This document shows, in pieces, positions 1 through 64,000 of a DNA stretch of 64,000 bases. The notes below the pieces were generated by a model that saw only the letters and a list, made by a program, of their open reading frames with translations, was not told where the DNA came from and searched no databases. A program made the position numbers and the translations under genes. This DNA is from Oscillospiraceae bacterium (GTDB lineage: Bacteria; Bacillota; Clostridia; Oscillospirales; Oscillospiraceae), in assembly GCA_902798545.1 (NCBI GenBank), contig CADBWQ010000001.1, positions 59,433-123,432 of the forward strand, written 5' to 3'. The first letter of the stretch is position 1. Every line of letters begins with the position of its first letter.

Positions 1-3
1 GTT

Positions 4-903
4 CTACTCCGTATACCCGAAGTTTCTCAGCTGAGCAAGAGAGTCACGCCAGCTGTCCTTGACTTTCACCCAGGTCTGCAGATTGACCTTCGTTCCGAGA
101 AAGCTCTCCATATCTTCGCGTGCAAGAGCTCCGATCTTTTTCAGCATGGCGCCCTTCTTTCCGATGATGATTCCTTTGTGGCTTTCTTTTTCACAGTAGA
201 TGGTCGCCTCGATATCCACGATGCCATTTTCCCGTTCGGAAAATCCTGTGATTTCCACTGCCGTACCGTGTGGAATCTCTTTCTCCAGACAGAGCAGAAG
301 CTTCTCACGGATGAGCTCTGCACAGATCTGCCGCTCCGGCTGATCTGTAATCATATCGTCCGGAAAATAATGCGGACCTTCTTCGGCAAATTTCTCAAGC
401 TCTGTCATCAATTCATCCAGACCTTCACCGGTCTTCGCCGAGATCGGCAGAATTGCCTCAAAGCTATGCCGTGCGGAATAGACTGCCATCACTTCCAGGA
501 GCTTTTCCTTCTCGACGCTGTCGATCTTGTTTATCAGCAGAATCGAAGGCAGCTTCTGCTCCTCGATCCGTGCGATCAGAGCCTCCTCCTGCGGACCGAT
601 GGCCGGGATGGGCTCCACCACAAGCAGCACGCAGTCCACATCCGCCACACTCTCGCGAACGACATTTACCATATAGTCTCCCAGTTTTGTCCTCGGCTTG
701 TGGAAGCCCGGTGTATCCATCAGCACGAACTGGGTATTCCCTCTGCTCACAATGGCAGTAATGCGATTGCGGGTTGTCTGCGGCTTGCTGGAGACAATCG
801 CGATTTTTTCTCCTACCAGGGCATTGGTCAGTGTTGACTTCCCCACATTGGGTCTGCCGCAGATGGTGATCATGGCGCTTTTGGTGCTTTGTTCTGTATT
901 CAT
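4..903 (-). CDS. era: GTPase Era
   Basis: Era is a GTP-binding protein that binds the 3' end of 16S rRNA and helps 30S subunit maturation. The 299-residue product has the family's usual length. It shows G1 GRPNVGKS (residues 16-23), G3 DTPG (63-66), G4 NKID (125-128) and a C-terminal KH domain with GIIIGKKG near residue 246. It is the last visible gene of the murA-to-era minus-strand operon, 54 bases after ybeY; the ybeY-era order is common in Bacillota. The start at 903 has only a weak GAGAG ribosome site. Identification is essentially certain. Confidence 0.98.
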   Translation of the reverse strand: MNTEQSTKSAMITICGRPNVGKSTLTNALVGEKIAIVSSKPQTTRNRITAIVSRGNTQFVLMDTPGFHKPRTKLGDYMVNVVRESVADVDCVLLVVEPIPAIGPQEEALIARIEEQKLPSILLINKIDSVEKEKLLEVMAVYSARHSFEAILPISAKTGEGLDELMTELEKFAEEGPHYFPDDMITDQPERQICAELIREKLLLCLEKEIPHGTAVEITGFSERENGIVDIEATIYCEKESHKGIIIGKKGAMLKKIGALAREDMESFLGTKVNLQTWVKVKDSWRDSLAQLRNFGYTE

Positions 904-957
904 GCTCTCAATTCACACTCCGTCTTCTCGTAAGCTCTCACATGATGCTGATCTTTT

Positions 958-1437
958 TCAGTCCGCATCACCCATAATGGCTTTCTCCCTGGCACGCATC
1001 TGTCTTTTCTGTTCTCCCTCGTCCACATGGTCATAGCCCAGCAGATGCAGGACCGAATGCACGGTCAGATACTGGATCTCCCGGTCAAAACCGTGGCCGA
1101 ACTCCTCTCCCTGCTTTTCACATGCCGGGATCGAAATCATCATGTCTCCCAGCATCACGGCGCCGGTCTCCCAGTCCTGCTCACACAGTTCCGGGTCAAA
1201 TGCGCCCGGTGTGAGCTCATTCAAGGGGAACGAGAGCACATCCGTCTCTCTGTCCACACCGCGAAATTCCCGGTTCACCCGTCGAATTCCCTCTGCGTCT
1301 GTCAGCATGACACTGATGAGACAGGGGACTCCAATACCCTCTGCTGCCAGAGCCTTCTCCGCCGCTTTGCGGATCAGGGCTGCGGCGTTGTGATGGCCCA
1401 GATTCTTTACTTCTCTGCTGACGGCAATCTCATGCAT
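958..1437 (-). CDS. ybeY: Endoribonuclease YbeY (rRNA maturation factor)
   Basis: YbeY is a zinc-dependent endoribonuclease needed for 16S rRNA 3'-end maturation and 70S quality control. The product carries the metal-binding H-x3-H-x5-H motif in HSVLHLLGYDH near its C terminus. I place the start at the internal ATG at 1437 (protein begins MHEIAVSREV, 159 residues, normal for the family). The upstream in-frame start at 1494 would add 19 residues lying inside phoH. With the chosen start the gene overlaps the end of phoH by 8 bases, consistent with translational coupling. Confidence 0.95.
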   Translation of the reverse strand: MHEIAVSREVKNLGHHNAAALIRKAAEKALAAEGIGVPCLISVMLTDAEGIRRVNREFRGVDRETDVLSFPLNELTPGAFDPELCEQDWETGAVMLGDMMISIPACEKQGEEFGHGFDREIQYLTVHSVLHLLGYDHVDEGEQKRQMRAREKAIMGDAD

Positions 1438-2542
1438 GTCCGCGTTTCCTCCCATTGACCGGCATCTTGGTCCCTCTCTCGCGCATATTGCCATTCCTGA
1501 CTCTGCCGTTTCTGGGCGCGCTTTTCACTGGTACGGCATTGTCTGCCGGTTTTCCGGCTCTGCGGGACTCCCTGATATTCTCTGCAGGAAGCTGCTTTTC
1601 ATAGTCCTCATACGCTTCAATGATCTTCTGTACCAGCCGATGGCGGACCACATCCGCGCCTGTCAACGTGCAGATTGCGATATCGTCGATGCCTTCCAGC
1701 ACACGCATCGCGACCTTCAGTCCGCTGACCTTGTCATCCGGCAGGTCGATCTGCGTGATATCACCGGTGATCACGACCTTGGATCCGAATCCTATTCTGG
1801 TCAGAAACATCTTCATCTGTTCCCGGGAGGTATTCTGCGCCTCGTCGAGAATAATAAAACTGTCGTCCAGTGTCCGCCCCCTCATGTATGCCAGCGGAGC
1901 GACCTCAATATTTCCACGTTCCAGATATTTCTGATAGGTGTCCGCTCCAAGCATGTCAAAGAGCGCATCATAGAGCGGGCGCAGATACGGGTCCACCTTG
2001 CTCTGCAGATCTCCCGGCAGAAACCCCAAACGCTCCCCTGCTTCCACGGCAGGTCTGGTCAGGATGATCCGGTTGACCTTCTCCGCACGGAATGCCGCTA
2101 CGGCGGCGGCTACAGCGAGATAGGTCTTTCCCGTTCCGGCAGGGCCGATGCCCAGTGTGACCGTATTCTTTGCAATGGCGTCACAGTATTCTTTCTGCCC
2201 CAGCGTCTTGGGTTTGATGGGCTTGCCCTTTGCTGTGATACAGACCACATCTCCCGCCAGGTTCTGAATCTCGCTCTCCTTGCCGCTTCGAACCAGCCCC
2301 AGGATATAGCGCACATTCTGCGCGTCGATATTCTCGCCCCGTGCAGCCAGGGCCAGCAGGCCGTTGATGGCCTTCTCGGCAAGCATGACGTTTTCTTCCT
2401 CACCGGTAATGTGGATCAGGTTGTCCCGATCCAGGATTTTTACATTGAGTTCCGTCTCGATGAGCCGGAGGTTCTGGTCAAAGGAGCCAAACACGCTGAT
2501 TACGTGCTCCATTCTCTCAACTTCAATGCTTCTGTCTGTCAT
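1430..2542 (-). CDS. phoH: PhoH-like ATPase
   Basis: PhoH-family P-loop ATPase, a predicted RNA helicase-like protein commonly found just before ybeY. The 370-residue product has an N-terminal KH-like region (about residues 10-65), Walker A GPAGTGKT (133-140) and Walker B-like ILDEAQN (231-237). The last 45 or so residues form a basic, Arg/Gly/Asn-rich tail that looks disordered and may bind RNA; this tail is longer than the family core needs. The gene starts 18 bases after the second CHR transporter gene ends and overlaps ybeY by 8 bases. The exact physiological role of PhoH proteins is unsettled. Confidence 0.93.
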   Translation of the reverse strand: MTDRSIEVERMEHVISVFGSFDQNLRLIETELNVKILDRDNLIHITGEEENVMLAEKAINGLLALAARGENIDAQNVRYILGLVRSGKESEIQNLAGDVVCITAKGKPIKPKTLGQKEYCDAIAKNTVTLGIGPAGTGKTYLAVAAAVAAFRAEKVNRIILTRPAVEAGERLGFLPGDLQSKVDPYLRPLYDALFDMLGADTYQKYLERGNIEVAPLAYMRGRTLDDSFIILDEAQNTSREQMKMFLTRIGFGSKVVITGDITQIDLPDDKVSGLKVAMRVLEGIDDIAICTLTGADVVRHRLVQKIIEAYEDYEKQLPAENIRESRRAGKPADNAVPVKSAPRNGRVRNGNMRERGTKMPVNGRKRGHA

Positions 2543-2559
2543 AGGGTTCTCTCAACTCC

Positions 2560-3144
2560 TCAGAAGGAAAACAGAATACCAACTGCCGCAGATGCGGCGA
2601 TAAACACAATCGGATGCAGTTTTTTCAGCGGCTTGACGCCTCTTGTTGCTATCAGCAGCACAGTTGCCAGCGCAACCGCTTTCCAGTCGAAAAGGCTTTT
2701 CAGTGCAGCCAGCCCGTTTCCCAGCCCGAGGTCTGCTTCATTCAGGAATGTGATCCTGGCTACCAGAAGGCCGGCCGCGGAGATCAGCGCGACGGAACAT
2801 GGCCGCAGGCCGTAGAAAGCGGCATCCACAGTCTGATTGGAACGGAACTGCTCCAGAACCTTCGCAATCAGCAGAATAACGATAATTGACGGGCACACAA
2901 GTCCCAGTGTCGCGACAATTCCTCCGGGGATTCCAGCAGTGGTAAAACCGACATAGGTCGCCATGTTGACCCCAATCGGTCCGGGCGTGGACTCCGATAC
3001 CGCGATCATGTCCGCAAGCTGTGCCTGTGAAAACCAGCCTGTCCTCGTACTGATATCGTACAGAAATGGCAGTGTTGCAAGCCCGCCGCCGACTGCGAAC
3101 AGACCGGTCTTGAAAAATTCCCAGAAAAGGCGCAGCAGAATCAT
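2560..3144 (-). CDS. Chromate transporter (CHR) half-size subunit, second copy
   Basis: Half-size CHR-domain membrane protein (194 residues) of the chromate transporter family. The N-terminal signature FKTGLFAVGGGLATLPFL and the later ESTPGPIGVNMATYVG are family hallmarks, followed by several hydrophobic segments. It overlaps its partner (3141-3680) by 4 bases, ATGA, so the two halves are translationally coupled and probably work as a heterodimer, equivalent to one fused long-chain ChrA. The position inside a housekeeping operon, without chrB or other chromate resistance genes, suggests the natural substrate may be another anion; that is inference. Confidence 0.88.
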   Translation of the reverse strand: MILLRLFWEFFKTGLFAVGGGLATLPFLYDISTRTGWFSQAQLADMIAVSESTPGPIGVNMATYVGFTTAGIPGGIVATLGLVCPSIIVILLIAKVLEQFRSNQTVDAAFYGLRPCSVALISAAGLLVARITFLNEADLGLGNGLAALKSLFDWKAVALATVLLIATRGVKPLKKLHPIVFIAASAAVGILFSF

Positions 3145-3680
3145 TTCCCGCGCACCCCCATTCTGGTCAGCAGGATGCCTGCCGTGGCACAGAAGATTAC
3201 AAACACGATCGGAGAAACATCAAAGAACAGAGAAATCCCCAGCACAATCAGGTAAAGCACCACTGCTGCCCTGTCTTTCACGGCACCCTTCCACAGCTTC
3301 AGCACAGAGTTAAAGATCAGTACGCAGACACAGACCCGTATTGCGGCGAACGCGCTCTTAACTGCCGGGATGTCGGCAAAGTTCGTCAGGATTCCCGCGA
3401 TCAGCATAATAATCACCAGCGAGGGGAAAACAACCCCTAACGTTGCCACGATTCCTCCGGCAATACCTGCAACTTTATATCCGATGAACGTCGCTGTATT
3501 GACGGCAATTACGCCGGGGGTACACTGACCCACGGCGTAATAGTCCATCAATTCTTCACTGCTCGCCCATCCCTGCTTATCGATGATTTCTCGTTCCAGA
3601 ATCGGGATCATCGCATAGCCCCCGCCAAAGGTCATCGCTCCGACCTTGGCAAAGCTCAGGAACAGCGACAGCAGTTTCAT
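3141..3680 (-). CDS. Chromate transporter (CHR) half-size subunit, first copy
   Basis: First of two adjacent half-size CHR-domain membrane proteins. The signature FAKVGAMTFGGGYAMIPILE near the N terminus and GQCTPGVIAVNTATFIGYK match the family. I choose the ATG at 3680 (protein begins MKLLSLFLSF, 179 residues) because it overlaps the preceding phosphohexomutase stop by 4 bases (ATGA); the longer frame to 3731 would run through the mutase C terminus. Five or six hydrophobic segments are visible. It likely pairs with the 2560-3144 product to form an inner-membrane anion transporter of unproven substrate. Confidence 0.88.
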   Translation of the reverse strand: MKLLSLFLSFAKVGAMTFGGGYAMIPILEREIIDKQGWASSEELMDYYAVGQCTPGVIAVNTATFIGYKVAGIAGGIVATLGVVFPSLVIIMLIAGILTNFADIPAVKSAFAAIRVCVCVLIFNSVLKLWKGAVKDRAAVVLYLIVLGISLFFDVSPIVFVIFCATAGILLTRMGVRGK

Positions 3681-5407
3681 TTTCCCAGAGCCTCCGCGAA
3701 TTTGCTCAGGCGGTCCAGCTTCTTCTGGCATTCATTCTCGCTCGCCCCACGCACTAGCAGATAGACCTTGATCTTCGGCTCTGTACCGGACGGACGGACA
3801 ATAAATGTGCTGCCGTCTGCAAGCTCAAAGTACAGAACGTTGGAACCGAAATAAGGCGTCTTGTCGACCTTTCCGAGGCCCATCACATTGATGCTGCCGT
3901 CCAGATAGTCGCGCAGGCGGATCAGTTCTGTACCGATGAAGGAAGTGGGCGGGTTGCTGCGCAGACGCTTCATCAGCGCACGCATCTTCTCCAGGCCGTC
4001 AACGCCCGGCATCACCAGGTTCAGCGTTTTCTCCATGTACCAGCCATATTTTTCATACAGGGCATGCAGCGCATCCAGCAGGGTCATGCCCTTTGCATGA
4101 TAGAACGCTGCCATTTCAGCGATCAGCATGGAGATGGTCACGGCATCCTTATCGCGGACGTAGTCGCCAACCATGTAGCCGTAGCTCTCTTCAAAGGCAA
4201 AGATATAGTTAAAGCTCTTCGCTGCTTCCCAGGTGGCGATTCTCTCCGCCATGAACTTGAAGCCGGTAAAGGTATCCTCAAAGTGGACTCCGTTCGCTTC
4301 AGCAATGGTCCTTGCCATCGGGGTTGAAACGATACTGCACAGGGCACCGGGAGACGGCGGCATCGTCCCCGTCGCCTTGCGGGCCTGGATGATGTAGTCC
4401 AGAAGCAGTACGCCCATCTGGTTACCGGTGATGGTGACATACTCTCCGTTTTCATTGCGGACCATGGTTCCGACGCGGTCGGAATCCGGGTCGGTACCGA
4501 TAATGAGGTCACTGTCGACCTTTTTCGCCAGATCAACCGCCAGATAGAATCCTTCGGGATTCTCAGGATTCGGGCTCACAACCGTTGGGAAGTTCCCATC
4601 GATGACCATCTGCTCGGGCACCGGGAAGATGTGCTTCATGCCGAGCCGTTTGAGGGCTTCGGGAACCAGCTTGTGTCCACAGCCGTGGAACGGCGTATAA
4701 ACAATACGGAATTCATCCGCCACCGCCTTGACGGCTTCCGGATTGATGGCCTGCTGCATCACTTTCGCGAGAAACGCTTCATCGGTCTCTTCGCCAATCA
4801 CCGCGATCTGCCCGTTTTCGACGGCTTTTGCATAGTCACAGGTCTTGAAGCAGGTGAAGAGATCCGTCTCCGCCATTCGCTTGGCAATGGCATCCGCCTG
4901 CTGCGGGGGAAGCTGTGCACCGTCGGACCAGTAAACCTTGTACCCGTTGTATTCCTTGGGATTGTGGCTGGCCGTCACATTCAGGCCGGCAGTTGCTTCA
5001 TAGTAGCGCACGGCGAAGCTGAGCTCCGGCGTGGGACGAAGCGCATCAAAAATCCGGACATAGATTCCGTTCGCCGCCATAACAGCAGCCGCTTCTTCTG
5101 CAAAGCGGCGTCCGTTCAGACGGCAGTCGTGAGCAATGACGATTCCCTTCTTCTTTGCCGCCTCACCCTCGGCCGAGATGACATCCGCAAATGCCTGCGT
5201 CGCATGACGAATGATGTGGATATTCATGTTATGCAGACCGGTCTTCATCGTCCCGCGCAGTCCCGCAGTACCAAACTCCAGCGGCGCATAGAAGCGTTCC
5301 CGGATCTCTTTCTCATCGTCCTTGATGGCGTTAAGCTCCGCCCACTCCTCTTCGCTGAGAGACGGGCTGTCCAGCCAGCGGCGATATTCATCCATGAATG
5401 TATGCAT
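3677..5407 (-). CDS. pgcA: Phosphoglucomutase/phosphomannomutase (alpha-D-phosphohexomutase)
   Basis: Interconverts hexose 1-phosphate and 6-phosphate, supplying glucose-1-P or mannose-1-P for envelope polymers. The 576-residue protein has the four-domain family layout: phosphoserine loop TASHNP (145-150), metal loop DPDSD (306-310), the sugar-binding FEESYG segment, and the C-terminal phosphate-binding RPSGTEPKIKVY. Length and the AKKKG/AHDC region match the Firmicutes PgcA type rather than the shorter GlmM. An AAGGAGG site precedes the ATG. It lies 40 bases after rlmH in the murA operon. Whether glucose or mannose phosphate is preferred cannot be read from sequence. Confidence 0.93.
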   Translation of the reverse strand: MHTFMDEYRRWLDSPSLSEEEWAELNAIKDDEKEIRERFYAPLEFGTAGLRGTMKTGLHNMNIHIIRHATQAFADVISAEGEAAKKKGIVIAHDCRLNGRRFAEEAAAVMAANGIYVRIFDALRPTPELSFAVRYYEATAGLNVTASHNPKEYNGYKVYWSDGAQLPPQQADAIAKRMAETDLFTCFKTCDYAKAVENGQIAVIGEETDEAFLAKVMQQAINPEAVKAVADEFRIVYTPFHGCGHKLVPEALKRLGMKHIFPVPEQMVIDGNFPTVVSPNPENPEGFYLAVDLAKKVDSDLIIGTDPDSDRVGTMVRNENGEYVTITGNQMGVLLLDYIIQARKATGTMPPSPGALCSIVSTPMARTIAEANGVHFEDTFTGFKFMAERIATWEAAKSFNYIFAFEESYGYMVGDYVRDKDAVTISMLIAEMAAFYHAKGMTLLDALHALYEKYGWYMEKTLNLVMPGVDGLEKMRALMKRLRSNPPTSFIGTELIRLRDYLDGSINVMGLGKVDKTPYFGSNVLYFELADGSTFIVRPSGTEPKIKVYLLVRGASENECQKKLDRLSKFAEALGK

Positions 5408-5447
5408 TACGTTCCTCCTTGCGATTTATGTTATTTCTGTTTATGTT

Positions 5448-5930
5448 CTATTTATGATATCTCGTGCCTTCTTTAATCTGAAACCCGCGGTAAATCTGCT
5501 CTGCGAGCATTACGCGGGCCAGATGGTGAGGAAAAGTCATCTTTGACATGCTCATTCGATAATCCGCTTTCGCTTTGAGTCCGGAAGCAAGGCCGAACGA
5601 CCCGCCGATCACGAAGCTGATCCTTGGTTTTCCGGAGTTTTCCGCCCGGACCAGCAGACCTGCAAAGCTCTCGCTGTCCAACTGTTCCCCCTCCACACAG
5701 AGGCAGATCAGCTTTCCGTCTTTCAGGAGTTTTTTCTCAATCTGCTGTGCCTCTTTCTCAAGGGCTGCTTCGATCTCCGCCGCAGACGGTCTCTCTCCGA
5801 GCCGCTCTTCCGGCAGCTCAATCAGTTCCAACCGGCAGAATGTGTTGAGCCGTTTTTCATACTCGGCTACTGCCTCTGCGTAAAAGCGTTCTTTCAGCTT
5901 TCCGACGCAGATCAGCCTGATATTCAGCAT
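5448..5930 (-). CDS. rlmH: 23S rRNA pseudouridine-1915 N3-methyltransferase RlmH
   Basis: SPOUT-class methyltransferase that methylates pseudouridine 1915 in helix 69 of 23S rRNA, using S-adenosylmethionine. The 160 residues match the family's usual length. The SAM-knot region FVIGGSFGLASG and the C-terminal FPHHLARVMLAEQIYRGF, ending GTRYHK, are hallmark. The ATG overlaps the murA stop by one base (TGATG), indicating coupling. No anomalies were seen. Confidence 0.97.
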   Translation of the reverse strand: MLNIRLICVGKLKERFYAEAVAEYEKRLNTFCRLELIELPEERLGERPSAAEIEAALEKEAQQIEKKLLKDGKLICLCVEGEQLDSESFAGLLVRAENSGKPRISFVIGGSFGLASGLKAKADYRMSMSKMTFPHHLARVMLAEQIYRGFQIKEGTRYHK

Positions 5931-7231
5931 CAGGATACGGAAAAAGCACCGGGAGAAACGAACTCCGACTCATCATAACGGACCTGGATATCTGCCCCCA
6001 GGGCGTTCAGCTTTTGTACGAAGCGTTCATAGCCACGCTCAATAAAGTGGATATCATCGATCTCCGTCACACCGGAAGCGACCATTCCCGCGATCACCAT
6101 AGCCGCACCTGCACGGAGGTCGCAGGCGTGTACCGGTGCGCCGGTAAGTCTCCTGCCGCCGTCGATCACAGCAACGCGGCCATCCACCTGAATCTCCGCG
6201 CCCATCTTGCGAAGCTCATTGACATACTTGAAGCGATTGTCATAGATGCCTTCTGTGATGACGGAAGTTCCGTTTGCCAGGCACAGCAGCACGCCGAACT
6301 GCGGCTGCATATCCGTTGGGAAGCCCGGATACGGCATGGTTTTGAGGTTAATCCGCCGCAGGGTATCCGGTCCCCTGACCAGGAGCGCTTCCTCATATTC
6401 CTCAATGAAGGTGCCTGTCTCGCGCAGTTTCGCGCTGATCCCCTCCATATGCTTGGGAATAATATTTCTGATCAGGACCTCCCCTCCTGTCGCCGCTGCG
6501 GCAACCATGTAGGTGCCCGCTTCGATCTGGTCGGGGATAATTGTATACGTTCCGCCGTGGAGCTCTTCCACGCCGTTGATTTTGATTGTGTCTGTTCCTG
6601 CGCCTCTGACGTCCGCGCCCATGGAGTTGAGGAAGTTTGCCAGATCCACGATGTGCGGCTCACGGGCTGCATTCTCGATGATGGTCCGGCCCTCTGCAAG
6701 AACCGCTGCGATCATAATATTCATCGTCGCGCCGACAGAAACCTTGTCCAGGTAAATTCTGGCTCCGTGCAGACGGCCGTCCCGTGCGTCCGCATAGACA
6801 AAGCCGTTCTTCACATTCACATCTGCACCGAGAGCGCGCATGCCCTTTATATGCTGGTCAATCGGCCGCACGCCGAAGTTGCAGCCGCCCGGCATGGTGG
6901 TCTTTGCACTGCCGAAGCGCCCCAGCATGGAGCCGATCAGATAATACGAGGCGCGGATCTTGCGCATCAGGTCATAGGGCGCATCCTGATAGCGCGCATC
7001 CGTGCAGTCAATCTCAATGGTACTCTTGTTCAGATAGCTGACACGGGCACCCAGCTGCGTCAGAATCGTAAGCAGCGTATCCGTATCGCTGATCTGGGGA
7101 ATATTTTCAATCCGGCAGACCCCCTGCACCAGAAGCGCCGCAGGGATAATAGCAACTGCAGCGTTCTTCGCGCCGCTGATTTCAACTTCGCCGCGCAGAG
7201 TGGAACCGCCGTGAATAATGTACTGATCCAT
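5930..7231 (-). CDS. murA: UDP-N-acetylglucosamine 1-carboxyvinyltransferase MurA
   Basis: Catalyses the first committed step of peptidoglycan synthesis, transferring enolpyruvate from PEP to UDP-GlcNAc. I take the ATG at 7231 (MDQYIIHGGS, 433 residues), preceded by GGAAGGTG; the upstream in-frame extension to 7309 is Cys-rich and crosses the promoter. The catalytic cysteine is C117 in GGCNFGVRP, the fosfomycin target residue, so intrinsic resistance by a Cys-to-Asp change is not expected. The gene heads the long minus-strand operon ending in era. A good promoter lies 50 bases upstream. Confidence 0.97.
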   Translation of the reverse strand: MDQYIIHGGSTLRGEVEISGAKNAAVAIIPAALLVQGVCRIENIPQISDTDTLLTILTQLGARVSYLNKSTIEIDCTDARYQDAPYDLMRKIRASYYLIGSMLGRFGSAKTTMPGGCNFGVRPIDQHIKGMRALGADVNVKNGFVYADARDGRLHGARIYLDKVSVGATMNIMIAAVLAEGRTIIENAAREPHIVDLANFLNSMGADVRGAGTDTIKINGVEELHGGTYTIIPDQIEAGTYMVAAAATGGEVLIRNIIPKHMEGISAKLRETGTFIEEYEEALLVRGPDTLRRINLKTMPYPGFPTDMQPQFGVLLCLANGTSVITEGIYDNRFKYVNELRKMGAEIQVDGRVAVIDGGRRLTGAPVHACDLRAGAAMVIAGMVASGVTEIDDIHFIERGYERFVQKLNALGADIQVRYDESEFVSPGAFSVS

Positions 7232-7280
7232 GGAACACCTTCCTGTTTGCTTTGGTGTTAATGAGCAACACCAGCAAGAC

Positions 7281-7309
7281 ATACTACCACAGAATTGCCT
7301 GGTTGGCAA
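7281..7309 (-). promoter_or_regulatory. Promoter of the murA operon; the rest of 7232-7533 is AT-rich noncoding
   Basis: On the minus strand TTGCCA (7304-7309) and TAGTAT (7281-7286) are separated by exactly 17 bases and point into murA. The remaining roughly 300-base gap between murA and the next gene (7534) is AT-rich. I see no supported gene or convincing terminator in it; an in-frame ORF at 7258-7473 has no ribosome site. Confidence 0.6.
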
Positions 7310-7533
7310 GCAAATTCAATACTTGCCGCGCAAGGGCACAAATTAAGTATATCACAGAAAGCCGGTAATTTCCACATGAATTCGTCTGAAAAATAGTAGA
7401 AATTCAAAAATATCACGAAAAATGTCACATTTTTCCCACAAACAAGTTGATATACCGGATCAAAGTCTGACATTTTGATTTCATTATGTAAACATGCTGC
7501 ACTATCGCGTTCAGCCGCGCGGTGCCGCGCATC

Positions 7534-8439
7534 TTACCCTTTGACCGCCGTCAGGAACAGGAAATAGTCTTCCCCGTCTCCCGGATATCGATATGGCCCG
7601 ATGTACTGCTCGTTGTTATAAGGGGTGAATTCTCCCCCGAGGCATTCCGCCGGTAAGTATTCCCAGTCAGACGGAATCTGCACCGTCTCTCTTCTGAGCT
7701 GCTGCCGCGTGCCGGAATAAGTCTCCCAGAGCACTTCAACATTTCGCAGTGGTTTATCCCAGCTGTCGAGGAAGGTATACTTCGTCGGCCTTGCGGTATA
7801 GTCGATGACCGTCACATTGACCACTTCCCCGCTGTCTGAGATGCTCTTGATCTCTCTCATCACCAGCGTGCCCCGGTCGAAGGCGATTTTCTCCCGATAT
7901 CCGCCGGGATAGTACACATCTGCCCAAATCAGGTTTTCTTCGATCACATCCAGCTGCATGCTCTCTGGCGCTCCGAGATACCCCAGGAAAAAGCCGTTCA
8001 GATTCTCCATGGTTCCGGCATAATCTGCAAATCCGTTGATTTGCGGCCGAACGGTTCCGTCGGTGCTTTCCGCCAGTTCGAAAAAGCTCCCCCTGTACTG
8101 TCCATAGACGGAATCGTATGCATCCGTCAGCATGACCGGGTTTTCACCGTGAAGAAAGAGCCATGTATAGCTGTTCACGTCATAAGTCTTGCTGTATACT
8201 CTCACGCCGGAGTACCATCTGAGGATATTGTTCATGTCGTTCTGTTCCAGCAGAAGCTTCCAGTCGAACGTCAGTGCCGGATCCATCTGCGGTTCGAGCT
8301 CTGCCATCGATGTCATTACCGCGTCCGGTTCAACGACCTCCGTCGACGAGGGCGGCATCTCCGCCGCAGATACTTTTCCCCCGGCGGAGATGCTCAGCAC
8401 AAGCAGAAGGCACAGGGTCTCAAGAATGATCCGTTTCAT
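7534..8439 (-). CDS. Exported protein of unknown function
   Basis: I do not recognise this 301-residue protein. It begins with a clear Sec signal peptide (MKRII, hydrophobic LCLLLVLSIS core, likely cleavage after KVSAA). The mature part is acidic and rich in Tyr, Trp and Gly, with no cysteines and no further membrane segment, so it is probably secreted or held at the cell surface. The many short beta-prone stretches suggest a beta-rich fold. The ATG at 8439 has a GGAGG site. It stands alone, divergent from the YcxB-like gene. No function is proposed. Confidence 0.75.
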   Translation of the reverse strand: MKRIILETLCLLLVLSISAGGKVSAAEMPPSSTEVVEPDAVMTSMAELEPQMDPALTFDWKLLLEQNDMNNILRWYSGVRVYSKTYDVNSYTWLFLHGENPVMLTDAYDSVYGQYRGSFFELAESTDGTVRPQINGFADYAGTMENLNGFFLGYLGAPESMQLDVIEENLIWADVYYPGGYREKIAFDRGTLVMREIKSISDSGEVVNVTVIDYTARPTKYTFLDSWDKPLRNVEVLWETYSGTRQQLRRETVQIPSDWEYLPAECLGGEFTPYNNEQYIGPYRYPGDGEDYFLFLTAVKG

Positions 8440-8628
8440 TTCCTACCTCCGTTTTCTCCCCACTCTTTTTTACTTCTTTGAAAACAATGTATCATGATAC
8501 CCTTTAAATTGCAATGTCAATCTTTCTGCTCCTCAGAGATTCACCGCCGACTTGCCTTTTATCTGAAATCCGGCTACAATAGGGCGCAGCACTCCGTCCT
8601 GACCATCTTTCAAAGGAGCTCTCCCGCC

Positions 8629-9168
8629 ATGCCAACCATCCAGGTTCATTATCAGATCAGACTTTCAGACTTTCGAAAAGCTTCCTACTACGGACTTTTT
8701 CTCCGTCAGCGGAAGCCTCTGCTTATCTTCTTCTGCGTGCTTCTGGTCTCGGTGCTGTATACCGCCGGCGCAGCAGCAGGATTTGGCAGGGTCAATCCTC
8801 TCGTTTTCTTAATTGCCGGAGCATACCTTGTGTGGGCGCTCTTTCTCTTCGCCGGTACCGAAAAGCGAATCCTGACCTACCTCCGGAGCGCAGATTGTCT
8901 GTTCGGTGAGGAACTGTGCATGACACTTGACGGCAGAGGCATCCAAATGGAGATTCGTTCCCGGAACGTGAAGTTTGCCCGTTCCTGGAATCAGCTCACC
9001 GCTGCGTTTGAGCTGAATGACCTCTTCCTCTTCTATCTCTCTGCCCAGGATGTCTACCTGCTGCCCAGGCGCTGCATCAGCGCAGAAGAACAGTCTGCCC
9101 TGCGACGTACCCTTCACATGCGCCTGAAAGATCGTTTCAGTTCCCGCTTTCTTCCCAGGTCGTCATGA
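8629..9168 (+). CDS. YcxB-like membrane protein
   Basis: A 179-residue membrane protein resembling the YcxB family. Two hydrophobic segments (about residues 31-49 and 55-75) follow a short cytoplasmic N terminus. They lead to a soluble C-terminal domain with the family-like pattern SWNQLTAAFELNDLFLFYLS and YLLPRRC. I choose the ATG at 8629 because AAAGGAG precedes it at about the right distance; the frame open from 8494 has no site. The cellular role of YcxB proteins is unknown. A bidirectional terminator follows. Confidence 0.75.
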   Translation: MPTIQVHYQIRLSDFRKASYYGLFLRQRKPLLIFFCVLLVSVLYTAGAAAGFGRVNPLVFLIAGAYLVWALFLFAGTEKRILTYLRSADCLFGEELCMTLDGRGIQMEIRSRNVKFARSWNQLTAAFELNDLFLFYLSAQDVYLLPRRCISAEEQSALRRTLHMRLKDRFSSRFLPRSS

Positions 9169-9193
9169 CAGGATTGTAACTGGCTTCTGACAA

Positions 9194-9238
9194 AACAACT
9201 GCTCTCCGCAATACAGACGCGCACGGAGAGCAGTTGTT
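9194..9238. terminator. Bidirectional terminator between convergent genes
   Basis: A 15-bp perfect stem (9194-9208 with 9224-9238) and a 15-base loop, lying between the YcxB-like gene and the TRAP permease gene, which converge. Runs of A on one side and T on the other are short, so the two directions may differ in strength. Confidence 0.75.
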
Positions 9239-9283
9239 ATATTCTGTGACAGGTTTTGGAATTACCGGCATTACACGGTTTTA

Positions 9284-11227
9284 TCATGCCGCCGTTGTGC
9301 TTTTCCGGTTTTTCTGAATGAACCAGGTCAGCACGAAGACTCCGGCAATAACGACCGCTCCGACAATATCGGTCAGCGTGCCCGGAATCACCATGCAGAT
9401 GCCCCCGGCAAAGGAGAGCAGCCTCATCGGCAGCTTCAGCGGTCCGTTCAGGTAACCGATGAATCCGCCGCCGATCCCGACCAGTCCCAGAATTGCCGTG
9501 ATAATCATGGGCAGTGCTTCCAGGAAGGTTCCTCCGATCATGATCATCTTCGGGTTCATCGCAAACATATATGGAATCAGGAATGCGGCAATGGCAAGCT
9601 TTGTGGCGTTGACCCCCGTCTTAAACGCATTGCCTTTTGCAATGGCGGAACCGGCATAGGCTGCCAGCGCGACCGGCGGGGTAATATCGGCCACGATGCC
9701 GAAATAGAAACAGAACATGTGGGCAGCAAGGAGCGGAATTCCCGCTTTTATCAGGATCGGCGCCGCGATGGTGGATGTGATCAGATAGTTGGATGTTGTT
9801 GAGACGCCCATACCGAGGATCAGCGAGGTAAACATCGCGCACACCAGTGCCAGGAATACATTGTTGCCCACCAGGCTGAAGATGCCGGTGCCGATACGCT
9901 GTCCGAGGCCGGTCAGCGTCACCATGCCGATAATGATGCCGGCAGTGGAGCACGCCGTTGCCACCGAGATCACACTCCGGGAAGCCTGCGGCAGTGCCGT
10001 AAAGATCTGCAGGAAGGGCACCCTGGTTCCCTTCCGGACATAGGGGACCACCACGCAGATCAGGCAGCCGATCAAAGCCGCGCGGGTAATGGTAAATCCG
10101 GTGAGCATCAGATAGATAATCGCCAGAAGCGGCAGCAGCAGATGTCCCTTATCCCGGATCAGCGGCCAGAGCTTCGGAAGCTGATCACGCGGGATGCCCT
10201 TCAGGCCCAGTCTTTTTGCCTCCAGGTGGACTGAAATCCAGATACCGGTGAAGTACAGTACCGCGGGGATCACCGCAATCACCATCAGCTGCCGATAGGG
10301 CACGCTGCAGGTTTCAGAGATCAGAAAGGCTGCCGATCCCATAACCGGCGGCATGATCTGGCCGCCCGTAGACGCAGCCGCTTCTACAGCGCCGGCAAAT
10401 TCCGGTTCATACCCCAGCGACTTCATCATCGGGATGGTAAACGAGCCGGTGGAAACCGTGTTTGATACAGAAGAACCAGAGACCGTTCCCTGCAGCGCCG
10501 AGGACAGGACAGCCACCTTTGCAGGGCCGCCGGCTGCCCAGCCGGCAAGTGCATTGGCCAGATCAATAAAGAACTGCCCGATCCCTGTTTTCTCCAGGAA
10601 TGCCCCGAAAAGGATAAACAGGTAAATATTGGTTGAGCATACTCCAAGCGGATTTCCGATCACCCCCTCGGTGGTAATGAAGAGATGGGTGATGATTCGC
10701 TTCAGGCTGAAGCCCCTGTGCTGCAGGAAGCCTCCCATATACTTGCCCACCAGTCCGTAGATGAAGAAGCAGGAGGCAATAATCACGATCGGCGGTCCAA
10801 CCACGCGCCAGCAGGCCAGAAGCACCAGGGCAATGCCGAGTCCGGCCATGATGGTGTCCAGCTGAGTATAGCTTCCTGCGCGAAACTGCAGCGGCTTGTA
10901 GTTAATGATAAAATAGCTCACCACGCACACGAACAAAGCTGCCAGCACGCAGTCATACCAGGGAAGCTTGTGCCGGTCGGCATGCTTTGTCGCAGGATAA
11001 AGGATATAGGCCATGGAGATTGCAAGCCCGAGATGGGTATAGCGCAGAATCTGCAGCGGCACCTTGTTCGAGATTGAGGCGTACAGCTGGAAAACTGCCC
11101 AGGCTGTCAGAACCACCATGATGATCCTGTCACCTGTCGGGGAAAACAGTTTGTATTTCGATTCCCTGTCGATTTCATCCAGTTTAATCTCTTCGTCGGG
11201 AACCGTCTTACGTTTGAACAAGCCCAT
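9284..11227 (-). CDS. TRAP transporter permease, fused DctQM (TAXI type)
   Basis: Integral membrane component of a tripartite ATP-independent periplasmic-type transporter, here with small (4-TM) and large (12-TM) subunits fused into one 647-residue protein, as is usual for TAXI systems. Numerous hydrophobic segments run throughout. The stretch FGAFLEKTGIGQFFIDLANA, with GGPAKVAVLSSALQGTVSGS after it, and the later GGQIMPPVMGSAAFL, are typical of the large subunit. Transport would be driven by a Na+ or H+ gradient. The substrate-binding lipoprotein lies just upstream (11296-12417). The ATG at 11227 is preceded by AAGGAGC directly after an attenuator-like hairpin. Confidence 0.93.
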   Translation of the reverse strand: MGLFKRKTVPDEEIKLDEIDRESKYKLFSPTGDRIIMVVLTAWAVFQLYASISNKVPLQILRYTHLGLAISMAYILYPATKHADRHKLPWYDCVLAALFVCVVSYFIINYKPLQFRAGSYTQLDTIMAGLGIALVLLACWRVVGPPIVIIASCFFIYGLVGKYMGGFLQHRGFSLKRIITHLFITTEGVIGNPLGVCSTNIYLFILFGAFLEKTGIGQFFIDLANALAGWAAGGPAKVAVLSSALQGTVSGSSVSNTVSTGSFTIPMMKSLGYEPEFAGAVEAAASTGGQIMPPVMGSAAFLISETCSVPYRQLMVIAVIPAVLYFTGIWISVHLEAKRLGLKGIPRDQLPKLWPLIRDKGHLLLPLLAIIYLMLTGFTITRAALIGCLICVVVPYVRKGTRVPFLQIFTALPQASRSVISVATACSTAGIIIGMVTLTGLGQRIGTGIFSLVGNNVFLALVCAMFTSLILGMGVSTTSNYLITSTIAAPILIKAGIPLLAAHMFCFYFGIVADITPPVALAAYAGSAIAKGNAFKTGVNATKLAIAAFLIPYMFAMNPKMIMIGGTFLEALPMIITAILGLVGIGGGFIGYLNGPLKLPMRLLSFAGGICMVIPGTLTDIVGAVVIAGVFVLTWFIQKNRKSTTAA

Positions 11228-11245
11228 TGATTAGCTCCTTAAAAA

Positions 11246-11274
11246 CAGGCAGAGCAGAGAAACTGCCCTGCCTG
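11246..11274 (-). terminator. Attenuator-like hairpin between TRAP binding protein and permease
   Basis: A 12-bp stem with one G-U pair (11246-11257 with 11263-11274), followed on the minus strand by TTTTT just before the permease ribosome site. In such a place it would lower permease expression relative to the abundant binding protein. It could also be an mRNA-stabilising stem for the upstream gene. Confidence 0.6.
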
Positions 11275-11295
11275 CTGCTTGAAATTCGGGATGTA

Positions 11296-12417
11296 TTACT
11301 TCAGATAATCGGGAATGGTGAGTCCCTGCTCGACATAGTACTTGAGGGCACCGGGATGCAGGTCGCTTGGGATACCGGACAGCGCGCCTTCGATGCTCAT
11401 GTAATTGGCCTTGGAGTTGATCTCCTGAATGTCGCCCAGATGCTCATAGATGGCCTTGGTCAGTGCATAGATCTCATCCTCGGAGAAGGTGTCGGCACAG
11501 ACCAGCATGCATTTAACTGCAACGGAGGTGATTTCGTGGCCAAGGTTGTACTCATCGGTCTCCGTCGTAAAGGCAGAATAGTATGGATAATCCTTCACGA
11601 GAATGTCAAGGTGTTCCTGATCAATGGTCAGGACTTCAATCTTACCGGTAAGAGAGAGTTCCTGCACATTGCCGTTGGGATATCCGGAGCAGAGGAACAT
11701 ACCGTCGAAGGTACCATCCTGCACGCCGTTTTTGGCGGTCGCCTGGTCGGCAAAGGTCTCATTAATATCATCATAGGTCATGCCATAGGCGCCCAGGATC
11801 TGACGGGCAGCGACTTCGTAGCCGGAGCCAACAGCGCCGACACAGATATTCTTGCCGGCCATGTCTGCAACCGAGCTGATGCCGGCGTCCTTGCGGACGA
11901 CAATCTGAACCATCTCAGGATAGCAGGCCGTAACCGCCTGGAAGTTGGTGATCGGGCTGCCGTCAAACAGCTCAACGCCCTGATGGGCATAGCTGTATAC
12001 GTCGGACTGGATCATCGCGAATTCATTCTCGCCCGAGCCAAGCAGGCGGGCATTCTCGGTGGAACCGCCGGTGGCGTTCACGGTGAGGTTGGCGCCCGTG
12101 ACGTTGTTCACGACGGTGCAGACGGCATTTCCGAATGCATAATAATTACCCGTTGCACTTCCGGTTCCCATCAGATAGGAGCCTGTGAAGCCCGGCGCTT
12201 CCTCAGCGTCGGCAGCGGTCTCTTCTGCCGCGGGTTCCGCTGCTTCTTCTGCCGCAGGTTCAGCCGCCTCTTCAGCGGGTTCTGCCGCAGGTTCAGCCGC
12301 CGCGTCGGCAGTGGCTTCCGGAGTCGGTGCCGGGGTGCTCGCTGGAGCGGAACCACCGCAGGCAGCCAGCGCCAGGCACATGGTCATAGCAAGGATCAGT
12401 GCAATGATTTTTTTCAT
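11296..12417 (-). CDS. TAXI-family TRAP transporter solute-binding lipoprotein
   Basis: Extracytoplasmic substrate receptor for the fused permease downstream. The ATG at 12417 gives 373 residues beginning with a lipoprotein signal (MKKIIALILAMTMCLALAACG, lipobox LAAC); a longer frame to 12510 is unlikely. A 60-residue Ala/Glu/Pro-rich spacer follows the lipid anchor. Then comes the TAXI core with GSATGNYYAFGNAVC, STENARLLGSGENEFAMIQS, and KNICVGAVGSGYEVAARQIL. The spacer probably holds the binding domain away from the membrane. Substrate class is unknown; TAXI systems with known ligands often take dicarboxylates or amino acids. Confidence 0.93.
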   Translation of the reverse strand: MKKIIALILAMTMCLALAACGGSAPASTPAPTPEATADAAAEPAAEPAEEAAEPAAEEAAEPAAEETAADAEEAPGFTGSYLMGTGSATGNYYAFGNAVCTVVNNVTGANLTVNATGGSTENARLLGSGENEFAMIQSDVYSYAHQGVELFDGSPITNFQAVTACYPEMVQIVVRKDAGISSVADMAGKNICVGAVGSGYEVAARQILGAYGMTYDDINETFADQATAKNGVQDGTFDGMFLCSGYPNGNVQELSLTGKIEVLTIDQEHLDILVKDYPYYSAFTTETDEYNLGHEITSVAVKCMLVCADTFSEDEIYALTKAIYEHLGDIQEINSKANYMSIEGALSGIPSDLHPGALKYYVEQGLTIPDYLK

Positions 12418-12480
12418 TTCTCGTCCAAACCTTTCTTTTTGATTGTTTCCTGTTTTTGCATACCAAGTGAAAACAAGAAT

Positions 12481-12510
12481 ATAATACAGACAGGAATCCC
12501 TGTTTGTCAA
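12481..12510 (-). promoter_or_regulatory. TRAP operon promoter with palindrome in the spacer
   Basis: TTGACA (12505-12510) and TATTAT (12481-12486) are 18 bases apart on the minus strand, upstream of the binding-protein gene. The spacer contains a perfect inverted repeat, ACAGG-4-CCTGT (12490-12503), well placed for a repressor. Confidence 0.65.
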
Positions 12511-12527
12511 TATAAAAATACAAAAAC

Positions 12528-13280
12528 TTACGCCCGAACTTCAGCCTCGAACTGGCTGATCAGATTCTGATAAGCCTGGATGAACACCGAGGCGTCCAGA
12601 CTGTAGGCGATGCTGTCAAATCCTTTTCTGGCCCATCTGACGGCGTCCTTCATGCCGGCTGCAAAAATGACAGACTCTTTCCCGCTATCCTGGCAGGCCC
12701 GGAGGATGCGCTCTATCGCAGAGAGCAGGATTGGGTTATCAAACTGAAGCGGTATCCCCAGGTCGATGGACAGATCGCAGGGACCGACAAAGATCCCGTC
12801 TACCCCCGGCAATGCAGCAATCTCCTCAATCTGCTCCAGTGCCTCTTTCGTCTCGCACTGAGGAATCAGCCGGCAGCGTCGGTTGCACTCTTCCATATAA
12901 GAGAAAACATCCTTCGACCAGTCATCCGCTCCCCAGCCGGTGGTGCGGTTGGGGCAGTATCCCCTGTTTCCGATCGGCGGGAACTTGGCATGCGTGATTA
13001 TTTCCTTCACCTGATCCACGCTGCGGATATTCGGGACGATCAGCCCTCTTGCCCCGATATCCAACATCCGCAGCACATATGGTCTCCTGGTATCGCCGAT
13101 GCGCACATACGGGAGCAGTCCTCCCCTTTCCGCCGCAAGAATCAGATCTGCCGTACTCTCCTCCGAGAGGCAGCCATGCTCCGTGTCAATGATCACATAA
13201 TCCAGTCCTGTGCGGCTCAGGCTCTCCATCGCCCCCCGTCCGCCAAGCTCAAAAAAAGTTCCGAACGTCGTCTTTCTCAT
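12528..13280 (-). CDS. HpcH/HpaI-family aldolase
   Basis: Class II metal-dependent aldolase of the HpcH/HpaI/citrate-lyase family, cleaving 2-keto-3-deoxy sugar acids or 4-hydroxy-2-oxo acids to pyruvate and an aldehyde. The 250-residue length is typical. Family features include YVIIDTEHG, the conserved Arg segment VRIGD, GARGLIVPNI, the metal-ligand glutamate in IPQCETKEALE, and GVDGIFVGPCDLS. It ends 110 bases before the TAXI binding-protein gene and begins only 11 bases after mgtE. It may therefore be read with mgtE, or with the TRAP genes as an uptake-and-cleavage module for an organic acid. Precise substrate unknown. Confidence 0.85.
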   Translation of the reverse strand: MRKTTFGTFFELGGRGAMESLSRTGLDYVIIDTEHGCLSEESTADLILAAERGGLLPYVRIGDTRRPYVLRMLDIGARGLIVPNIRSVDQVKEIITHAKFPPIGNRGYCPNRTTGWGADDWSKDVFSYMEECNRRCRLIPQCETKEALEQIEEIAALPGVDGIFVGPCDLSIDLGIPLQFDNPILLSAIERILRACQDSGKESVIFAAGMKDAVRWARKGFDSIAYSLDASVFIQAYQNLISQFEAEVRA

Positions 13281-13291
13281 ATCATTTCTCC

Positions 13292-14668
13292 TCAGTGGAA
13301 CAGCAGCGCGCTTGCGATTCCAAAATATACCAGCAGGGACAGCGCATCCACAATCGTCGTAATAAACGGGCTCGCCATGACTGCCGGATCAAAGCCGACC
13401 TTCTTGGCAGCCAGCGGCAAACTGCACCCAACCAGCTTCGCAATCAGCACCGTAATCACCATCGTAAAGCAAACGACCAGAGCCGTGATCGTAGTAATGT
13501 CCTCATTGCCCAGCAGCATCCGGTCCACCAGCATGATCTTCACGAAGCAGAGTGTCGCAAGCGCCACGCCGCAGAGGACAGCGGTATTGATTTCCTTCCA
13601 GATGACCTTCGGTGTATCTGCAAAATCCAGTTCGCCGAGGCTCAGAGCGCGGATGATTGTGACAGACGCCTGAGAACCGGAATTTCCCCCTGTATCCATA
13701 AGCATGGGGATGAACGCAGTCAGCACCACCTGTGCGGCCAGCGCGCTCTCAAATCCGGTAATGATCATTCCTGTAAATGTCGCTGACACCATGAGCAGCG
13801 CCAGCCAGGGAATGCGATGTTTGAAGAGGTCCCAGGATGTTGAGCGCAGATAGGTCTTCTCTGACGGCAGCATACCGGCCATCTTCTCGATATCTTCGGT
13901 GGTTTCTTCGACGAGAACATCGATGGCGTCGTCAAAGGTGATGATACCGACCATCAGCCCGTCGTTGTCCACAACCGGCAGCGCCAGGAAGTTATACTTG
14001 GACAGGGTCTGGGCAACTTCCTCCTGGTCGTTCATTGTTCTTACGGAGATCACATGCTCATCCATGATCCGGGATACCGGCAGACTGTCATCCGCCGTGA
14101 GCAGCAGGTCCTTGACGGAGACGGTACCAAGAAGCTTTCTTCCTTCTGTTACGTAGCAGGTATAGATTGTCTCCTTGTCCACACCCGTTTTACGAATACG
14201 CTCAATTGCCTGAATGACCGTCATCTGCGGACGCAGGGATACATACTCCGTGGTCATGATGGAACCGGCGGAATTCTCCGGATAGCGCAGCAGGTCGTTG
14301 ATCTCCTTGCGCATCTCCGGATCCGCCTGTGCCAGGATCCTCTTGACCACATTGGCAGGCATTTCCTCGACCAGATCCACTGCATCGTCCACATAGAGTT
14401 CCTCAATCACATCGTGGAGTTCTGCATCGGAAAAGCCCCGGATCAGCATTTCCTGTTCCTCCGGCTGCATCTCGACAAACGTCTCTGCCGCCAGTTCCTT
14501 TGGCAGCAGACGGAACAGCCGCGGCAGCCGTTCATCTGCGATCTCCTCAAACAGTTCCGCCACATCCGAAGGATTCATCGTAACCAGAATATCCTTCAGG
14601 GTAGAATACTTTTTCTGTTCCAGCAGCACCTTCAGCGTGCTTTCCATGGTTACCTTGTGTTCTGTCAT
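13292..14668 (-). CDS. mgtE: Magnesium transporter MgtE
   Basis: Mg2+-gated Mg2+ channel of the inner membrane. The 458-residue protein, from the ATG at 14668 with a GGAGG site, has the standard order. An acidic N-terminal superhelical domain (about 1-135; HDVIEELYVDDAVDLVEEMP) comes first. A tandem CBS pair follows (about 136-260). After these comes a five-helix pore with PMLMDTGGNSGSQASV, which includes the conserved GN-G-QA selectivity region. The CBS domains close the pore when cytosolic Mg2+ is high. A roughly 245-base structured leader with a small ORF precedes it, suggesting extra control of expression. Confidence 0.96.
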   Translation of the reverse strand: MTEHKVTMESTLKVLLEQKKYSTLKDILVTMNPSDVAELFEEIADERLPRLFRLLPKELAAETFVEMQPEEQEMLIRGFSDAELHDVIEELYVDDAVDLVEEMPANVVKRILAQADPEMRKEINDLLRYPENSAGSIMTTEYVSLRPQMTVIQAIERIRKTGVDKETIYTCYVTEGRKLLGTVSVKDLLLTADDSLPVSRIMDEHVISVRTMNDQEEVAQTLSKYNFLALPVVDNDGLMVGIITFDDAIDVLVEETTEDIEKMAGMLPSEKTYLRSTSWDLFKHRIPWLALLMVSATFTGMIITGFESALAAQVVLTAFIPMLMDTGGNSGSQASVTIIRALSLGELDFADTPKVIWKEINTAVLCGVALATLCFVKIMLVDRMLLGNEDITTITALVVCFTMVITVLIAKLVGCSLPLAAKKVGFDPAVMASPFITTIVDALSLLVYFGIASALLFH

Positions 14669-14913
14669 CGGTTTTCCTCCTTTTCCGTTCAATTTCGGCG
14701 GAAGAACCGACACACAGGTCAAAGCAGTTCGATATTAAATTGTACCGGCGGAAACGTCTTCTGACGTTTCATGCACATCCGCATCACTACTTCGACCCGA
14801 AGCTGTGCCGGTACTGTGTCCGTCGTCCATGACGTTCCCTCCTTCTTCCTTTTTCAACTCTTCCCCACATCTCTGCAGGCTTAAACCCCCACCTGTCTAT
14901 GAGAAAGAATTGT
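14669..14913 (-). promoter_or_regulatory. Structured 5' leader of mgtE with possible four-way-junction RNA
   Basis: From the predicted +1 near 14913 to the mgtE start there are about 245 untranslated bases. On the minus strand an 8-bp perfect stem (14807-14814 with 14742-14749, GTACCGGC/GCCGGTAC) encloses three perfect hairpins: CTTCG-3-CGAAG (14790-14802), ATGC-6-GCAT (14771-14784) and GAAACGTC-4-GACGTTTC (14751-14770). Together they would form a four-way junction. A further imperfect outer pairing is possible (GACACAG with CTGTGTGTC). The upstream part, with AGGTGGGGG, faintly recalls an M-box, but I cannot match the M-box core. Together with the 31-codon ORF this looks like a cis-regulatory leader. 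Confidence 0.5.
14735..14830 (-). CDS. Possible 31-codon leader peptide upstream of mgtE
   Basis: A small ORF beginning ATGGACGACGGA at 14830, preceded by GGGAGGGAACGTC, which is a strong ribosome site at good spacing. It ends with TAA at 14735, 67 bases before mgtE. The 31-residue product (MDDGHSTGTASG..., ending SAGTI) is acidic, with five Asp, two Glu and only one Arg, and no hydrophobic segment. It overlaps the predicted four-way-junction RNA, so its translation would disrupt that fold. Acidic leader peptides that sense low Mg2+ through ribosome instability are known for enterobacterial mgtA/mgtC. The comparison here is inference only. Confidence 0.35.
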   Translation of the reverse strand: MDDGHSTGTASGRSSDADVHETSEDVSAGTI

Positions 14914-14919
14914 GTTTTT

Positions 14920-14948
14920 ATTATAACAAAGGGAGCGAAGAATGGCAA
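14920..14948 (-). promoter_or_regulatory. mgtE promoter
   Basis: TTGCCA (14943-14948) and a perfect TATAAT (14920-14925) are 17 bases apart on the minus strand and drive the mgtE leader. The -35 element and spacer lie inside the terminator hairpin of the upstream gene (14926-14975). Confidence 0.75.
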
Positions 14949-14975
14949 GCGCAATTCCATTCTTCGCTCCTTTGT
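14926..14975 (-). terminator. Terminator hairpin of the Pro/Thr-rich surface protein gene
   Basis: A stem of about 19 bp with one bulged G (14926-14945 with 14957-14975), located 67 bases past the stop of the upstream minus-strand gene. On the minus strand the sequence after it is AT-rich but not a clean T run, because it doubles as the mgtE -10 region. Confidence 0.6.
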
Positions 14976-15041
14976 TTTGGTCCGCTGCCGTCCGGCTGTG
15001 CTCCTTTTTACGGCTATGCGTTTCTTGTGTGTTCTTCTCGC

Positions 15042-16133
15042 TTACTTCCTGCGTTTGGAACTGCTCCTGTAGGAGTAGGCTTCTTTCTCCGCACCCCGCT
15101 TGGCCACCAGCAGAATCGTCCCAATGGCTACAGCACCGACAGCCACCGCAGCCGCCCCGAATAGCAGGAATATCTTTCCGCCTCGATTCAGTGCGGCAGC
15201 CGGTTCCCCGCTCACTTCCGGATTGGGGGATTCCTCCGGGCTGAGGGTGGTTTCCGGACTCGGTGCCGCTGCAGCCGTTGCTGCCGGGGTCGGCGTCGGC
15301 GTCGGCGTTGCAGTCGGAGTGGCAGATGGGCTCGGAGTCGGCGTCGGTGTTGCAGCCGGGGCACCGTTCACATGGACGACAGCATGATTTGTCCTTGTGC
15401 TGCCGTTGTTGTTGCGGTACTCACAGTATGCGTGCCAGCCGTTCATCTCTGCGGGGATACTGCTCAGATGCAGGTTGCTGTACATTCCGTTTTCAATCTT
15501 CAGGCCCGGAAACGCAGTTGCGACCGCCTGATCGTCATAACGATAATCCGTCTTCCCATCCGGGCTCACAAAATGCCAGGCCGCGTAAAGGGCGTTACTA
15601 TAATTTGCAATAAACCAGCATTCTCCGCCAATATCCACGGTCTCGTCTGTCGGGTGTTTTGTCACCGTCGGCAGCGCCGGAGTGGGTGCCGGTGTCGCAG
15701 TCGGCTTTGGGGTCGGAGTCGGTGTTGCAGTCGGAGTCGGGGTCGGTGTTGCAGAAGCCTCAGGCGTCACTGCGTCACCCGGTTCAACCACAATGACCGT
15801 AGACCCGTCCGGCTCAGAAGCGCCCTGGTTAATCGGCGTATCCGGTGTAATCGTTCCGTCGGTGCTGCCGCTTCCGGTATCGCCAGTACCCTCCGTCCCG
15901 CCCGTTGTGTTGCCGGAATCACCGGAGCCGCCGGGTACTGACCCTGCGGGGGTCGTTCCTCCGGACTCTCCGCCAGTCTGGTCTCCGATTGGTGCGTCGG
16001 GCGTAATAGCGCTGACATCGGTGCTTCCGCTTCCGTCGCCCGTCTCCGAAGCCCAGGCCATGGTGCCGGGCAGTACACACAGCACTGCCGTAAGAAGCAG
16101 GACAGAAACCATTTTTTTCAAACGCTCATTCAT
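15042..16133 (-). CDS. Secreted Pro/Thr/Gly-rich surface protein with Ig-like domain and C-terminal membrane anchor
   Basis: The ATG at 16133 (MNERLKKM, 363 residues) is 7 bases after GGAGG; the ATG two codons earlier is too close to that site. A Sec signal peptide (cleavage near TMAWA) is followed by a Gly/Ser/Thr-rich region. A first Pro-Thr-Ala linker leads to a compact domain of about 100 residues with spaced cysteines (GGECWFIANYS, WHAYCEYRNNN) that looks immunoglobulin-like. A second Pro-Thr linker, a hydrophobic segment (IFLLFGAAAVAVGAVAIGTI) and a basic tail complete it. No LPXTG motif was seen. Probably displayed on the cell surface with the Ig-like part exposed; ligand unknown. Confidence 0.8.
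   Translation of the reverse strand: MNERLKKMVSVLLLTAVLCVLPGTMAWASETGDGSGSTDVSAITPDAPIGDQTGGESGGTTPAGSVPGGSGDSGNTTGGTEGTGDTGSGSTDGTITPDTPINQGASEPDGSTVIVVEPGDAVTPEASATPTPTPTATPTPTPKPTATPAPTPALPTVTKHPTDETVDIGGECWFIANYSNALYAAWHFVSPDGKTDYRYDDQAVATAFPGLKIENGMYSNLHLSSIPAEMNGWHAYCEYRNNNGSTRTNHAVVHVNGAPAATPTPTPSPSATPTATPTPTPTPAATAAAAPSPETTLSPEESPNPEVSGEPAAALNRGGKIFLLFGAAAVAVGAVAIGTILLVAKRGAEKEAYSYRSSSKRRK
15275..15350 (-). repeat. Short tandem repeats coding the second Pro-Thr linker
   Basis: GTCGGC/GTCGGA-type hexanucleotide repeats encode alternating Thr-Pro residues. A similar block lies at about 15680-15760 for the first linker. Such tracts can change length by slipped pairing in multiples that keep frame, altering linker length. 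Confidence 0.7.
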
Positions 16134-16244
16134 CTTCATTCCTCCATATGGCATAAACCATGAATTGATCAAACTGTATTGAACTGCTCAGCAGCGCCTG
16201 ATTCCGTTCCGGATCTCATACGCTGTCAGGCCGGAATGCTTATC

Positions 16245-16273
16245 ATTATAGCCGTTATGTACTGTATTTTCAA
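16245..16273 (-). promoter_or_regulatory. Promoter of the surface protein gene
   Basis: TTGAAA (16268-16273), a 17-base spacer and a perfect TATAAT (16245-16250) on the minus strand. It is back to back with the plus-strand promoter at 16337; together they account for much of the 312-base gap at 16134-16445. Confidence 0.75.
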
Positions 16274-16336
16274 GTCAGAACTTATTTCGCGCATAATAGC
16301 ATTTTGCTTTTCTTGCGAGAATTTCGTAAAATAAAC

Positions 16337-16365
16337 TTGACATTTTGTCCTTGCTGATGTACACT
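16337..16365 (+). promoter_or_regulatory. Promoter of the membrane protein/XRE pair
   Basis: A perfect TTGACA (16337-16342), 17-base spacer and TACACT (16360-16365), leading into the gene at 16446 with a leader of about 70 bases. Confidence 0.75.
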
Positions 16366-16445
16366 GTCTCTGCAGTCAGGGAAAGCCGGCCCCTGACGGA
16401 GCATTGGAAGTCCAAAATCAATATATCCATAAAGGAGTCTGAGAT

Positions 16446-16976
16446 ATGAACGGAAACATTTATAAGTCCGCCGGTGTGACGATCGGCATTGTCGTTGGTC
16501 TGGTTGTGGCCTTTGCGCTGATTCGGCTTGCGAACTACAACAGGAAAGCCAAAGCCGAGTATGACGAACGCCAGCTCCGCGTACGCGGTGACGCTTATCG
16601 CTATGCGTTTTACACGGTAATGTACTGCGAAGTCATTCTCTTCATCCTGGCATTTGGTGAGATCTCTCTCCCGGTGCCTGACTATGTTCTGCACTTTGCC
16701 GGCATCATCATCGGCATTCTCGTTCTCTCCGGATACTGCATCTGGAAGGATGCCTACTGGGGACTCAACAACAATCGCAGGCGCTACGGGATCATTCTGG
16801 TCGTCGCCGGTATACTGAACGCCATTCCGCTGTTCCGCATTCAGTCCCGCAGAGACGACTTCGACTTTCCCTATGTAAATCTGCTTGTCTGCATCATGCT
16901 GCTGATTGTCGGCATTGAGCTGCTGCTCAAGCATCTTCTGGACAAGCGTACGGAAAGTCCTGAGGACAGGCCATGA
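16446..16976 (+). CDS. Four-TM membrane protein with YDERQ motif, partner of an XRE regulator
   Basis: A 176-residue membrane protein with hydrophobic segments near residues 9-27, 59-76, 83-101, 113-128 and 140-158. The cytoplasmic loop after the first segment holds AEYDERQLRVRGDAYRYAF. A YDERQ box like this recurs in small Firmicutes membrane proteins encoded beside XRE regulators. AAAGGAG precedes the ATG. Its end overlaps the XRE gene by 4 bases (ATGA), so the two are coupled and probably act together, possibly with the membrane protein sequestering or modulating the regulator. That mechanism is inference. Confidence 0.8.
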   Translation: MNGNIYKSAGVTIGIVVGLVVAFALIRLANYNRKAKAEYDERQLRVRGDAYRYAFYTVMYCEVILFILAFGEISLPVPDYVLHFAGIIIGILVLSGYCIWKDAYWGLNNNRRRYGIILVVAGILNAIPLFRIQSRRDDFDFPYVNLLVCIMLLIVGIELLLKHLLDKRTESPEDRP

Positions 16977-17167
16977 AGAACCTGAAGCTGAAGTCCGCAC
17001 GTGCGGCAAAGGATCTCTCTCAGGATGACCTTGCGAAGCTCTGCGGAGTATCCAGGCAGACCATCAGTGCCATCGAAAAGGGTGACTATAACCCGACCAT
17101 CAACCTGTGTATTGCAATCTGCAAAGCCCTGGACAGGACACTGGATGAGCTTTTCTGGGAAGCCTGA
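16973..17167 (+). CDS. Small XRE-family (Cro/CI-type) transcriptional regulator
   Basis: A 64-residue single-domain helix-turn-helix protein. LKSARAAKDLSQDDLAKLCG and VSRQTISAIEKGDYNPTINL form the recognition helix-turn-helix, and the tail ALDRTLDELFWE closes the domain. It resembles the YgzD/YozG group of minimal regulators. It overlaps the upstream membrane protein gene by ATGA and is followed by a strong terminator at 17227. It probably represses its own two-gene unit. Confidence 0.92.
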   Translation: MKNLKLKSARAAKDLSQDDLAKLCGVSRQTISAIEKGDYNPTINLCIAICKALDRTLDELFWEA

Positions 17168-17226
17168 TTCTCTTGGGATGTCATCCTCATCCCAATGATC
17201 ACTTGCCAGACGCAGCAGTTAAGCCA

Positions 17227-17270
17227 ATCGCCCGGATTTGGAACAGCTCCAAATCCGGGCGATCATTTTT
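17227..17270 (+). terminator. Strong intrinsic terminator after the XRE gene
   Basis: A 16-bp perfect stem (17227-17242 with 17248-17263), a 5-base ACAGC loop, then CATTTTT. It ends the 16446-17167 transcription unit. Confidence 0.9.
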
Positions 17271-17329
17271 AACCGTTGAAGTTTCCCTGTGCGGGCGAAT
17301 GAGTGGTTTATTCCGGGAACCGATCTCAA

Positions 17330-17461
17330 TCACGTGTCATCCGGTGCCCAGGATGCCTGCAACTCTTCAATCTGCAGAAATCCATCCACCTTCGCCGCGA
17401 TCTGGTACTGATCTTCATACACGATCTCCCCCGGCGTGTTTGTATATACATTGCATCCTGT
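17330..17461 (-). pseudogene. Possible remnant of a protein C terminus
   Basis: On the minus strand an open frame without a start codon reads NVYTNTPGEIVYEDQYQ, then IAAKVDGFLQIEELQASW, and stops at 17330. Composition and balanced residues look like real coding sequence, but no ATG or ribosome site precedes it: an in-frame stop lies just upstream. I read it as the last 40 residues of a decayed gene whose 5' part is gone. The rest of 17264-17525 shows nothing else. Family not recognised. Confidence 0.3.
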
Positions 17462-17525
17462 TCATCGTTCTGTCCTCGAAGCGAGTGCATTTCGTTTTCT
17501 CAGATGAGACGATTCGCCCTGTTGC

Positions 17526-18404
17526 CTAGGTTCGCTGCCAGAGCAGCATATTCTGATCGAATACTGCCGCTATTTTCCCCTGATCTTTGAGCCAGGACAG
17601 GTAGGATCTGACAGTGCTTCCAACAAGGACGTATTGCTCGAAATTCATACTGAGGGAATAGTCAGTAAAAAGCCTTTGAAGGATCGTCTCAAAGCTCAGT
17701 GGCACCCTGCAGATGTCCGTAATCCATGCCGCGATTGCGCAGACCTGATCGATGTTAAACCTGGCAAGTTCTGTGATGTCTTCCGTCGCCTCCGCATGTG
17801 CGGGAACAAACATCTTTGCTTCCATTGCACAGACCGTTTCAAGGGTCCTGATATAGGCTTCCACATCATAGATAAATCCAATTCGATATTTTTCCAGCGT
17901 TTCCCGGCTTGAGAGGCAATCCGCAAGGTATACGACATTGTCAGGTGTACGGAAGCCTACCATATCGAAGAAATGTCCCGGCAAAGGGATAATCTCAAAA
18001 CCCTCCGGAACAGTATCCGGTGTGAGCTCTTTTGCGTCACTCTCCTGAGCCATGAGGAATTTATGCCGCAGATCCCTGCAGGGGAAGCCCCCATACAGGA
18101 ACGATGGCTCCAGAATCGGTCGACGTGTGAAAGCGCATTCGATTCCCGGCGCATAGACGGCGCAGCCGGTCTGACCCTGCAGATAGCGATTGCCGCCGAT
18201 ATGATCCGCATTGGAGTGCGTGTTGTATATGGCAGTCAGATGCCATCTGTTTGCATCGAGAATCTGCCGAACTTTTCTGCCTGCATCCTTGTCATTTCCG
18301 CTGTCGATCAGGCAGACGTCATTCTCATTCAATCTGACCAGTCCGATTTTGGCAGGACTCTGAATATAATAGTTTCGATCTGTTACCTGTATCAGTTCAT
18401 ACAT
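17526..18404 (-). CDS. MBL-fold metallo-hydrolase
   Basis: A 292-residue metallo-beta-lactamase-fold hydrolase. The metal motif reads THSNADHIGG, so the usual HxHxDH has Asn at the second His; later ligands appear as PLPGHFFDMVG and VYLADCLSS (Asp). The C-terminal region of about 90 residues is a helical domain ending ALLWQRT-like. The Asn substitution is shared within some Clostridia MBL proteins as far as I recall, and may alter metal occupancy. Substrate is unknown. It lies after the CPBP gene on the same strand, with about 195 bases between them. Confidence 0.85.
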   Translation of the reverse strand: MYELIQVTDRNYYIQSPAKIGLVRLNENDVCLIDSGNDKDAGRKVRQILDANRWHLTAIYNTHSNADHIGGNRYLQGQTGCAVYAPGIECAFTRRPILEPSFLYGGFPCRDLRHKFLMAQESDAKELTPDTVPEGFEIIPLPGHFFDMVGFRTPDNVVYLADCLSSRETLEKYRIGFIYDVEAYIRTLETVCAMEAKMFVPAHAEATEDITELARFNIDQVCAIAAWITDICRVPLSFETILQRLFTDYSLSMNFEQYVLVGSTVRSYLSWLKDQGKIAAVFDQNMLLWQRT

Positions 18405-18599
18405 AACAGTTTCTCCGCCTTTCCGGATAACAGGCCCTGGTTTACTGTCTGCCTTGAATGATGATTCCGGCAGACTCCGCCACAGCCATCGTGTTTCGCT
18501 TCACAGATACCATTATAATTTCCCTGCTTACAAAGGTCCATATAAAAGTTTGTATTTGATGCTATTTCTGTGATCCCATTCACTTGTTCCAATATATTG

Positions 18600-19334
18600 C
18601 TAATCTGTCTTTTTGGAAAACGTCAGAACAAGATAGAGAGAATATCCGCCCAGTACGGCAATGATCAGCACAAGATTGAGCATCAGTTCTGCCTGCGGGT
18701 TCAGCTTCCCCTCTGCGGAAAACACTTTGAGCGCGTTGTTTGCCGAGTGGAACAGTATACACGGAATCAAAGATTTCCCATGGTAGAAGATCAGCACAAG
18801 TACAAATCCGACCAGAACAGCAAATACAACCTGAATAATAGAAGAGGCCAGATCCCTTCCGCTTCCGTTGAACAGGTTTACAATATGGCCAAGACCGAAG
18901 GTCAGCGAAGATACAAGAATGGCCACCCTGAGATTGTCCTTTTCCATTGCCCTGAAAAGCAGCCCGCGGAAAATGACTTCCTCCAGGAATCCGACACAGC
19001 ACATGCTGATGATATACAGCAACGCCTCCGGAAAGCCAACCTGCGAGCTTATCCCGCCCCAGAAAGCGGTCGACGCGATGAGGATCAGCGGAATGTAATA
19101 TAAAAACCGCTTCGCTGGGACGACCGATCTGCAAAAGCCGTACTTTTCACTCAGGTTATTATTTCGTATCCAGAAAAACAGGATCAGCGACATCACGATA
19201 TGCAGTGCGGCAGTTACAGATTTCATGACGCCGATCGTCTCCGACAGCTGATCTGCCAGGCTGCTCAGGACGACGTAGGCAGCGATCCACAGGATCGCAA
19301 AAGTAATCTCGCTTTTCTCATAGAGTTTTGTCAT
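18600..19334 (-). CDS. CPBP-family intramembrane glutamic protease
   Basis: A 244-residue polytopic membrane protein of the CPBP (Abi) family. The catalytic motif EEVIFRGLLFRA is followed by FGLGHIVN and FHSANN, matching the EExxxR and the two histidine motifs of active members. Eight hydrophobic segments are visible. I take the ATG at 19334 (MTKLYEKSEI), preceded by AGAGAGGAAG. Relatives mature prenylated proteins in eukaryotes and act in bacteriocin self-immunity in bacteria; no bacteriocin gene is visible here, so the role is open. Confidence 0.88.
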   Translation of the reverse strand: MTKLYEKSEITFAILWIAAYVVLSSLADQLSETIGVMKSVTAALHIVMSLILFFWIRNNNLSEKYGFCRSVVPAKRFLYYIPLILIASTAFWGGISSQVGFPEALLYIISMCCVGFLEEVIFRGLLFRAMEKDNLRVAILVSSLTFGLGHIVNLFNGSGRDLASSIIQVVFAVLVGFVLVLIFYHGKSLIPCILFHSANNALKVFSAEGKLNPQAELMLNLVLIIAVLGGYSLYLVLTFSKKTD

Positions 19335-19420
19335 TGTGTCTTCCTCTCTCCAATTCTTATGCAATTGCAAATGGTGACGGAGCTGCCTCGGGTGAGGCCA
19401 CACAGCATATGAATCAGATT

Positions 19421-19552
19421 CTATCCTACGATCTTTCTTGCAAATTCCGCCGCAGCTTTCATATCGGCCTCAGCGCCGACCGCCTCGGCGACGGCTTTGG
19501 CAAGCCTCTTCGTGTTTCCTGTTTTGGTGTAGTATCTGACTGCGATTTTCAT
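19421..19552 (-). pseudogene. Flavodoxin with a large internal deletion
   Basis: A 43-codon frame starts MKIAVRYYTKTGNTKRLAKA, a textbook flavodoxin N terminus whose phosphate-binding loop (TKTGNTK) is intact. It continues AVAEAVGAEADM and then jumps to KAAAEFARKIVG and stop, which resembles the last helix of a flavodoxin. About 90-120 middle residues are missing, including the flavin-stacking loops, so it cannot hold FMN. AGGGGAT precedes the ATG at 19552, so it may still be translated. It is most simply an in-frame deletion derivative. Confidence 0.6.
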
Positions 19553-19553
19553 G

Positions 19554-19673
19554 TTAATCCCCTTGTTTCTTTTTTGCGGATTTCGTTATTTCTTCATGAT
19601 AGAAGTAATTGCACACTACTGGCGGCTCACCGAAGGGCGCACGGTGCTGGTCATCATCACGGATATAAAGCAT
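19554..19673 (-). CDS. Small ORF of unknown nature upstream of the flavodoxin remnant
   Basis: A 39-codon frame, MLYIRDDDQHRAPFGEPPVV followed by CNYFYHEEITKSAKKKQGD. It ends one base before the flavodoxin remnant's ATG. Composition is protein-like, but the ribosome site is poor. It may be the C terminus of a lost gene. The surrounding gap between the CPBP and NUDIX genes (19335-19688) contains only this and the flavodoxin remnant. Confidence 0.25.
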   Translation of the reverse strand: MLYIRDDDQHRAPFGEPPVVCNYFYHEEITKSAKKKQGD

Positions 19674-19688
19674 GCCTTGTACTTCAGA

Positions 19689-20090
19689 TCAGCCAACCTG
19701 ATCAATCAATTGTTCTTTGATTAACTCAATAATAGTGAGGTCTGCCGGGAGCCAAGCAACGCTTCCCAGGTTCTCAACGTCAAGCCACTTTGCAGCTTCA
19801 TGCTCCTTTAGTACTGGTGTTCCATCTACGATCGTGCACCAGAAACACTGCATGCTTAGATGGAAAGCCGGGTAATCATACTCGATAGTAGTGAGATAAT
19901 CTCCAACTGCAATCTCCGATTCGAGCTCTTCTTTTATCTCCCGAGCTAGAGCCTGCCGTGGAGTTTCGCCCGGCTCGATCTTACCACCCGGAAACTCCCA
20001 TCCGTCTTTGTAATCGCCGTATCCTCGCTGTGTAGCAAAGACCTTATTGCCATCGCGAATGATTGCTGCTACCACGTTTATAGTTTTCAT
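19689..20090 (-). CDS. NUDIX hydrolase (MutT-like (deoxy)nucleoside triphosphate pyrophosphohydrolase)
   Basis: Hydrolyses nucleoside diphosphate-X compounds; the short MutT-like form suggests removal of damaged dNTPs such as 8-oxo-dGTP. From the ATG at 20090 the protein is 133 residues, MKTINVVAAIIRDGNKVFAT. The NUDIX box GGKIEPGETPRQALAREIKE-EL is complete, with all metal-binding glutamates. FATQRGYGDYKDGWEFPGGK is typical of the MutT/CTP pyrophosphohydrolase group. It lies 10 bases after a 49-codon ORF on the same strand. Confidence 0.93.
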   Translation of the reverse strand: MKTINVVAAIIRDGNKVFATQRGYGDYKDGWEFPGGKIEPGETPRQALAREIKEELESEIAVGDYLTTIEYDYPAFHLSMQCFWCTIVDGTPVLKEHEAAKWLDVENLGSVAWLPADLTIIELIKEQLIDQVG

Positions 20091-20100
20091 GCTCTCACCA

Positions 20101-20250
20101 TCATTCAGGAAGTTTGAAATCAAAAAAGATGTCTTCTGGGGCTGTTGCTTCCATACGAACATTCTGTCCGGATCGTGAGGTCGCTTCATGAGCAAGGAAC
20201 TTATCTGGAATTTCTTTTGCTTGAGATACAGTTGATACTGTTATCCTCAT
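20101..20250 (-). CDS. 49-codon ORF of unknown function before the NUDIX gene
   Basis: Begins MRITVSTVSQAKEIPDKFLA and ends APEDIFFDFKLPE with a stop at 20101, 10 bases before the NUDIX start, so the two could be co-translated. No ribosome site precedes the ATG at 20250 and an in-frame TGA lies one codon upstream of it. The frame looks like genuine protein sequence, perhaps the tail of a larger lost gene. The remaining bases to hsdS (20251-20381) hold a tandem duplication and a 9-bp inverted repeat (GGGTGACAT/ATGTCACCC). Confidence 0.3.
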   Translation of the reverse strand: MRITVSTVSQAKEIPDKFLAHEATSRSGQNVRMEATAPEDIFFDFKLPE

Positions 20251-20287
20251 AAGTCATTTGCTACCTTGTTAAAATAGCAACACAACG

Positions 20288-20307
20288 TGGGGCGACATGG
20301 GGTGACA
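20288..20307 (+). repeat. 10-bp tandem duplication just outside the hsdS end of the RM operon
   Basis: TGGGGCGACA followed directly by TGGGGTGACA, nine of ten bases identical. It resembles in form, though not in exact sequence, the perfect 11-bp tandem duplications at 26066 and 27661. Confidence 0.6.
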
Positions 20308-20381
20308 TCTTGCAAAAAAGCTCTTTGCGTATGAGATATGAGCTATCCAAATGTCACCCTATGCAGCTTCCTCCCGAGGTC

Positions 20382-21818
20382 TTATTTCAATCTCTCGCAC
20401 AAGGGCAGGAGTTCTTCCAGCTGGGCGACGATGCGCTTCTGCTCGGCAAGTGGCGGAATGGGAACCAGCATTCCTGTCACTTGCCCAAGTTTAATAAAAC
20501 GCGTAGTTGTTCCCTGACTATTATGCTTCAACGATGGTAGCCACCACTTAATAACATAGAACAAATAGTCTAGCGTTTCTTTTGGCGGGTCAGTAATAAC
20601 ATATACTCTTTGATAAGCATTGAACTTTCCAGCATAACGATGCATCTTATAATCGCCCGAAGCGTTATTCCCTCCGAGCAATACTGCATCACAGTCAAAT
20701 GCATAATCCTTGGTTTTATATACTTCTACTCCACAAGTAAAGAAAGCATATGCACCATTCGGATCTTGAGCATTAGCATCAAGGCGACCGGTTACAACCG
20801 AACAAATCTCACCGATCTGTACCCACTTCCAACTCTCCGGGATCTCGAAGGGAATCTCGGCCTCTGTGATCTCCGGCAGGGGCTTTTCTTTTTTGATCTT
20901 CCCGGCTTTGATGAGCGCCTGCTTTTCGGCCTGGATCTGACGGTAGAGTTCTTCGCCGGTGCCCTCCTCGGGGCGCTGCTCCACCAGCTTGCCCTGAATG
21001 GCCACCTGTAGGATGGACTTCTGCATATCTCCGGGAAAACGCTTGTTGAAGTCCTCCAGACGGGTCCACGCCTTTTCATAGCGCTCGATCAGCGGCAGCA
21101 GCTCTTCGATCTTCGCTACGATGCGCTTCTGCTCGGCCAGCGGCGGGAGAGGAACAACGAGTTCCATCATTTTCCCTCGGGAGAGATTGTAAAAAGCTTG
21201 CCCAGATTTGTTTACAATGCTTCTGCAGCAATCTCTGAAATACTTTGAACTAAAAGCACAGAGAAGATACTGAGAAAAGATATCCTCATCAATATGCGGA
21301 GAGAGCATGAGAACGAAACCGCCGACAACCATATCATCGTAATCAGCTTCAATTCTCCCCATTTTGCCGACATGATCCAGGCTGGTAACTGCAGGAGTAA
21401 TAATCATGTTTCTCCGTAGGAACAATTCCGGCTTTACAAACTCAGCAGAAATCATAACATCATCTGGCTTGGTGGAGTAACCCATATCGGAGATATTACC
21501 TCCACGCAGCACCCGGATCATGTCGTTGGAATGAATATCCAGATTCCCTTTGTCATATGCGAGGCCAGCCCGATTTGATATACAATCAGAAACCCGTACC
21601 CATTTCCAGCTCTCTGGAATCTCGAAGGGAATCTCGTCCTCCGTAATCTCCGGCAGGGGCTTTTCTTTTTTGATCTTCCCGGCCTTTATCAGCGCCTGCT
21701 TCTCGGCCTGGATCTGCTTGTACAGCTCCTCCGCTGTGCCCTCTTCCGGGCGCTGTTCGACCAGCTTCCCCTGGATGGCCATCTGCAGGATGCTGTTTTT
21801 CAGTTCCTGGGGCGTCAT
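20382..21818 (-). CDS. hsdS: Type I restriction-modification specificity subunit HsdS
   Basis: Determines the bipartite DNA target of the type I complex. The 478-residue protein has two target-recognition domains, each preceded by a nearly identical block of about 75 residues (starting about residue 8 and again near 265: SILQMAIQGKLVEQRPEEGT / SILQVAIQGKLVEQRPEEGT). Each is followed by LPPLAEQKRIV or IPPLAEQKRIV and a coiled-coil spacer (EELLPLIERYEKAWTRLEDF). The first gene of this kind in the operon order is hsdM; hsdS overlaps it by 4 bases (ATGA). Both halves appear intact. Confidence 0.96.
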   Translation of the reverse strand: MTPQELKNSILQMAIQGKLVEQRPEEGTAEELYKQIQAEKQALIKAGKIKKEKPLPEITEDEIPFEIPESWKWVRVSDCISNRAGLAYDKGNLDIHSNDMIRVLRGGNISDMGYSTKPDDVMISAEFVKPELFLRRNMIITPAVTSLDHVGKMGRIEADYDDMVVGGFVLMLSPHIDEDIFSQYLLCAFSSKYFRDCCRSIVNKSGQAFYNLSRGKMMELVVPLPPLAEQKRIVAKIEELLPLIERYEKAWTRLEDFNKRFPGDMQKSILQVAIQGKLVEQRPEEGTGEELYRQIQAEKQALIKAGKIKKEKPLPEITEAEIPFEIPESWKWVQIGEICSVVTGRLDANAQDPNGAYAFFTCGVEVYKTKDYAFDCDAVLLGGNNASGDYKMHRYAGKFNAYQRVYVITDPPKETLDYLFYVIKWWLPSLKHNSQGTTTRFIKLGQVTGMLVPIPPLAEQKRIVAQLEELLPLCERLK

Positions 21819-23293
21819 AGCTCTGCCCCTCCCAGCTTTGCGGTGATCTCGGCCAGCACCCGATCGATCTCCGCGTTCAGGGAAGCGCGCTCCTCCTGAT
21901 AGCGTTGGATCAGATCCATCGGGGCCAGGATCTCCTCTTCCTCATGGGGGAAGCCGCACTGATCCAAATTGTAGCCCAGGTCACCCGAGAGTTCCTCCAC
22001 GGTATAGCACCGGGCCTTGTCAAAGCCGTCCACGTTCAGGGGCTGCCGGTCGTTCCACCAGGCTGCCACCGGGTCGAAGTGCTCCAGCTTCATGGGCTTG
22101 GTCTTGGAGAAGTGCTTGTAGCCCTCGGGCATATCCAACCGGTAGAACCAGGTCTCCTTCGTAGGGCCAGTACGATCGAAGAACAGGATGTTCGTGGTGA
22201 TGGAAGTATAGGGGGAGAAGACGCTGCCGGGCATACGGACGATGGTATGGAGGTTAAACTCCGACAGCAGCTTTTTCTTGATGTTGATCTTGGCGTTGTC
22301 GGTGCCAAAGAGAAAGCCATCGGGCAGGATCACCGCCGCGCGGCCGTTCTCTTTCAGACGGTACATGATGACGGACATGAAGAGGTCAGCGGTCTCGGAG
22401 CTGGCCAGATCCGCCGGAAAGTGGTTCTTGACCTCGGCCTTCTCGCTGCCGCCGTAAGGGGGATTCATCAGGATCACGTCGAACTGGTCGTCCGCGGTAT
22501 AGTCCAGCACGTCCCGCAGGAGGGAGTTGTCATGGAACACCCGGGGTACGTCCAGATCATGCAGAAGCATGTTCGTGATGCACAGCATGTACGGGAACTG
22601 CTTCTTCTCGATGCCGTAGATGGAATGGCTGTAGGCGTATTCGTTCTCCGTGGTCTGCACTTTTTTCTTCAGTTCCGAAAGCCAGGAGGTGAGGAAGCCG
22701 CCGGTGCCACAGGCAAAATCCGCCATCTGCTCCCCGATCTGGGGATCGATCATGCGGGCCATAAACTCGGTGACGGCACGTGGTGTATAGAATTCACCGG
22801 CGCTGCCTGCGCTCTGCAGCTCTTTCAGAATGGCCTCATAGATCTCTCCGAAGGCATGGCTCTCCTCATAATCGGAGAGATCCAGCTCGTCGATCACGTT
22901 GAGCACCTGGCGGAGCAGGACGCCGTCCTTCATGTAGTTGTTGGCGTCGGCAAAGGTGGTCTGCACGATGGCCTTCTTGATGGGTGTGGAGGCGTCTACG
23001 GGCAGCTTCTTCAGCGTGGGGAACAGGGTGTTGTTCACGAAGGTCAGCAGCCGCTCGCCGGTCATGGCGGTGCCGGACTTGTCATCGTGCGCCCAGTTTG
23101 CCCAGCGGCACTCCTCCGGGATAATGGAGACGTAGCTTTCATCATCCCACTCCCAGTCCTGCTCCTTCGCATCATACACTTTCAGAAAGAGCATCCACGC
23201 AATCTGCTCGATGCGCTGGGCGTCACCGTTGATACCGGCGTCGTTGCGCATAATGTCGCGCAGGCGTTTTACAAATCCAGACAAATTGGCCAT
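21815..23293 (-). CDS. hsdM: Type I restriction-modification methyltransferase subunit HsdM
   Basis: N6-adenine methyltransferase subunit. The 492-residue protein has the helical N-terminal HsdM domain, SAM motif I ACGTGGF (193-199) and catalytic motif IV NPPY (277-280, LMNPPYGGSEK). The APRAVTEFMARM-like segment before motif I is also conserved (EFYTPRAVTEFM). With HsdS it protects host DNA, and with HsdR it restricts foreign DNA. It begins 3 bases after hsdR stops and overlaps hsdS by 4, so all three are one operon. Confidence 0.97.
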   Translation of the reverse strand: MANLSGFVKRLRDIMRNDAGINGDAQRIEQIAWMLFLKVYDAKEQDWEWDDESYVSIIPEECRWANWAHDDKSGTAMTGERLLTFVNNTLFPTLKKLPVDASTPIKKAIVQTTFADANNYMKDGVLLRQVLNVIDELDLSDYEESHAFGEIYEAILKELQSAGSAGEFYTPRAVTEFMARMIDPQIGEQMADFACGTGGFLTSWLSELKKKVQTTENEYAYSHSIYGIEKKQFPYMLCITNMLLHDLDVPRVFHDNSLLRDVLDYTADDQFDVILMNPPYGGSEKAEVKNHFPADLASSETADLFMSVIMYRLKENGRAAVILPDGFLFGTDNAKINIKKKLLSEFNLHTIVRMPGSVFSPYTSITTNILFFDRTGPTKETWFYRLDMPEGYKHFSKTKPMKLEHFDPVAAWWNDRQPLNVDGFDKARCYTVEELSGDLGYNLDQCGFPHEEEEILAPMDLIQRYQEERASLNAEIDRVLAEITAKLGGAEL

Positions 23294-23296
23294 CTG

Positions 23297-25645
23297 TTAA
23301 ATTACCTCGTCCATATAAATTGCGTCTTCCAGTTCCTGCACGGCTTTCAGATAGCCGGCCTTGCCGCCGAAGAAGGAAGAAATCTTCGCCGGTTTTCCAT
23401 ATCGGAGGAACGGGTCGAGTTTCAGGATTTCTGCTTTGCCGATCTCGCGGATACCGAGATCCATGTATTTGTCCAGCAGCGCTTCCAGGATCTCCCGGGC
23501 TACGCCGCTGTACTTGCTGAGGAAGTCCCGCTTTTTTACGTTGTTGGCACGCTCTCTCCGGGTCAGCGGCTTTTTGTCATAGGCCACATGGCAGATGAAG
23601 TCAAAATCATCCACGTCGATCATGCCCTGCTCGGCTTTCATCTTCTCCAGGTCGATGCCACGTTCACGCAGCATGTCGCGGATCTTTTCCTTTTTTGGGT
23701 CCGCCCGCCATTCCCGGATAAAGGCGTCCAGCGTGGCATACGCGCCCCGCACATTTTCTTTGGTGTAGTCGGTGATGCTCTCCTGCCGGAGCAGCTTGCC
23801 GTTTGCATCATAGATCGAGACAGTTTTAAAGACGATTTCCACACGGCAGCCGTTACGGTCCACAACCGGTTTTTCTTTCAGAATTGCTGGAGGAGACGGC
23901 GGAACGGGCGGATAATCCACAGGACCCGGTCCGGATTTTGGCTTAGGCGGATAATCCGGATCAATCTCAATGGGCCCGTCCCAATCCGGATCCGCAAACA
24001 GCCGGGTCACGTTGCGGAAGTCCATGACCACAAAGTGGGTCTTTCCCTCTTTTTCCCGCAGCCGGGTGCCGCGGCCGATGATCTGTTTGAATTCCGTCAT
24101 GGAGCCGATCATCTCGTCCAGCACAATCAGCTTGGTCATTTTGCAGTCTGCGCCGGTGGACAGCAGCTTGGAAGTCGTGGCGATGACCGGATACGGTGCG
24201 GAAACGGAGATAAAATAATCCAGTTTGCTCTTGCCGTATACGTCGCTGCCGGTGATCCGGACCACATAATCCGGATTCTTTTTGACCATGTCCGCATTCA
24301 GGTTGACCAGTGCAATGCGCATACGCTCGGCGGCGTCCTCCGTGGCGCAGAAGACGATGGTTTTCGCCATGCGGTCGGTGGCTTTCAGATATTTGGTGAT
24401 CTCTGTGGCGACCTGCTGGATGCGGTCCTCGATGATGATGTTGTAATCGTAGTCACTGTTGGTATAGATTCGATCCTCGATCGGGTTGCCGTATTTATCA
24501 AGCTGTCCCTTCCTGGGCCGCCAGCCGTCGCCGATATCCGTGGTGATGTTGATCACCTTGAACGGGGCCAGGAACCCGTCCTCGATGCCCTCCTTCAGGC
24601 TGTAGGTATAGATCGGATCTCCGAAATAACTGATGTTGGAGATGTACTTCGTTTCCTTCGGTGTGGCCGTCATGCCAATCTGCGTGGCGGAACTGAAGTA
24701 TTCCAGGATGCGACGCCAACGGCTCTCTTCTTTGGCGGAACCGCGGTGACACTCGTCCACGATGATAAGATCGAAGAAGTCCGGGGAGAACAGTTCCGAA
24801 AAATGCTCCTGATCGTCATCACCGACAAGCTGCTGATACAGCGAAAAATATACTTCATGGGATGTGATGGTGCTGCGGTCGTCCTTGGCGACATTAATCT
24901 TGTGAATGACCTTTTCCAACGGCGCAAAATCCTGCTGGATGGACTGATCCACGAGAATGTTCCGGTCGGCCAGATAGAGGATCTTCCGTTTCATCCCGCT
25001 CTGGAGGAGTCGATAGACGATCTGGAACGCAGTATAGGTCTTGCCGGTGCCAGTAGCCATAACGAGCAAAAGACGGTCCCGCCCCTGGGCAATAGCATCC
25101 AGCGTACGGTTAATGGCAATACGCTGATAATAGCGGGGAGGATAGGTGTTCTGACTGCTGTAATAGGGCTGATCCAACACCTTCTGCTGTGCCGGGGTAA
25201 TACCGGTGCCGCCATTGCGCTCTGCTTTATATCTCGCAATCAGTTCCTCTTCCGTGGGGAATTCGTCCAGGTCAATCTCCCGCTCCAGGCCGGTAAGGAA
25301 ATCGTGCTCCATAAAGCCGTCGCCATTTGAACTGTACGCAAACGGCAGATCAAGCATCTGGGCGTAGGTCATGGCCTGCTGCAGGCCGAAAGAGACACTG
25401 TGATTATTATCTTTCGCTTCAACGATGGCGATAGGATTGTTTGCCCTCAGATACAGCACATAGTCTGCGCGCTTCGGAGGCTCACGGAACACAAGGTTTC
25501 CCTTGATGTTGACTCTTCCGTCCGTGATCTGCGTTTCCATCGTGATCTTCTGGATGTTCCACTTGGAGGTAATGGCCGGGGTAATATACTGCAGCTTGAT
25601 GTCTTCCTCAGTCATCTGTTTCTTATCCAGTATATCCATCGTCAT
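23297..25645 (-). CDS. hsdR: Type I restriction-modification endonuclease/translocase subunit HsdR
   Basis: Motor and nuclease subunit. The 782-residue protein starts with a PD-(E/D)XK nuclease domain (Asp61 in RADYVLYL; EAK at 76-78), followed by two RecA-like helicase domains with Walker A ATGTGKT (197-203), DECH (IIVDECHRGS) and MTATP. A C-terminal helical region binds the methylase. The length fits the shorter EcoKI/EcoEI-like R proteins. The ATG overlaps the stop of the preceding XRE gene (ATGA), so the controller and nuclease are translationally coupled. Confidence 0.96.
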   Translation of the reverse strand: MTMDILDKKQMTEEDIKLQYITPAITSKWNIQKITMETQITDGRVNIKGNLVFREPPKRADYVLYLRANNPIAIVEAKDNNHSVSFGLQQAMTYAQMLDLPFAYSSNGDGFMEHDFLTGLEREIDLDEFPTEEELIARYKAERNGGTGITPAQQKVLDQPYYSSQNTYPPRYYQRIAINRTLDAIAQGRDRLLLVMATGTGKTYTAFQIVYRLLQSGMKRKILYLADRNILVDQSIQQDFAPLEKVIHKINVAKDDRSTITSHEVYFSLYQQLVGDDDQEHFSELFSPDFFDLIIVDECHRGSAKEESRWRRILEYFSSATQIGMTATPKETKYISNISYFGDPIYTYSLKEGIEDGFLAPFKVINITTDIGDGWRPRKGQLDKYGNPIEDRIYTNSDYDYNIIIEDRIQQVATEITKYLKATDRMAKTIVFCATEDAAERMRIALVNLNADMVKKNPDYVVRITGSDVYGKSKLDYFISVSAPYPVIATTSKLLSTGADCKMTKLIVLDEMIGSMTEFKQIIGRGTRLREKEGKTHFVVMDFRNVTRLFADPDWDGPIEIDPDYPPKPKSGPGPVDYPPVPPSPPAILKEKPVVDRNGCRVEIVFKTVSIYDANGKLLRQESITDYTKENVRGAYATLDAFIREWRADPKKEKIRDMLRERGIDLEKMKAEQGMIDVDDFDFICHVAYDKKPLTRRERANNVKKRDFLSKYSGVAREILEALLDKYMDLGIREIGKAEILKLDPFLRYGKPAKISSFFGGKAGYLKAVQELEDAIYMDEVI

Positions 25646-25866
25646 GCCATCCTTTCCCCGGCCTGATCGGGGATGATCTCCATGATATCATCCATCGTGC
25701 AGTCCAACGTTTTGCAGATCTTGACGAGCACTTCGACCCGAACATCCTCGTTTTTGCCGAGATGCGCCATAGCATTGGTCGAAATCTTGGCAGCGCGAAT
25801 CAATTCAGATTTGCTCATGTGCTTATCAATCAGCAGATGCCAGAGCCTATCATAACTAACTGCCAT
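25642..25866 (-). CDS. XRE-family regulator leading the type I RM operon
   Basis: A 74-residue helix-turn-helix protein. Residues about 5-62 (LIDKHMSKSELIRAAKISTN, AMAHLGKNEDVRVEVLVKIC, TLDCTMDDIMEI) form a Cro/CI fold. GGGGAGG precedes the ATG and its last codons overlap hsdR by ATGA. As the first gene of the operon it probably acts as a controller that limits or delays hsdR expression, as C proteins do in type II systems. That role is inferred from position. Confidence 0.9.
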   Translation of the reverse strand: MAVSYDRLWHLLIDKHMSKSELIRAAKISTNAMAHLGKNEDVRVEVLVKICKTLDCTMDDIMEIIPDQAGERMA

Positions 25867-25902
25867 TTCGGCACCTCCCCAAATGGGATTTCATCTTAAA
25901 TG

Positions 25903-25931
25903 AGTATATCATTGCGGCCCATATTGTTCAA
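25903..25931 (-). promoter_or_regulatory. Promoter of the type I RM operon
   Basis: TTGAAC (25926-25931), 17-base spacer and TATACT (25903-25908) on the minus strand, about 35 bases before the XRE start. Short repeats between the -10 and the gene (AAAT-3-ATTT, 25881-25891) could be the controller's operator. Confidence 0.7.
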
Positions 25932-25965
25932 TATTATTTTGCGATTCTCAATCAAAGCAGAAATG

Positions 25966-26005
25966 AAAAAAGCACCATAAGCATGAAAACCATACTTATG
26001 GTGCT
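25966..26005 (-). terminator. Terminator shielding the RM promoter
   Basis: An 11-bp perfect stem (25971-25981 with 25995-26005) followed on the minus strand by TTTTT. It would stop leftward read-through before it reaches the RM promoter. The rest of the 409-base gap (25867-26275) holds the RM promoter, a tandem duplication at 26066 and the promoter at 26222. Confidence 0.75.
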
Positions 26006-26065
26006 ATCACTGTGTGTTAGAACACCAGTATTCATACAATTCAGCGTTTCTTCTCGCCAGACGGG

Positions 26066-26087
26066 GGTGGGTGCAAGGTGGGTGCAA
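26066..26087 (+). repeat. Perfect 11-bp tandem duplication upstream of the RM operon
   Basis: GGTGGGTGCAA occurs twice with no gap. It is one of three such duplications in the accessory region, lying between the RM cassette and the two-gene segment at 26276-27385. Confidence 0.7.
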
Positions 26088-26221
26088 AACCTTCTTCGCC
26101 TCATTTTCGAAAAACACCAACCGTATGTGGAATAAGAGCGTTCTTTTCTCTTTGCTACCGCACAGTCTTAAATACTGCTTTCAAAGTCGCCTTTCGGCTT
26201 CCCGCTACACCGTTTTATCTG

Positions 26222-26251
26222 TTGAGATCATCTTATTATTGTCAATATAAA
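26222..26251 (+). promoter_or_regulatory. Promoter of the 26276 gene
   Basis: TTGAGA (26222-26227), an 18-base spacer and TATAAA (26246-26251), about 25 bases before the ATG. Confidence 0.5.
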
Positions 26252-26275
26252 TTTGCAAAAAAGGAGTGCAATCCC

Positions 26276-26611
26276 ATGAACGAATCCAACACCATCGCCA
26301 TGTTTCACGTTGCGCTCGACGCGACTGGAAGACTCCGGCCTATCATCAACGCATCCATTCCGTTTGGTGATCTGGAGATCCTTCAGAAACTGCTGTCTAC
26401 CAATCGCGTCGGCGGTAAGCCAGTTGACTACAATGAGAAGATCGGGTACTTCTTCATGTACGACAACAACTTGTCGCGCCCCTACCCGAACGTGATCATC
26501 TGGCGACATGAAAAATGTGACGGCAAGTCCGTGATAGTGGATGTGAATCAGGAAGACTTTCGAGCGGTCCAGTACGCTTACGAGAATTTCCTGACTCCAG
26601 CTAAATCATAA
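26276..26611 (+). CDS. Small protein of unknown function
   Basis: A 111-residue soluble protein starting MNESNTIAMFHVALDATGRL at the ATG at 26276, with AAAAAAGGAG at correct spacing. It is not recognised. It has a mix of charged and aromatic residues, with a Tyr/Asn-rich centre (IGYFFMYDNNLSRPYPNVII) and no signal peptide or membrane segment. It lies alone on the plus strand between the RM operon and a minus-strand zinc-ribbon TPR gene, in the accessory region beside tRNA-Ser, so it is likely transferred cargo. Confidence 0.65.
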   Translation: MNESNTIAMFHVALDATGRLRPIINASIPFGDLEILQKLLSTNRVGGKPVDYNEKIGYFFMYDNNLSRPYPNVIIWRHEKCDGKSVIVDVNQEDFRAVQYAYENFLTPAKS

Positions 26612-26650
26612 TTATAGCCGGTGATAGGCGGAACGTTTATAATCTTCTCC

Positions 26651-27385
26651 TTATATCATAAACTGGAAAAGGTGCAGTTCTCTGCAGATTGTATCGATGG
26701 AATCCTTGCTGTAACCTTTTTCTTTCGCAACCGATAGATACTTCTTTGCGTTTTTCATGTCTCCCAGCTTGCCAAGGCAGTATGCATAATTCCCGTAAGT
26801 AATGGCGACATCTTCAGCGCATGCCGACATGGGATCCGAAACGATGATCGCGACAGCTTTTTCATATTGTTCTTTTGCTTGCGCATAATGTCCTGACTTG
26901 AAATAGGTCGAACCAATGTTGTTATAGACTGACGGGTCATTCGGATACAAGTCCTCCGCTTTCCGATAATACTCCATAGCCTTCTCAAATGAGCCAAGCC
27001 GCCAGTACGCTCTTCCGAGTCTCAACAGCACGGTGTTGTCTTCCGGGGCGAGATTCATTGCTTTGATAAGTGTCCGGAGCTCATTCTGATAGTCCTTTTT
27101 CTCTGCGAATGTAACCGCTTCTGACAGCAAAACAGCAACCTGTGCGGCTACTGCTTCCTGATCTTCACTGGTATTCTGCTCATCGGTGTAAAGAATCGTT
27201 CCGCAGTGTTCGCATCTGTATTTTCCCTTGTATACGTTTCTGAGATCACTGCTCCCGCAGGATGTGCATTTCATCGGGTGCAGATGAGATTTTTCCAGAT
27301 TGCCTTCTCCTGTCACCTTTGATCCGCAGCCAGGGCAGAATGCTGCATTATCAGGAAGAACGGCTCCACAGAATATACAAAACAT
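26651..27385 (-). CDS. Zinc-ribbon and TPR-repeat protein
   Basis: A 244-residue protein with two N-terminal zinc ribbons: MFCIFCGAVLPDNAAFCPGC (CxxC pairs) and CTSCGSSDLRNVYKGKYRCE-HC (CxxC pairs). A linker leads to three or four tetratricopeptide repeats (about residues 100-200; LLRLGRAYWRLGSFEKAMEY, YYRKAEDLYPNDPSVYNNIG). TPRs mediate protein contacts. Zinc-ribbon plus TPR proteins of this sort are widespread in gut Firmicutes with no assigned role. The gene's promoter lies in the tyrosine-recombinase remnant region, so expression may date from the insertion. Confidence 0.85.
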   Translation of the reverse strand: MFCIFCGAVLPDNAAFCPGCGSKVTGEGNLEKSHLHPMKCTSCGSSDLRNVYKGKYRCEHCGTILYTDEQNTSEDQEAVAAQVAVLLSEAVTFAEKKDYQNELRTLIKAMNLAPEDNTVLLRLGRAYWRLGSFEKAMEYYRKAEDLYPNDPSVYNNIGSTYFKSGHYAQAKEQYEKAVAIIVSDPMSACAEDVAITYGNYAYCLGKLGDMKNAKKYLSVAKEKGYSKDSIDTICRELHLFQFMI

Positions 27386-27425
27386 CTTTTTCCGTCTCCT
27401 ATAATAATCCGATTTATCAAGATGG

Positions 27426-27454
27426 AGTATACCATAAATCTCGGGCTTTCGGAA
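27426..27454 (-). promoter_or_regulatory. Promoter of the zinc-ribbon TPR gene
   Basis: TATACT (27426-27431) with a weak TTCCGA -35 box (27449-27454) at 17 bases, minus strand, about 40 bases before the start at 27385, which has an AGGAGACGG ribosome site. Confidence 0.5.
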
Positions 27455-27492
27455 GATACTTTAGTTGGAATGAAAATCACATAATAATGATA

Positions 27493-27606
27493 CTATCAAC
27501 GACATCAGATATTTATTCCCATGCGATCAAAGAAGCGGATGCACGAGCTGCAGAAGATTATGCGAGTGCGATCCGCAGAAAGCCCCAGCAGAAAAAAGCG
27601 AATTAA
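27493..27606 (+). pseudogene. C-terminal remnant of a tyrosine recombinase (integrase)
   Basis: The frame LSTTSDIYSHAIKEADARAA, then EDYASAIRRKPQQKKAN and stop, matches the extreme C terminus of phage or ICE tyrosine recombinases, where the catalytic Tyr sits in an xxxIYSHA motif. Everything upstream (catalytic Arg and His boxes, arm-binding domain) is absent, so it is an inactive relic. It sits 154 bases from the tRNA-Ser 3' end, the expected place for an integrase of a tRNA-targeted element. The rest of the 374-base gap (27386-27759) holds two terminators, a promoter and a tandem duplication. Confidence 0.7.
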
Positions 27607-27611
27607 AAAAA

Positions 27612-27654
27612 GGCGGCTACAGCTCCAAGACAGGATCCGTAGCCGCCGTTTTTT
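27612..27654. terminator. Terminator after the integrase remnant
   Basis: A 9-bp stem, GGCGGCTAC/GTAGCCGCC (27612-27620 with 27639-27647), with an 18-base loop and TTTTTT on the plus side; A-rich sequence on the other side makes it likely bidirectional. Confidence 0.8.
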
Positions 27655-27660
27655 GAGAAT

Positions 27661-27682
27661 TGTGCGGTAAATGTGCGGTAAA
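27661..27682 (+). repeat. Perfect 11-bp tandem duplication beside tRNA-Ser
   Basis: TGTGCGGTAAA occurs twice without a gap, 55 bases after the integrase remnant and 78 bases from the tRNA-Ser 3' end. Confidence 0.7.
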
Positions 27683-27721
27683 TCATGAAAAACGGAAAAT
27701 GAATTTGCTGAAAAAATACAG

Positions 27722-27757
27722 AAAAACCGCCCGATTCGTAAGAATCAGGCGGTTTTT
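27722..27757 (-). terminator. tRNA-Ser terminator
   Basis: A long stem with one mismatch (27722-27737 with 27742-27757; AAAAACCGCC arms, GTAA loop) directly after the tRNA-Ser 3' end on the minus strand. It ends in a T run. Confidence 0.85.
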
Positions 27758-27759
27758 AG

Positions 27760-27850
27760 TGGCGGAGAGAAAGGGATTCGAACCCTTGCCCAGCTTGCAC
27801 TGGCTACCGCATTTCGAGTGCGGACCCTTCGACCACTTGGGTATCTCTCC
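27760..27850 (-). tRNA. tRNA-Ser (anticodon CGA)
   Basis: A class II tRNA of 91 bases including an encoded CCA. The acceptor stem GGAGAGA/TCTCTCC, anticodon loop CTCGAAA between CCGCA and TGCGG, a long variable arm and the T arm GGGTTCGAATCCC are all clear on the minus strand. It reads the UCG codon. The gene's 3' side faces the integrase remnant and accessory cassettes, making it the likely integration target. No second copy of its 3' end was found in the window. Confidence 0.97.
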
Positions 27851-27906
27851 GTTTGCTCCGATATTATAACGAAAAGCACATCAAAAATCAAGTCCTGAAA
27901 CAGGGC

Positions 27907-29277
27907 TCATTCGGCGGTCAGGTGCTCTCCGATCTTATATACATCTCCTGCACCAACCGTCAGGATGATGTCACCGGGCTGGGCGGTCTCGCGCAGAACC
28001 GCTTCCAGTTCTTCAAAAGACGGGAAGAAACTGGCGCCTTCAATCTGGTCTGCAAGAGCAGAGGAGGAAATACCGATGGTGTTCTTCTCTCTGGCGGCGA
28101 AGATCTCTGCAAGAAACACAACATCCGGCCTTCTAAGTTCACGGACAAAGTCCTGAAACAGCGCGGCAGTTCTCGAATAGGTATGTGGCTGGAACACGAG
28201 TACCGTGCGCTTGTAGTTCAGGGTCTCCACGGTATCCAGCAGGCACTTCAGCTCACCGGGATGATGGGCATAGTCATCATAGACATCTGCACCGTTGAAC
28301 TTCCCTTTAAACTCGAAGCGGCGTCCCGCGCCGTTGAAGCCGGCGAGGCCGTACTTGACCGCATAGGGACGGATGCCGAGACAGATTGCGGCGGCAGTTG
28401 CCGCGAGGGCGTTCTTCACGTTGTGCTCACCCGGCACATGCAGTGTTACGTCGGTGAACCGCTTTCCCTTGTAGATGATGTCAAAATGAGAGTTTGCCCC
28501 GATATACTCAATATTCTCCGCGTGGACATCCGCCTTCCTGTTCAGGCCGAAGGTGATCATCTTTCTGTCCAGATCCATCAGCGTCTGCATGGTGTTGAGG
28601 TCGTCATAGTTTGCCACCACATAACCGTCCTGCGGGACGCGGGAGGCAAAGGCACGGAAGCTCTTCTCCACATCATAGAGATCCTTGAAGAAGTCCAGAT
28701 GATCCGCTTCAATGTTCAGAACCACTGCGATCGTCGGATGGAAAGAGAGGAAGGAGTTGTAATATTCGCAGGCTTCCATGACGATCACATTCCCGTGGCC
28801 GACACGGTGCCCTGCGTTCAGCAGCGGCAGCGTTCCGCCGATCATGACGGTGGGATCCTTGTCCGCTGCCATCAGAATATGGGTGCACATGGAGGTGGTG
28901 GTGGTTTTCCCGTGTGTGCCGGAAATGCAGATTGCATTTCCGTAGTCTCTGGAGATCGTCCCCCAGGCTTCTGTGCGTTCGAACACCGGAATGTTCATCG
29001 CTCTTGCCTGCATGATCTCAGGGTTTTCATCCCTCACGGCTGCCGTGCGCACCACGAAATCTGTATCCGCAGGAATATTTTCTGCCCTGTGTCCGATCTC
29101 GACATGAATGCCCTTCTTCTCCAGGGAAATCACGTTCTGGCTGCGGTTGGAGTCCGAACCGCATACATTGATGCCCATGCCGAGCAGGACCTCTGCCAGC
29201 GAGGACATGGATACACCGCCGATTCCGATCAGATATCCCTTGCGGCCGGGGGACATGTAATTTGAAAAATCTGCCAT
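27907..29277 (-). CDS. murC: UDP-N-acetylmuramate--L-alanine ligase MurC
   Basis: Adds L-Ala to UDP-MurNAc in peptidoglycan precursor synthesis. The 456-residue protein has the Mur ligase order: N-terminal Rossmann domain (LIGIGGVSMSSLAEVLLGMG), central ATPase domain with GTHGKTTTTSM, and a C-terminal domain with FNGAGRRFEFKG and YDDYAHHPGELKCLL. Length fits the family. It has its own promoter (29358) and is divergent from the uracil-DNA glycosylase gene. No anomalies were seen. Confidence 0.97.
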   Translation of the reverse strand: MADFSNYMSPGRKGYLIGIGGVSMSSLAEVLLGMGINVCGSDSNRSQNVISLEKKGIHVEIGHRAENIPADTDFVVRTAAVRDENPEIMQARAMNIPVFERTEAWGTISRDYGNAICISGTHGKTTTTSMCTHILMAADKDPTVMIGGTLPLLNAGHRVGHGNVIVMEACEYYNSFLSFHPTIAVVLNIEADHLDFFKDLYDVEKSFRAFASRVPQDGYVVANYDDLNTMQTLMDLDRKMITFGLNRKADVHAENIEYIGANSHFDIIYKGKRFTDVTLHVPGEHNVKNALAATAAAICLGIRPYAVKYGLAGFNGAGRRFEFKGKFNGADVYDDYAHHPGELKCLLDTVETLNYKRTVLVFQPHTYSRTAALFQDFVRELRRPDVVFLAEIFAAREKNTIGISSSALADQIEGASFFPSFEELEAVLRETAQPGDIILTVGAGDVYKIGEHLTAE

Positions 29278-29303
29278 GCAATTACTCCGTTATAAAAATG
29301 CTG

Positions 29304-29332
29304 TTGAGTTTCTTCCCTGCTGATGGTAAAAT
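29304..29332 (+). promoter_or_regulatory. Promoter of the uracil-DNA glycosylase gene cluster
   Basis: TTGAGT (29304-29309), 17-base spacer, TAAAAT (29327-29332). It faces the murC promoter 26 bases away, so the two transcripts overlap at their 5' ends. Confidence 0.55.
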
Positions 29333-29357
29333 GACTGTCATATTCATAAGCTTTGGT

Positions 29358-29386
29358 ATTATAAACCAGCGCAGATATGATTGCAA
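29358..29386 (-). promoter_or_regulatory. murC promoter
   Basis: TTGCAA (29381-29386), 17-base spacer and a perfect TATAAT (29358-29363) on the minus strand, about 80 bases before the murC start. Confidence 0.7.
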
Positions 29387-29413
29387 GCTTTTTTATCTTG
29401 GAGGTCTTTTCCC

Positions 29414-29983
29414 ATGGACAGCTGGGATGCTCTGAAAACCGAATGTTCCTCCTGCCGCGCCTGTCCGCTCTGCGAAGGCCGCCACAACCTTGTTTTCGGC
29501 GTTGGGAACGAGCAGGCAGACCTGATGTTTATTGGTGAAGGTCCCGGTGAGCAGGAAGATCTGCAGGGCGTTCCCTTTGTAGGCCCGGCCGGAAAGCTTC
29601 TCGACTCCATGCTGGAGATGATCGATCTTGACCGGAGCATGATCTACATCGCAAATATGGTCAAGTGCCGTCCTCCCAACAACCGCGATCCCCAGGGAGC
29701 TGAAATAGCCGCGTGCCGTTCCTGGCTGGACCGGCAGATCTCGCTTGTGGATCCAAAGCTTATCGTTTGCCTGGGCCGAATTTCCGCCACTGCACTGATT
29801 CGGGAGGATTTCCGAATTACGCGGGAGCACGGGCGCTGGTTTGATCTGGGCAGCAGACGCATTCTCGCTACATTCCATCCCTCCGCATTACTGCGGGATC
29901 CCTCCCGCCGGCCGGAGGCATTCATGGATCTGCGAGAGATTCGAAAGGAGTACAGGGCGCTGAAAAGCAGCCACAACTTATGA
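29414..29983 (+). CDS. Family 4 uracil-DNA glycosylase (Fe-S)
   Basis: Excises uracil from DNA, starting base-excision repair. I choose the ATG at 29414 (189 residues) because GGAGG lies 9 bases before it. The N-terminal cysteines (CSSCRACPLC) with later Cys residues coordinate a 4Fe-4S cluster, typical of family 4. The active-site GEGPGEQEDLQGVPFVGPAG and the C-terminal HPSALLRDP are intact. The gene overlaps the next one by ATGA and starts a plus-strand run of six genes. Confidence 0.95.
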   Translation: MDSWDALKTECSSCRACPLCEGRHNLVFGVGNEQADLMFIGEGPGEQEDLQGVPFVGPAGKLLDSMLEMIDLDRSMIYIANMVKCRPPNNRDPQGAEIAACRSWLDRQISLVDPKLIVCLGRISATALIREDFRITREHGRWFDLGSRRILATFHPSALLRDPSRRPEAFMDLREIRKEYRALKSSHNL

Positions 29984-30885
29984 CACCAATTCATTTTAAA
30001 ACCGTCACACTCTGTGACAAAACATGGGTTGACCCCATCGTCATGGCCGAGAACAGCCCAAGCGCTGACTACAATTTCGGCAATATCTATATCTGGGATA
30101 AGTATTACAAGCAGTTGATTTGTCATTTTGAAGACCGGATGATTACAAAGCTCCGCTATGAGGGCGAGCGTGCTTTCGTCTTCCCGATCGGTTCCGGTCC
30201 ATTGCGCCCCGCCATCGAAGCGCTGAAAGCTTTCTGTGACGGGAAGGGCTATCCCCTGCTGCTGCGCGGCGTGACAGAACAGCACTGTCAGGAACTGGAA
30301 GACGCATTTCCCGGGCATTTCAGCTTCACGTTGGAAGAGCATCTCTCAGATTATATCTATCCTGCTGAGAAGCTTGCGACTTATTCCGGGAAAGCGCTTC
30401 ACGGAAAGAAGAACCACTGCAATCGCTTTGAAGCGGAACACGATTGGGATTTTGTTCCGCTTACCCGTCAGCTGATCCCAGGTTGTCTCGACATGCTGGA
30501 TGAGTGGACGGAGGAGAATTCCGAGCGTCTGGAGAGCAGCATCAGCTATGAGCACGATGCCATTATCCGTGCCTTCGCCGCATTTGAAATGCTGGGGCTG
30601 GAGGGTGGCGTCCTCCGCAGTTCGGGAAAGATTGTCGGGTTCACGCTCGGAGAGATGGCAAGCCCCGATACCTTTGACGTTCACTTTGAAAAGGCTGAGA
30701 TCAGCATCAATGGGGCCTATCCCATGGTCTGCCGGGAGATGACCAAGCGTGCGATGGCCGCGCACCCCGGCCTTCGGTATATCAACCGGGAGGACGATAT
30801 GGGAATTGAGGCTCTGCGCAAGTCGAAACTTTCCTATAAGCCGGAGTTTCTTTTGAAGAAGTATCTGGCCAGATGGAGTGACTGA
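29980..30885 (+). CDS. DUF2156 (phosphatidylglycerol lysyltransferase C-terminal-like) protein
   Basis: A 301-residue protein of the DUF2156 family, built from two GNAT-like folds and related to the aminoacyl-transferase domain of MprF and to FemX. Features include SADYNFGNIYIWDKYYKQLI near the start, the central KKNHCNRFEAEH, and the C-terminal LRYINREDDMGIEALRKSKL and SYKPEFLLKKY. No membrane segments are seen, unlike full MprF. It may transfer an aminoacyl or acyl group from a tRNA or CoA donor to a lipid or peptide. Overlaps UDG by 4 bases and GNAT by 1. Confidence 0.85.
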   Translation: MTPIHFKTVTLCDKTWVDPIVMAENSPSADYNFGNIYIWDKYYKQLICHFEDRMITKLRYEGERAFVFPIGSGPLRPAIEALKAFCDGKGYPLLLRGVTEQHCQELEDAFPGHFSFTLEEHLSDYIYPAEKLATYSGKALHGKKNHCNRFEAEHDWDFVPLTRQLIPGCLDMLDEWTEENSERLESSISYEHDAIIRAFAAFEMLGLEGGVLRSSGKIVGFTLGEMASPDTFDVHFEKAEISINGAYPMVCREMTKRAMAAHPGLRYINREDDMGIEALRKSKLSYKPEFLLKKYLARWSD

Positions 30886-31658
30886 TGACAGACCGCATGT
30901 CTAAGGGTATCATAATTCGTGAATCTGCTCCCTGTGATAACGCTCAGCTGGTCACGCTGTGGCATGATGTATTTGGCGATCCTCATGCGCTCATCGAGGG
31001 ATTTCTTTCCCTCCTCCCGTCAATGGGCATCGGCTGTGTGGCCGACCAATCTGGGAAGATTCTGGGTGCCGCGTATCTGATACACGGTTTTACGCTCTCC
31101 TGCCCCGGATCTGAATCACAGCGCTGTGGTTATCTCTATGCCGTCGCAGTTTCCGAGGAAGCCCGGGGTTATGGTCTCGGTACGGCGGTCAGCCGCGGTG
31201 CAGCGAAATCAGGTCGTCGGCATGGCGCTGAGCTGCTCTGTACATTGCCTGCGGAGGAGTCTCTCTACCGCTGGTACGGAGACATTCTCTCCCTGCGTTT
31301 CAGAAGCGTGCGGACCGCATATACGTGCAAAGAACTGCCTTCCGTTGCCCCACTCTCCCCGGAAGAGTATCTGCGTATCCGGGAGACGCTGCTGCAGGGT
31401 CTCCCCCATGTGATTCCGAACCCCGCGGTAATGGCTTTTCAGGAGCAGCTCTGCGAAGCCTATGGCGGTGGACTCTACTGCTTTGACGGTGGGATCCTGT
31501 GTGCCTGTCAGGAGGGGGACCACTACGCTGTTTCGGAACTTCTTCTTTCCAATCCGGCGCAGGCGATTCCGGAGATTTTTGTTCCGAGGACGTCCTCCTA
31601 TCTCTGTTCTGATCTGCCCTTTCCGGACGGGCTGATCTGGAATCTGACCCTTGATTAA
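30885..31658 (+). CDS. GNAT-family N-acetyltransferase
   Basis: A 257-residue acetyltransferase with an N-terminal GNAT domain. The acetyl-CoA motif lies in the segment YLYAVAVSEEARGYGLGTAV, where the usual QxxGxG/A reads RGYGLGT, followed by SLYRWYG. The C-terminal 120 residues form a second, less conserved domain, as in Eis-type or enhanced-intracellular-survival-like proteins. The ATG shares a base with the previous gene's stop (TGATG), so it is coupled to the DUF2156 gene. Substrate unknown. Confidence 0.85.
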   Translation: MTDRMSKGIIIRESAPCDNAQLVTLWHDVFGDPHALIEGFLSLLPSMGIGCVADQSGKILGAAYLIHGFTLSCPGSESQRCGYLYAVAVSEEARGYGLGTAVSRGAAKSGRRHGAELLCTLPAEESLYRWYGDILSLRFRSVRTAYTCKELPSVAPLSPEEYLRIRETLLQGLPHVIPNPAVMAFQEQLCEAYGGGLYCFDGGILCACQEGDHYAVSELLLSNPAQAIPEIFVPRTSSYLCSDLPFPDGLIWNLTLD

Positions 31659-31688
31659 TTCATTCCTGTTTCGAGGTGACTGTATCTT

Positions 31689-32510
31689 ATGGTTCCGGTT
31701 CTGTGTTTTGCCGCAGTTTCTCTGCTCGGCGTCTTTCCGATTTGTCTCTCCGTGTTTCATCTGGGCGCGGGGCTCGCGCTGCTGATTGCGTTTGGTGTGT
31801 TTCTTCTGCTGCATGCGCTCTTCTTTCTGTTTTTTGCTCTGATCGCCCAGACGGTGCCCGGCGACCGCCCGCTTGAAAAGCAGAATCAGCTGCTTCGCTG
31901 GGGCGCCGTGCAGGTTCTCTCGATTGCAAACTTCTACGCGGGTGTCCGGCCTGTTATCACTGGTCTCGAGAAGCTCCCCGAAGAAGGGCGTTTTCTCTTT
32001 GTAAGCAACCATCGCTCCGCGTTTGACCCTCTTGTTGCCATGACAGGCCTCCGGGACTACAACGTCTTCTTCATCTCCAAGCCGTCCAACATGCGCTTCC
32101 GGCTCTCCGGGCGTTTTGCCTATGCGGTTGGGTGTCTTCCCATTGACCGTGACAACGACCGCAACGCCCTTAAAACCATTCTCACCGCGGCGGACTATAT
32201 GAAACGCGGCATCTGCAGTATCGGTGTTTATCCGGAAGGAACACGCAGTAGGACAGAGGAAATGCTTCCCTTTCACTCGGGCTGCCTCAAAGCTGCGCAG
32301 CGGGCAAAGGTGCCCATTGCCGTCGGCGCGGTTCATGGCACCGAGAAAGCAAAACGATTCAAGCTTTTCTCAACAACAAAAGTGTTTCTGGACATCCTGG
32401 AAGTTATCCCCGCAGAGACAGTCTGTTCCATGCGCACCGATGCACTGTCGGAGCATATCCGCAGCATGATCCAGACAGATCTGGACCGGCGAAGAGAACA
32501 GGGGGCCTGA
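31689..32510 (+). CDS. plsC: 1-acyl-sn-glycerol-3-phosphate acyltransferase (PlsC-like)
   Basis: Makes phosphatidic acid from lysophosphatidic acid at the membrane. The 273-residue protein starts with two hydrophobic segments (about 1-25 and 30-55). The acyltransferase motifs follow: the HX4D box SNHRSAFDPL, then VGCLPIDRDN, the substrate motif GVYPEGTRSR and AKVPIAVGAV. An N-terminal pair of membrane helices is somewhat longer than in minimal PlsC. It is 30 bases after the GNAT gene and 4 before fabG, linking it to lipid synthesis. Confidence 0.93.
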   Translation: MVPVLCFAAVSLLGVFPICLSVFHLGAGLALLIAFGVFLLLHALFFLFFALIAQTVPGDRPLEKQNQLLRWGAVQVLSIANFYAGVRPVITGLEKLPEEGRFLFVSNHRSAFDPLVAMTGLRDYNVFFISKPSNMRFRLSGRFAYAVGCLPIDRDNDRNALKTILTAADYMKRGICSIGVYPEGTRSRTEEMLPFHSGCLKAAQRAKVPIAVGAVHGTEKAKRFKLFSTTKVFLDILEVIPAETVCSMRTDALSEHIRSMIQTDLDRRREQGA

Positions 32511-32514
32511 TCGG

Positions 32515-33243
32515 ATGGAAAAAGTTGCCCTTGTCACCGGTTCCTCTCGCGGAATCGGGGCCGCAATTGCGACACTTCTTGCCCACGAAGGCTGGGCCGT
32601 CTGTATCAACTATCTTGAACAGCGTAAAAAAGCGGAAGCACTTGTGGCAAAGCTCCGCACAGAGGGCTGCGTTGCCATGTGTGTACAGGCGGATGTTGCA
32701 GACCGCAGTTCCGTTGACGCCATGGTCCGTCAGATCGAAGACGCCCTTGGACACGTCACACTGCTGGTCAACAATGCGGGCATTGCCCGCCAGCAGCAGT
32801 TTCAGGATGTGGACCAGGAGACCTGGCATCGGATTCTCTCCGTGAATCTCGGTGGCTGTTTCAACTGCAGCCAGGCCGTGATTCGGCCGATGCTCAGAGA
32901 GCACAGCGGGTGTATCATCAACATCAGCTCCATCTGGGGCAGTCACGGTGCCTCCTGTGAGAGCGTCTATTCCTCTTCCAAGCATGCCATCATCGGCCTG
33001 ACCCGGTCTCTTGCGGCTGAGTTCGCTCCCAGCGGCATTCGGGTCAACTGTGTGGCCCCCGGTGTGATTGAGACGGATATGATTCAGGCGCTCGGTGAGG
33101 AGACCCTCGCTGTTCTTCGGAAGGAAATGCCCTTCCGTCGATTCGGAACGCCGGAGGAGGTCGCGAAGTCCGTACTGCATCTTGCCACCGCAGAATATAT
33201 AACCGGCCAGGTTCTGACCGTGGACGGCGGATTTTTATTTTAG
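32515..33243 (+). CDS. fabG: 3-oxoacyl-ACP reductase FabG-like (SDR)
   Basis: NADPH-dependent short-chain dehydrogenase of 242 residues. The Rossmann motif TGSSRGIGAAIA, the NNAG motif and the catalytic Tyr-Lys in YSSSKHA are intact. The C-terminal tail GQVLTVDGGF is typical of FabG, which reduces 3-oxoacyl-ACP in fatty-acid elongation. The neighbouring plsC supports a lipid role, but a stand-alone FabG-like reductase of another substrate cannot be excluded because no other fab genes are nearby. Confidence 0.88.
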   Translation: MEKVALVTGSSRGIGAAIATLLAHEGWAVCINYLEQRKKAEALVAKLRTEGCVAMCVQADVADRSSVDAMVRQIEDALGHVTLLVNNAGIARQQQFQDVDQETWHRILSVNLGGCFNCSQAVIRPMLREHSGCIINISSIWGSHGASCESVYSSSKHAIIGLTRSLAAEFAPSGIRVNCVAPGVIETDMIQALGEETLAVLRKEMPFRRFGTPEEVAKSVLHLATAEYITGQVLTVDGGFLF

Positions 33244-33255
33244 GAGGTAATCCCC

Positions 33256-34557
33256 ATGCGCATGACAGATCTGATTGCGAAAAAACGCGACGGTGAAGCC
33301 CTGACGACGGAAGAGATCCGGTACATGATCTCGGAGTATACCGCCGGCATCATCCCGGACTATCAGATGTCCGCGATGTGCATGGCGATTCTGCTCCGCG
33401 GGATGGACGACCGTGAAGTGCTCGACCTGACCCTTGCGATGCAGCACTCCGGGGATATCCTCGACCTCAGTCCAATTCAGGGCATCAAGGCGGATAAGCA
33501 TTCCACCGGCGGGGTAGGTGACAAGACGAGTCTCGTCCTCTGCCCGATGGTTGCAGCCTGCGGGCTGAAGATTGCCAAGATGTCCGGCCGCGGGCTTGGT
33601 CATACCGGTGGAACCATCGACAAGCTTGAAAGCTTCCCGGGTTTCTCCACCGCACTTACTGAGGAACAGTTTTTCGAGAATGTCAACCGGCATGGCATTG
33701 CCATCATGGGCCAGACGGCCAACCTGGTTCCCGCCGACAAAAAGCTCTACGCCCTGCGCGACGTGACCGGCACGGTTCCCTCTATTCCCCTGATCGTAAG
33801 CTCTATCATGTCGAAAAAACTGGCCTCCGGCGCCGACGTGATCGTTCTGGACGTCAAGTGCGGGGACGGCTCCTTCATGAAGACGCCGGAAGATGCGGAA
33901 GAACTGGCCAGAAATCTGACCCGGATCGGCCGCCTGGCCGGAAAGCGCTGTGCCGCTATCATCACGGACATGGATCAGCCTCTGGGCTTTGCTGTCGGTA
34001 ATGCGCTTGAGGTCAGGGAAGCCATTTCTGTCCTCAAGGGGGAACAGGAGGGCGATCTGCTCCGGCTGTGTCTTGCGCTCGGGAGCTGCATGCTGACCGA
34101 AGCGGAGTTTGTTTCCACGCGCGAAGAAGCGGAGAAGATGCTGCTCGACGCCGTCCACAGCGGTCGTGCATTGGACAAGCTGGCAGAGATGGTCTCTGCC
34201 CAGGGCGGGGATTCATCTGCTGTCTATCATCCGGAGCTGCTTCCTCAGGCACCTGTCGTCATGGAGGTTCCTGCCGAGCGCTCAGGGGTTGTCAGTCGGA
34301 TTCACGCGGAGGCTGTCGGTCTGGTCAGCATGAAGCTGGGCGGCGGCAGGGCAACAAAGGAGGATGTGATTGATCCCCGTGTCGGTGTCGTCCTGCACAG
34401 AAAGCTTGGAGACTCCGTCGCCAGGGGCGAATCGATCGCCGCCATTCACGCCGCCGATGAGGAAAGTGCCAGGGCTGCTGTGGAGATGCTGCGCTCCTGC
34501 TATGAGTTCAGCGATTCGTCCGTTATCCGCCCCCCCTTCATCCGCAAGATTTTGTAA
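33256..34557 (+). CDS. pdp: Pyrimidine-nucleoside phosphorylase
   Basis: Phosphorolyses uridine, thymidine and related nucleosides to base and (deoxy)ribose 1-phosphate. The 433-residue protein begins MRMTDLIAKKRDGEALTTEE with the family signature KHSTGGVGDKTSLVL and KMSGRGLGHTGGTIDKLESF. The length and the Pdp-type (rather than DeoA) N terminus fit Bacillota. AGGAGG precedes the ATG. It ends the plus-strand run and is followed by a terminator. Confidence 0.96.
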   Translation: MRMTDLIAKKRDGEALTTEEIRYMISEYTAGIIPDYQMSAMCMAILLRGMDDREVLDLTLAMQHSGDILDLSPIQGIKADKHSTGGVGDKTSLVLCPMVAACGLKIAKMSGRGLGHTGGTIDKLESFPGFSTALTEEQFFENVNRHGIAIMGQTANLVPADKKLYALRDVTGTVPSIPLIVSSIMSKKLASGADVIVLDVKCGDGSFMKTPEDAEELARNLTRIGRLAGKRCAAIITDMDQPLGFAVGNALEVREAISVLKGEQEGDLLRLCLALGSCMLTEAEFVSTREEAEKMLLDAVHSGRALDKLAEMVSAQGGDSSAVYHPELLPQAPVVMEVPAERSGVVSRIHAEAVGLVSMKLGGGRATKEDVIDPRVGVVLHRKLGDSVARGESIAAIHAADEESARAAVEMLRSCYEFSDSSVIRPPFIRKIL

Positions 34558-34586
34558 ATCTGAATATCATTCCGGCATTGATCAGC

Positions 34587-34622
34587 GAGACACCCGGAGG
34601 CGAAAAAGCCTCCGGGTGTCTC
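34587..34622. terminator. Terminator between pdp and the SGNH-like gene
   Basis: A 15-bp perfect stem (34587-34601 with 34608-34622) and a GAAAAA loop between convergent genes. The T run is short (GTTAT), so strength is uncertain. Confidence 0.75.
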
Positions 34623-34655
34623 GTTATACGTCTGGGTTATAGGGTTATGAAACAG

Positions 34656-35492
34656 TCACTGTACTGCGTGATAGCGCAGATACTGCAGGATCATATTCAA
34701 TCCTGTGGAATTGAGCGTCCGTCCGTCTGCGGAGGCATACTCCTGCAGCAGCATTCCGCTCACATCCTGAACCGCTGAGACCGCGTCGCAGTAGTATACG
34801 CCGGTCTCGGAGCACACTCTCTGGATCCATTCGTTCGCCTCGCTGCACTTTGCCGGGGAGAGGCCGTCACTGGTGTCATAGTCTATGGTGACGGATGTCA
34901 GCGGCAGACAGACGATCCACGTTTCCGGACTGGCTTTGCGGATGTTCCCGATCAGGGCTTTGTATCGATCCATAAAATCGAACTGGTCGATATTTGCGAT
35001 TCCGTCGTTGCCGAGCCCCATGATCAGGATCCGGGGCTGCAGAATCATCGCGGCATTCGCGGCCGTGACGATCGATCCGTCATTCGGGAAAACAATACGG
35101 CTGTCCGCCAGATCCGCCACTGCCAGCACACCCGAAGGCGTTGTCCAGACCTGATTGGTTTCTTCGCCGCCGCTCAGCATGCCATACCTCTTCAGGCCGA
35201 TATACGGGCTGTCACAGAGGAAGGTGAGCGAATCAATATAAGCCTGTCCCGCATCTTCGGTTTCGGGGAGTGTATTCAGTGTTCCGTCGCCCATTTGCGC
35301 GGGCCTTGTCTCCGTGCTCTCCACGCGTTCTGTCTTCACCGGCCTGGTGCCCAGCTTCACACCGCCGCGAAACTGTTCCTCGCTGCTGCGTGTAAAGGCC
35401 GAAAACAGCAAGCCGATGAAAACCGCGAGAAGGCACAGGACAATTGCCAGCGCCCAGGCGATATTTTTAATTGCAGTCAGTCTGCCTCTCAT
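34656..35492 (-). CDS. Membrane-anchored SGNH-hydrolase-like protein
   Basis: A 278-residue protein with an N-terminal signal anchor (IAWALAIVLCLLAVFIGLLF) and an extracytoplasmic domain. LTFLCDSPYIGLKRYGM would correspond to the GDS block of an SGNH hydrolase, with Asp-Ser in CDS instead of GDS. ILIMGLGNDGIANID resembles the SGNH block III, where GxND has the catalytic Asn. The C-terminal YASADGRTLNSTGLNMILQY stands where DGxHxN would be, with the His replaced by a Thr-Leu-Asn-Ser-containing stretch. Its stop region follows the EF-G-like gene by ATGA overlap. It may be an inactive or altered acyl-esterase of cell-wall polymers. Confidence 0.65.
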   Translation of the reverse strand: MRGRLTAIKNIAWALAIVLCLLAVFIGLLFSAFTRSSEEQFRGGVKLGTRPVKTERVESTETRPAQMGDGTLNTLPETEDAGQAYIDSLTFLCDSPYIGLKRYGMLSGGEETNQVWTTPSGVLAVADLADSRIVFPNDGSIVTAANAAMILQPRILIMGLGNDGIANIDQFDFMDRYKALIGNIRKASPETWIVCLPLTSVTIDYDTSDGLSPAKCSEANEWIQRVCSETGVYYCDAVSAVQDVSGMLLQEYASADGRTLNSTGLNMILQYLRYHAVQ

Positions 35493-37501
35493 TCCTGTTC
35501 AGCCAGAGCTTTGGCCTCTTCGATGACCTTCTGCTGGACATTGCCGGGGGCCTCCTCATAACGGATAAACTTGCAGGAGAAGGAACCGCGGCCCTGTGTC
35601 ATGGAGCGCAGGTCAATCGTGTAGGAGCTCATTTCCGCCATCGGGACTTCGGCTTCAACCGTCTGCATGCCATCTTCGGCATTCATACCGAGCACGGTGC
35701 CGCGGCGCTTGGAGCTGATGTCGCTCATGATATCACCGAGGTTGGCATCCGGAATCGTGACCTGCAGCAGTCCGATGGGTTCGAGGATGGTGGGCTTGGC
35801 CTTGGGGATGCCGTCCTGGTAGGCGAGACGGGCAGCCGTCTGGAACGCCATATCGTTGGAGTCGACAGGGTGATAGGATCCGTCGTAGAGGGTGGCTTTC
35901 AGGCCGACCAGCGGATACCCGGCGAGGACGCCCTTCTGAACTGCATTGCGCAAGCCCTTTTCAACAGAGGGGAAGAAGTTTTTCGGAACAGAACCGCCGA
36001 ACACTTCTTCGGCAAAGATCATGTCGTCCTGCTCGTCCTGCGGCTCAAAGCGGATCCACACATCACCGAACTGGCCGGAACCGCCGGACTGCTTCTTATG
36101 ACGGCCGTGTGCTTCGACCTTGCCCTTGATCTTCTCACGATAAGCCACGCGGGCCGGAGCAAGCTCCGTCTCAACACCGAAGCGGCTCTTGAGCTTGGCG
36201 CAGAGGACGTCGACCTGGATATCGCCCTGCCCGGAAATGACCATCTGATGGGTTTCGGCGTTGTTCACAAGCGTGAAGGAGATATCCTCTTCGTTCAGTC
36301 TGGCAAGGCCGCCGGCGACCTTATCGTCCTGGCCCTTGGTCTTCGGGGAGATTGCCATGGAGTAGCAGGGTTCGGGCATCTCGATGGCCGGGAGCTCGAC
36401 TTCATTCTTCGGATCGCAGACCGTATCGCCGGTCTTCCAGTCCATCTTGCCGATGGCGACAATATCGCCGCAGCAGGCATCCTTGACTTCCGTGGTCTTC
36501 TTGCCGCAGACGGTGTAGAGACGGCCGAGCTTATCGGTGGAGGAAGCGCGCACATTGCGCAGAGACATATCAGAGTTGATGCTGCCCTTCATGACCTTGA
36601 CAAAGCTGTACTTGCCGAACTGGTCGGAGACTGTCTTGAACACGAAGCCCAGGGTCGGAGCAGAGGCATCAATGCCTTCGACGTCGGTGGGAGCCGGGAC
36701 ATAATCCATGATTCCCTGCAGGAAAGCTTCTGTGCCGATGTTCTGCATGGCAGAACTGGCGAACACGGGGATGACACTGCGGTCCTTCATACCGGCACGG
36801 ATTCCGGCGACCATATCGGCTTCTTCCAGTTCCATCGTCTCAAAGAACTTCTCCATCAGTTCTTCGGTGGCTCCTGCAGCCGTCTCCATGAGTTCCATTC
36901 TCAGGTCTTCGGCATGGCCGGCATCGCCCGCGGGGACCGCACCCTTGGTGCTCTTGGCTCCGTTGGTGGTGTAGCAGACGTTGTGGACCAGGTCGATTAC
37001 GCCCTTGCCATCGCTGGTCGGGATTGTCACCGGGGCGACGATGCTGCCGTATTTGGCACGCAGGGCATCGACCACCGCAAAGTAGTCGCCGTGCTCTTCA
37101 TCGCACTTTGAGATCACAAACGCTGTCGGAAGATTGGCAGCCTTCAGGTACTTCCAGCTTCGCTCGGCACCGACGGAGATGCCGTCTTTGGCAGAGCACA
37201 GAATCACACCCGCTTCCACCGCGCGGAGCGCACAGAGCACTTCACCGACAAAGTCAAAATATCCCGGGCAGTCGAGAACGTTCACCTTTCCACCGCCGAA
37301 AGAAATCGGGGCCACGGACGAGGCGATCGTAATCTGACGCTTGATCTCTTCTGCGTCATAATCGCACACGGTATTTCCGTCACTCACTTTTCCGAGACGG
37401 TCTATCGCGCCGGTGACAAACAGCATGCTCTCTGCAAGGCTGGTCTTTCCGCTGTTTCCGTGCCCGAGAAGGGCGATGTTGCGAATGTTTTTACTTTCCA
37501 T
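35489..37501 (-). CDS. Elongation factor G-like GTPase (second EF-G type)
   Basis: A 670-residue paralogue of EF-G. The G domain reads GHGNSGKTSL (G1), DCPGYFDF (G3) and SKCDEEHGDY (G4, where the usual NKxD is SKCD). Domains II-V are present and the length is close to that of canonical EF-G. It matches the EF-G-like group in Firmicutes usually annotated elongation factor G without a role beside rpsL/rpsG. The altered G4 suggests changed nucleotide affinity or a regulatory role in translation. It has its own promoter and overlaps the SGNH-like gene by 4 bases (ATGA). Confidence 0.9.
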   Translation of the reverse strand: MESKNIRNIALLGHGNSGKTSLAESMLFVTGAIDRLGKVSDGNTVCDYDAEEIKRQITIASSVAPISFGGGKVNVLDCPGYFDFVGEVLCALRAVEAGVILCSAKDGISVGAERSWKYLKAANLPTAFVISKCDEEHGDYFAVVDALRAKYGSIVAPVTIPTSDGKGVIDLVHNVCYTTNGAKSTKGAVPAGDAGHAEDLRMELMETAAGATEELMEKFFETMELEEADMVAGIRAGMKDRSVIPVFASSAMQNIGTEAFLQGIMDYVPAPTDVEGIDASAPTLGFVFKTVSDQFGKYSFVKVMKGSINSDMSLRNVRASSTDKLGRLYTVCGKKTTEVKDACCGDIVAIGKMDWKTGDTVCDPKNEVELPAIEMPEPCYSMAISPKTKGQDDKVAGGLARLNEEDISFTLVNNAETHQMVISGQGDIQVDVLCAKLKSRFGVETELAPARVAYREKIKGKVEAHGRHKKQSGGSGQFGDVWIRFEPQDEQDDMIFAEEVFGGSVPKNFFPSVEKGLRNAVQKGVLAGYPLVGLKATLYDGSYHPVDSNDMAFQTAARLAYQDGIPKAKPTILEPIGLLQVTIPDANLGDIMSDISSKRRGTVLGMNAEDGMQTVEAEVPMAEMSSYTIDLRSMTQGRGSFSCKFIRYEEAPGNVQQKVIEEAKALAEQE

Positions 37502-37581
37502 AGTACTTTGCTTCCTCTCGAATATAAATATATTGTATTGAACAAAAGAACAGACAATCTGTCCGAAACGTGATTCGTTCT

Positions 37582-37611
37582 ATTTTACACGATACAGGTA
37601 CTGTTTGGCAA
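37582..37611 (-). promoter_or_regulatory. Promoter of the EF-G-like gene
   Basis: TTGCCA (37606-37611), an 18-base spacer and TAAAAT (37582-37587) on the minus strand, 80 bases before the gene. Confidence 0.6.
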
Positions 37612-37630
37612 CAGAAATTTTCTCATTCCG

Positions 37631-40600
37631 TTAAAATCTCATAAACAGGCTGATCAGTGTTACGATGATTGCATCCAGCAGCATCAGCACAAAAGGCAGC
37701 CACGCGCTGACCTCGCCTGCCCCGATCAGCTTGAAGAATACCAGCAGCATACCGATCACAGCGACCGCTGCTGTCACGATGAGATTCAGACGGATCGCCA
37801 CATACATGCTTCTCCCGGTGTCCGCCAGGTGGGTCAGCGGTCCAAGGCCCTCACGGCATATCACTGCGGAAACTTTGCTGGTTTCCGAAGGCTTTGCTTC
37901 AGAAATGCGGAACCGGTCGCCGTAAGGCGGGAAATCATAGCCGTCTGTTGCCACGTCGAAAACTTCATGCAGCATGTCCGGAGTAATATTGAAGTCGCGT
38001 ATGGCAAAGATCGGGTGCCGGTTGGAGGCAATCAGTTCCTGCAGGGCGGTCCTGATCTCCGGCAGCCCGGTATAGCTGATCTTGAAGATTCCGTACAGCA
38101 CACCGTCAATGGCAAGCAGGACCGTCGTTCTGTCGACCAGACGGTACGGGACCTTCACGTTCATCAGCTGCATCAGATCAGAACTTCCGCAGAGGACGGT
38201 GCTTCCCTCAATCCGCCCCTGAAGTCCGCCGCCTGACAGCCACTGGAAATCTTCCACCATCCGCATCCTGCAGTTGTTTTTCTCCATCAGCTCCGCAAAG
38301 CACGGAGCAAGTCCGGAACCGGACGCTGCGATCATGGAACCGGCAAAGCCAATGACCCGTTCTGCGCTGTCATCTGCAAAGATACGGACTGTTTCGATCG
38401 CGATCGTATCCTCCGGAAACAGGTCGCGGTCCGTCACGATGAGGTTCCGGCTGCAGCCGATATCGTGGATGCCGGACCAGCCCGCAACCGCAGCTCCGCT
38501 GGAGAAAATCCGCTCAGAGCCGATAAAGAACGGCAGGGCAAAAGCCAGGAGTGCCGTTACAGGAACCGCACAGGAGAGGATCGCTGAAAGAATGTACAGG
38601 AGATCCCCCACGCTGTGCTTGACCAGTGCCGTGAGCAGCGACAGCAGGATCGCCACCAGGAGCTGGAGAAATGCGCTTCTTGCAAACAGTGCCTCATCAG
38701 GAGGCGATTCCTCCGCTCTGCGGACAAAGCCGGCAGAGGGCCGGACTGACTTGAGAAGGGTCAGGTCGCCGCTGGAGCGGACACCTTCCTCCGCCGTCAC
38801 ACAGTACACACGCTTTCCGATAGCCGGGACTCTGGTGGACTTGCGCAGTGCCCGCGCCGAAAGCAGCGAGGACAGCAGGCATCCCATCAATGCCAGGCTA
38901 GAGAACAGGCACAGCGGGATGTGCGGATTACCAAAGCCTCCGACAGCAACGTTCAGCGCATCAAGCGAACTGATGATGCAGGCGAGAACTGCCAGAGCAT
39001 CAGCCCCGAACTTTCTTCTGGTAAGATTCACTGCGGCATTGGTCACGATGTCCAGGCAGAGCAGCATTATTGTCAGCTGCAGGCCGAGGCACATGGCGGA
39101 GGCAACCTTTGCGGTTTTGAGCATGCCGCTCACCGGGAAGCCAAGCGTGATATATGCCAGAATCACGATCAGTACAATCCCGATCTGAAAACGCATTCTC
39201 AGCATGGTCACCTGAGAGCCGTAGTAGCGGGAGGCGTTTGCAACGTTGACCTCTTTGCCCAGATCCTCGCTGTCGTCCTCCATTGTCGCCGTGCTTTGAC
39301 GGTCACCGATGCCGTTGATGCGGATCCAGAGCGTCATCAGCTCGTTCAGGATCCACTGTCCAAAGGTCGGAAAGTCTCCGGCATAAAGGATCTCATCATC
39401 AGCCGCCGGATCGTATTCTTCTGATTGGGCCTTCGTTTCGGCTTCTGTCTCTTCGGCCGCCCCGGTCTGCTCTTTTGTATCTCCGGGCGTGTCCGCCGTA
39501 TCTTCCGACCCGGTCTTCTCCGGCACATAGTCCTCATACCGGGCATATGCCTTAGGCTCATTCAGCGCTCTTTTTCTGTTCCTGTCTGCGCGAGCGCCGA
39601 AGCCCCGGAGGATCTTTTGCAGACGTCCGTCCGGCTTATCGTCTTCATACTCCGCCTCGGAAGGCTTTTCCGCCGTTTCTCCGCTCTCCTCGTCTGCAGA
39701 GCTCTGCTCCGTCTCTGTCGGGTGCGGGAGTTCGAGCGTTCCCCAGTCTGATTCCCCGCCTCCTGCCTGCTCATCCGCCTCCGCGGGTTCGGACGGGAAC
39801 TCTTCCTTCACAGTGTATTCTCTTTTTGGCTTCGACACCGGCGCTGCTTCAGCCGCGGTCTGCTTTTCTGTCTTCTCCGCGGCCGTTCTGGGCTTCAGCA
39901 GAGACCTGAGTTCCAGTTTCCGTTTCGGCCTGGCAGCCTGAGCCGCTTCCGTTCCGACTTCGGCATTCTGTGCGGCGGTCTCTGCCGACAGGGCCTGTAC
40001 TGCTTCCGTCTCCGGTATCTGATCAGCAGTCGCTCCCTGCGTCTCCTTTCCGGCAGGCTTCCCGCTTGTCGGCGCCGCCTTGTTCTGGATCATACTCTCC
40101 AGAACTGCATCGAGATCCTCCAGGTCATCTTCCGGTGTCACATGCTGCCCGGCCTTTATTCCGATTCCGGGCATGTCCGCATAGATCGGGTGCTGGTCCC
40201 CAAGCATAAAATCTCTCAGGATATCCCGAAAATCCAGCGGGTTCTCTGCGAGGAGCGGTTCTGCCTTTGCCGCTGCCGGTTTCTGTGCTGCATGTCCGGA
40301 ATCTGTGGAGTCTTCCGGCTCTCTGTCCGATCCGGAAGGGGCGCTGTCTGTCTGGTGTGACTGGCTCTCTGCGCCATTCCGGTCGCTCTCCTTCGGATCT
40401 GCAAACATATGAAAGAGCGAGGAATAGTCAAAATCATCCGTGACCGGGATATATTCTTTTTCTGTCTGTTCCGGGAACTCTTCGACAACCTTCTGGCTCT
40501 TTCCTCTCCGGAGCCATCCGGGCTTTGATTTCTTCGCAGGCGCTTCTGTCTCTGCCGGCTTCTCCGGCATCACTGTCTCATCCGTCTCTGCTTCCGTTTC

Positions 40601-40945
40601 GGTTTCCGCCGGTGCTTCCGGTTCTTCAGCCGATTCCGAAGCATTCGTTTCTCCAACAGGTTCCTCTTCTTCCTCAAAACGGTCAAATTCCGGGCCGGAT
40701 TCGTCCAGATCGGTGTCCTGCATTCCGTCTTCAGAGGTGTCCGCAGGGACTGCAGTCTCGTATTCAGTTTCCGCGGGGAGCTTCTCCCCGCTCATCTCTT
40801 CTGGTTCCACAGCAAAACGATCCCTTTTCTCTGAGAATTCTGACAAAATGTCCTCCAGAGAGTATTTTCCCGCATACTCTCCGGAATCCAGGTCCGGCAG
40901 ATCATCCCACAGATCTGTATCCAGGCTCCAATTCTCCCGCTTCAT
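37631..40945 (-). CDS. P-type ATPase-like pseudoenzyme with long acidic N-terminal region
   Basis: A 1104-residue protein. Residues 1-571 are highly acidic, Glu/Pro/Ala/Thr-rich and probably disordered. From about 572 it follows P1-type ATPase architecture: paired membrane segments, a helix pair ending SCAVPVTALLAFALPFFIGS (where the CPC motif is expected), GAAVAGWSGIHDIG, then VTDRDLFPED (about 837-846) in place of the phosphorylation motif DKTGTLT. A nucleotide-domain-like GLQGRIEGSTVLCGSSDLM and IFKISYTGLPEIRTALQELI follow. No TGD or GDGxND motif is seen; two closing membrane segments finish it. It lacks the catalytic residues and is probably a membrane scaffold or regulator. It is 56 bases after rlmB. 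Confidence 0.7.
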   Translation of the reverse strand: MKRENWSLDTDLWDDLPDLDSGEYAGKYSLEDILSEFSEKRDRFAVEPEEMSGEKLPAETEYETAVPADTSEDGMQDTDLDESGPEFDRFEEEEEPVGETNASESAEEPEAPAETETEAETDETVMPEKPAETEAPAKKSKPGWLRRGKSQKVVEEFPEQTEKEYIPVTDDFDYSSLFHMFADPKESDRNGAESQSHQTDSAPSGSDREPEDSTDSGHAAQKPAAAKAEPLLAENPLDFRDILRDFMLGDQHPIYADMPGIGIKAGQHVTPEDDLEDLDAVLESMIQNKAAPTSGKPAGKETQGATADQIPETEAVQALSAETAAQNAEVGTEAAQAARPKRKLELRSLLKPRTAAEKTEKQTAAEAAPVSKPKREYTVKEEFPSEPAEADEQAGGGESDWGTLELPHPTETEQSSADEESGETAEKPSEAEYEDDKPDGRLQKILRGFGARADRNRKRALNEPKAYARYEDYVPEKTGSEDTADTPGDTKEQTGAAEETEAETKAQSEEYDPAADDEILYAGDFPTFGQWILNELMTLWIRINGIGDRQSTATMEDDSEDLGKEVNVANASRYYGSQVTMLRMRFQIGIVLIVILAYITLGFPVSGMLKTAKVASAMCLGLQLTIMLLCLDIVTNAAVNLTRRKFGADALAVLACIISSLDALNVAVGGFGNPHIPLCLFSSLALMGCLLSSLLSARALRKSTRVPAIGKRVYCVTAEEGVRSSGDLTLLKSVRPSAGFVRRAEESPPDEALFARSAFLQLLVAILLSLLTALVKHSVGDLLYILSAILSCAVPVTALLAFALPFFIGSERIFSSGAAVAGWSGIHDIGCSRNLIVTDRDLFPEDTIAIETVRIFADDSAERVIGFAGSMIAASGSGLAPCFAELMEKNNCRMRMVEDFQWLSGGGLQGRIEGSTVLCGSSDLMQLMNVKVPYRLVDRTTVLLAIDGVLYGIFKISYTGLPEIRTALQELIASNRHPIFAIRDFNITPDMLHEVFDVATDGYDFPPYGDRFRISEAKPSETSKVSAVICREGLGPLTHLADTGRSMYVAIRLNLIVTAAVAVIGMLLVFFKLIGAGEVSAWLPFVLMLLDAIIVTLISLFMRF

Positions 40946-41001
40946 AAAAACCCCATTCCGCCGTTTTCACAGCGATCTGATTTTCTTCTGCTCTGTCTGT
41001 C

Positions 41002-41757
41002 TTACCGGCTGCGCTGGCGCATGATCTCATACATCACGATCGCGCCCGCCACAGATGCGTTTAAAGAAGAAATCTTTCCCTTCATCGGGAGCGACAGGAT
41101 GAAGTCGCAGCTCTCACGTACAAGTCGTCCCATACCGCTGCCCTCAGACCCGATCACCAGTGCAACGGGCCCGGTCAGTTCTGTTTTCCAGAGCTGGCAC
41201 GCCCCGTCTGCAGCTGTTCCGTAGATCCAGATGCCGTGCTCCTTCAGTTCGGAAATCGCAGCCCGCAGATTTGACACCCGCGCCACCGGCAGATACTCTG
41301 CCGCACCGGCCGACGCCTTGTTGACAATCGCCGTCAGTCCCGCGCTTCTGCGTTTCGGAATGATAACACCGTGGGCACCCGCGCACTCCGCAGAGCGGAT
41401 GATTGCACCGAGATTATGGCTGTCGGTGATCTCATCACAGACAATTACAAACGGGTCTTCTCCAAGCGCTGCCGCCCGGTCCAGAATATCCTGAACCGTT
41501 ACATACTCCCGTACGGCGCAGACCGCAATTACGCCCTGATGGGCGTGCGTCTGGCTCATGCTGTCAAGCTTGCGGCGGTCGCATTCCACCACCGTGATGC
41601 CCCTGTCCCGGGCGACTGTGGAGATGAACCCCAGTGTACGGTCTCCGTCTCCCCCGGCAATATAAATCTTATCGATCGGCCTCTCCGCCCGGAGCGCTTC
41701 CGTTATCGCGTTTCTTCCTTCAATCAGTTCATTTTCGATCCCGCTGGTGTGCTCCAT
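41002..41757 (-). CDS. rlmB: 23S rRNA (guanosine-2251-2'-O)-methyltransferase RlmB / TrmH-family methyltransferase
   Basis: SPOUT methyltransferase that 2'-O-methylates G2251 of 23S rRNA. I prefer the ATG at 41757 (251 residues), which is 6 bases after GGAG; the ATG four codons upstream lies inside that site. The N-terminal L30e-like substrate domain (EGRNAITEALRAERPIDKIY) and the three SPOUT motifs (DSHNLGAIIRSAECAGAHGV, VIGSEGSGMGRLVRESCDFI, SLPMKGKISSLNASVAGAIV) are intact. Confidence 0.95.
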   Translation of the reverse strand: MEHTSGIENELIEGRNAITEALRAERPIDKIYIAGGDGDRTLGFISTVARDRGITVVECDRRKLDSMSQTHAHQGVIAVCAVREYVTVQDILDRAAALGEDPFVIVCDEITDSHNLGAIIRSAECAGAHGVIIPKRRSAGLTAIVNKASAGAAEYLPVARVSNLRAAISELKEHGIWIYGTAADGACQLWKTELTGPVALVIGSEGSGMGRLVRESCDFILSLPMKGKISSLNASVAGAIVMYEIMRQRSR

Positions 41758-41901
41758 TCTCTTCTCCATCCGCCGGTTTCTGACTCAGTTCCGGCGTTCT
41801 GTATAACACAAAATATTCGAATACAAATTACAATATAACACAAGATACAGAAAATGGAAAGACTTCTTTTTCAACTTCTTTGGAAACTTTACAATTTTTT
41901 G

Positions 41902-41930
41902 TAGACTTTCCTCTTAAAAGATACTATAGT
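41902..41930 (+). promoter_or_regulatory. Promoter of the rhomboid-like gene
   Basis: TATAGT (41925-41930) with a weak TAGACT -35 box (41902-41907) at 17 bases, in an AT-rich stretch between divergent rlmB and the 41965 gene. Confidence 0.5.
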
Positions 41931-41964
41931 ACATCCAGTCCTTTTATTCTGGAGGAGTGTTTCC

Positions 41965-42795
41965 GTGAAAGATCCCATGCGTCTGATTGACCGTTTCTGC
42001 TATCGGCATCCCAATTTTGGCATTCCGAATCTCATGCGATATCTGACGATTGCCAATGTCGTTTTCTGGATCCTCGGATCTGTAAATACCGTACTGATGA
42101 GCTATCTGAGCTTTGACGCCGCGTTGATTCTTCGCGGGCAGGTGTGGCGTCTGTTCACCTTCATGCTCTATCCGCCCAGCGCGGGTCTGCTTGCGTTTCT
42201 GGTGTTTTATTTTTATTACTGGATGGGCAGCACGCTGGAGCAGTACTGGGGCACTCCGCAGTTTAACATCTACCTGCTCATCGGATGGTTTCTGACGGTC
42301 GTTTACGGTTTCCTGGTGTACTTCATCGGCGGCGTGAGGATTCGCATCGATGCGCAGTATCTCTACCTCTCGATGTTTTTCTCCTATGCCGCGCTTTTCC
42401 CCGATCAGCAGGTTCTCCTGTTTTTCATCATTCCGATCCGGATGAAGATTCTGGCGCTCATCGACGCCGCCTACTTTGTCCTCGCCGTGATCTCCAATCC
42501 CTTCCCCGTCAACCTGCTGCCGATCGTTGCCGTTCTGAACTTTGTGATCTTCTTCTCCGGCACCCTTCTGCGGAATCTCCCGAAGAAGCCCAGTGCTTCC
42601 ACCATCAACTTCCGCAGGGCTTCTCAGAAAATCCGGCAGGAACAGCGCAGTCAGCTCTACCACCACAAGTGTTCTGTCTGCGGGCGTACGGATACGGACT
42701 ATCCCGGACTTGAATTCCGCTACTGCTCGCGCTGTGTGGGCTATCACTGCTTCTGCATCGACCACATCAACAACCACATCCACTTTACGGAGTGA
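41965..42795 (+). CDS. Rhomboid-like membrane protein lacking the catalytic serine, with C-terminal zinc ribbon
   Basis: A 276-residue polytopic protein starting at a GTG codon with GGAGGAG upstream. The hydrophobic core, with WRLFTFMLYPPS, FYFYYWMGSTLEQYWGT and LFFIIPIRMKILALIDAAYF, follows the rhomboid/derlin fold. The catalytic GxSG and His are not seen, so it is a likely pseudoprotease. The last 50 residues, after a basic linker, have CSVCGRTDTDYPGLEFRYCS and a following RCVGYHCFC: paired cysteines and histidines of a zinc ribbon. It may be a membrane adaptor or foldase. Confidence 0.75.
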   Translation: MKDPMRLIDRFCYRHPNFGIPNLMRYLTIANVVFWILGSVNTVLMSYLSFDAALILRGQVWRLFTFMLYPPSAGLLAFLVFYFYYWMGSTLEQYWGTPQFNIYLLIGWFLTVVYGFLVYFIGGVRIRIDAQYLYLSMFFSYAALFPDQQVLLFFIIPIRMKILALIDAAYFVLAVISNPFPVNLLPIVAVLNFVIFFSGTLLRNLPKKPSASTINFRRASQKIRQEQRSQLYHHKCSVCGRTDTDYPGLEFRYCSRCVGYHCFCIDHINNHIHFTE

Positions 42796-42821
42796 TTTTC
42801 AGTCCCTATCAGGAGGTTTTC

Positions 42822-44222
42822 ATGTACAGTATTGTCATCGACGAAAACAGGCTGGCCGACATCGACCGCTTCATTCAGGCTCATCAGTCCGATCTTGTAC
42901 GCGATATTTCCAGGCTCGTCAGCATTCCAAGCGTTGAAGGGCCGGCTGCCCCGGGCGCGCCTTTCGGCGTGGAATCCCGCCGGGCGCTGGACTGTGCTCT
43001 GGATATCGCTGCAGAGCTCGGCCTCGCAGTCTGCAACTGTGAGAATAAAATTGGCTATGCGTCTGTGGGCGAAGACCGGGGAGCCGGTTATCTGGCCACC
43101 ATTACGCATGTCGACGTTGTCCCCGCCGGAGAGGGCTGGACCGCTGATCCTTTCACGCTGCGGGAACGGGACGGCTACCTGATCGGTCGCGGCGTTATGG
43201 ATGACAAGGGACCGAGCGTCCTTTGCCTCTACGCTCTGAAGTATCTGCTGGACTCCGGTCTGACGCTGCGCTATCCTGTCCGTGCGCTGCTTGGTGCCAA
43301 TGAAGAGACCGGCATGCTCGATATCGAGCACTATCTCAAAAACTATCCCGCGCCCCTGTTCTGCTTCAGTCCGGATGCCGATTTCCCTCTGATCCACGGT
43401 GAAAAGGGCATCTATCACGGCCGTCTCATTTCCCGTCACACACCGGTGAACGTCCTTGAAATCTCCGGCGGTGTCGCAGCCAACGCCGTCCCTGCAAAGG
43501 CCGTTGCAAAGGTGCGGGCAGAAAAGCTCCGCAGCACCGGCTCCGTCCATGCCGTGGAACTGGAACCGGGATTCTGGCAGCTCACTGCCGCCGGCATCAG
43601 CGGCCATGCCTCCATGCCGCAGGGGACCGTCAATGCCATCGCTCTGATCGTCGACTATCTTCTTGAGAACGAAATCCCCTCCGATGAGGAGCTTCCCTAT
43701 TTCCGATTCATCTCTCTTCTCCATGCCTCTGCCGACGGCAGCGGGATTGGGCTCCGGAGCTCAGATGACTGTTTTACGCCGCTCACTGCGGTCGGCGGAA
43801 AAATCTCTGTCGAAAACGGTCGGATCATCCAGACCATAGACTGCCGCTACGGCATCTCCATCAGCGGTGAGGCCATCACAAAGATTCTGAAGGAAAAAGC
43901 CGGGGACGCCGCCGACGTTCTCGTTGACGCGGATAACGCTCCCTTCTATGTCGGATTGGATAATCCCGCGGTTCAGGCCTGTATCGAAAGCTACAACCTT
44001 GTCACCGGCGAACACGCAGTGCCCATGACAATCGGCGGCGGGACCTATGCCCGTCACTTCTCCAATGCCGTTGCCTTCGGTCCGGAGCACCCGGAACGTC
44101 CCTGCCCGGAATTCTGCGGTCCGATCCACGGGGTGGACGAAGCCGCCCGTCTCTCTGATTTCCTGGAAGCGCTGAAGATCTACATTGTCTCGCTTCTCCG
44201 TCTTGAGACGCTTGATTTCTGA
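42822..44222 (+). CDS. pepV: PepV-like M20 dipeptidase
   Basis: Zinc-dependent dipeptidase of the M20 family (466 residues). AGGAGG followed by five bases selects the ATG at 42822; an upstream ATG at 42792 overlaps the previous gene. Metal and catalytic regions are visible: ITHVDVVPAGEGW (His and Asp), VMDDKGPSVLCLYAL, LGANEETGM (catalytic Glu pair), and DADFPLIHGEKG, a PepV-type Asp segment, with the C-terminal GGGTYARHF. It would release amino acids from dipeptides in the cytosol. Confidence 0.94.
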   Translation: MYSIVIDENRLADIDRFIQAHQSDLVRDISRLVSIPSVEGPAAPGAPFGVESRRALDCALDIAAELGLAVCNCENKIGYASVGEDRGAGYLATITHVDVVPAGEGWTADPFTLRERDGYLIGRGVMDDKGPSVLCLYALKYLLDSGLTLRYPVRALLGANEETGMLDIEHYLKNYPAPLFCFSPDADFPLIHGEKGIYHGRLISRHTPVNVLEISGGVAANAVPAKAVAKVRAEKLRSTGSVHAVELEPGFWQLTAAGISGHASMPQGTVNAIALIVDYLLENEIPSDEELPYFRFISLLHASADGSGIGLRSSDDCFTPLTAVGGKISVENGRIIQTIDCRYGISISGEAITKILKEKAGDAADVLVDADNAPFYVGLDNPAVQACIESYNLVTGEHAVPMTIGGGTYARHFSNAVAFGPEHPERPCPEFCGPIHGVDEAARLSDFLEALKIYIVSLLRLETLDF

Positions 44223-44228
44223 TCTCCC

Positions 44229-44852
44229 ATGGGCAGACGCTGTGTTATCGTTTCCGGCGGTACGTTCAGTCCGGTCGAAGGTCTTCGCAGCGATGACTTT
44301 GTCATCGCGTGTGACCGCGGGTATACCTACTGCGACGCGCTGAATCTCAGGCCGGATCTCGTCATCTCGGACTTTGATTCCTATTGCGGGCCTGTGGATT
44401 CCGATATCCCATTGAACACCTATGCCTCTGAAAAGGACGATACCGATACCATGCTTGCAGCGCGCTACGCGGTGGAACACGGTTTTCAGTCGGTTCTCCT
44501 CTGCTGTGCGCTGGGCGGCCGTCTGGATCATCTGATCGCAAATCTTCAGACGCTGGTATTCATCGGGAAACACGGTCTCCCGGCAGCCCTGTCCGGCGAA
44601 GATACGGAGATCATCACCCTCTCTTCCGGCTCCGTATCTCTTCCGAGGCGGAAGGGCTGGTCCCTCTCCGTGTTTGCCGCCGATGGCCCCTGCCGCGGCG
44701 TCACGCTCTCCGGGGTCAGGTATCCCCTTCTTGACGCTGAAATACTTCCCTCTTTTCCCATCGGTGTCAGCAATCAGTGGACGGAGGCGGAAGCGGTGAT
44801 CTCCGTCAGGGAAGGGATTCTTCTCATCGTACAGTCGAAAATTCCTGCCTGA
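44229..44852 (+). CDS. Thiamine pyrophosphokinase
   Basis: Converts thiamine and ATP to thiamine diphosphate. The 207-residue protein shows the N-terminal ADP-binding ACDRGYTYCDALNLRPDLVI and SDFDS catalytic block, then EKDDTDTMLAARYAV and CCALGGRLDHLIANLQTLV, which is the thiamine-binding signature; the C-terminal beta domain is present. It begins 6 bases after pepV stops, so the two are co-transcribed. Confidence 0.95.
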   Translation: MGRRCVIVSGGTFSPVEGLRSDDFVIACDRGYTYCDALNLRPDLVISDFDSYCGPVDSDIPLNTYASEKDDTDTMLAARYAVEHGFQSVLLCCALGGRLDHLIANLQTLVFIGKHGLPAALSGEDTEIITLSSGSVSLPRRKGWSLSVFAADGPCRGVTLSGVRYPLLDAEILPSFPIGVSNQWTEAEAVISVREGILLIVQSKIPA

Positions 44853-44865
44853 TTTCTGAAAACAG

Positions 44866-44894
44866 TTGACGCTTTCCAAAAAAGAAAGTATATT
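44866..44894 (+). promoter_or_regulatory. holB promoter
   Basis: TTGACG (44866-44871), 17-base spacer and TATATT (44889-44894), about 60 bases before the chosen start of holB. Confidence 0.65.
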
Positions 44895-44954
44895 TAATTA
44901 TTGCGCTTTATTGCGCTGATTTCATCGTCCGTGAACAGAAGGAGGCCTGCACCG

Positions 44955-45806
44955 TTGGAAGCCCCGCTTTTTTCATCCCCTGCCGATATCGGGCATGCAT
45001 ATATCCTGTCCTCGCTTTCACGGGATGATGCGCTCCGCAGAGCGAGGGAGATCGCCGCTGCGGCGGTCTGTCTGAACGAACACGGGGTTCCCTGCGGCAT
45101 GTGCCGGGGCTGTCGCAAAGCGGCTGCCGGGGTTCATCCGGATATCGTCACCGTCACCCGACAGACGGACAAGAGCGGAAATCTCCGGAGGGAGCTTACC
45201 ATCTCCCAGATCCGGGATATCCTTGTCGATGCCCAGGTTCTGCCTAATGAAGCCAGCCGCAAGGCGTACATTATTGAAGAGGCGGAACTCATGAATCTCA
45301 ATGCGCAGAATGCCGCCCTGAAGCTTCTTGAGGAACCTCCGGCCAGTGTCGTTTTTCTGCTCTGTGTCACAAACCCGGACCTGCTGCTCGAAACGGTGCG
45401 TTCCCGCTGTGCACTCATCGGAATCTCCGGTGATGCGGACCGGCAGGATGCGGAGGCAGTCAGGCTGGCCGACGGCTTTCTCACCGCCGTACGCAGCGGA
45501 GAGCCCCAAAGGCTCTACCGCTGGATCGCGAAAAATGAACTCAGCAAGCTGGATGCCACATCCGCATTCATCGACGCCGCGCTGCAGCGGACGGCAGACA
45601 TGCTCTGCGGCAGGCTCTCATCCGGAGCGCTTTCTCCGGACCAGCAGATGCACCTTTATCGCCTTCTCCGGCGTTGTTCGGAGCATCTGAAGGTGAATGT
45701 CAACGCCAGACATATTTTCAGTCTGCTGGCAGCAGACGCCCTGTCGGATTCCGCTTCGGGCGCCGCGGCAGGAAGCAGGCAACATATTATTGGAGAAAAA
45801 CCATGA
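44955..45806 (+). CDS. holB: DNA polymerase III delta' subunit
   Basis: Clamp-loader subunit. The best start is the TTG at 44955, preceded by GAAGGAGG (283 residues; MEAPLFSSPADIGHAYILSS); the TTG at 44901 has no site. The zinc-binding cysteines appear as CLNEHGVPCGMCRGC, followed by HPDIV, ISQIRDILVDAQVLPNEA, and EEAELMNLNAQNAALKLLEE-PP, typical of delta'. No Walker A is present, as expected for delta' rather than gamma/tau. It overlaps ricT by 4 bases (ATGA); this order is common in Bacillota. Confidence 0.92.
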   Translation: MEAPLFSSPADIGHAYILSSLSRDDALRRAREIAAAAVCLNEHGVPCGMCRGCRKAAAGVHPDIVTVTRQTDKSGNLRRELTISQIRDILVDAQVLPNEASRKAYIIEEAELMNLNAQNAALKLLEEPPASVVFLLCVTNPDLLLETVRSRCALIGISGDADRQDAEAVRLADGFLTAVRSGEPQRLYRWIAKNELSKLDATSAFIDAALQRTADMLCGRLSSGALSPDQQMHLYRLLRRCSEHLKVNVNARHIFSLLAADALSDSASGAAAGSRQHIIGEKP

Positions 45807-47137
45807 CAGAAGTAGTTAGTATCAGATTCAAAAATCGTGGAAAAGCATATTATTTTGATCCCGCAGGCCTTCAGATCCAGGTGGGTGACAATGTGATCGT
45901 CGACACTGCAAACGGCATGGAAATTGCCGTCTGCTCCAGAGAGAATCATCCTGTGGAAGACACCGCTGTCGTTCAGCCCCTGCGCAGAGTGCTCCGTGTT
46001 GCAACGCAGATGGATCTGCGCACGGAAGAGCTGAACCGCCAGCGTGAGGAAAGCGCATTCAATATCTGCCGTGAGAAGATTCAGGAACACAATCTGGATA
46101 TGAAACTGGTCGATGTCGAATGCAACTTTGAGGGCAGCAAGACCACTTTCTTCTTCACCTCGGACGGACGCGTTGACTTCCGCTCTCTGGTCAAGGACCT
46201 GGCCGGTATTCTGCATAACCGGATCGAGCTGAGGCAGATCGGTGTTCGTGATGAAGCCAAGATGCTCGGCGGTCTCGGGATCTGCGGCCGGCCATACTGC
46301 TGCAGCCAGTTTCTGGATGATTTTCATCCGGTTTCCACAAAGATGGCCAAGGTCCAGTCTCTGTCACTGAATCCGGCCAAGATTTCCGGCAGCTGCGGCC
46401 GGCTGATGTGCTGCCTGCGTTATGAACAGGAGGCCTATGAGGACCTCGTCAAAAAGGTCCCGAAACAGGGCGCCTTTGTCGAAACCAAAGATGGATACGG
46501 AACCGCCATTCAGGTGAATATTCTCCGTTCCACCGTAAAAGTCAGACTGGACGAAGACCGCGAGGATGTTCTTCACGAATACAGGTCTTATGAGCTGGCT
46601 GCTGTTCCCGGCGGCCGCCCGAAGGACGGTGCGGAGCCTCCGCATGTGCTGGAGTATGTGGAGCCGGAGTCCGAAGAAGTCCCGGCAGAGCCCGCGGATG
46701 AATGGAGTCTCCCGACCATGGTCGTCACGCCCGTCCCGGAGACCGCTGCCGCTGCGGATGGTGGCGCAGACGAGAACACTTCGGAGGCAGGCCGGCGGAA
46801 CCGCCGGAGCCGCAGTCGCCATAAAGGTGCAAAGTCTGCCGCTTCCGAAGCTCCCACCATTGTCGTTCCCGTCAAGGAAGAATCCATCAAGAGCAAGCCC
46901 GCTTCCGAGAGAGGCCGTCATTCCCGCGGCAGGAAGAAACCCTCCCACGGTGACGCACAAAACAGCGCCTCCGGAAACGCGGAATCCACAGGTACTTCTG
47001 CAGCCAGGACGGAAAAAGGGTCGAACCCGCAGGCCGGATCTTCCGAAGGGCTTCCAAAGCAGGAAAAGAAGAACAAACCCCGTCGCAGATTCTACCACGG
47101 GAAGAAGCCTTCGAACAAACCCGCCTCCGGAACCTGA
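45803..47137 (+). CDS. ricT: RicT/YaaT, PSP1-domain protein
   Basis: Subunit of the Y complex (RicA-RicF-RicT) which in Bacillus promotes mRNA maturation by RNase Y and holds Fe-S clusters. The 444-residue protein has the PSP1 core, with GGLGICGRPYCCSQFLDDF and SGSCGRLMCCLRYEQEAYED; the cysteines match those that bind clusters. The last 150-170 residues, rich in Lys, Arg, Ser, Pro and Ala, form a disordered basic tail not found in the Bacillus protein and possibly RNA-binding. It starts within the holB stop (ATGA). Confidence 0.93.
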   Translation: MTEVVSIRFKNRGKAYYFDPAGLQIQVGDNVIVDTANGMEIAVCSRENHPVEDTAVVQPLRRVLRVATQMDLRTEELNRQREESAFNICREKIQEHNLDMKLVDVECNFEGSKTTFFFTSDGRVDFRSLVKDLAGILHNRIELRQIGVRDEAKMLGGLGICGRPYCCSQFLDDFHPVSTKMAKVQSLSLNPAKISGSCGRLMCCLRYEQEAYEDLVKKVPKQGAFVETKDGYGTAIQVNILRSTVKVRLDEDREDVLHEYRSYELAAVPGGRPKDGAEPPHVLEYVEPESEEVPAEPADEWSLPTMVVTPVPETAAAADGGADENTSEAGRRNRRSRSRHKGAKSAASEAPTIVVPVKEESIKSKPASERGRHSRGRKKPSHGDAQNSASGNAESTGTSAARTEKGSNPQAGSSEGLPKQEKKNKPRRRFYHGKKPSNKPASGT

Positions 47138-47152
47138 GGCGCTTTCCTCTCC

Positions 47153-48898
47153 ATGAATCGCAACATAGACTTCAGCCGCTCAAAGCTCAGTATTTTTGCC
47201 TCCTATATCTATCCGCACCGCGCGGCATTCGCTCTGGATATGGGTCTCTCGCTCGCCGTTGCACTGGTTGATCTTGCTTTTCCGTATGTAACACGCCGGA
47301 CCATGAATTCTGCCCTGCCGCAGCAGCACTTTCGCACCTTCTTTCTCATTATGGCGGCGCTTCTCATCGCCTATCTTCTGCGCGCCTTTTTTCAGTATCT
47401 GATCACGATCATCGGGCATCGCATGGGTACCCTCGTTGAGGCGGACATGCGCCGCGATGTCTTCACCCACATGCAGACGCTGTCCTTCTCTTTCTTTGAT
47501 CGGAACAGAACCGGTGTGCTGATGGCACGTGTCACCAGTGATCTGTTCGAAATCGTCGAGCTGGCACACCACGGGCCTGAGAACATTCTGACCTGCAGCG
47601 CGACGCTGCTTGGCGCTCTCATCATTCTGCTCATGATCAATGCCCGGCTTGCGCTCGTCCTGATCGTTCTTCTCCCGCTCTGCATTGTCTTTTCCATCTA
47701 CCAGCGCATGCGTATGCAGGACGCGAACCGGGATGTCAAGGTCAGGACCGGTGAAATCAATGCCGCCATTGAGAGCAGCATCTCCGGCATTCGCACCTCA
47801 AAAGCCTTTGCGGCCGAGCGCGCGGAGGATGCCAAATTCGATGCTGCCAATGAGGCCTTCAAGAAGAGCAAGGTCCGCTATTACCGGGCGATGGGTCTTT
47901 TCAATGCCGGCATCGAAGCCACGGTCGGCATCATGCAGGTGGCAGTCGTTACTGTCGGCGGTTACCTGATCATGCAGGGTGAAATGGACCTTGTAGATCT
48001 GCTCACCTTCACGCTCTATGTGGCGACCTTCCTCTCTCCGGTGCGGAAACTCGTCCAGTTCATGGAGGTTTATGCACAGGGCAGCGCAGGGTTCGCCCGC
48101 TTTGTCGAACTGATGCGCACCCAGCCTGAGATTCAGGATGCGCCGGACGCTGTGACGCTCAGTGACGTCCGCGGTGAAATTCGCTTTGACCATGTAAGCT
48201 TTGCATACATGGCTGACGTCCCTGTTCTCAAGGACATCAATCTGACCGTTTCTCCGGGGGAGACCTTTGCTCTGGTCGGTTCCTCCGGCGGGGGAAAGAC
48301 CACCATCTGTCACCTGATTCCGCGCTTCTACGATGTAAGCGCCGGAGCTGTCCTGGTGGACGGCAGGGATATCCGGACCGTCACGCAGGAGAGTCTGCGT
48401 CAGAATATCGGAATCATCCAGCAGGACGTTTTCCTGTTCGCCGGCACGATTATGGATAACATCCGTTACGGCCGGCCGGGTGCAAGCGACCGGGAAGTTG
48501 TGGAAGCCGCGATTCGCGCGGAAATCCACGAGGATATCATGCACATGCCGGATGCTTATGAAAGCTTTGTCGGTGAGCGCGGCGTGGTGCTCTCCGGCGG
48601 GCAGAAACAGCGTATTTCCATCGCCCGGGTCTTTCTGAAGAATCCGCCCATTCTCATCCTGGATGAGGCGACCTCCGCCCTCGACAGCGTAACGGAGCAG
48701 AAAATCCAGCGCAGCCTCGATCTCCTGAGCCAGGGGAAAACCTGTATTGTCATCGCGCACCGGCTTTCTACGATACGCAATGCCGACCGCATTGCCGTGG
48801 TCGACGAACAGCATATCATCGAACAGGGTTCCCGTGAGGAGCTCCTGAAAAAAAACGGTGCCTACGCCGCACTGGAACGCGCACAGATGAAAACATGA
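47153..48898 (+). CDS. ABC transporter, fused permease and ATPase
   Basis: A 581-residue half-transporter of the exporter (MdlB/LmrA-like) type: six membrane helices (residues about 20-310), followed by an ATPase domain with Walker A GSSGGGKTT, signature LSGGQKQRISIARVFL, Walker B ILILDEATSALDS and the switch His in VIAHRLST. It presumably forms a homodimer exporting a lipid, drug or peptide. The stop codon lies inside the terminator hairpin at 48897. It begins 15 bases after ricT. Confidence 0.93.
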   Translation: MNRNIDFSRSKLSIFASYIYPHRAAFALDMGLSLAVALVDLAFPYVTRRTMNSALPQQHFRTFFLIMAALLIAYLLRAFFQYLITIIGHRMGTLVEADMRRDVFTHMQTLSFSFFDRNRTGVLMARVTSDLFEIVELAHHGPENILTCSATLLGALIILLMINARLALVLIVLLPLCIVFSIYQRMRMQDANRDVKVRTGEINAAIESSISGIRTSKAFAAERAEDAKFDAANEAFKKSKVRYYRAMGLFNAGIEATVGIMQVAVVTVGGYLIMQGEMDLVDLLTFTLYVATFLSPVRKLVQFMEVYAQGSAGFARFVELMRTQPEIQDAPDAVTLSDVRGEIRFDHVSFAYMADVPVLKDINLTVSPGETFALVGSSGGGKTTICHLIPRFYDVSAGAVLVDGRDIRTVTQESLRQNIGIIQQDVFLFAGTIMDNIRYGRPGASDREVVEAAIRAEIHEDIMHMPDAYESFVGERGVVLSGGQKQRISIARVFLKNPPILILDEATSALDSVTEQKIQRSLDLLSQGKTCIVIAHRLSTIRNADRIAVVDEQHIIEQGSREELLKKNGAYAALERAQMKT

Positions 48899-48934
48899 AA
48901 ATGGCCTCTCCGCAGTCGCGGAGAGGCCATTTTC
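48897..48934. terminator. Bidirectional terminator between the ABC exporter and psuG
   Basis: A 17-bp perfect stem (48897-48913 with 48918-48934) and an AGTC loop. T runs on both sides (TTTTC) serve two convergent genes; the ABC exporter stop codon overlaps its first base pairs. Confidence 0.9.
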
Positions 48935-48942
48935 ATTCGATA

Positions 48943-49857
48943 TTAAAGCCTGCTCAGGCAGCCGGCAATCTGCGATGCCACCCTGGCATTGTTGAACACC
49001 AGGCGGATGTTGGACTCGAGGCTGTCGCCGCCGGTGAGTTCCTTGACCTTCGCCAGCAGGAAGGGCGTCGCCTCTTTGCCGTGAATGCCTTTCGCATTCA
49101 TTTCGTCGATCGCGTCGTCGATTGCTTTGTTAATGACCGTATCATCCATGGAGTATTCCTCGGGAATCGGATTTGTGATCAGCATGCCGCCCTTCATGCC
49201 GAGGGACTGCTGAACATGGAAGGCTTCTGCGCATTCTTCCGGTGTATCCATGCGATAGTCCACCTTCAGGCCGGAATGCCGGCTGTAGAATGCGGGAAGC
49301 TCCTCCGTGCCGTAACCGATGACCGGCACGCCGTGGGTTTCCAGATATTCGAGGGTCAGCTTGAGATCCAGAATGGCTTTCGCACCTGCGCAGACAACCA
49401 CAACCGGGGTATTGGCAAGCTCTTCCAGATCTGCGGAGATATCCATTGTCGTCTCGGCTCCGCGATGCACACCGCCGATGCCTCCGGTGGCGAAGACCCT
49501 GATCCCTGCCATGGCTGCGATCATCATGGTCGTGGTAACCGTCGTGGCACCGTCCATGCCCTTCGAGACCAGCACTGCGAGGTCGCGGCGGCTCGCCTTG
49601 GTGACTGCGGTTCCGGTCTTGCCGAGATAGTCGATCTCTTCGGCTGTCAGGCCGACCTTCAGCCTCCCGCCGATGATGGCGATCGTCGCGGGTGTGGCCC
49701 CGTTTTCACGGATGATTTTTTCTACGTTCAGTGCCGTTTCCACATTCTGCGGATAGGGCATCCCGTGAGAGATGATTGTGGACTCCAGCGCCACGACCGG
49801 CTTTCCGGCGGCAAGGGCCGCAGCTACTTCAGGGTTGATATCCAGATACTGATTCAT
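48943..49857 (-). CDS. psuG: Pseudouridine-5'-phosphate glycosidase PsuG
   Basis: Cleaves pseudouridine 5'-phosphate to uracil and ribose 5-phosphate. The 304-residue protein has the family signature ALESTIISHGMPYPQNVETA, the catalytic-lysine region GTAVTKASRRDLAVLVSKGM and DGATTVTTTMMIAA. It starts 18 bases after the kinase psuK, completing the two-step catabolic path for pseudouridine released from RNA turnover. Length is normal. Confidence 0.96.
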   Translation of the reverse strand: MNQYLDINPEVAAALAAGKPVVALESTIISHGMPYPQNVETALNVEKIIRENGATPATIAIIGGRLKVGLTAEEIDYLGKTGTAVTKASRRDLAVLVSKGMDGATTVTTTMMIAAMAGIRVFATGGIGGVHRGAETTMDISADLEELANTPVVVVCAGAKAILDLKLTLEYLETHGVPVIGYGTEELPAFYSRHSGLKVDYRMDTPEECAEAFHVQQSLGMKGGMLITNPIPEEYSMDDTVINKAIDDAIDEMNAKGIHGKEATPFLLAKVKELTGGDSLESNIRLVFNNARVASQIAGCLSRL

Positions 49858-49875
49858 GATGCTTTTCTCCTCCGA

Positions 49876-50955
49876 TTATTGTTGAATTCTATCCCTCAGT
49901 GCATTTTCTGACATCACCGGGTTGATGGTCTCTTCGCTCTCCGTCGCGATCGCCGCCGCCGCAGAGGCAGCCCGCACGGTATCTTTCAGATCCATGCCCT
50001 CAAGATAAGCCCAGACCAGCGCCGCCATAAAGGCATCTCCCGCTCCCGTCGTATTGCGCACCCGTGCAGGCAGGACCGGGAAGAGCATCTGCTCCTGTGC
50101 ATTTGCCGCATACACCCCTTCCGCTCCGAGGGACAGGAACACTCTGTGCAGCCCGCACTCCAGAAGCCGGTCTGCCGCACGGTGCATGGAAGAAAGATCC
50201 GTTATGGAAACGCCGCTCAGCAGTTCCGCTTCCATCCGGTTCGGCTTCAATGTGTTCAGCCTTCCGAGGATCGGCCGCAGCTTTTCCGCCTTTGTCACCG
50301 AAACCGGGTCGGCGAAGATCGGCGCCGTACAGTGCTCGGCGAGATAGCAGAGCGTCTCCGCCGGCAGGTTTCCGTCCACCACAACCACCTGTGCGTTGTT
50401 CAGCAGACTCAGATTCCCCGCCAGATAGTCCGGTGTGATCTTTTCACAGATCTCCATATCGGACACCGCAAGCACCATATCCCCCTGATCATCCGTGAGG
50501 AACAGATACGTCGATGTGGCTGCATCCGGGATCTTCCGTGCATGGCTGATGTCGATCCCCAGGTCGGCGCAGCTGGCTTCAATGCGATGCGCATGCAGAT
50601 CATTGCCGAACGCCGTGAGGAAGCGCACATTCAGGCCCAGCAGGCTCATATTATGCGCAATGTTTCTCCCCACGCCGCCGAGGCTGATCAAAACCTTTCC
50701 GGGGTTGGAATCCCGTTCGATCAGCGGCTGCAGCGGTCTGCCGCCGATATCGATGTTGACACCGCCCACGACAGCCACATAGGCTGCCCCGCTCAGGACG
50801 TAGCCTCTTCCGGTGATATGCCCCTTCTTCATCAGGTTGGAGATGTGCACTGCCACGGAAGATCTCGTAATCCCCGCTTTCCGGGCGAGCTCTTCCTGTG
50901 AAATCATCGGGTTTTCTTCAATCCAGTTCAGGATCTGACGCTCCCGCAGGGTCAC
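49876..50955 (-). CDS. psuK: Pseudouridine kinase (PfkB family) with N-terminal winged helix
   Basis: Phosphorylates pseudouridine for PsuG. The 359-residue protein has a winged helix-turn-helix (residues about 1-60: TLRERQILNWIEENPMISQE, ELARKAGITRSSVAVHISNL) joined to a PfkB sugar-kinase domain with VVGGVNIDIGG and the active-site NTTGAGDAFMAALVWAYLEG. The start is a GTG at 50955 with AAAGGAG before it. The HTH and an inverted repeat at the promoter suggest the kinase also represses its own operon. Confidence 0.92.
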   Translation of the reverse strand: MTLRERQILNWIEENPMISQEELARKAGITRSSVAVHISNLMKKGHITGRGYVLSGAAYVAVVGGVNIDIGGRPLQPLIERDSNPGKVLISLGGVGRNIAHNMSLLGLNVRFLTAFGNDLHAHRIEASCADLGIDISHARKIPDAATSTYLFLTDDQGDMVLAVSDMEICEKITPDYLAGNLSLLNNAQVVVVDGNLPAETLCYLAEHCTAPIFADPVSVTKAEKLRPILGRLNTLKPNRMEAELLSGVSITDLSSMHRAADRLLECGLHRVFLSLGAEGVYAANAQEQMLFPVLPARVRNTTGAGDAFMAALVWAYLEGMDLKDTVRAASAAAAIATESEETINPVMSENALRDRIQQ

Positions 50956-50978
50956 GGCGCATGCTCCTTTATAAATAT

Positions 50979-51034
50979 TTGCTTATTTTAAGCAACTGTT
51001 TATTGAATATACCTCTGTTTTTCCTTTCTGTCAA
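50979..51034 (-). promoter_or_regulatory. psuK-psuG promoter with probable operator
   Basis: A strong TTGACA (51029-51034), 17-base spacer and TATATT (51006-51011) on the minus strand. Just downstream a perfect inverted repeat TTGCTT-5-AAGCAA (50979-50995) overlaps the expected transcription start, which suits autorepression by the PsuK HTH. Confidence 0.75.
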
Positions 51035-51106
51035 GACTTGCGAAACCTCTTTTGATTGTTTATAATGATTGGCAGACAGAAAGATTTCGAAGCAGGTGTC
51101 TGACCG

Positions 51107-51811
51107 ATGTTTGAAGGTTTCAGCCGGGAGACCAGCGATTTTCTCTGGGACCTCTCCTTTCACAATGAACGCCCCTGGTTTCAGGAGCACAGGGAACAGT
51201 ATATGCGTGTCCTCCACGAGCCTTTTCACGCGCTCGCTGAGGATGCGGTCGCCGTGATGCGCGATGCCTTTCCTCTGTCGAATTTCTCCCTGCATGTCTC
51301 CCGCATCTACCGGGACGCGAGGAGGCTGTTCGGCCGCGGACCGTATAAAGATCATCTCTGGTTTACCATTTTAAACGGCGACAACCGTCATACCGAAGGT
51401 CCGTCCTTCTGGTTTGAGCTCTCTGCCGCCGCCTTCAGCTATGGGCTGGGCTATTTTGATGTCACCACAGCGTCAATGGAGGCGTTTCGCGCGAGCATTG
51501 ATGCGAATCCGGCCCGCTTTGAGCGGATTGCTTCCGATGTTATGAAAATGCGCGGCTTTCATATCATCGGTCCGGAGTATAAAAGGCCGAAAAAAGACCT
51601 CGGCCCGGTGATCAGTCCCTGGTATAACCGCAAGTATGTCGGTCTGGAACGCCGGCGGGACTTTGACCCGGACCTGCTTGGTCCCGATCTGGTCGGTACC
51701 GTCACCCGGGCTTATCTGCGTATGATGCCGATGTATGACTATCTCTATGAATGTTACTGTTCCGGTCCGGAGCAGAATCATGATGAGCTGAGGAGGATCG
51801 ACAATGGATGA
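51107..51811 (+). CDS. DUF2461 (TIGR02453) family protein
   Basis: A 234-residue soluble protein of the DUF2461 family: FSRETSDFLWDLSFHNERPW at the N terminus, HVSRIYRDARRLFGRGPYKD and HLWFTI are hallmarks. No catalytic role is established for this family. It has its own short upstream region next to the psuK promoter and overlaps the glycosyltransferase by 8 bases, so the two genes are coupled. Confidence 0.9.
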   Translation: MFEGFSRETSDFLWDLSFHNERPWFQEHREQYMRVLHEPFHALAEDAVAVMRDAFPLSNFSLHVSRIYRDARRLFGRGPYKDHLWFTILNGDNRHTEGPSFWFELSAAAFSYGLGYFDVTTASMEAFRASIDANPARFERIASDVMKMRGFHIIGPEYKRPKKDLGPVISPWYNRKYVGLERRRDFDPDLLGPDLVGTVTRAYLRMMPMYDYLYECYCSGPEQNHDELRRIDNG

Positions 51812-52850
51812 GAACACAAGCATGAAAGTCTCTGTGATCATGCCTGCCTATAACTCCGAAAAATACATTGAACGCTCCGTCAAGAGCGTCTTGAGCCAGA
51901 CCCATGCGAATCTGGAACTGATTGTGATCGACGACGGCTCCACCGATCGCACCGCGTCCATCCTGCGCCGTCTGGCCACCGGGGATTCGCGTCTTCGTTA
52001 TGTGAGGACGGAGAACCACGGTCCCGCGGAAGCGCGCAACGCCGCATTGAAACTGATCTGCGAGGACGCTGCTTTCGTCACCTTCATCGATGCCGACGAT
52101 GAGCTGCTGCCCGATGCGCTCTCCTATGCGCTGGCTGCCGCCGATACCGGGGCGGACATGATTCTCATGGGCTTCTGTATCGTCGAGGCGGACGGGCGTG
52201 AACGCGAATACAGCGAATTCGACTGTCTGATCCGTCCCCAGGACATGAAGACGGCCTTTTCCCGTCTTTATAAGGCAAATCTGCTGAACCAAGTCTGGGC
52301 AAAGCTCTATTCCGTGCCTCTTCTGCGCGAGCATGCCTTCCGTTTCCGGGACTACCTCTGGGGGGAAGACCGGCTTTTTGTGTTTGACTATCTGGAGCAC
52401 TGCTCCCTGATTGCCGTACGCAGTGAATGCAAATATCGCTACATCATGCACAACGGCGAGAGCCTGATCTCCAAATTCTATCCGAAGAAATTCTCCGTCT
52501 GTATTGAGGCTGATATTCGCGCGCAGGAGCTCTGCGAGAAGTTCGGTGTCTCCGATGATGCAGACTTCCGCTATATGTTTGCCAAGTCTGTCTTCTCCTG
52601 TATCACGACGCTGTTTACTCCCTCCTGCATGCTCTCCGATGAAGGCCGCCTGATCTACATCCGGGAAATCAGCTCCAACCCGCGTGTGCAGCAGCGCTGC
52701 CGTGACACCTCCGGCGGCGCACCGACCAATACGCTCTGCCGTGTGCTTCGGAAAGGCAGTCCGAGACAGATCATGAGCATTTTCCGCATGGTCGCCCTCG
52801 TCGGCGAACAGGCTCCCGATCTCTTCATGAAGCTCAAGCATCGGAAATAA
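51804..52850 (+). CDS. Family 2 glycosyltransferase
   Basis: A GT-A-fold glycosyltransferase of 348 residues. The start MKVSVIMPAYNSEKYIERSV and ELIVIDDGSTDRTASILRRL carry the nucleotide-sugar site, and FIDADDELLPD holds the DxD metal motif. No membrane segment is present, suggesting a cytosolic enzyme adding sugars to teichoic acid, capsule or glycolipid. The C-terminal 100 residues are unusual and rich in charged residues. A terminator follows. Confidence 0.9.
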   Translation: MDENTSMKVSVIMPAYNSEKYIERSVKSVLSQTHANLELIVIDDGSTDRTASILRRLATGDSRLRYVRTENHGPAEARNAALKLICEDAAFVTFIDADDELLPDALSYALAAADTGADMILMGFCIVEADGREREYSEFDCLIRPQDMKTAFSRLYKANLLNQVWAKLYSVPLLREHAFRFRDYLWGEDRLFVFDYLEHCSLIAVRSECKYRYIMHNGESLISKFYPKKFSVCIEADIRAQELCEKFGVSDDADFRYMFAKSVFSCITTLFTPSCMLSDEGRLIYIREISSNPRVQQRCRDTSGGAPTNTLCRVLRKGSPRQIMSIFRMVALVGEQAPDLFMKLKHRK

Positions 52851-52861
52851 GCTTCTTTCAT

Positions 52862-52890
52862 GGAAAAACCCGCCATCGGCGGGTTTTTCC
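52862..52890. terminator. Bidirectional terminator after the glycosyltransferase
   Basis: A 13-bp perfect stem (52862-52874 with 52878-52890) with a three-base loop and a run of T on both strands, between convergent genes. Confidence 0.92.
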
Positions 52891-52891
52891 G

Positions 52892-54661
52892 TTATCCGAG
52901 CTTTCCGCTCAGCGCTGTAATCAGATTTCTGGTCGGTACGATCTTCCAGCCGTCCCGGGTCAGCGTGAGCTCCACCCTGCAGCTGACCGTGTTATAGTAC
53001 GCCTGCGGCTGTTCCAGAAGATGCACCATTGCCCTGTCGTAAGCCTGTCCGGCGACCGCGGATCTGTAGTTTCCCGCTTCATCAAAGATCTCCTCCCGTT
53101 TCATGCTCCGTGACAGGTTCAGCAGCTGCGCTCTTGTCTCTGTCTGCAGATCCTTTTCCATCTTCGAGAAATCCAGGACCCGGAGCTGAACCTCCTGCCA
53201 GGCACTCGCTTTCTCCACCGTGCAGGCGCCCATCAGCTTGTGTTCCCAGCTGGCTCTGAGGGCCTGAAGCGCCGCCGCGTGCATGGCATCCGTCTCCGGA
53301 GTCAGGAGTCCGGATTCCGCGCCGTAGGCCAGCCACGAATCCGCCGCGTCGGCATCCCCGCGCTCCAGCGCCTGGAAGAAGCCCTCCACCGCCTCGGGCG
53401 CTCCCTCTTCGTGTACCGCGATGAAACTGACTCCGCTCATGGCCGGGAAGCACGCCAGCAGCGCAGCGGTTGCCAGAATGATCGCGCCCAGTCCGTACCA
53501 CAGGTTGATTCCGGTGTTTCTGTGCCGGATGCAGAACCAGATAAACGCGGCAAGATTCCCTGCCGCAATGAGTCCCAGTGCAATCACCGGACGGAGTGTC
53601 AGTTCATGGAGCCAGCTCTCCTGCGGATTCGGCGTTTGAACGGCCATCGGCGCCTTGCTGGTTTCCGTCTGAGAGGCAGTCGCGTCGGATGGCGTCGCCG
53701 CTGCGGCGCTTTCCGCCGCCAGGCGGTCCCGCTCTTCCGCCAGTGCCGCCGCTTCCGCTTCCTGCCGCTCCAGCTCAACACGCTCTGCATGTTTTTCCTG
53801 TGCATAATCGCACATCAGCGTGCAGAAATCTGTCAGTACGCCATAGGCATTTTCCGTTCCGGTGGTAAACAGCACGATGGCGATAGGGTCATCGGTGAAA
53901 CACAGCGCACAGTCGTTCAGATAGAGGATCGGATCCTCCGCATACCAGCCGTACTTGTGGGCGATGTTGAAGCGCCTCTCTCTGAGCTTGAAGTACTTCT
54001 CCGGCTCGGCGCGCTGCATGGTCGCGATCAGCCTGTCGTACTTCTCCCCGCCGTCGTAGAGCCGGCGCAGACAGGTAATCACCTGTCTCGGCGTGAAGAA
54101 ATTGTTCTCATAGTACTTGTCATCCACATTGTCCGGATCTTCCCCCATGAGCGGGGCGATGAGGATACGGTAGCGATGGTACAGCGTGGATGCCGGATTG
54201 GTCTCGATGGTGGCGCCGGCATAATCCCACAGCAGCTTTGCATACTCGTTATTGGAATCAATAATCGTGCCTTCCAGCAGCTGGACATAGCGGTACCCGC
54301 CGATCGGTTCATCCAGTGTCATCTTCCCCTCGGCGATCCAGTCCATAAACAGCATATTCAGCGGGACCTTATACATGCTGCCGCTGACGCGGTACTGGTC
54401 ACCGTTATAATAGTGCTCTTCTCCGGTCGCAAGGTTATAGTAGCCCGCCCCGATGGTATCCGGATTGGCGTCATGCTCCTGAAGCATCAGCAGAAGTCGC
54501 GTTTCCCAGTCGCTCTGCTGTTCTCCGCTCTCCTCCCGGCCGATTTCCGTCTCCGCTGCAGCTTCCCCTGCCTCCGCAAAAGCGCAGGGGATCACCGCCA
54601 GTACCAGGAGCAGGCATGCGATCAGTGCCGTAATTCTCTTTTTCACTGTATATTCACTCAT
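52892..54661 (-). CDS. Membrane-bound serine hydrolase of beta-lactamase/PBP fold with C-terminal membrane domain
   Basis: A 589-residue protein from the ATG at 54661 (GGAG site; a longer frame to 54700 is unlikely). A signal peptide (ITALIACLLLVLAVIPCAFA) precedes a class A beta-lactamase-like domain. SxxK appears as SGSMYKVPLN, the second triad as IIDSNNEYAK (SxN) and the third as NIAHKYGWYAEDP, with His-Lys-Tyr-Gly rather than KTG. After an Ala/Glu-rich segment come two membrane helices (near residues 365-385 and 393-412) and an extracytoplasmic domain of about 160 residues. It may trim peptidoglycan or be a pseudo-hydrolase. Confidence 0.8.
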   Translation of the reverse strand: MSEYTVKKRITALIACLLLVLAVIPCAFAEAGEAAAETEIGREESGEQQSDWETRLLLMLQEHDANPDTIGAGYYNLATGEEHYYNGDQYRVSGSMYKVPLNMLFMDWIAEGKMTLDEPIGGYRYVQLLEGTIIDSNNEYAKLLWDYAGATIETNPASTLYHRYRILIAPLMGEDPDNVDDKYYENNFFTPRQVITCLRRLYDGGEKYDRLIATMQRAEPEKYFKLRERRFNIAHKYGWYAEDPILYLNDCALCFTDDPIAIVLFTTGTENAYGVLTDFCTLMCDYAQEKHAERVELERQEAEAAALAEERDRLAAESAAAATPSDATASQTETSKAPMAVQTPNPQESWLHELTLRPVIALGLIAAGNLAAFIWFCIRHRNTGINLWYGLGAIILATAALLACFPAMSGVSFIAVHEEGAPEAVEGFFQALERGDADAADSWLAYGAESGLLTPETDAMHAAALQALRASWEHKLMGACTVEKASAWQEVQLRVLDFSKMEKDLQTETRAQLLNLSRSMKREEIFDEAGNYRSAVAGQAYDRAMVHLLEQPQAYYNTVSCRVELTLTRDGWKIVPTRNLITALSGKLG

Positions 54662-54892
54662 AGATAAACTCCGATGAGAGGATCCTCTTTTATATTTCAA
54701 TTATTCTATCATTCCCTGTCGGAAATGCAAGAAAAATCTTTATCTCTGTCTCTCTCTACTCAGAGGAGAGCCCGATTCTCCCGTATTTCTACGGAAAGTA
54801 GACGCCCTGTCTGCGGCTTCACGGAAGGTGGCTTGCTTTCTGTTCGATTTTGTATTATCTTTTGTATATACCCGCATGAAGGAGTGTTGCTC

Positions 54893-55777
54893 ATGTCTTT
54901 TGTTGTAATGACCGATACTTCCGGCAATCTGCCGAATCAGGTTATTCTGGACCATTCCCTCAAGGTCATTCCGTTTTCCTATCATATTGACGGGAAAGAG
55001 TATAATACGATCAAAAATCCTGATTTTGACGCCGAAGACTATTATGCCAGGATCAAAAGAGGGATGAAGGTCACCACTTCCCAGATTCCTCCCCAGCTGT
55101 ATGCGGATTTCTTTGAGCCCGCACTCCGGGAGGGCCATGATGTCATTTATGTCGCGATGTCCTCCGGCATCAGCGGTTCCTGTAATTCCGCCCGCATCGC
55201 GGCTCAGATGATGATGGAGGCCTATCCCGGGCGTATTGTTGAAGTCATCGATACGCGGGGCGCTTCCCTCGGCGAGGGGATCATCGCCGTCTATGCCGCC
55301 AGGCTTCGCAGGCGCGGCTTCAGTACTGCTGACGCCATCCGGGAGCTGTACGATCATGTGGAGCGCATGTTCAACGTCTTCACGGTGGACGACCTCATGC
55401 ATCTGCGGCGCGGCGGCCGTCTCTCCAATCTCTCTGCCGTTGTCGGCACCGTTCTGCACATCAAGCCGCTCCTGAAAGGGAATGAGGAGGGCAAGATTGT
55501 CGCCTTTCACAAAGTCCGCGGAAGAAAGCGCGCAATCGAAACACTGGCCGAGTACTATGACCAGCTGGTGGTTCGGCCGGAGACGCAGATCGTCGGCATT
55601 GCCCAGGCTGCCTGTCGTGAGGATGCCGCCCTGCTGGCGGAGCTGCTTCGCAGGAACAGACCTCCCCAGGAGATTCTGACCGTGGAATACGAACCTGTGA
55701 CCGGTTCTCACGTCGGTCCCGGGGCTCTTGCGCTCTTCTTTGAAAGCCGGGAAGGCGTCCGCTCCTTCGGTACGTAA
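54893..55777 (+). CDS. DegV family fatty-acid-binding protein
   Basis: Binds fatty acids, typically as part of the FakA/FakB system delivering exogenous fatty acids for phosphorylation. From the ATG at 54893 (AAGGAG upstream) it has 294 residues. The N-terminal MSFVVMTDTSGNLPNQVIL, SQIPPQLYADFFEPALREGH, SSGISGSCNSARIAAQMMME and EVIDTRGASLGEGIIA are family hallmarks. It is isolated here; no fakA neighbour is seen. Confidence 0.94.
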   Translation: MSFVVMTDTSGNLPNQVILDHSLKVIPFSYHIDGKEYNTIKNPDFDAEDYYARIKRGMKVTTSQIPPQLYADFFEPALREGHDVIYVAMSSGISGSCNSARIAAQMMMEAYPGRIVEVIDTRGASLGEGIIAVYAARLRRRGFSTADAIRELYDHVERMFNVFTVDDLMHLRRGGRLSNLSAVVGTVLHIKPLLKGNEEGKIVAFHKVRGRKRAIETLAEYYDQLVVRPETQIVGIAQAACREDAALLAELLRRNRPPQEILTVEYEPVTGSHVGPGALALFFESREGVRSFGT

Positions 55778-55832
55778 AGCGCCGCGCCGCGCTCCGCCGT
55801 CTCTTCTGCTGCCTGATGCGGCGCCGCTTCAT

Positions 55833-56774
55833 TCAGAACATACCGAGGTTTTTAAACACAAGGATCCAGAGAAAAAAGCTGAAAATGCTCACCGCCGAAG
55901 TCAGCACGACGATATCCCCCGCCAGTTCCGTATCGCCGCATTTCATCTGCTGCACCATGGTGAAGGAGTTGACCGCTGTCGGGGACGCGAAAATGCCGAT
56001 CAGCCCGACAAAGTCTCCACCCCGTATGCCCAGCAGCGCCGCCGCGCCAAGAAGGACGGCCGGCGTTACAAAGAGCTTGATTGCCGTAACCGCCGCCAGC
56101 GGCTTTAAATACTCTTCCAGGCTGTTGAACTGGAAAAATGCCCCAAGCAGATAGAGCTGCAGCGGGCTTGCAATCCCCCCCAGGCTGGATACCGTCCCCT
56201 CCAGCAGCGCCGGAAGCCGGATCTTCAGCAGCTGGAAAGCAATGCCGATCAGAGAACTGACGATCAGCGGGTTCTTCAGGACCTCCAGCAGAACCGCTCC
56301 GATCCTTACCCTGCCGCCCCGGAAGCGCTCCAGCGTATACACGGACAGAAAGTTAAACATTGGTACAACAACCGCGATCAGAATCGTAACCGATCCAAGC
56401 TGATCCGCTCCCACAAGGGCCTGCGCGATCGGGATTCCCATGATCACAAAGTTGCTGCGGAAAATTCCCTGTGCGATGACGCCCTTCCAGTCCTCTCTCC
56501 CAACAGAATGTGTGACGATCAGCATGGAGGCCCCGAACACCAGCAGCACCCCGCAGACGGCAAACACAATCAGTCCCGGTTTTACCGCCGCTCTCAGATC
56601 GGAACAGTAGATATTGTAGAACAGAAGGCACGGGAGGAAAAGCCGGAACGCCACGCGGTTGAAGCGCGGCACATCCTCTCTTGACAGGATTCCCGCTCTC
56701 CGGGAGAGAAATCCCGCCGCCAGCAGCAGGAACATCGGTGCTACCGCGTTTACTGAGAGCATAAAATTTTCCAC
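55833..56774 (-). CDS. AEC family transporter (auxin efflux carrier-like)
   Basis: A ten-TM, 313-residue permease of the AEC family. Hydrophobic segments alternate with short loops, with VAPMFLLLAAGFLSRRAGIL at the start, and FNRVAFRLFLPCLLFYNIYC as the typical family motif. Bacterial members move malate or related organic acids. It lies between DegV and the metal ATPase genes; no catabolic genes adjoin it. Confidence 0.9.
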   Translation of the reverse strand: MENFMLSVNAVAPMFLLLAAGFLSRRAGILSREDVPRFNRVAFRLFLPCLLFYNIYCSDLRAAVKPGLIVFAVCGVLLVFGASMLIVTHSVGREDWKGVIAQGIFRSNFVIMGIPIAQALVGADQLGSVTILIAVVVPMFNFLSVYTLERFRGGRVRIGAVLLEVLKNPLIVSSLIGIAFQLLKIRLPALLEGTVSSLGGIASPLQLYLLGAFFQFNSLEEYLKPLAAVTAIKLFVTPAVLLGAAALLGIRGGDFVGLIGIFASPTAVNSFTMVQQMKCGDTELAGDIVVLTSAVSIFSFFLWILVFKNLGMF

Positions 56775-56806
56775 TCGACACCACTCCAGCCATGAATGAA
56801 TGTGTT

Positions 56807-56836
56807 AGTATAGCATATTCTCTGTCGTTTGATCAA
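56807..56836 (-). promoter_or_regulatory. AEC transporter promoter
   Basis: TTGATC (56831-56836), an 18-base spacer and TATACT (56807-56812) on the minus strand, 32 bases before the start. Confidence 0.6.
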
Positions 56837-56852
56837 TATAAAACAAAAAAGG

Positions 56853-56901
56853 AAAACAGCTGGCGTCCTTCCCTCCCGGAAGTCTGACCGCCGGCTGTTT
56901 T
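56853..56901 (-). terminator. Terminator of the metal ATPase operon
   Basis: An imperfect hairpin (AAAACAGCxGGC arms, 56853-56864 and 56890-56901) with a possible inner stem, followed by CCTTTTTT on the minus strand, about 55 bases past the ATPase stop. Confidence 0.7.
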
Positions 56902-56956
56902 ATTTCCCTCGCGTGTTTACATAATATCCGATCGATATTCCTGCTCTCGCTGCCGT

Positions 56957-58843
56957 TTACAGGTTCTTCACCCGAAGGGCCCGGATCGCGTTCAGCACCG
57001 CAATTACCATGACACCCACATCGGCGAAAATCGCGGCCCACATATTGGCGATGCCCAGTGCGCCCATGATCAGGCAGCCGAACTTGACCGCCAGCGCAAA
57101 AACGATGTTTTCGTAGACAATACGGATGCACTTTCTGGAAATCCTGACCCCCTTTGCGATCTTCATCGGGTCGTCATCCATCAGCACGATATCCGCCGCC
57201 TCAATCGCGGCGTCCGATCCCATCGCGCCCATGGCGATGCCGATGTCCGCTCTGGAGAGGACCGGTGCGTCATTGATCCCGTCCCCAACAAATGCCAGTT
57301 TATCCCGCTCCGAAGACCGCTCAGCCAGCAGCTTCTCGACCAGTGAGACTTTGTCCCCGGGGAGCAGTTCTGCGTGATACTCGTCGATCCCCAGATCTTC
57401 AGCCACACGGGACGCAACCTTTTCAGCGTCTCCGGTTAACATAACAAGTCTGTTGACTCCGGCATTCCGAAGCGCCGCCAGGGCCTCCTTCACGCCGGGC
57501 TTCTCCAGATCCGAGATGACAATGTGCCCCGCGTAGGCGCCGTCGATCGCCACATGAATGATGGTCCCGGTGCTGCGGCAGTCGATGGGCGTGATTCCCA
57601 GCCGCTTCATCAGTTTTTCGTTGCCTGCTGCGACCCGGTGCCCGTCCACAACCGCGCGGACTCCCTCGCCGCCGGTCTCCTCGATCTCCGAGACTCTGTT
57701 CCGCTCAATCTCTTTCCCGTATGCGCGCTGCAGGCTCCTGCTGATCGGATGCGACGAGGCACATTCTGCCAGCGCTGCATATTCAAGCAGCTCTGCATCC
57801 TCCATCGGGCTGTGATGAATGCCGCTGACCTCGAACACCCCTTTTGTCAGGGTCCCCGTCTTGTCGAAGACCACGGTCCTCACTTTTGAGAGCGTTTCCA
57901 GGTAGTTGGAGCCCTTGATCAGGATCCCCTCATGGCTGGCCCCGCCGATTCCCGCAAAAAAGCTCAGCGGAATGCTGATCACCAGCGCGCAGGGGCAGCT
58001 GATGACCAGGAAGGTCAGTGCGCGGTAGATCCAGTCATTCCAGCCTGCCGGAAGCCCCGTCAGCATCCGCGCCAGGGGCGGCAAAACGGCAAGCGCCACC
58101 GCGCTGTATACAACCGCCGGGGTATAGACCCGTGCGAAGCGCGAGATGAATTCCTCCGAGCGGGACTTGAGCGAACTGGCGTTTTCCACCAGCTCCAGAA
58201 TCTTCGATACCGTTGACTCTCCAAACTCTTTTGTCGTCCGGATCTTCAGCACGCCCGTCAGATTGATGCAGCCGCTGATGATCTCATCCCCGACACCGCA
58301 TGCCCGGGGTACGCTCTCCCCGGTCAGGGCACTGGTATTCAGCGTCGAGCTCCCCTCCGTGACGATGCCGTCGATGGGGACCTTCTCTCCCGGCTGGACC
58401 ACGATGACAGACCCGATTTCCACTTCATCAGGATCGATCTGTTCCAGGGTTCCGTCGGTCTCGATGTTCGCATAGTCCGGTCGGATATCCATCAGCTCCG
58501 TGATATTGCGGCGGCTTTTTCCCACCGCATAGCTCTGGAAGAACTCTCCGATCTGATAGAAAAGCATGACGGCGACGGCTTCGTTGTAATCGCCGCTCTT
58601 TTCGTAGATTGCCAGGGCGATGGCTCCCAGCGTCGCCACCGCCATCAGAAAGCATTCGTCGAACGGCCGGCGGTTCAGGATTCCCTTCCAGGCTTTCCGC
58701 AGAATGTCGTACCCGATGACCAGATAGGCGATGAAATAGCCCGCCGCCGAGGCAGCCTCCGGCAGCTTTAGAAGATTCAGAAGGATCAGCAGCACAGACG
58801 CGGCGATGATCCGGATCAGCATTTTTTTCTGTTTCTTGCTCAT
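56957..58843 (-). CDS. Heavy-metal P1B-type ATPase (Zn/Cd/Pb exporter, ZntA/CadA-like)
   Basis: Exports soft divalent metal ions using ATP. The 628-residue protein has no N-terminal HMA domain. It shows the CPC motif (SCPCALVISIPLSFFAG), phosphorylation motif DKTGTLTKG, the SSHPIS motif of P1B pumps, LTGDAEKVAS and GDGINDAPVL, with eight membrane helices. The CPC type with a conserved Lys/Asp C-terminal helix points to Zn2+/Cd2+. The metallochaperone-like HMA protein is encoded separately upstream (58894-59112). Confidence 0.94.
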   Translation of the reverse strand: MSKKQKKMLIRIIAASVLLILLNLLKLPEAASAAGYFIAYLVIGYDILRKAWKGILNRRPFDECFLMAVATLGAIALAIYEKSGDYNEAVAVMLFYQIGEFFQSYAVGKSRRNITELMDIRPDYANIETDGTLEQIDPDEVEIGSVIVVQPGEKVPIDGIVTEGSSTLNTSALTGESVPRACGVGDEIISGCINLTGVLKIRTTKEFGESTVSKILELVENASSLKSRSEEFISRFARVYTPAVVYSAVALAVLPPLARMLTGLPAGWNDWIYRALTFLVISCPCALVISIPLSFFAGIGGASHEGILIKGSNYLETLSKVRTVVFDKTGTLTKGVFEVSGIHHSPMEDAELLEYAALAECASSHPISRSLQRAYGKEIERNRVSEIEETGGEGVRAVVDGHRVAAGNEKLMKRLGITPIDCRSTGTIIHVAIDGAYAGHIVISDLEKPGVKEALAALRNAGVNRLVMLTGDAEKVASRVAEDLGIDEYHAELLPGDKVSLVEKLLAERSSERDKLAFVGDGINDAPVLSRADIGIAMGAMGSDAAIEAADIVLMDDDPMKIAKGVRISRKCIRIVYENIVFALAVKFGCLIMGALGIANMWAAIFADVGVMVIAVLNAIRALRVKNL

Positions 58844-58893
58844 TTTCCCAGTCCGTTTCCCGCACTCCTTTTTTCATGAGGCGCGGCGTTGTA

Positions 58894-59112
58894 TCACAGT
58901 TCGATCTCGCAGTCGGGCTCGACCTTCTTGCAGGCCTTCAGGACTTCTTTCATCACGGTCTTCGGATCCTGTCCCTCTTCGAATGTCACGATCATCTTCT
59001 GTGTCATGAAGTTTACCGTCACGCTCGCCACTCCGGCGACTTTTCCGGCGGTGTCTTCCATGAGATTGGCGCAGTTGGCACAGTCCACTTCGATCTTATA
59101 GGTCTTCTTCAT
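58894..59112 (-). CDS. Stand-alone heavy-metal-associated (HMA) domain protein
   Basis: A 72-residue HMA domain starting MKKTYKIEVDCANCANLMED with the metal-binding CANC motif; its Asp before the first Cys (DCANC) is typical of Zn/Cd-type HMA domains, including the ones in ZntA. The fold is complete (VNFMTQKMIVTFEEGQDPKT). It precedes the ATPase gene by 50 bases and follows the divergent promoter, so it probably delivers metal to the pump. The frame open from 59292 is not used. Confidence 0.93.
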   Translation of the reverse strand: MKKTYKIEVDCANCANLMEDTAGKVAGVASVTVNFMTQKMIVTFEEGQDPKTVMKEVLKACKKVEPDCEIEL

Positions 59113-59169
59113 CTCTGTTTCCCCCTGTTTCTTTTCTTCCGGGCGGGTAAAAAACCTGTCCGGACAATT

Positions 59170-59225
59170 AAGCGCTTGTTTATTCGTTCTGACCGGAGTA
59201 TACTGTATCCACCCGAAGAAATCAA
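59170..59225 (-). promoter_or_regulatory. Metal-ATPase operon promoter and candidate ArsR-AraC operator
   Basis: TTGATT (59220-59225), 17-base spacer and TATACT (59197-59202) on the minus strand. AAGCGCTT (59170-59177), an 8-base palindrome in AATTAAGCGCTTGTTTA, lies just downstream and could bind the divergent regulator. Confidence 0.6.
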
Positions 59226-59290
59226 CCGTTCTGACGCAGACTCTTCCGATTGGGAGAAAAACACGACCGAACGGAACAAGGAGGCAGCTC

Positions 59291-60079
59291 ATGTCGGATT
59301 CCCCTCTTCCCCATCACCATACAGATCATAAAAACAGTCTCTTTCTCCGCCCCGCGCTGTCCAGCGTGAAGGAATTCGGCGTCGTGGCGGAGCTGTTCAG
59401 TCAGCTGAGCGACCCCACAAGGCTTCGCATCTTCTGGATGCTGTGCCACTGTGAGGAATGTGTCATCAACATTGCCGCCCTTCTCGACATGTCCAGTCCC
59501 GCCGTATCCCATCACCTTCGCTCCCTGCGCCAGACCGGTCTGATTGTCGGCCGCCGGGAGGGCAGAGAGGTGTTCTACCGGGCTTCCGACAGCGAGGTCT
59601 CCCATCTTCTGCACCATATGATCGAGCAGACCATGAGCATCACCTGCCCCGAAGAGGCCGAGCTTCTGACGGACTGCCGCGCCGATCAGGCTGCGCTGAT
59701 CCATGAGGTTCACGAATATCTCGTCACACATCTGGATGAGAAGATCACCATCGACGAACTCTCCAGACGCTTCCACATGAACGCCACAACGCTGAAGTCT
59801 GTCTTCAAGTCCGTCTATGGCGATTCTCTCGCCTCCCATGTCAAGGAGCACCGCATGGAGCTGGCATCCGAGCTGCTCTCCGGCACCGGGCTGAGCATCG
59901 CCGAAGTGGCCGCGCGTGTCGGTTATGACAGTCAGAGCAAGTTCTCTGCCGCCTTCAAGAGTCAGTACGGCGTTCTCCCGAAAGAATACAGAAGATTACA
60001 CAGCAATTATGACCAGAAACCGGGGGTATCTCAGTCGGATTTTAAACAAAATTTCGGCGTTCTGACCACAAGATCTTGA
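59291..60079 (+). CDS. ArsR-AraC fusion transcriptional regulator
   Basis: A 262-residue protein joining two DNA-binding domains. Residues about 30-105 are an ArsR/SmtB winged helix ([20 protein letters not shown], then [20 protein letters not shown]), with Cys52, Cys54 and Cys57 in the metal-sensing helix. Residues about 135-236 are an AraC-type double HTH ([40 protein letters not shown]). A His-rich N terminus (PHHHTDHK) may add metal ligands. It is divergent from the HMA-ATPase operon and probably controls it in response to Zn or Cd. Confidence 0.88.
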
Positions 60080-60090
60080 CCTTGGTTTCA

Positions 60091-60119
60091 TTGACTGAGC
60101 GCCCGGGTTGTGGTATATT
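60091..60119 (+). promoter_or_regulatory. pckA promoter
   Basis: TTGACT (60091-60096), 17-base spacer and TATATT (60114-60119), about 30 bases before the start codon. Confidence 0.75.
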
Positions 60120-60153
60120 ATTACCAAATCTTTTTAGGAGGTTGTATCATATT

Positions 60154-61767
60154 ATGGCAAATATTGACCTGAGCAAATACGGCATTACCGGCACCACCGA
60201 GATTATCTACAATCCCAGCTATGAACAGCTTTTCAAGGATGAGATGGATCCTTCTCTCGAGGGTTTTGACAAGGGCGTTCTGACCGAGCTCGGCGCCGTC
60301 AACGTCATGACCGGCATTTACACCGGCCGCTCCCCCAAGGACAAGTATATTGTTGTTGACGAGAACTCCAAGGACACCGTCTGGTGGACCACCGAGGGCT
60401 ACAAGAATGACAACCACCCCATGACCGAAGAGACCTGGGCTGTCGTCAGAGACCTTGCGAGGAATCAGCTCTGCAACAAGAAGCTCTATGTTGTCGATGC
60501 CTTCTGCGGTGCGAACAAGGATACCCGCATGGCCATCCGCTTCATCATGGAAGTTGCATGGCAGGCCCACTTTGTCCGCAACATGTTCATAAAGCCCACG
60601 GAAGAAGAGCTTGCAGACTTTGAGCCTGACTTTGTCGTGTACACCGCCTCCAAGGCTAGGTGCGAGAACTATAAGGAACTCGGCCTCAACTCCGAGACGG
60701 TCGTTGCCTTCAACGTCACCAGCCGTGAGCAGGTCATCATCAACACCTGGTACGGCGGCGAGATGAAGAAGGGCATGTTCTCCATGATGAACTACTATCT
60801 CCCGCTCAAGGGCATTGCCGCGATGCACTGCTCCGCCAACACCGATATGAACGGTGAGAACACCGCCATCTTCTTCGGCCTCTCCGGCACCGGCAAGACC
60901 ACCCTTTCCACCGACCCGAAGCGTCTGCTCATCGGCGATGACGAGCACGGCTGGGACGACAACGGCGTCTTCAACTTCGAGGGCGGCTGCTATGCCAAGG
61001 TCATCAACCTGGACAAGGAATCCGAGCCCGACATCTATAACGCCATCCGCCGCAACGCCCTTCTGGAGAACGTGACGGTCGACGCGGAGGGCAAGATCGA
61101 CTTTGCCGACAAGAGCGTCACCGAGAACACCCGTGTCTCCTACCCCATTGAGCATATTGAGAAGATCGTCAAGAACGTCCGCCCGATCTCTTCCGGCCCC
61201 GACGCCAAGAACGTGATCTTCCTCTCCGCCGACGCTTTCGGCGTTCTGCCTCCGGTCTCTGTCCTGACGCCTGAGCAGACGAAGTACTACTTCCTCTCCG
61301 GCTTCACCGCAAAGCTCGCCGGCACCGAGCGCGGCATTACCGAGCCGACCCCGACCTTCTCCGCCTGCTTCGGCCAGGCTTTCCTCGAGCTGCACCCGAC
61401 CAAGTACGCTGAAGAGCTCGTCAGAAAGATGGAGAAGTCCGGTGCGAAGGCTTACCTCGTCAACACCGGCTGGAACGGCACCGGCAAGCGCATCTCCATC
61501 AAGGACACCCGCGGCATCATCGACGCAATCCTTGACGGCGACATTCTGGGCGCCCCCACCAAGAAGATCCCGTACTTCAATTTCGAAGTTCCCACCGAGC
61601 TGAAGGGTGTCGACAGCGGCATCCTCGACCCGCGCGACACCTATGCCGATCCCGCTGAGTGGGATGCCAAGGCCAAGGATCTCGCCGGCCGCTTCATCAA
61701 GAACTTTGCCAAGTACGAAAGCAACGAAGCCGGCAAGGCCCTGGTCGCCGCCGGTCCGCAGCTCTGA
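60154..61767 (+). CDS. pckA: ATP-dependent phosphoenolpyruvate carboxykinase
   Basis: Interconverts oxaloacetate plus ATP and PEP plus CO2 plus ADP. The ATG at 60154 (TAGGAGG site) gives 537 residues, the usual length. [15 protein letters not shown], the P-loop [13 protein letters not shown], and [20 protein letters not shown] and [18 protein letters not shown] are present. In anaerobes it can fix CO2 on PEP. Together with the downstream decarboxylase genes it makes an oxaloacetate node, with direction set by energy state. Confidence 0.97.
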
Positions 61768-61782
61768 TTAACCTGTAATGTC

Positions 61783-61808
61783 AAGCGGGGGCACATACAC
61801 CCCCGCTT
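61783..61808 (+). terminator. Hairpin between pckA and oadA
   Basis: A 9-bp GC-rich stem (61783-61791 with 61800-61808), with no T run after it. It may be a partial terminator or protect the pckA mRNA 3' end. Confidence 0.5.
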
Positions 61809-61846
61809 CATGTAAATAATTCACACTTACAGCAGGAGGAATACGG

Positions 61847-63235
61847 ATGAAGAAAGTTCAATTTACCGAAACCGTGCTGCGTGACGCCGGCCAGTCTCTG
61901 ATCGCGACACGTCTGGCCTACGATCAGTTCGAGGATATCCTCCCGACGATCGACGAAGCGGGTTTCTATTCTGTGGAGTGCTGGGGCGGCGCCACCTTCG
62001 ATGTCTGCCTGCGCTTCCTGAATGAGGACCCGTGGGAACGGCTTCGGAAGATCCGGGCCAAGATGCCCAACACCAAGCTCCAGATGCTCCTTCGCGGGCA
62101 GAACATTCTGGGTTACAAGCACTACAGCGATGATATTGTCCGCCGCTTTGTTCGCGCCGCGGTCCGCAACGGCATCGACATTATCCGCATCTTCGACGCC
62201 CTGAACGACGTCGACAACCTCAAGGTCGCCATTGACGAGACCGTGAAGCAGGGTGCCATCGCCTCCGGCGCCATCTCCTACACCACCAGTCCCGTCCACA
62301 CGCTCGAGAAGTACGTCGAGATGGTCAAGGAACTCAAGCAGATGGGCGTTTCCACGATCTGCATCAAGGACATGGCCGGCATCTGCACCCCGAAGGCCGC
62401 CTATGACCTGGTCTCCGCCATCAAGGACGCCGTGGATCTCCCGGTCGTTCTGCACACCCACTGCACCGCCGGCCTCGCGTTCATGACCTGCCTGAAGGCG
62501 GTCGAAGCCGGCTGTGATGTCATCGACACCGCCATCTCCCCGTTCTCCGGCGGCACCAGCCAGCCCGCGACCGAGACCCTCGCCTACGCACTGAGAGAGT
62601 TCGGCTACGAAGTGGACCTGGACGATGACAAGCTCCTCAAGATGGCCAACTACTTCAAGCCCATCCGCGCCGAGTTCCTGGAGAAGGGCACGCTGAACCC
62701 GATCTCCATGGCGACGGATACCCAGTGTCTGACCTACCAGATCCCCGGCGGCATGCTCTCCAACCTTCTCAGCCAGCTGAAGACCCTGAACGCCCTGGAC
62801 AAGTTCGACGAAGCCCTTCTGGAGACCCCGCGGGTCCGCAAGGACATGGGTTATCCCCCGCTGGTCACCCCGACGAGCCAGCTGGTCGGCACCCAGGCTG
62901 TTCAGAACGTCCTGGCCGGCGAGCGCTACAAGAACGTCGGCGCCGAGATCAAGGCCTACTGCCGCGGCGAGTACGGCCGTACGCCGGCTCCCATTGATCC
63001 GGAAATCCGCGCCAAGATCCTCAACGGCGAAGAACCCCTCAAGGGCCGCTATGCCGATACCCTTCCCACCGATGTCTATGAAAAGGCCGCTGAAAAGCTC
63101 GGCGAGACCGCCCGCTGCGAAGAGGATGTCCTGAGCTACATCGCCTTCCCGCAGGTTGCCGAGAAGTTCTTCCAGCAGCGCAAGGAGCGCGAGGAGAATA
63201 CTGTCAAGTACAGCATTCAGGCTGTGGAGGGCTAA
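61847..63235 (+). CDS. oadA: Oxaloacetate decarboxylase alpha subunit / pyruvate carboxylase B-type carboxyltransferase
   Basis: Carboxyltransferase that moves CO2 from oxaloacetate to biotin. The 462-residue protein has the family order: RDAGQSLIATRL (usual RDGHQS with Ala-Gly at positions 3-4), a metal-binding LHTHCTAG (HxH), carboxylated-lysine segment CIKDMAGICTPKAAYDLV and GTSQPATETLAY, which matches the active site. The biotin-carrier domain is absent from its C terminus and is encoded as a separate gene (63592). AGGAGG precedes the ATG. Confidence 0.93.
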   Translation: MKKVQFTETVLRDAGQSLIATRLAYDQFEDILPTIDEAGFYSVECWGGATFDVCLRFLNEDPWERLRKIRAKMPNTKLQMLLRGQNILGYKHYSDDIVRRFVRAAVRNGIDIIRIFDALNDVDNLKVAIDETVKQGAIASGAISYTTSPVHTLEKYVEMVKELKQMGVSTICIKDMAGICTPKAAYDLVSAIKDAVDLPVVLHTHCTAGLAFMTCLKAVEAGCDVIDTAISPFSGGTSQPATETLAYALREFGYEVDLDDDKLLKMANYFKPIRAEFLEKGTLNPISMATDTQCLTYQIPGGMLSNLLSQLKTLNALDKFDEALLETPRVRKDMGYPPLVTPTSQLVGTQAVQNVLAGERYKNVGAEIKAYCRGEYGRTPAPIDPEIRAKILNGEEPLKGRYADTLPTDVYEKAAEKLGETARCEEDVLSYIAFPQVAEKFFQQRKEREENTVKYSIQAVEG

Positions 63236-63238
63236 GCC

Positions 63239-63595
63239 ATGACGTTTGTAGATGCCTGCCTGTACTCCGTGACGGGCCTGCTCGTGGTGTTCTTCGCGCT
63301 GATTCTGCTGATGGTCATCATCAAGATCATGACCGGCATCGGCGACAGCGTGGAAAAGAAGGCCGCCCTGGCCGCCGCCTCGGCGGCGCCCGCGGCAGCG
63401 GCCCCGGCGCCTGCGGCAGAGCCGGCAAAGGCTGAGAAGCCTGGCCCGAAGTACACCCGTGAGCTGAAGCTCTGGGACACCGATCCGCGGGACGCCGCGA
63501 TGATCATGGCCATCGTCGCCGAGACGACACAGATTCCGCTGAACCAGCTGCAATTTCTCTCTATTAAAGAAATCAAGGGGGACAACCAGGAATGA
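63239..63595 (+). CDS. oadG: Oxaloacetate decarboxylase gamma-like subunit (OadG)
   Basis: Small membrane subunit of the Na+-pumping decarboxylase. The 118 residues begin with a membrane helix (VTGLLVVFFALILLMVIIKI) followed by an Ala/Pro linker (about 40 residues) and a short C-terminal domain. The N-terminal membrane anchor, linker and OadG-like tail match. It lies 3 bases after oadA and overlaps the biotin-carrier gene by ATGA. It probably anchors alpha and the biotin carrier to the membrane beta subunit. Confidence 0.85.
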   Translation: MTFVDACLYSVTGLLVVFFALILLMVIIKIMTGIGDSVEKKAALAAASAAPAAAAPAPAAEPAKAEKPGPKYTRELKLWDTDPRDAAMIMAIVAETTQIPLNQLQFLSIKEIKGDNQE

Positions 63596-63990
63596 AGTAT
63601 AAAATCACACTGAAGGGCAAGACCTATGAAGTCGTCGTCGAGCAGGGCGAGGCCATCATCGAGGACGAATACGATTACGTTCCCCCTGTGGCGCCTGCCG
63701 CCGCAGCCCCGGTCGCGGCACCCGCAGCCGCCCCGGCGCCTGCCGCTCCCGCAGCCCCTGCGGGCGGAGCCGTCGCCGCCGGTACCCGCGTGGATTCCCC
63801 GCTGCCCGGCAACGTGCTGGATGTGAAGGTCGCCGTCGGCCAGGCTGTCAAGGCCGGCCAGGTCCTTGTCATCATCGAGGCCATGAAGATGGAGAACGAG
63901 GTCGCCGCCCCCTGTGACGGCGTCGTGAAGCAGATTGTCGCCTCCAAGGGCGCTGTTGTTGCCACCGGCGATGCGCTGCTCGTGATCTGA
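63592..63990 (+). CDS. Biotin carboxyl carrier protein of the decarboxylase
   Basis: A 132-residue biotin carrier. After a short N-terminal beta region (KITLKGKTYEVVVEQGEAI) comes a Pro/Ala-rich flexible linker (about residues 31-62) and a biotinyl domain with the modification site EAMKMENEV (Lys99). It carries carboxybiotin between the alpha subunit and the membrane beta pump. The ATG overlaps oadG by ATGA. The membrane beta subunit (OadB/GcdB) is expected just downstream, beyond the window's right edge. Confidence 0.94.
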   Translation: MKYKITLKGKTYEVVVEQGEAIIEDEYDYVPPVAPAAAAPVAAPAAAPAPAAPAAPAGGAVAAGTRVDSPLPGNVLDVKVAVGQAVKAGQVLVIIEAMKMENEVAAPCDGVVKQIVASKGAVVATGDALLVI

Positions 63991-64000
63991 GGAGCTGCCG

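Follow-up and report, generated by a model that had tools for sequence, protein, structure and literature searches.

A P1B-type ATPase-like protein family without pump motifs in the Oscillospirales, and a helical motif shared with the lipoprotein signal peptidase LspA

P-type ATPases are textbook pumps. The P1B heavy-metal ATPases (CopA 4bbj/3rfu, ZntA, CadA; TIGR01525) have the same eight-helix layout, N-domain fold, domain order and descent as the protein analysed here. Unlike these pumps, this pseudo-pump lacks DKTGT, GDGxND, TGD and CPC across 130 sequences and has the His-Pro in one only, its A-domain is a remnant, part of its P-domain is missing, and it carries an acidic head with repeated motifs. 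Pseudoenzymes in general, such as pseudokinases and pseudoproteases, combine a conserved fold and lost catalytic residues with strong purifying selection, as the pseudo-pump does. Bacterial docking-motif systems include GpsB with the tails of PBPs and the FtsZ tail with SepF and FtsA; there likewise a short motif ends the flexible cytosolic tail of unrelated membrane proteins, while the sequence of the pseudo-pump motif differs from the GpsB/PBP and FtsZ/SepF/FtsA motifs known to us.

No family of dead P-type ATPases that spans an order is known to us. A narrow search of the open-licence literature returned no described pseudoenzyme family among P-type ATPases, the papers listed for dead P-type ATPases, the motif and LspA tails included none on this family, and six spellings of the helical motif occurred in no paper searched.

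Locus, predicted fold and distribution

The window is the whole stretch of 64,000 nucleotides analysed, from an Oscillospiraceae bacterium; its relevant features are collected in Table 1. The open reading frame of 1104 residues described in a sequence-only reading was recovered at the same coordinates, on the minus strand, which that reading had left unstated.

Table 1. Positions in the window of the pseudo-pump gene, its parts and its neighbours
Feature	Residues	Position	Strand	Basis
Pseudo-P1B-ATPase gene, whole (1104 aa)		37631..40945	-	ORF coordinates, family matches
Acidic disordered head	1-571	39233..40945	-	pLDDT, residue counts
P1B-type membrane and cytosolic body	572-1104	37634..39232	-	AlphaFold2, Foldseek
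Putative docking motif copy 1, YSLEDILSEF	28-37	40835..40864	-	motif pattern, model
Putative docking motif copy 2, LDFRDILRDF	237-246	40208..40237	-	motif pattern, model
A-domain remnant (VTAEEG in window)	710-749	38699..38818	-	alignment span
CAVP at CPC place in M4	792-795	38561..38572	-	alignment
DRDLFP at DKTGT place (VTDRDLF in window)	839-844	38414..38431	-	DxDxF[PS] in 117/130
GGG of N-domain at P1B GxG place	905-907	38225..38233	-	alignment
RDFN at TGD(N) place	983-986	37988..37999	-	alignments
rlmB, immediate upstream neighbour, conserved		41002..41769	-	TIGR00186 match, synteny
EF-G-like GTPase, downstream neighbour		35489..37501	-	NF009381 match, synteny

The window protein matched TIGR01525 (heavy-metal P-type ATPase) at 5e-9 with 35 bits, below the curated cut-off of 346; this model was also matched by 17 of 28 members of the family, a count that takes in the window protein, and none of the 28 matched Pfam. 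The family profile matched solved CopA at 1.5e-7. Residues 572-1104 were modelled by AlphaFold2 with a pLDDT of 90.4 and a pTM of 0.86, and the best PDB match of the modelled body in Foldseek was CopA 4bbj (E 1e-18). By our reading of helices and domains, the predicted body has eight membrane helices and an N-domain between the halves of a cut-down P-domain. The fold comparison that the sequence-only reading had proposed for these residues gave a P1B match in which P- and N-domain folds are retained. Since TIGR01525, the family profile against CopA and the predicted fold all match, the likeness is not due to chance, and by sequence and predicted fold the body is of P1B type. The protein would be a pseudoenzyme with a P1B metal pump as its origin, the change having probably taken place in an ancestor of the host order.

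Of 150 genomes searched in the host's family, 142 had a match at E <= 0.001; in 137 of these it reached E <= 1e-24, and the remaining five, weaker matches could be to ordinary pumps. In the host order the family was found in 208 of 245 genomes, four of these matches having E > 1e-16, a range where ordinary pumps score too; the matches inspected individually were at about 1e-31 or stronger. Within the order, the family is near-universal. At class level 27 of 291 genomes matched, 12 inside the order and 15, weakly, outside it; five of the latter were inspected, and each was an ordinary P1B pump in which DKTGT, TGE and GDGxND are all present; on these five an extension of the family past the order was rejected, with less certainty. 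Beyond the class, the search covered one scan of genome contigs, by the best 80 of its 192 matches.

The family is under purifying selection: in five pairs dN/dS was 0.04-0.13 in the body versus 0.23-0.46 in the head, ratios that are rough because dS was 1.1-2.4, near saturation. A decayed pseudogene was rejected on the rough body values and on the presence of the family in those 208 genomes.

The neighbours named by the sequence-only reading were each identified above the cut-off, the rlmB product with 244.5 bits against TIGR00186 (cut-off 160) and the EF-G-like GTPase with 803 bits against NF009381 (cut-off 583). Synteny was analysed at 80 named loci, with sufficient upstream sequence in 74 and downstream sequence in 70. 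The rlmB gene lay directly upstream in 72 of the 74 nearer loci, plus one frame artefact, and in 19 of 20 order-wide stretches (hand-picked, about one per family, two from the window's own family), and the EF-G-like gene lay directly downstream in 36 of 70 nearer relatives. Linkage by gene order is very strong for rlmB and moderate for the EF-G-like GTPase. Any link to translation, as hinted at by the sequence-only reading, comes from this gene order. A translation-linked factor, tethering either ribosomes or the EF-G-like GTPase to the membrane, would fit this arrangement, but gene order is all the evidence for it, about half of the loci lack the EF-G adjacency, and LspA, which shares the motif described below, has no ribosomal role known to us; we consider such a factor very unlikely.

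Loss of pump motifs across the order

The motif survey comprised the window protein and 129 relatives. Many of the 80 named loci are close kin, so that counts refer to sequences and not to independent events; two record doubles (L076/L003 and L112/L007) are among the 130. DKTGT and GDGxND were each found in none of the 130 sequences, the window's included (0/128 without doubles), and neither TGD at its place nor CPC at its place in M4 occurred in any. The replacements read earlier from the window protein, VTDRDLF for DKTGT and CAVP for CPC, with no TGD and no GDGxND, were all present as described, and neither TGE nor TGD occurs anywhere in it. At the CAVP site the Cys (792) is present in 14 and the Pro in 106 of the 130 sequences. 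The His-Pro of the adenine-binding motif SEHP was seen at its place in one of the 130 sequences; the window protein reads SGSGLAP there. The A-domain segment is about 40 residues long (37-39 in 112 of 130 sequences), against 80 between the same alignment positions in CadA, and the P-domain is, by our reading of the alignments, short of about 60 residues, GDGxND among them. The CadA-like pump used for comparison is a genuine pump encoded in the window itself.

The loss of pump motifs across the order is well supported by the alignments, and a dead P-type ATPase, as the sequence-only reading had it, is strongly supported by these alignments together with the predicted structure, DKTGT and GDGxND being restored in none of the 129 relatives. 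By sequence and modelling the protein has lost its aspartyl-phosphate motif, its metal site and the GDGxND part, along with most of the actuator domain, and so it should not pump.

A working enzyme or pump of altered mechanism was considered, in which the DxD of DRDLFP would take the part that the motif-I pair plays in HAD phosphatases. The DxD is invariant in alignments of 28 and 38 family sequences, DxDxF[PS] occurs in 117 of 130 (115/128 without doubles), and the letters TGE are retained in or near the A-domain remnant of 47 of 130 sequences, although not in the window, so that some catalytic trace survives. However, the DxD is lost in several distant families of the order (FLPERLLYP, FNDTVVFP, MMDSQDLFP), on which ground an active HAD-like enzyme using it was rejected, and HAD motif IV, which is the GDGxND region, has been lost; the altered mechanism as a whole appears highly improbable.

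The cytosolic P and N parts are better conserved than the membrane helices (column identity about 0.62 vs 0.30-0.55) and are the most conserved parts of the protein. This would suit a sensor whose N-domain has retained the binding of a nucleotide or metabolite, reshapes the membrane bundle or head, and reports the status of energy or metal, with the ribosome as a possible receiver via the rlmB/EF-G neighbourhood. The nearer families retain the glycine-rich GGG in their nucleotide pocket, which, like the gene order with rlmB and EF-G, is consistent with sensing, but the adenine-binding His-Pro is missing from 129 of 130 sequences and several distant families have lost the pocket's first glycine, and we regard a sensor as unlikely.

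The acidic head and its helical motif

The acidic head of about 570 residues noted earlier was borne out: residues 1-571 contain 143 D+E versus 59 K+R and mostly have a pLDDT below 50 in the full-length model. Acidic heads of relatives reach roughly 1000 residues. In family f10 of the order, 15 open frames were listed of 547-596 aa (the L140 sequence was read), too short for a head; f10 seems from these sequences to be without one, and the head is therefore dispensable in places. The sequence-only reading had called for an order-wide alignment of the Asp839 region and the head, and this revealed that the DxDxF[PS] pattern and an acidic head are common, but that neither the DxD nor the head is universal.

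Analysis of the heads revealed a motif approximating [FYL]-S-[LV]-[DE]-D-I-L-x-E-[FY], in up to four copies per head. The head set comprised 120 sequences, the 130 minus eight whose head is truncated at the edge of a contig and two too short (L140, L148). The strict motif was found in 80 of 120 heads where shuffling expects 0.0 (78/118 without doubles), and the loosest pattern was absent from 29 of 120 (29/118). The motif is thus conserved, repeated and more frequent than chance predicts, and it sits in a disordered part of the protein. In the window protein a helix is predicted at residues 30-43 for copy 1 (pLDDT about 50-66), beginning directly after the capping serine, and at 236-249 for copy 2, amid an otherwise disordered stretch. 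The full-length model, in which the motif has a pLDDT of about 50-68, gave no sign of docking on the protein's own body; a single-chain model is incapable of showing a partner protein.

The same motif ends LspA, the lipoprotein signal peptidase, in 10 of 10 members of the nearest LspA clade, the host's own genome included, and all ten genomes carry it in the pseudo-pump too (L014 and L026 by the looser pattern only). Among the LspA tails read it is limited to this clade, 10 of 29 tails (40 matches, 30 loci, 29 tails counted, L178 left out). The LspA tails, judged by eye, are long and flexible. In 12 further genomes a core DNA pattern gave 19 matches versus one for the reversed pattern: five in LspA tails, three in the pseudo-pump gene and 11 elsewhere, so the core pattern is not exclusive. 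Four of these 11 lie near an end of other proteins. A looser DNA pattern showed no excess in the own genome (seven matches, seven in the control). The motif also occurs in a sugar hydrolase of this genome, and was not in the first 160 residues of five other sugar-hydrolase frames listed.

Since the motif is found at N-terminal as well as C-terminal ends of proteins, in long flexible tails (by model for the pseudo-pump, by eye for LspA), it might be a tag by which a membrane-linked protease or adaptor recognises its targets, with turnover regulating both the dead pump and LspA. Up to four spaced copies per head exceed what a tag needs, and we consider this quite unlikely.

A proposed membrane scaffold

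The pseudo-pump is probably a scaffold rather than a pump, because the pump parts are lost and a floppy tail carries short putative docking motifs, one of them shared with LspA. The most likely reading, at about even odds, is a membrane scaffold that does not pump and that recruits, by its head, a putative cytosolic partner in common with LspA. We infer the scaffold role, the docking and the hub. The membrane bundle would be kept as an anchor and the N and P cytosolic domains perhaps as a protein-binding surface, while the acidic disordered head would serve as a flexible arm with up to four short N-capped amphipathic helices. A head helix may dock into a groove of a putative cytosolic hub protein; in one clade LspA would reach this hub through the same helix, carried on its own C-terminal tail. 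With both helices on the same putative hub, the pseudo-pump is proposed to organise membrane proteins, perhaps for lipoprotein maturation or another envelope process. More tentatively, and at less than even odds, the order may possess a membrane-organising system of its own, in which a gutted pump serves as anchor, while a multivalent acidic arm and, in one clade, the LspA tail meet on one putative hub; this would couple the maturation of lipoproteins to a near-universal scaffold.

The observation underlying the sequence-only reading was confirmed and its interpretation was partly supported: for the membrane scaffold that it had proposed, the putative docking motif shared with LspA gives indirect support, the role itself being our interpretation. 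If the scaffold reading is true, common gut anaerobes own a conserved, unnamed envelope component without a matching Pfam family, the 10-residue motif is a direct handle for finding its partner, and a protein of these genomes that weakly matches 'heavy-metal ATPase' can be one that does not pump.

Descent and fold of the pseudo-pump

Inspection of the minus-strand gene recovered the features that the sequence-only reading had described for its product, the pseudo-pump, in which an acidic head (residues 1-571) precedes a membrane body (residues 572-1104). Searches against Pfam found nothing, either with the pseudo-pump of the window (E <= 1) or with 28 members of its family (E <= 0.01). Residues 754-973 matched TIGR01525 (NCBIfam, heavy-metal P-type ATPases) at 5e-9 with a score of 35 bits, below the cut-off of 346; this model was matched by 17 of the 28 members, the window pseudo-pump among them. 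The family profile found the solved CopA (1.5e-7), aligning tDeDlFPeg with KTGTLTEG of the phosphorylation site. A weak extra segment paired the last cytosolic stretch of the family with the region after GDGxND in the copper pump HMA4, and the GDGxND part was therefore read as cut out.

The AlphaFold2 model of residues 572-1104 (28 sequences) reached a mean pLDDT of 90.4 and a pTM of 0.86. Secondary structure read against the P1B layout assigned MA, MB, M1-M6, a full N-domain, a shortened P-domain and a two-strand remnant at the A-domain place. Foldseek placed CopA 4bbj on top (E 1e-18, TM 0.57 on query), and the top 50 rows were P-type ATPases or parts of them, P1B leading, with one exception titled only 'membrane transport protein'; the P1-type layout suggested earlier for this region was borne out in the model. 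Profile matches and predicted fold argue firmly for descent from P1B-type ATPases.

Loss of pump motifs and conservation of the family

The comparison set comprised the window pseudo-pump and 129 relatives (n = 130, two doubles included). DKTGT and GDGxND were restored in none of them, in agreement with the earlier suggestion of a dead P-type ATPase; TGD and CPC were likewise absent from their places in all 130, and HP at the nucleotide pocket was found in one. The CAVP place in M4 held cysteine in 14/130 and proline in 106/130, and the nucleotide-pocket glycine triplet was retained in the nearer families. The aligned segment holding the A-domain spanned 37-39 residues in 112/130, compared with 80 for the CadA-like pump encoded in the window. 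Alignment and model clearly indicate that the pump motifs have been lost in this family; the loss is not complete, since the letters TGE persist in the A-domain remnant of 47/130 (TAE in the window).

The DKTGT place read DxDxF[PS] in 117/130. The DxD pair might look catalytic, but more distant families read FLPERLLYP, FNDTVVFP, VDSDELFP or MMDSQDLFP there, so that no catalytic aspartate is universal.

Within the same family the pseudo-pump was matched in 142 of 150 genomes (E <= 0.001). For 137 of these the E-value was 1e-24 or lower; the remaining five matches are weaker and may represent ordinary pumps. Across the order, 208/245 genomes matched at E <= 1e-12 (162/185 of high-quality genomes), while in the class weak matches were found in 15 genomes outside the order, and the five that were read were ordinary pumps. 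Named records among the nearest relatives (best 80 of 192) were mostly Oscillospiraceae, Ruminococcaceae and unclassified Clostridia metagenome genomes, many of them of ruminant origin going by their titles. Against five relatives, with dS near saturation, the body had a dN/dS of 0.04-0.13 and the head one of 0.23-0.46; the cytosolic N and P parts showed a column identity of about 0.62, the membrane helices one of 0.30-0.55. These comparisons point strongly to a conserved family. In L148 (family f22) the gene appears to be broken into two open frames, 376 and 434 codons long, by a frameshift or an assembly error.

A putative docking motif in heads and LspA tails

The head was modelled as disordered save for short helices, of which 30-43 and 236-249 coincide with the two copies of the putative docking motif, approximately [FYL]-S-[LV]-[DE]-D-I-L-x-E-[FY]. 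The strict motif was found in 80/120 heads (0.0 expected after shuffling). A looser pattern gave one copy in 76 heads, two in 7, three in 2, four in 6 and none in 29, against 0.2 in total in shuffled heads. Of 79 counted matches, 59 had serine at position 2 and 75 had F or Y at position 10, from which we infer an N-capped amphipathic helix. Among heads L008-L028, the docking motif is followed in several nearer genera by another conserved helix-like motif, RSREIVMEALGETI, which was not seen in the window.

The core DNA pattern gave five matches in the own genome vs one for the reversed control: one in the pseudo-pump, one at the C-terminal end of the lipoprotein signal peptidase LspA, one at the N-terminus of a phosphodiester-glycosidase-like membrane protein and two within other proteins (names by eye). 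A looser DNA pattern was not informative in the same genome, since it gave seven matches and the control seven as well.

The ten closest LspA (own genome and nine others, among the matches listed) carry long charged tails, all ending in the docking motif, which was absent from the end of the other 19 tails read. The pseudo-pumps of those ten genomes all contain the motif, L014 and L026 by the looser pattern only. About half of these tails also carry a second repeated motif, DPFAEWE-like. In 12 further genomes, several of which belong to the ten, the core pattern gave 19 matches vs one in the control: five LspA tails, three pseudo-pumps, five inside other proteins, four within ~36 residues of other proteins' ends and two in no long frame. 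Pattern counts and modelled helices show a motif that is enriched and common to several proteins. A similar DIxEILAEY lies ~31-36 residues from the N-terminus of a DUF1700-like protein (by eye) in two genomes (L209 and L215).

Features in the window and in other contigs of the same genome
Feature	Location	Strand	Description
Pseudo-pump	window 40945 to 37631	minus	1104 residues encoded
Head helix (residues 274-286)	window 40088-40126		predicted; LEDLDAVLESM, weakly like docking motif
Head helix (residues 441-449)	window 39599-39625		predicted; LQKILRGF, weakly like docking motif
CadA-like P1B ATPase	window 56957-58843		genuine; DKTGT, TGD, GDGIND
ArsR-like regulator	window 59291-60079		AraC-like C-terminal part (by eye); follows CadA-like gene
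LspA (L035)	contig C14, about 32642-33740		~200-residue charged tail ending FSLDDILNEFR
Phosphodiester-glycosidase-like membrane protein (L036)	contig C16, 35880		by eye; docking motif at N-terminus, MREYDLEDILAEY

Gene order and proposed role

In 72 of 74 nearer loci rlmB is the next gene upstream, in the same orientation, and in L083 the open frame runs into rlmB; none was found upstream in L113, the sole remaining locus. Across the order it was upstream in 19/20 stretches. The EF-G gene was directly downstream in 36/70 nearer loci and within 6 kb in 46/70. In the window, rlmB and the pseudo-pump are separated by 56 bases with no terminator-like site listed, which suggests co-transcription; gene order does not by itself suggest a shared function.

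We propose, with the balance about even, that the pseudo-pump does not pump but acts as a membrane scaffold, docking through its arm on a hub that LspA also uses: the body would serve as scaffold, the head as docking arm, and the motif-bearing LspA tail would reach the same hub. Counting against this are the short open frames listed for family f10 (547-596 aa), its headless member L140 (553 residues, still directly behind rlmB) and the 29/120 heads lacking the motif. Because of these same observations, the body could carry the older function and the arm be a partly replaceable addition. A literature search with narrow terms, covering open-licence papers, returned no paper on dead P-type ATPases or on the docking motif. 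The pseudo-pump family is, by sequence and model, a pseudoenzyme family within the P-type ATPases.
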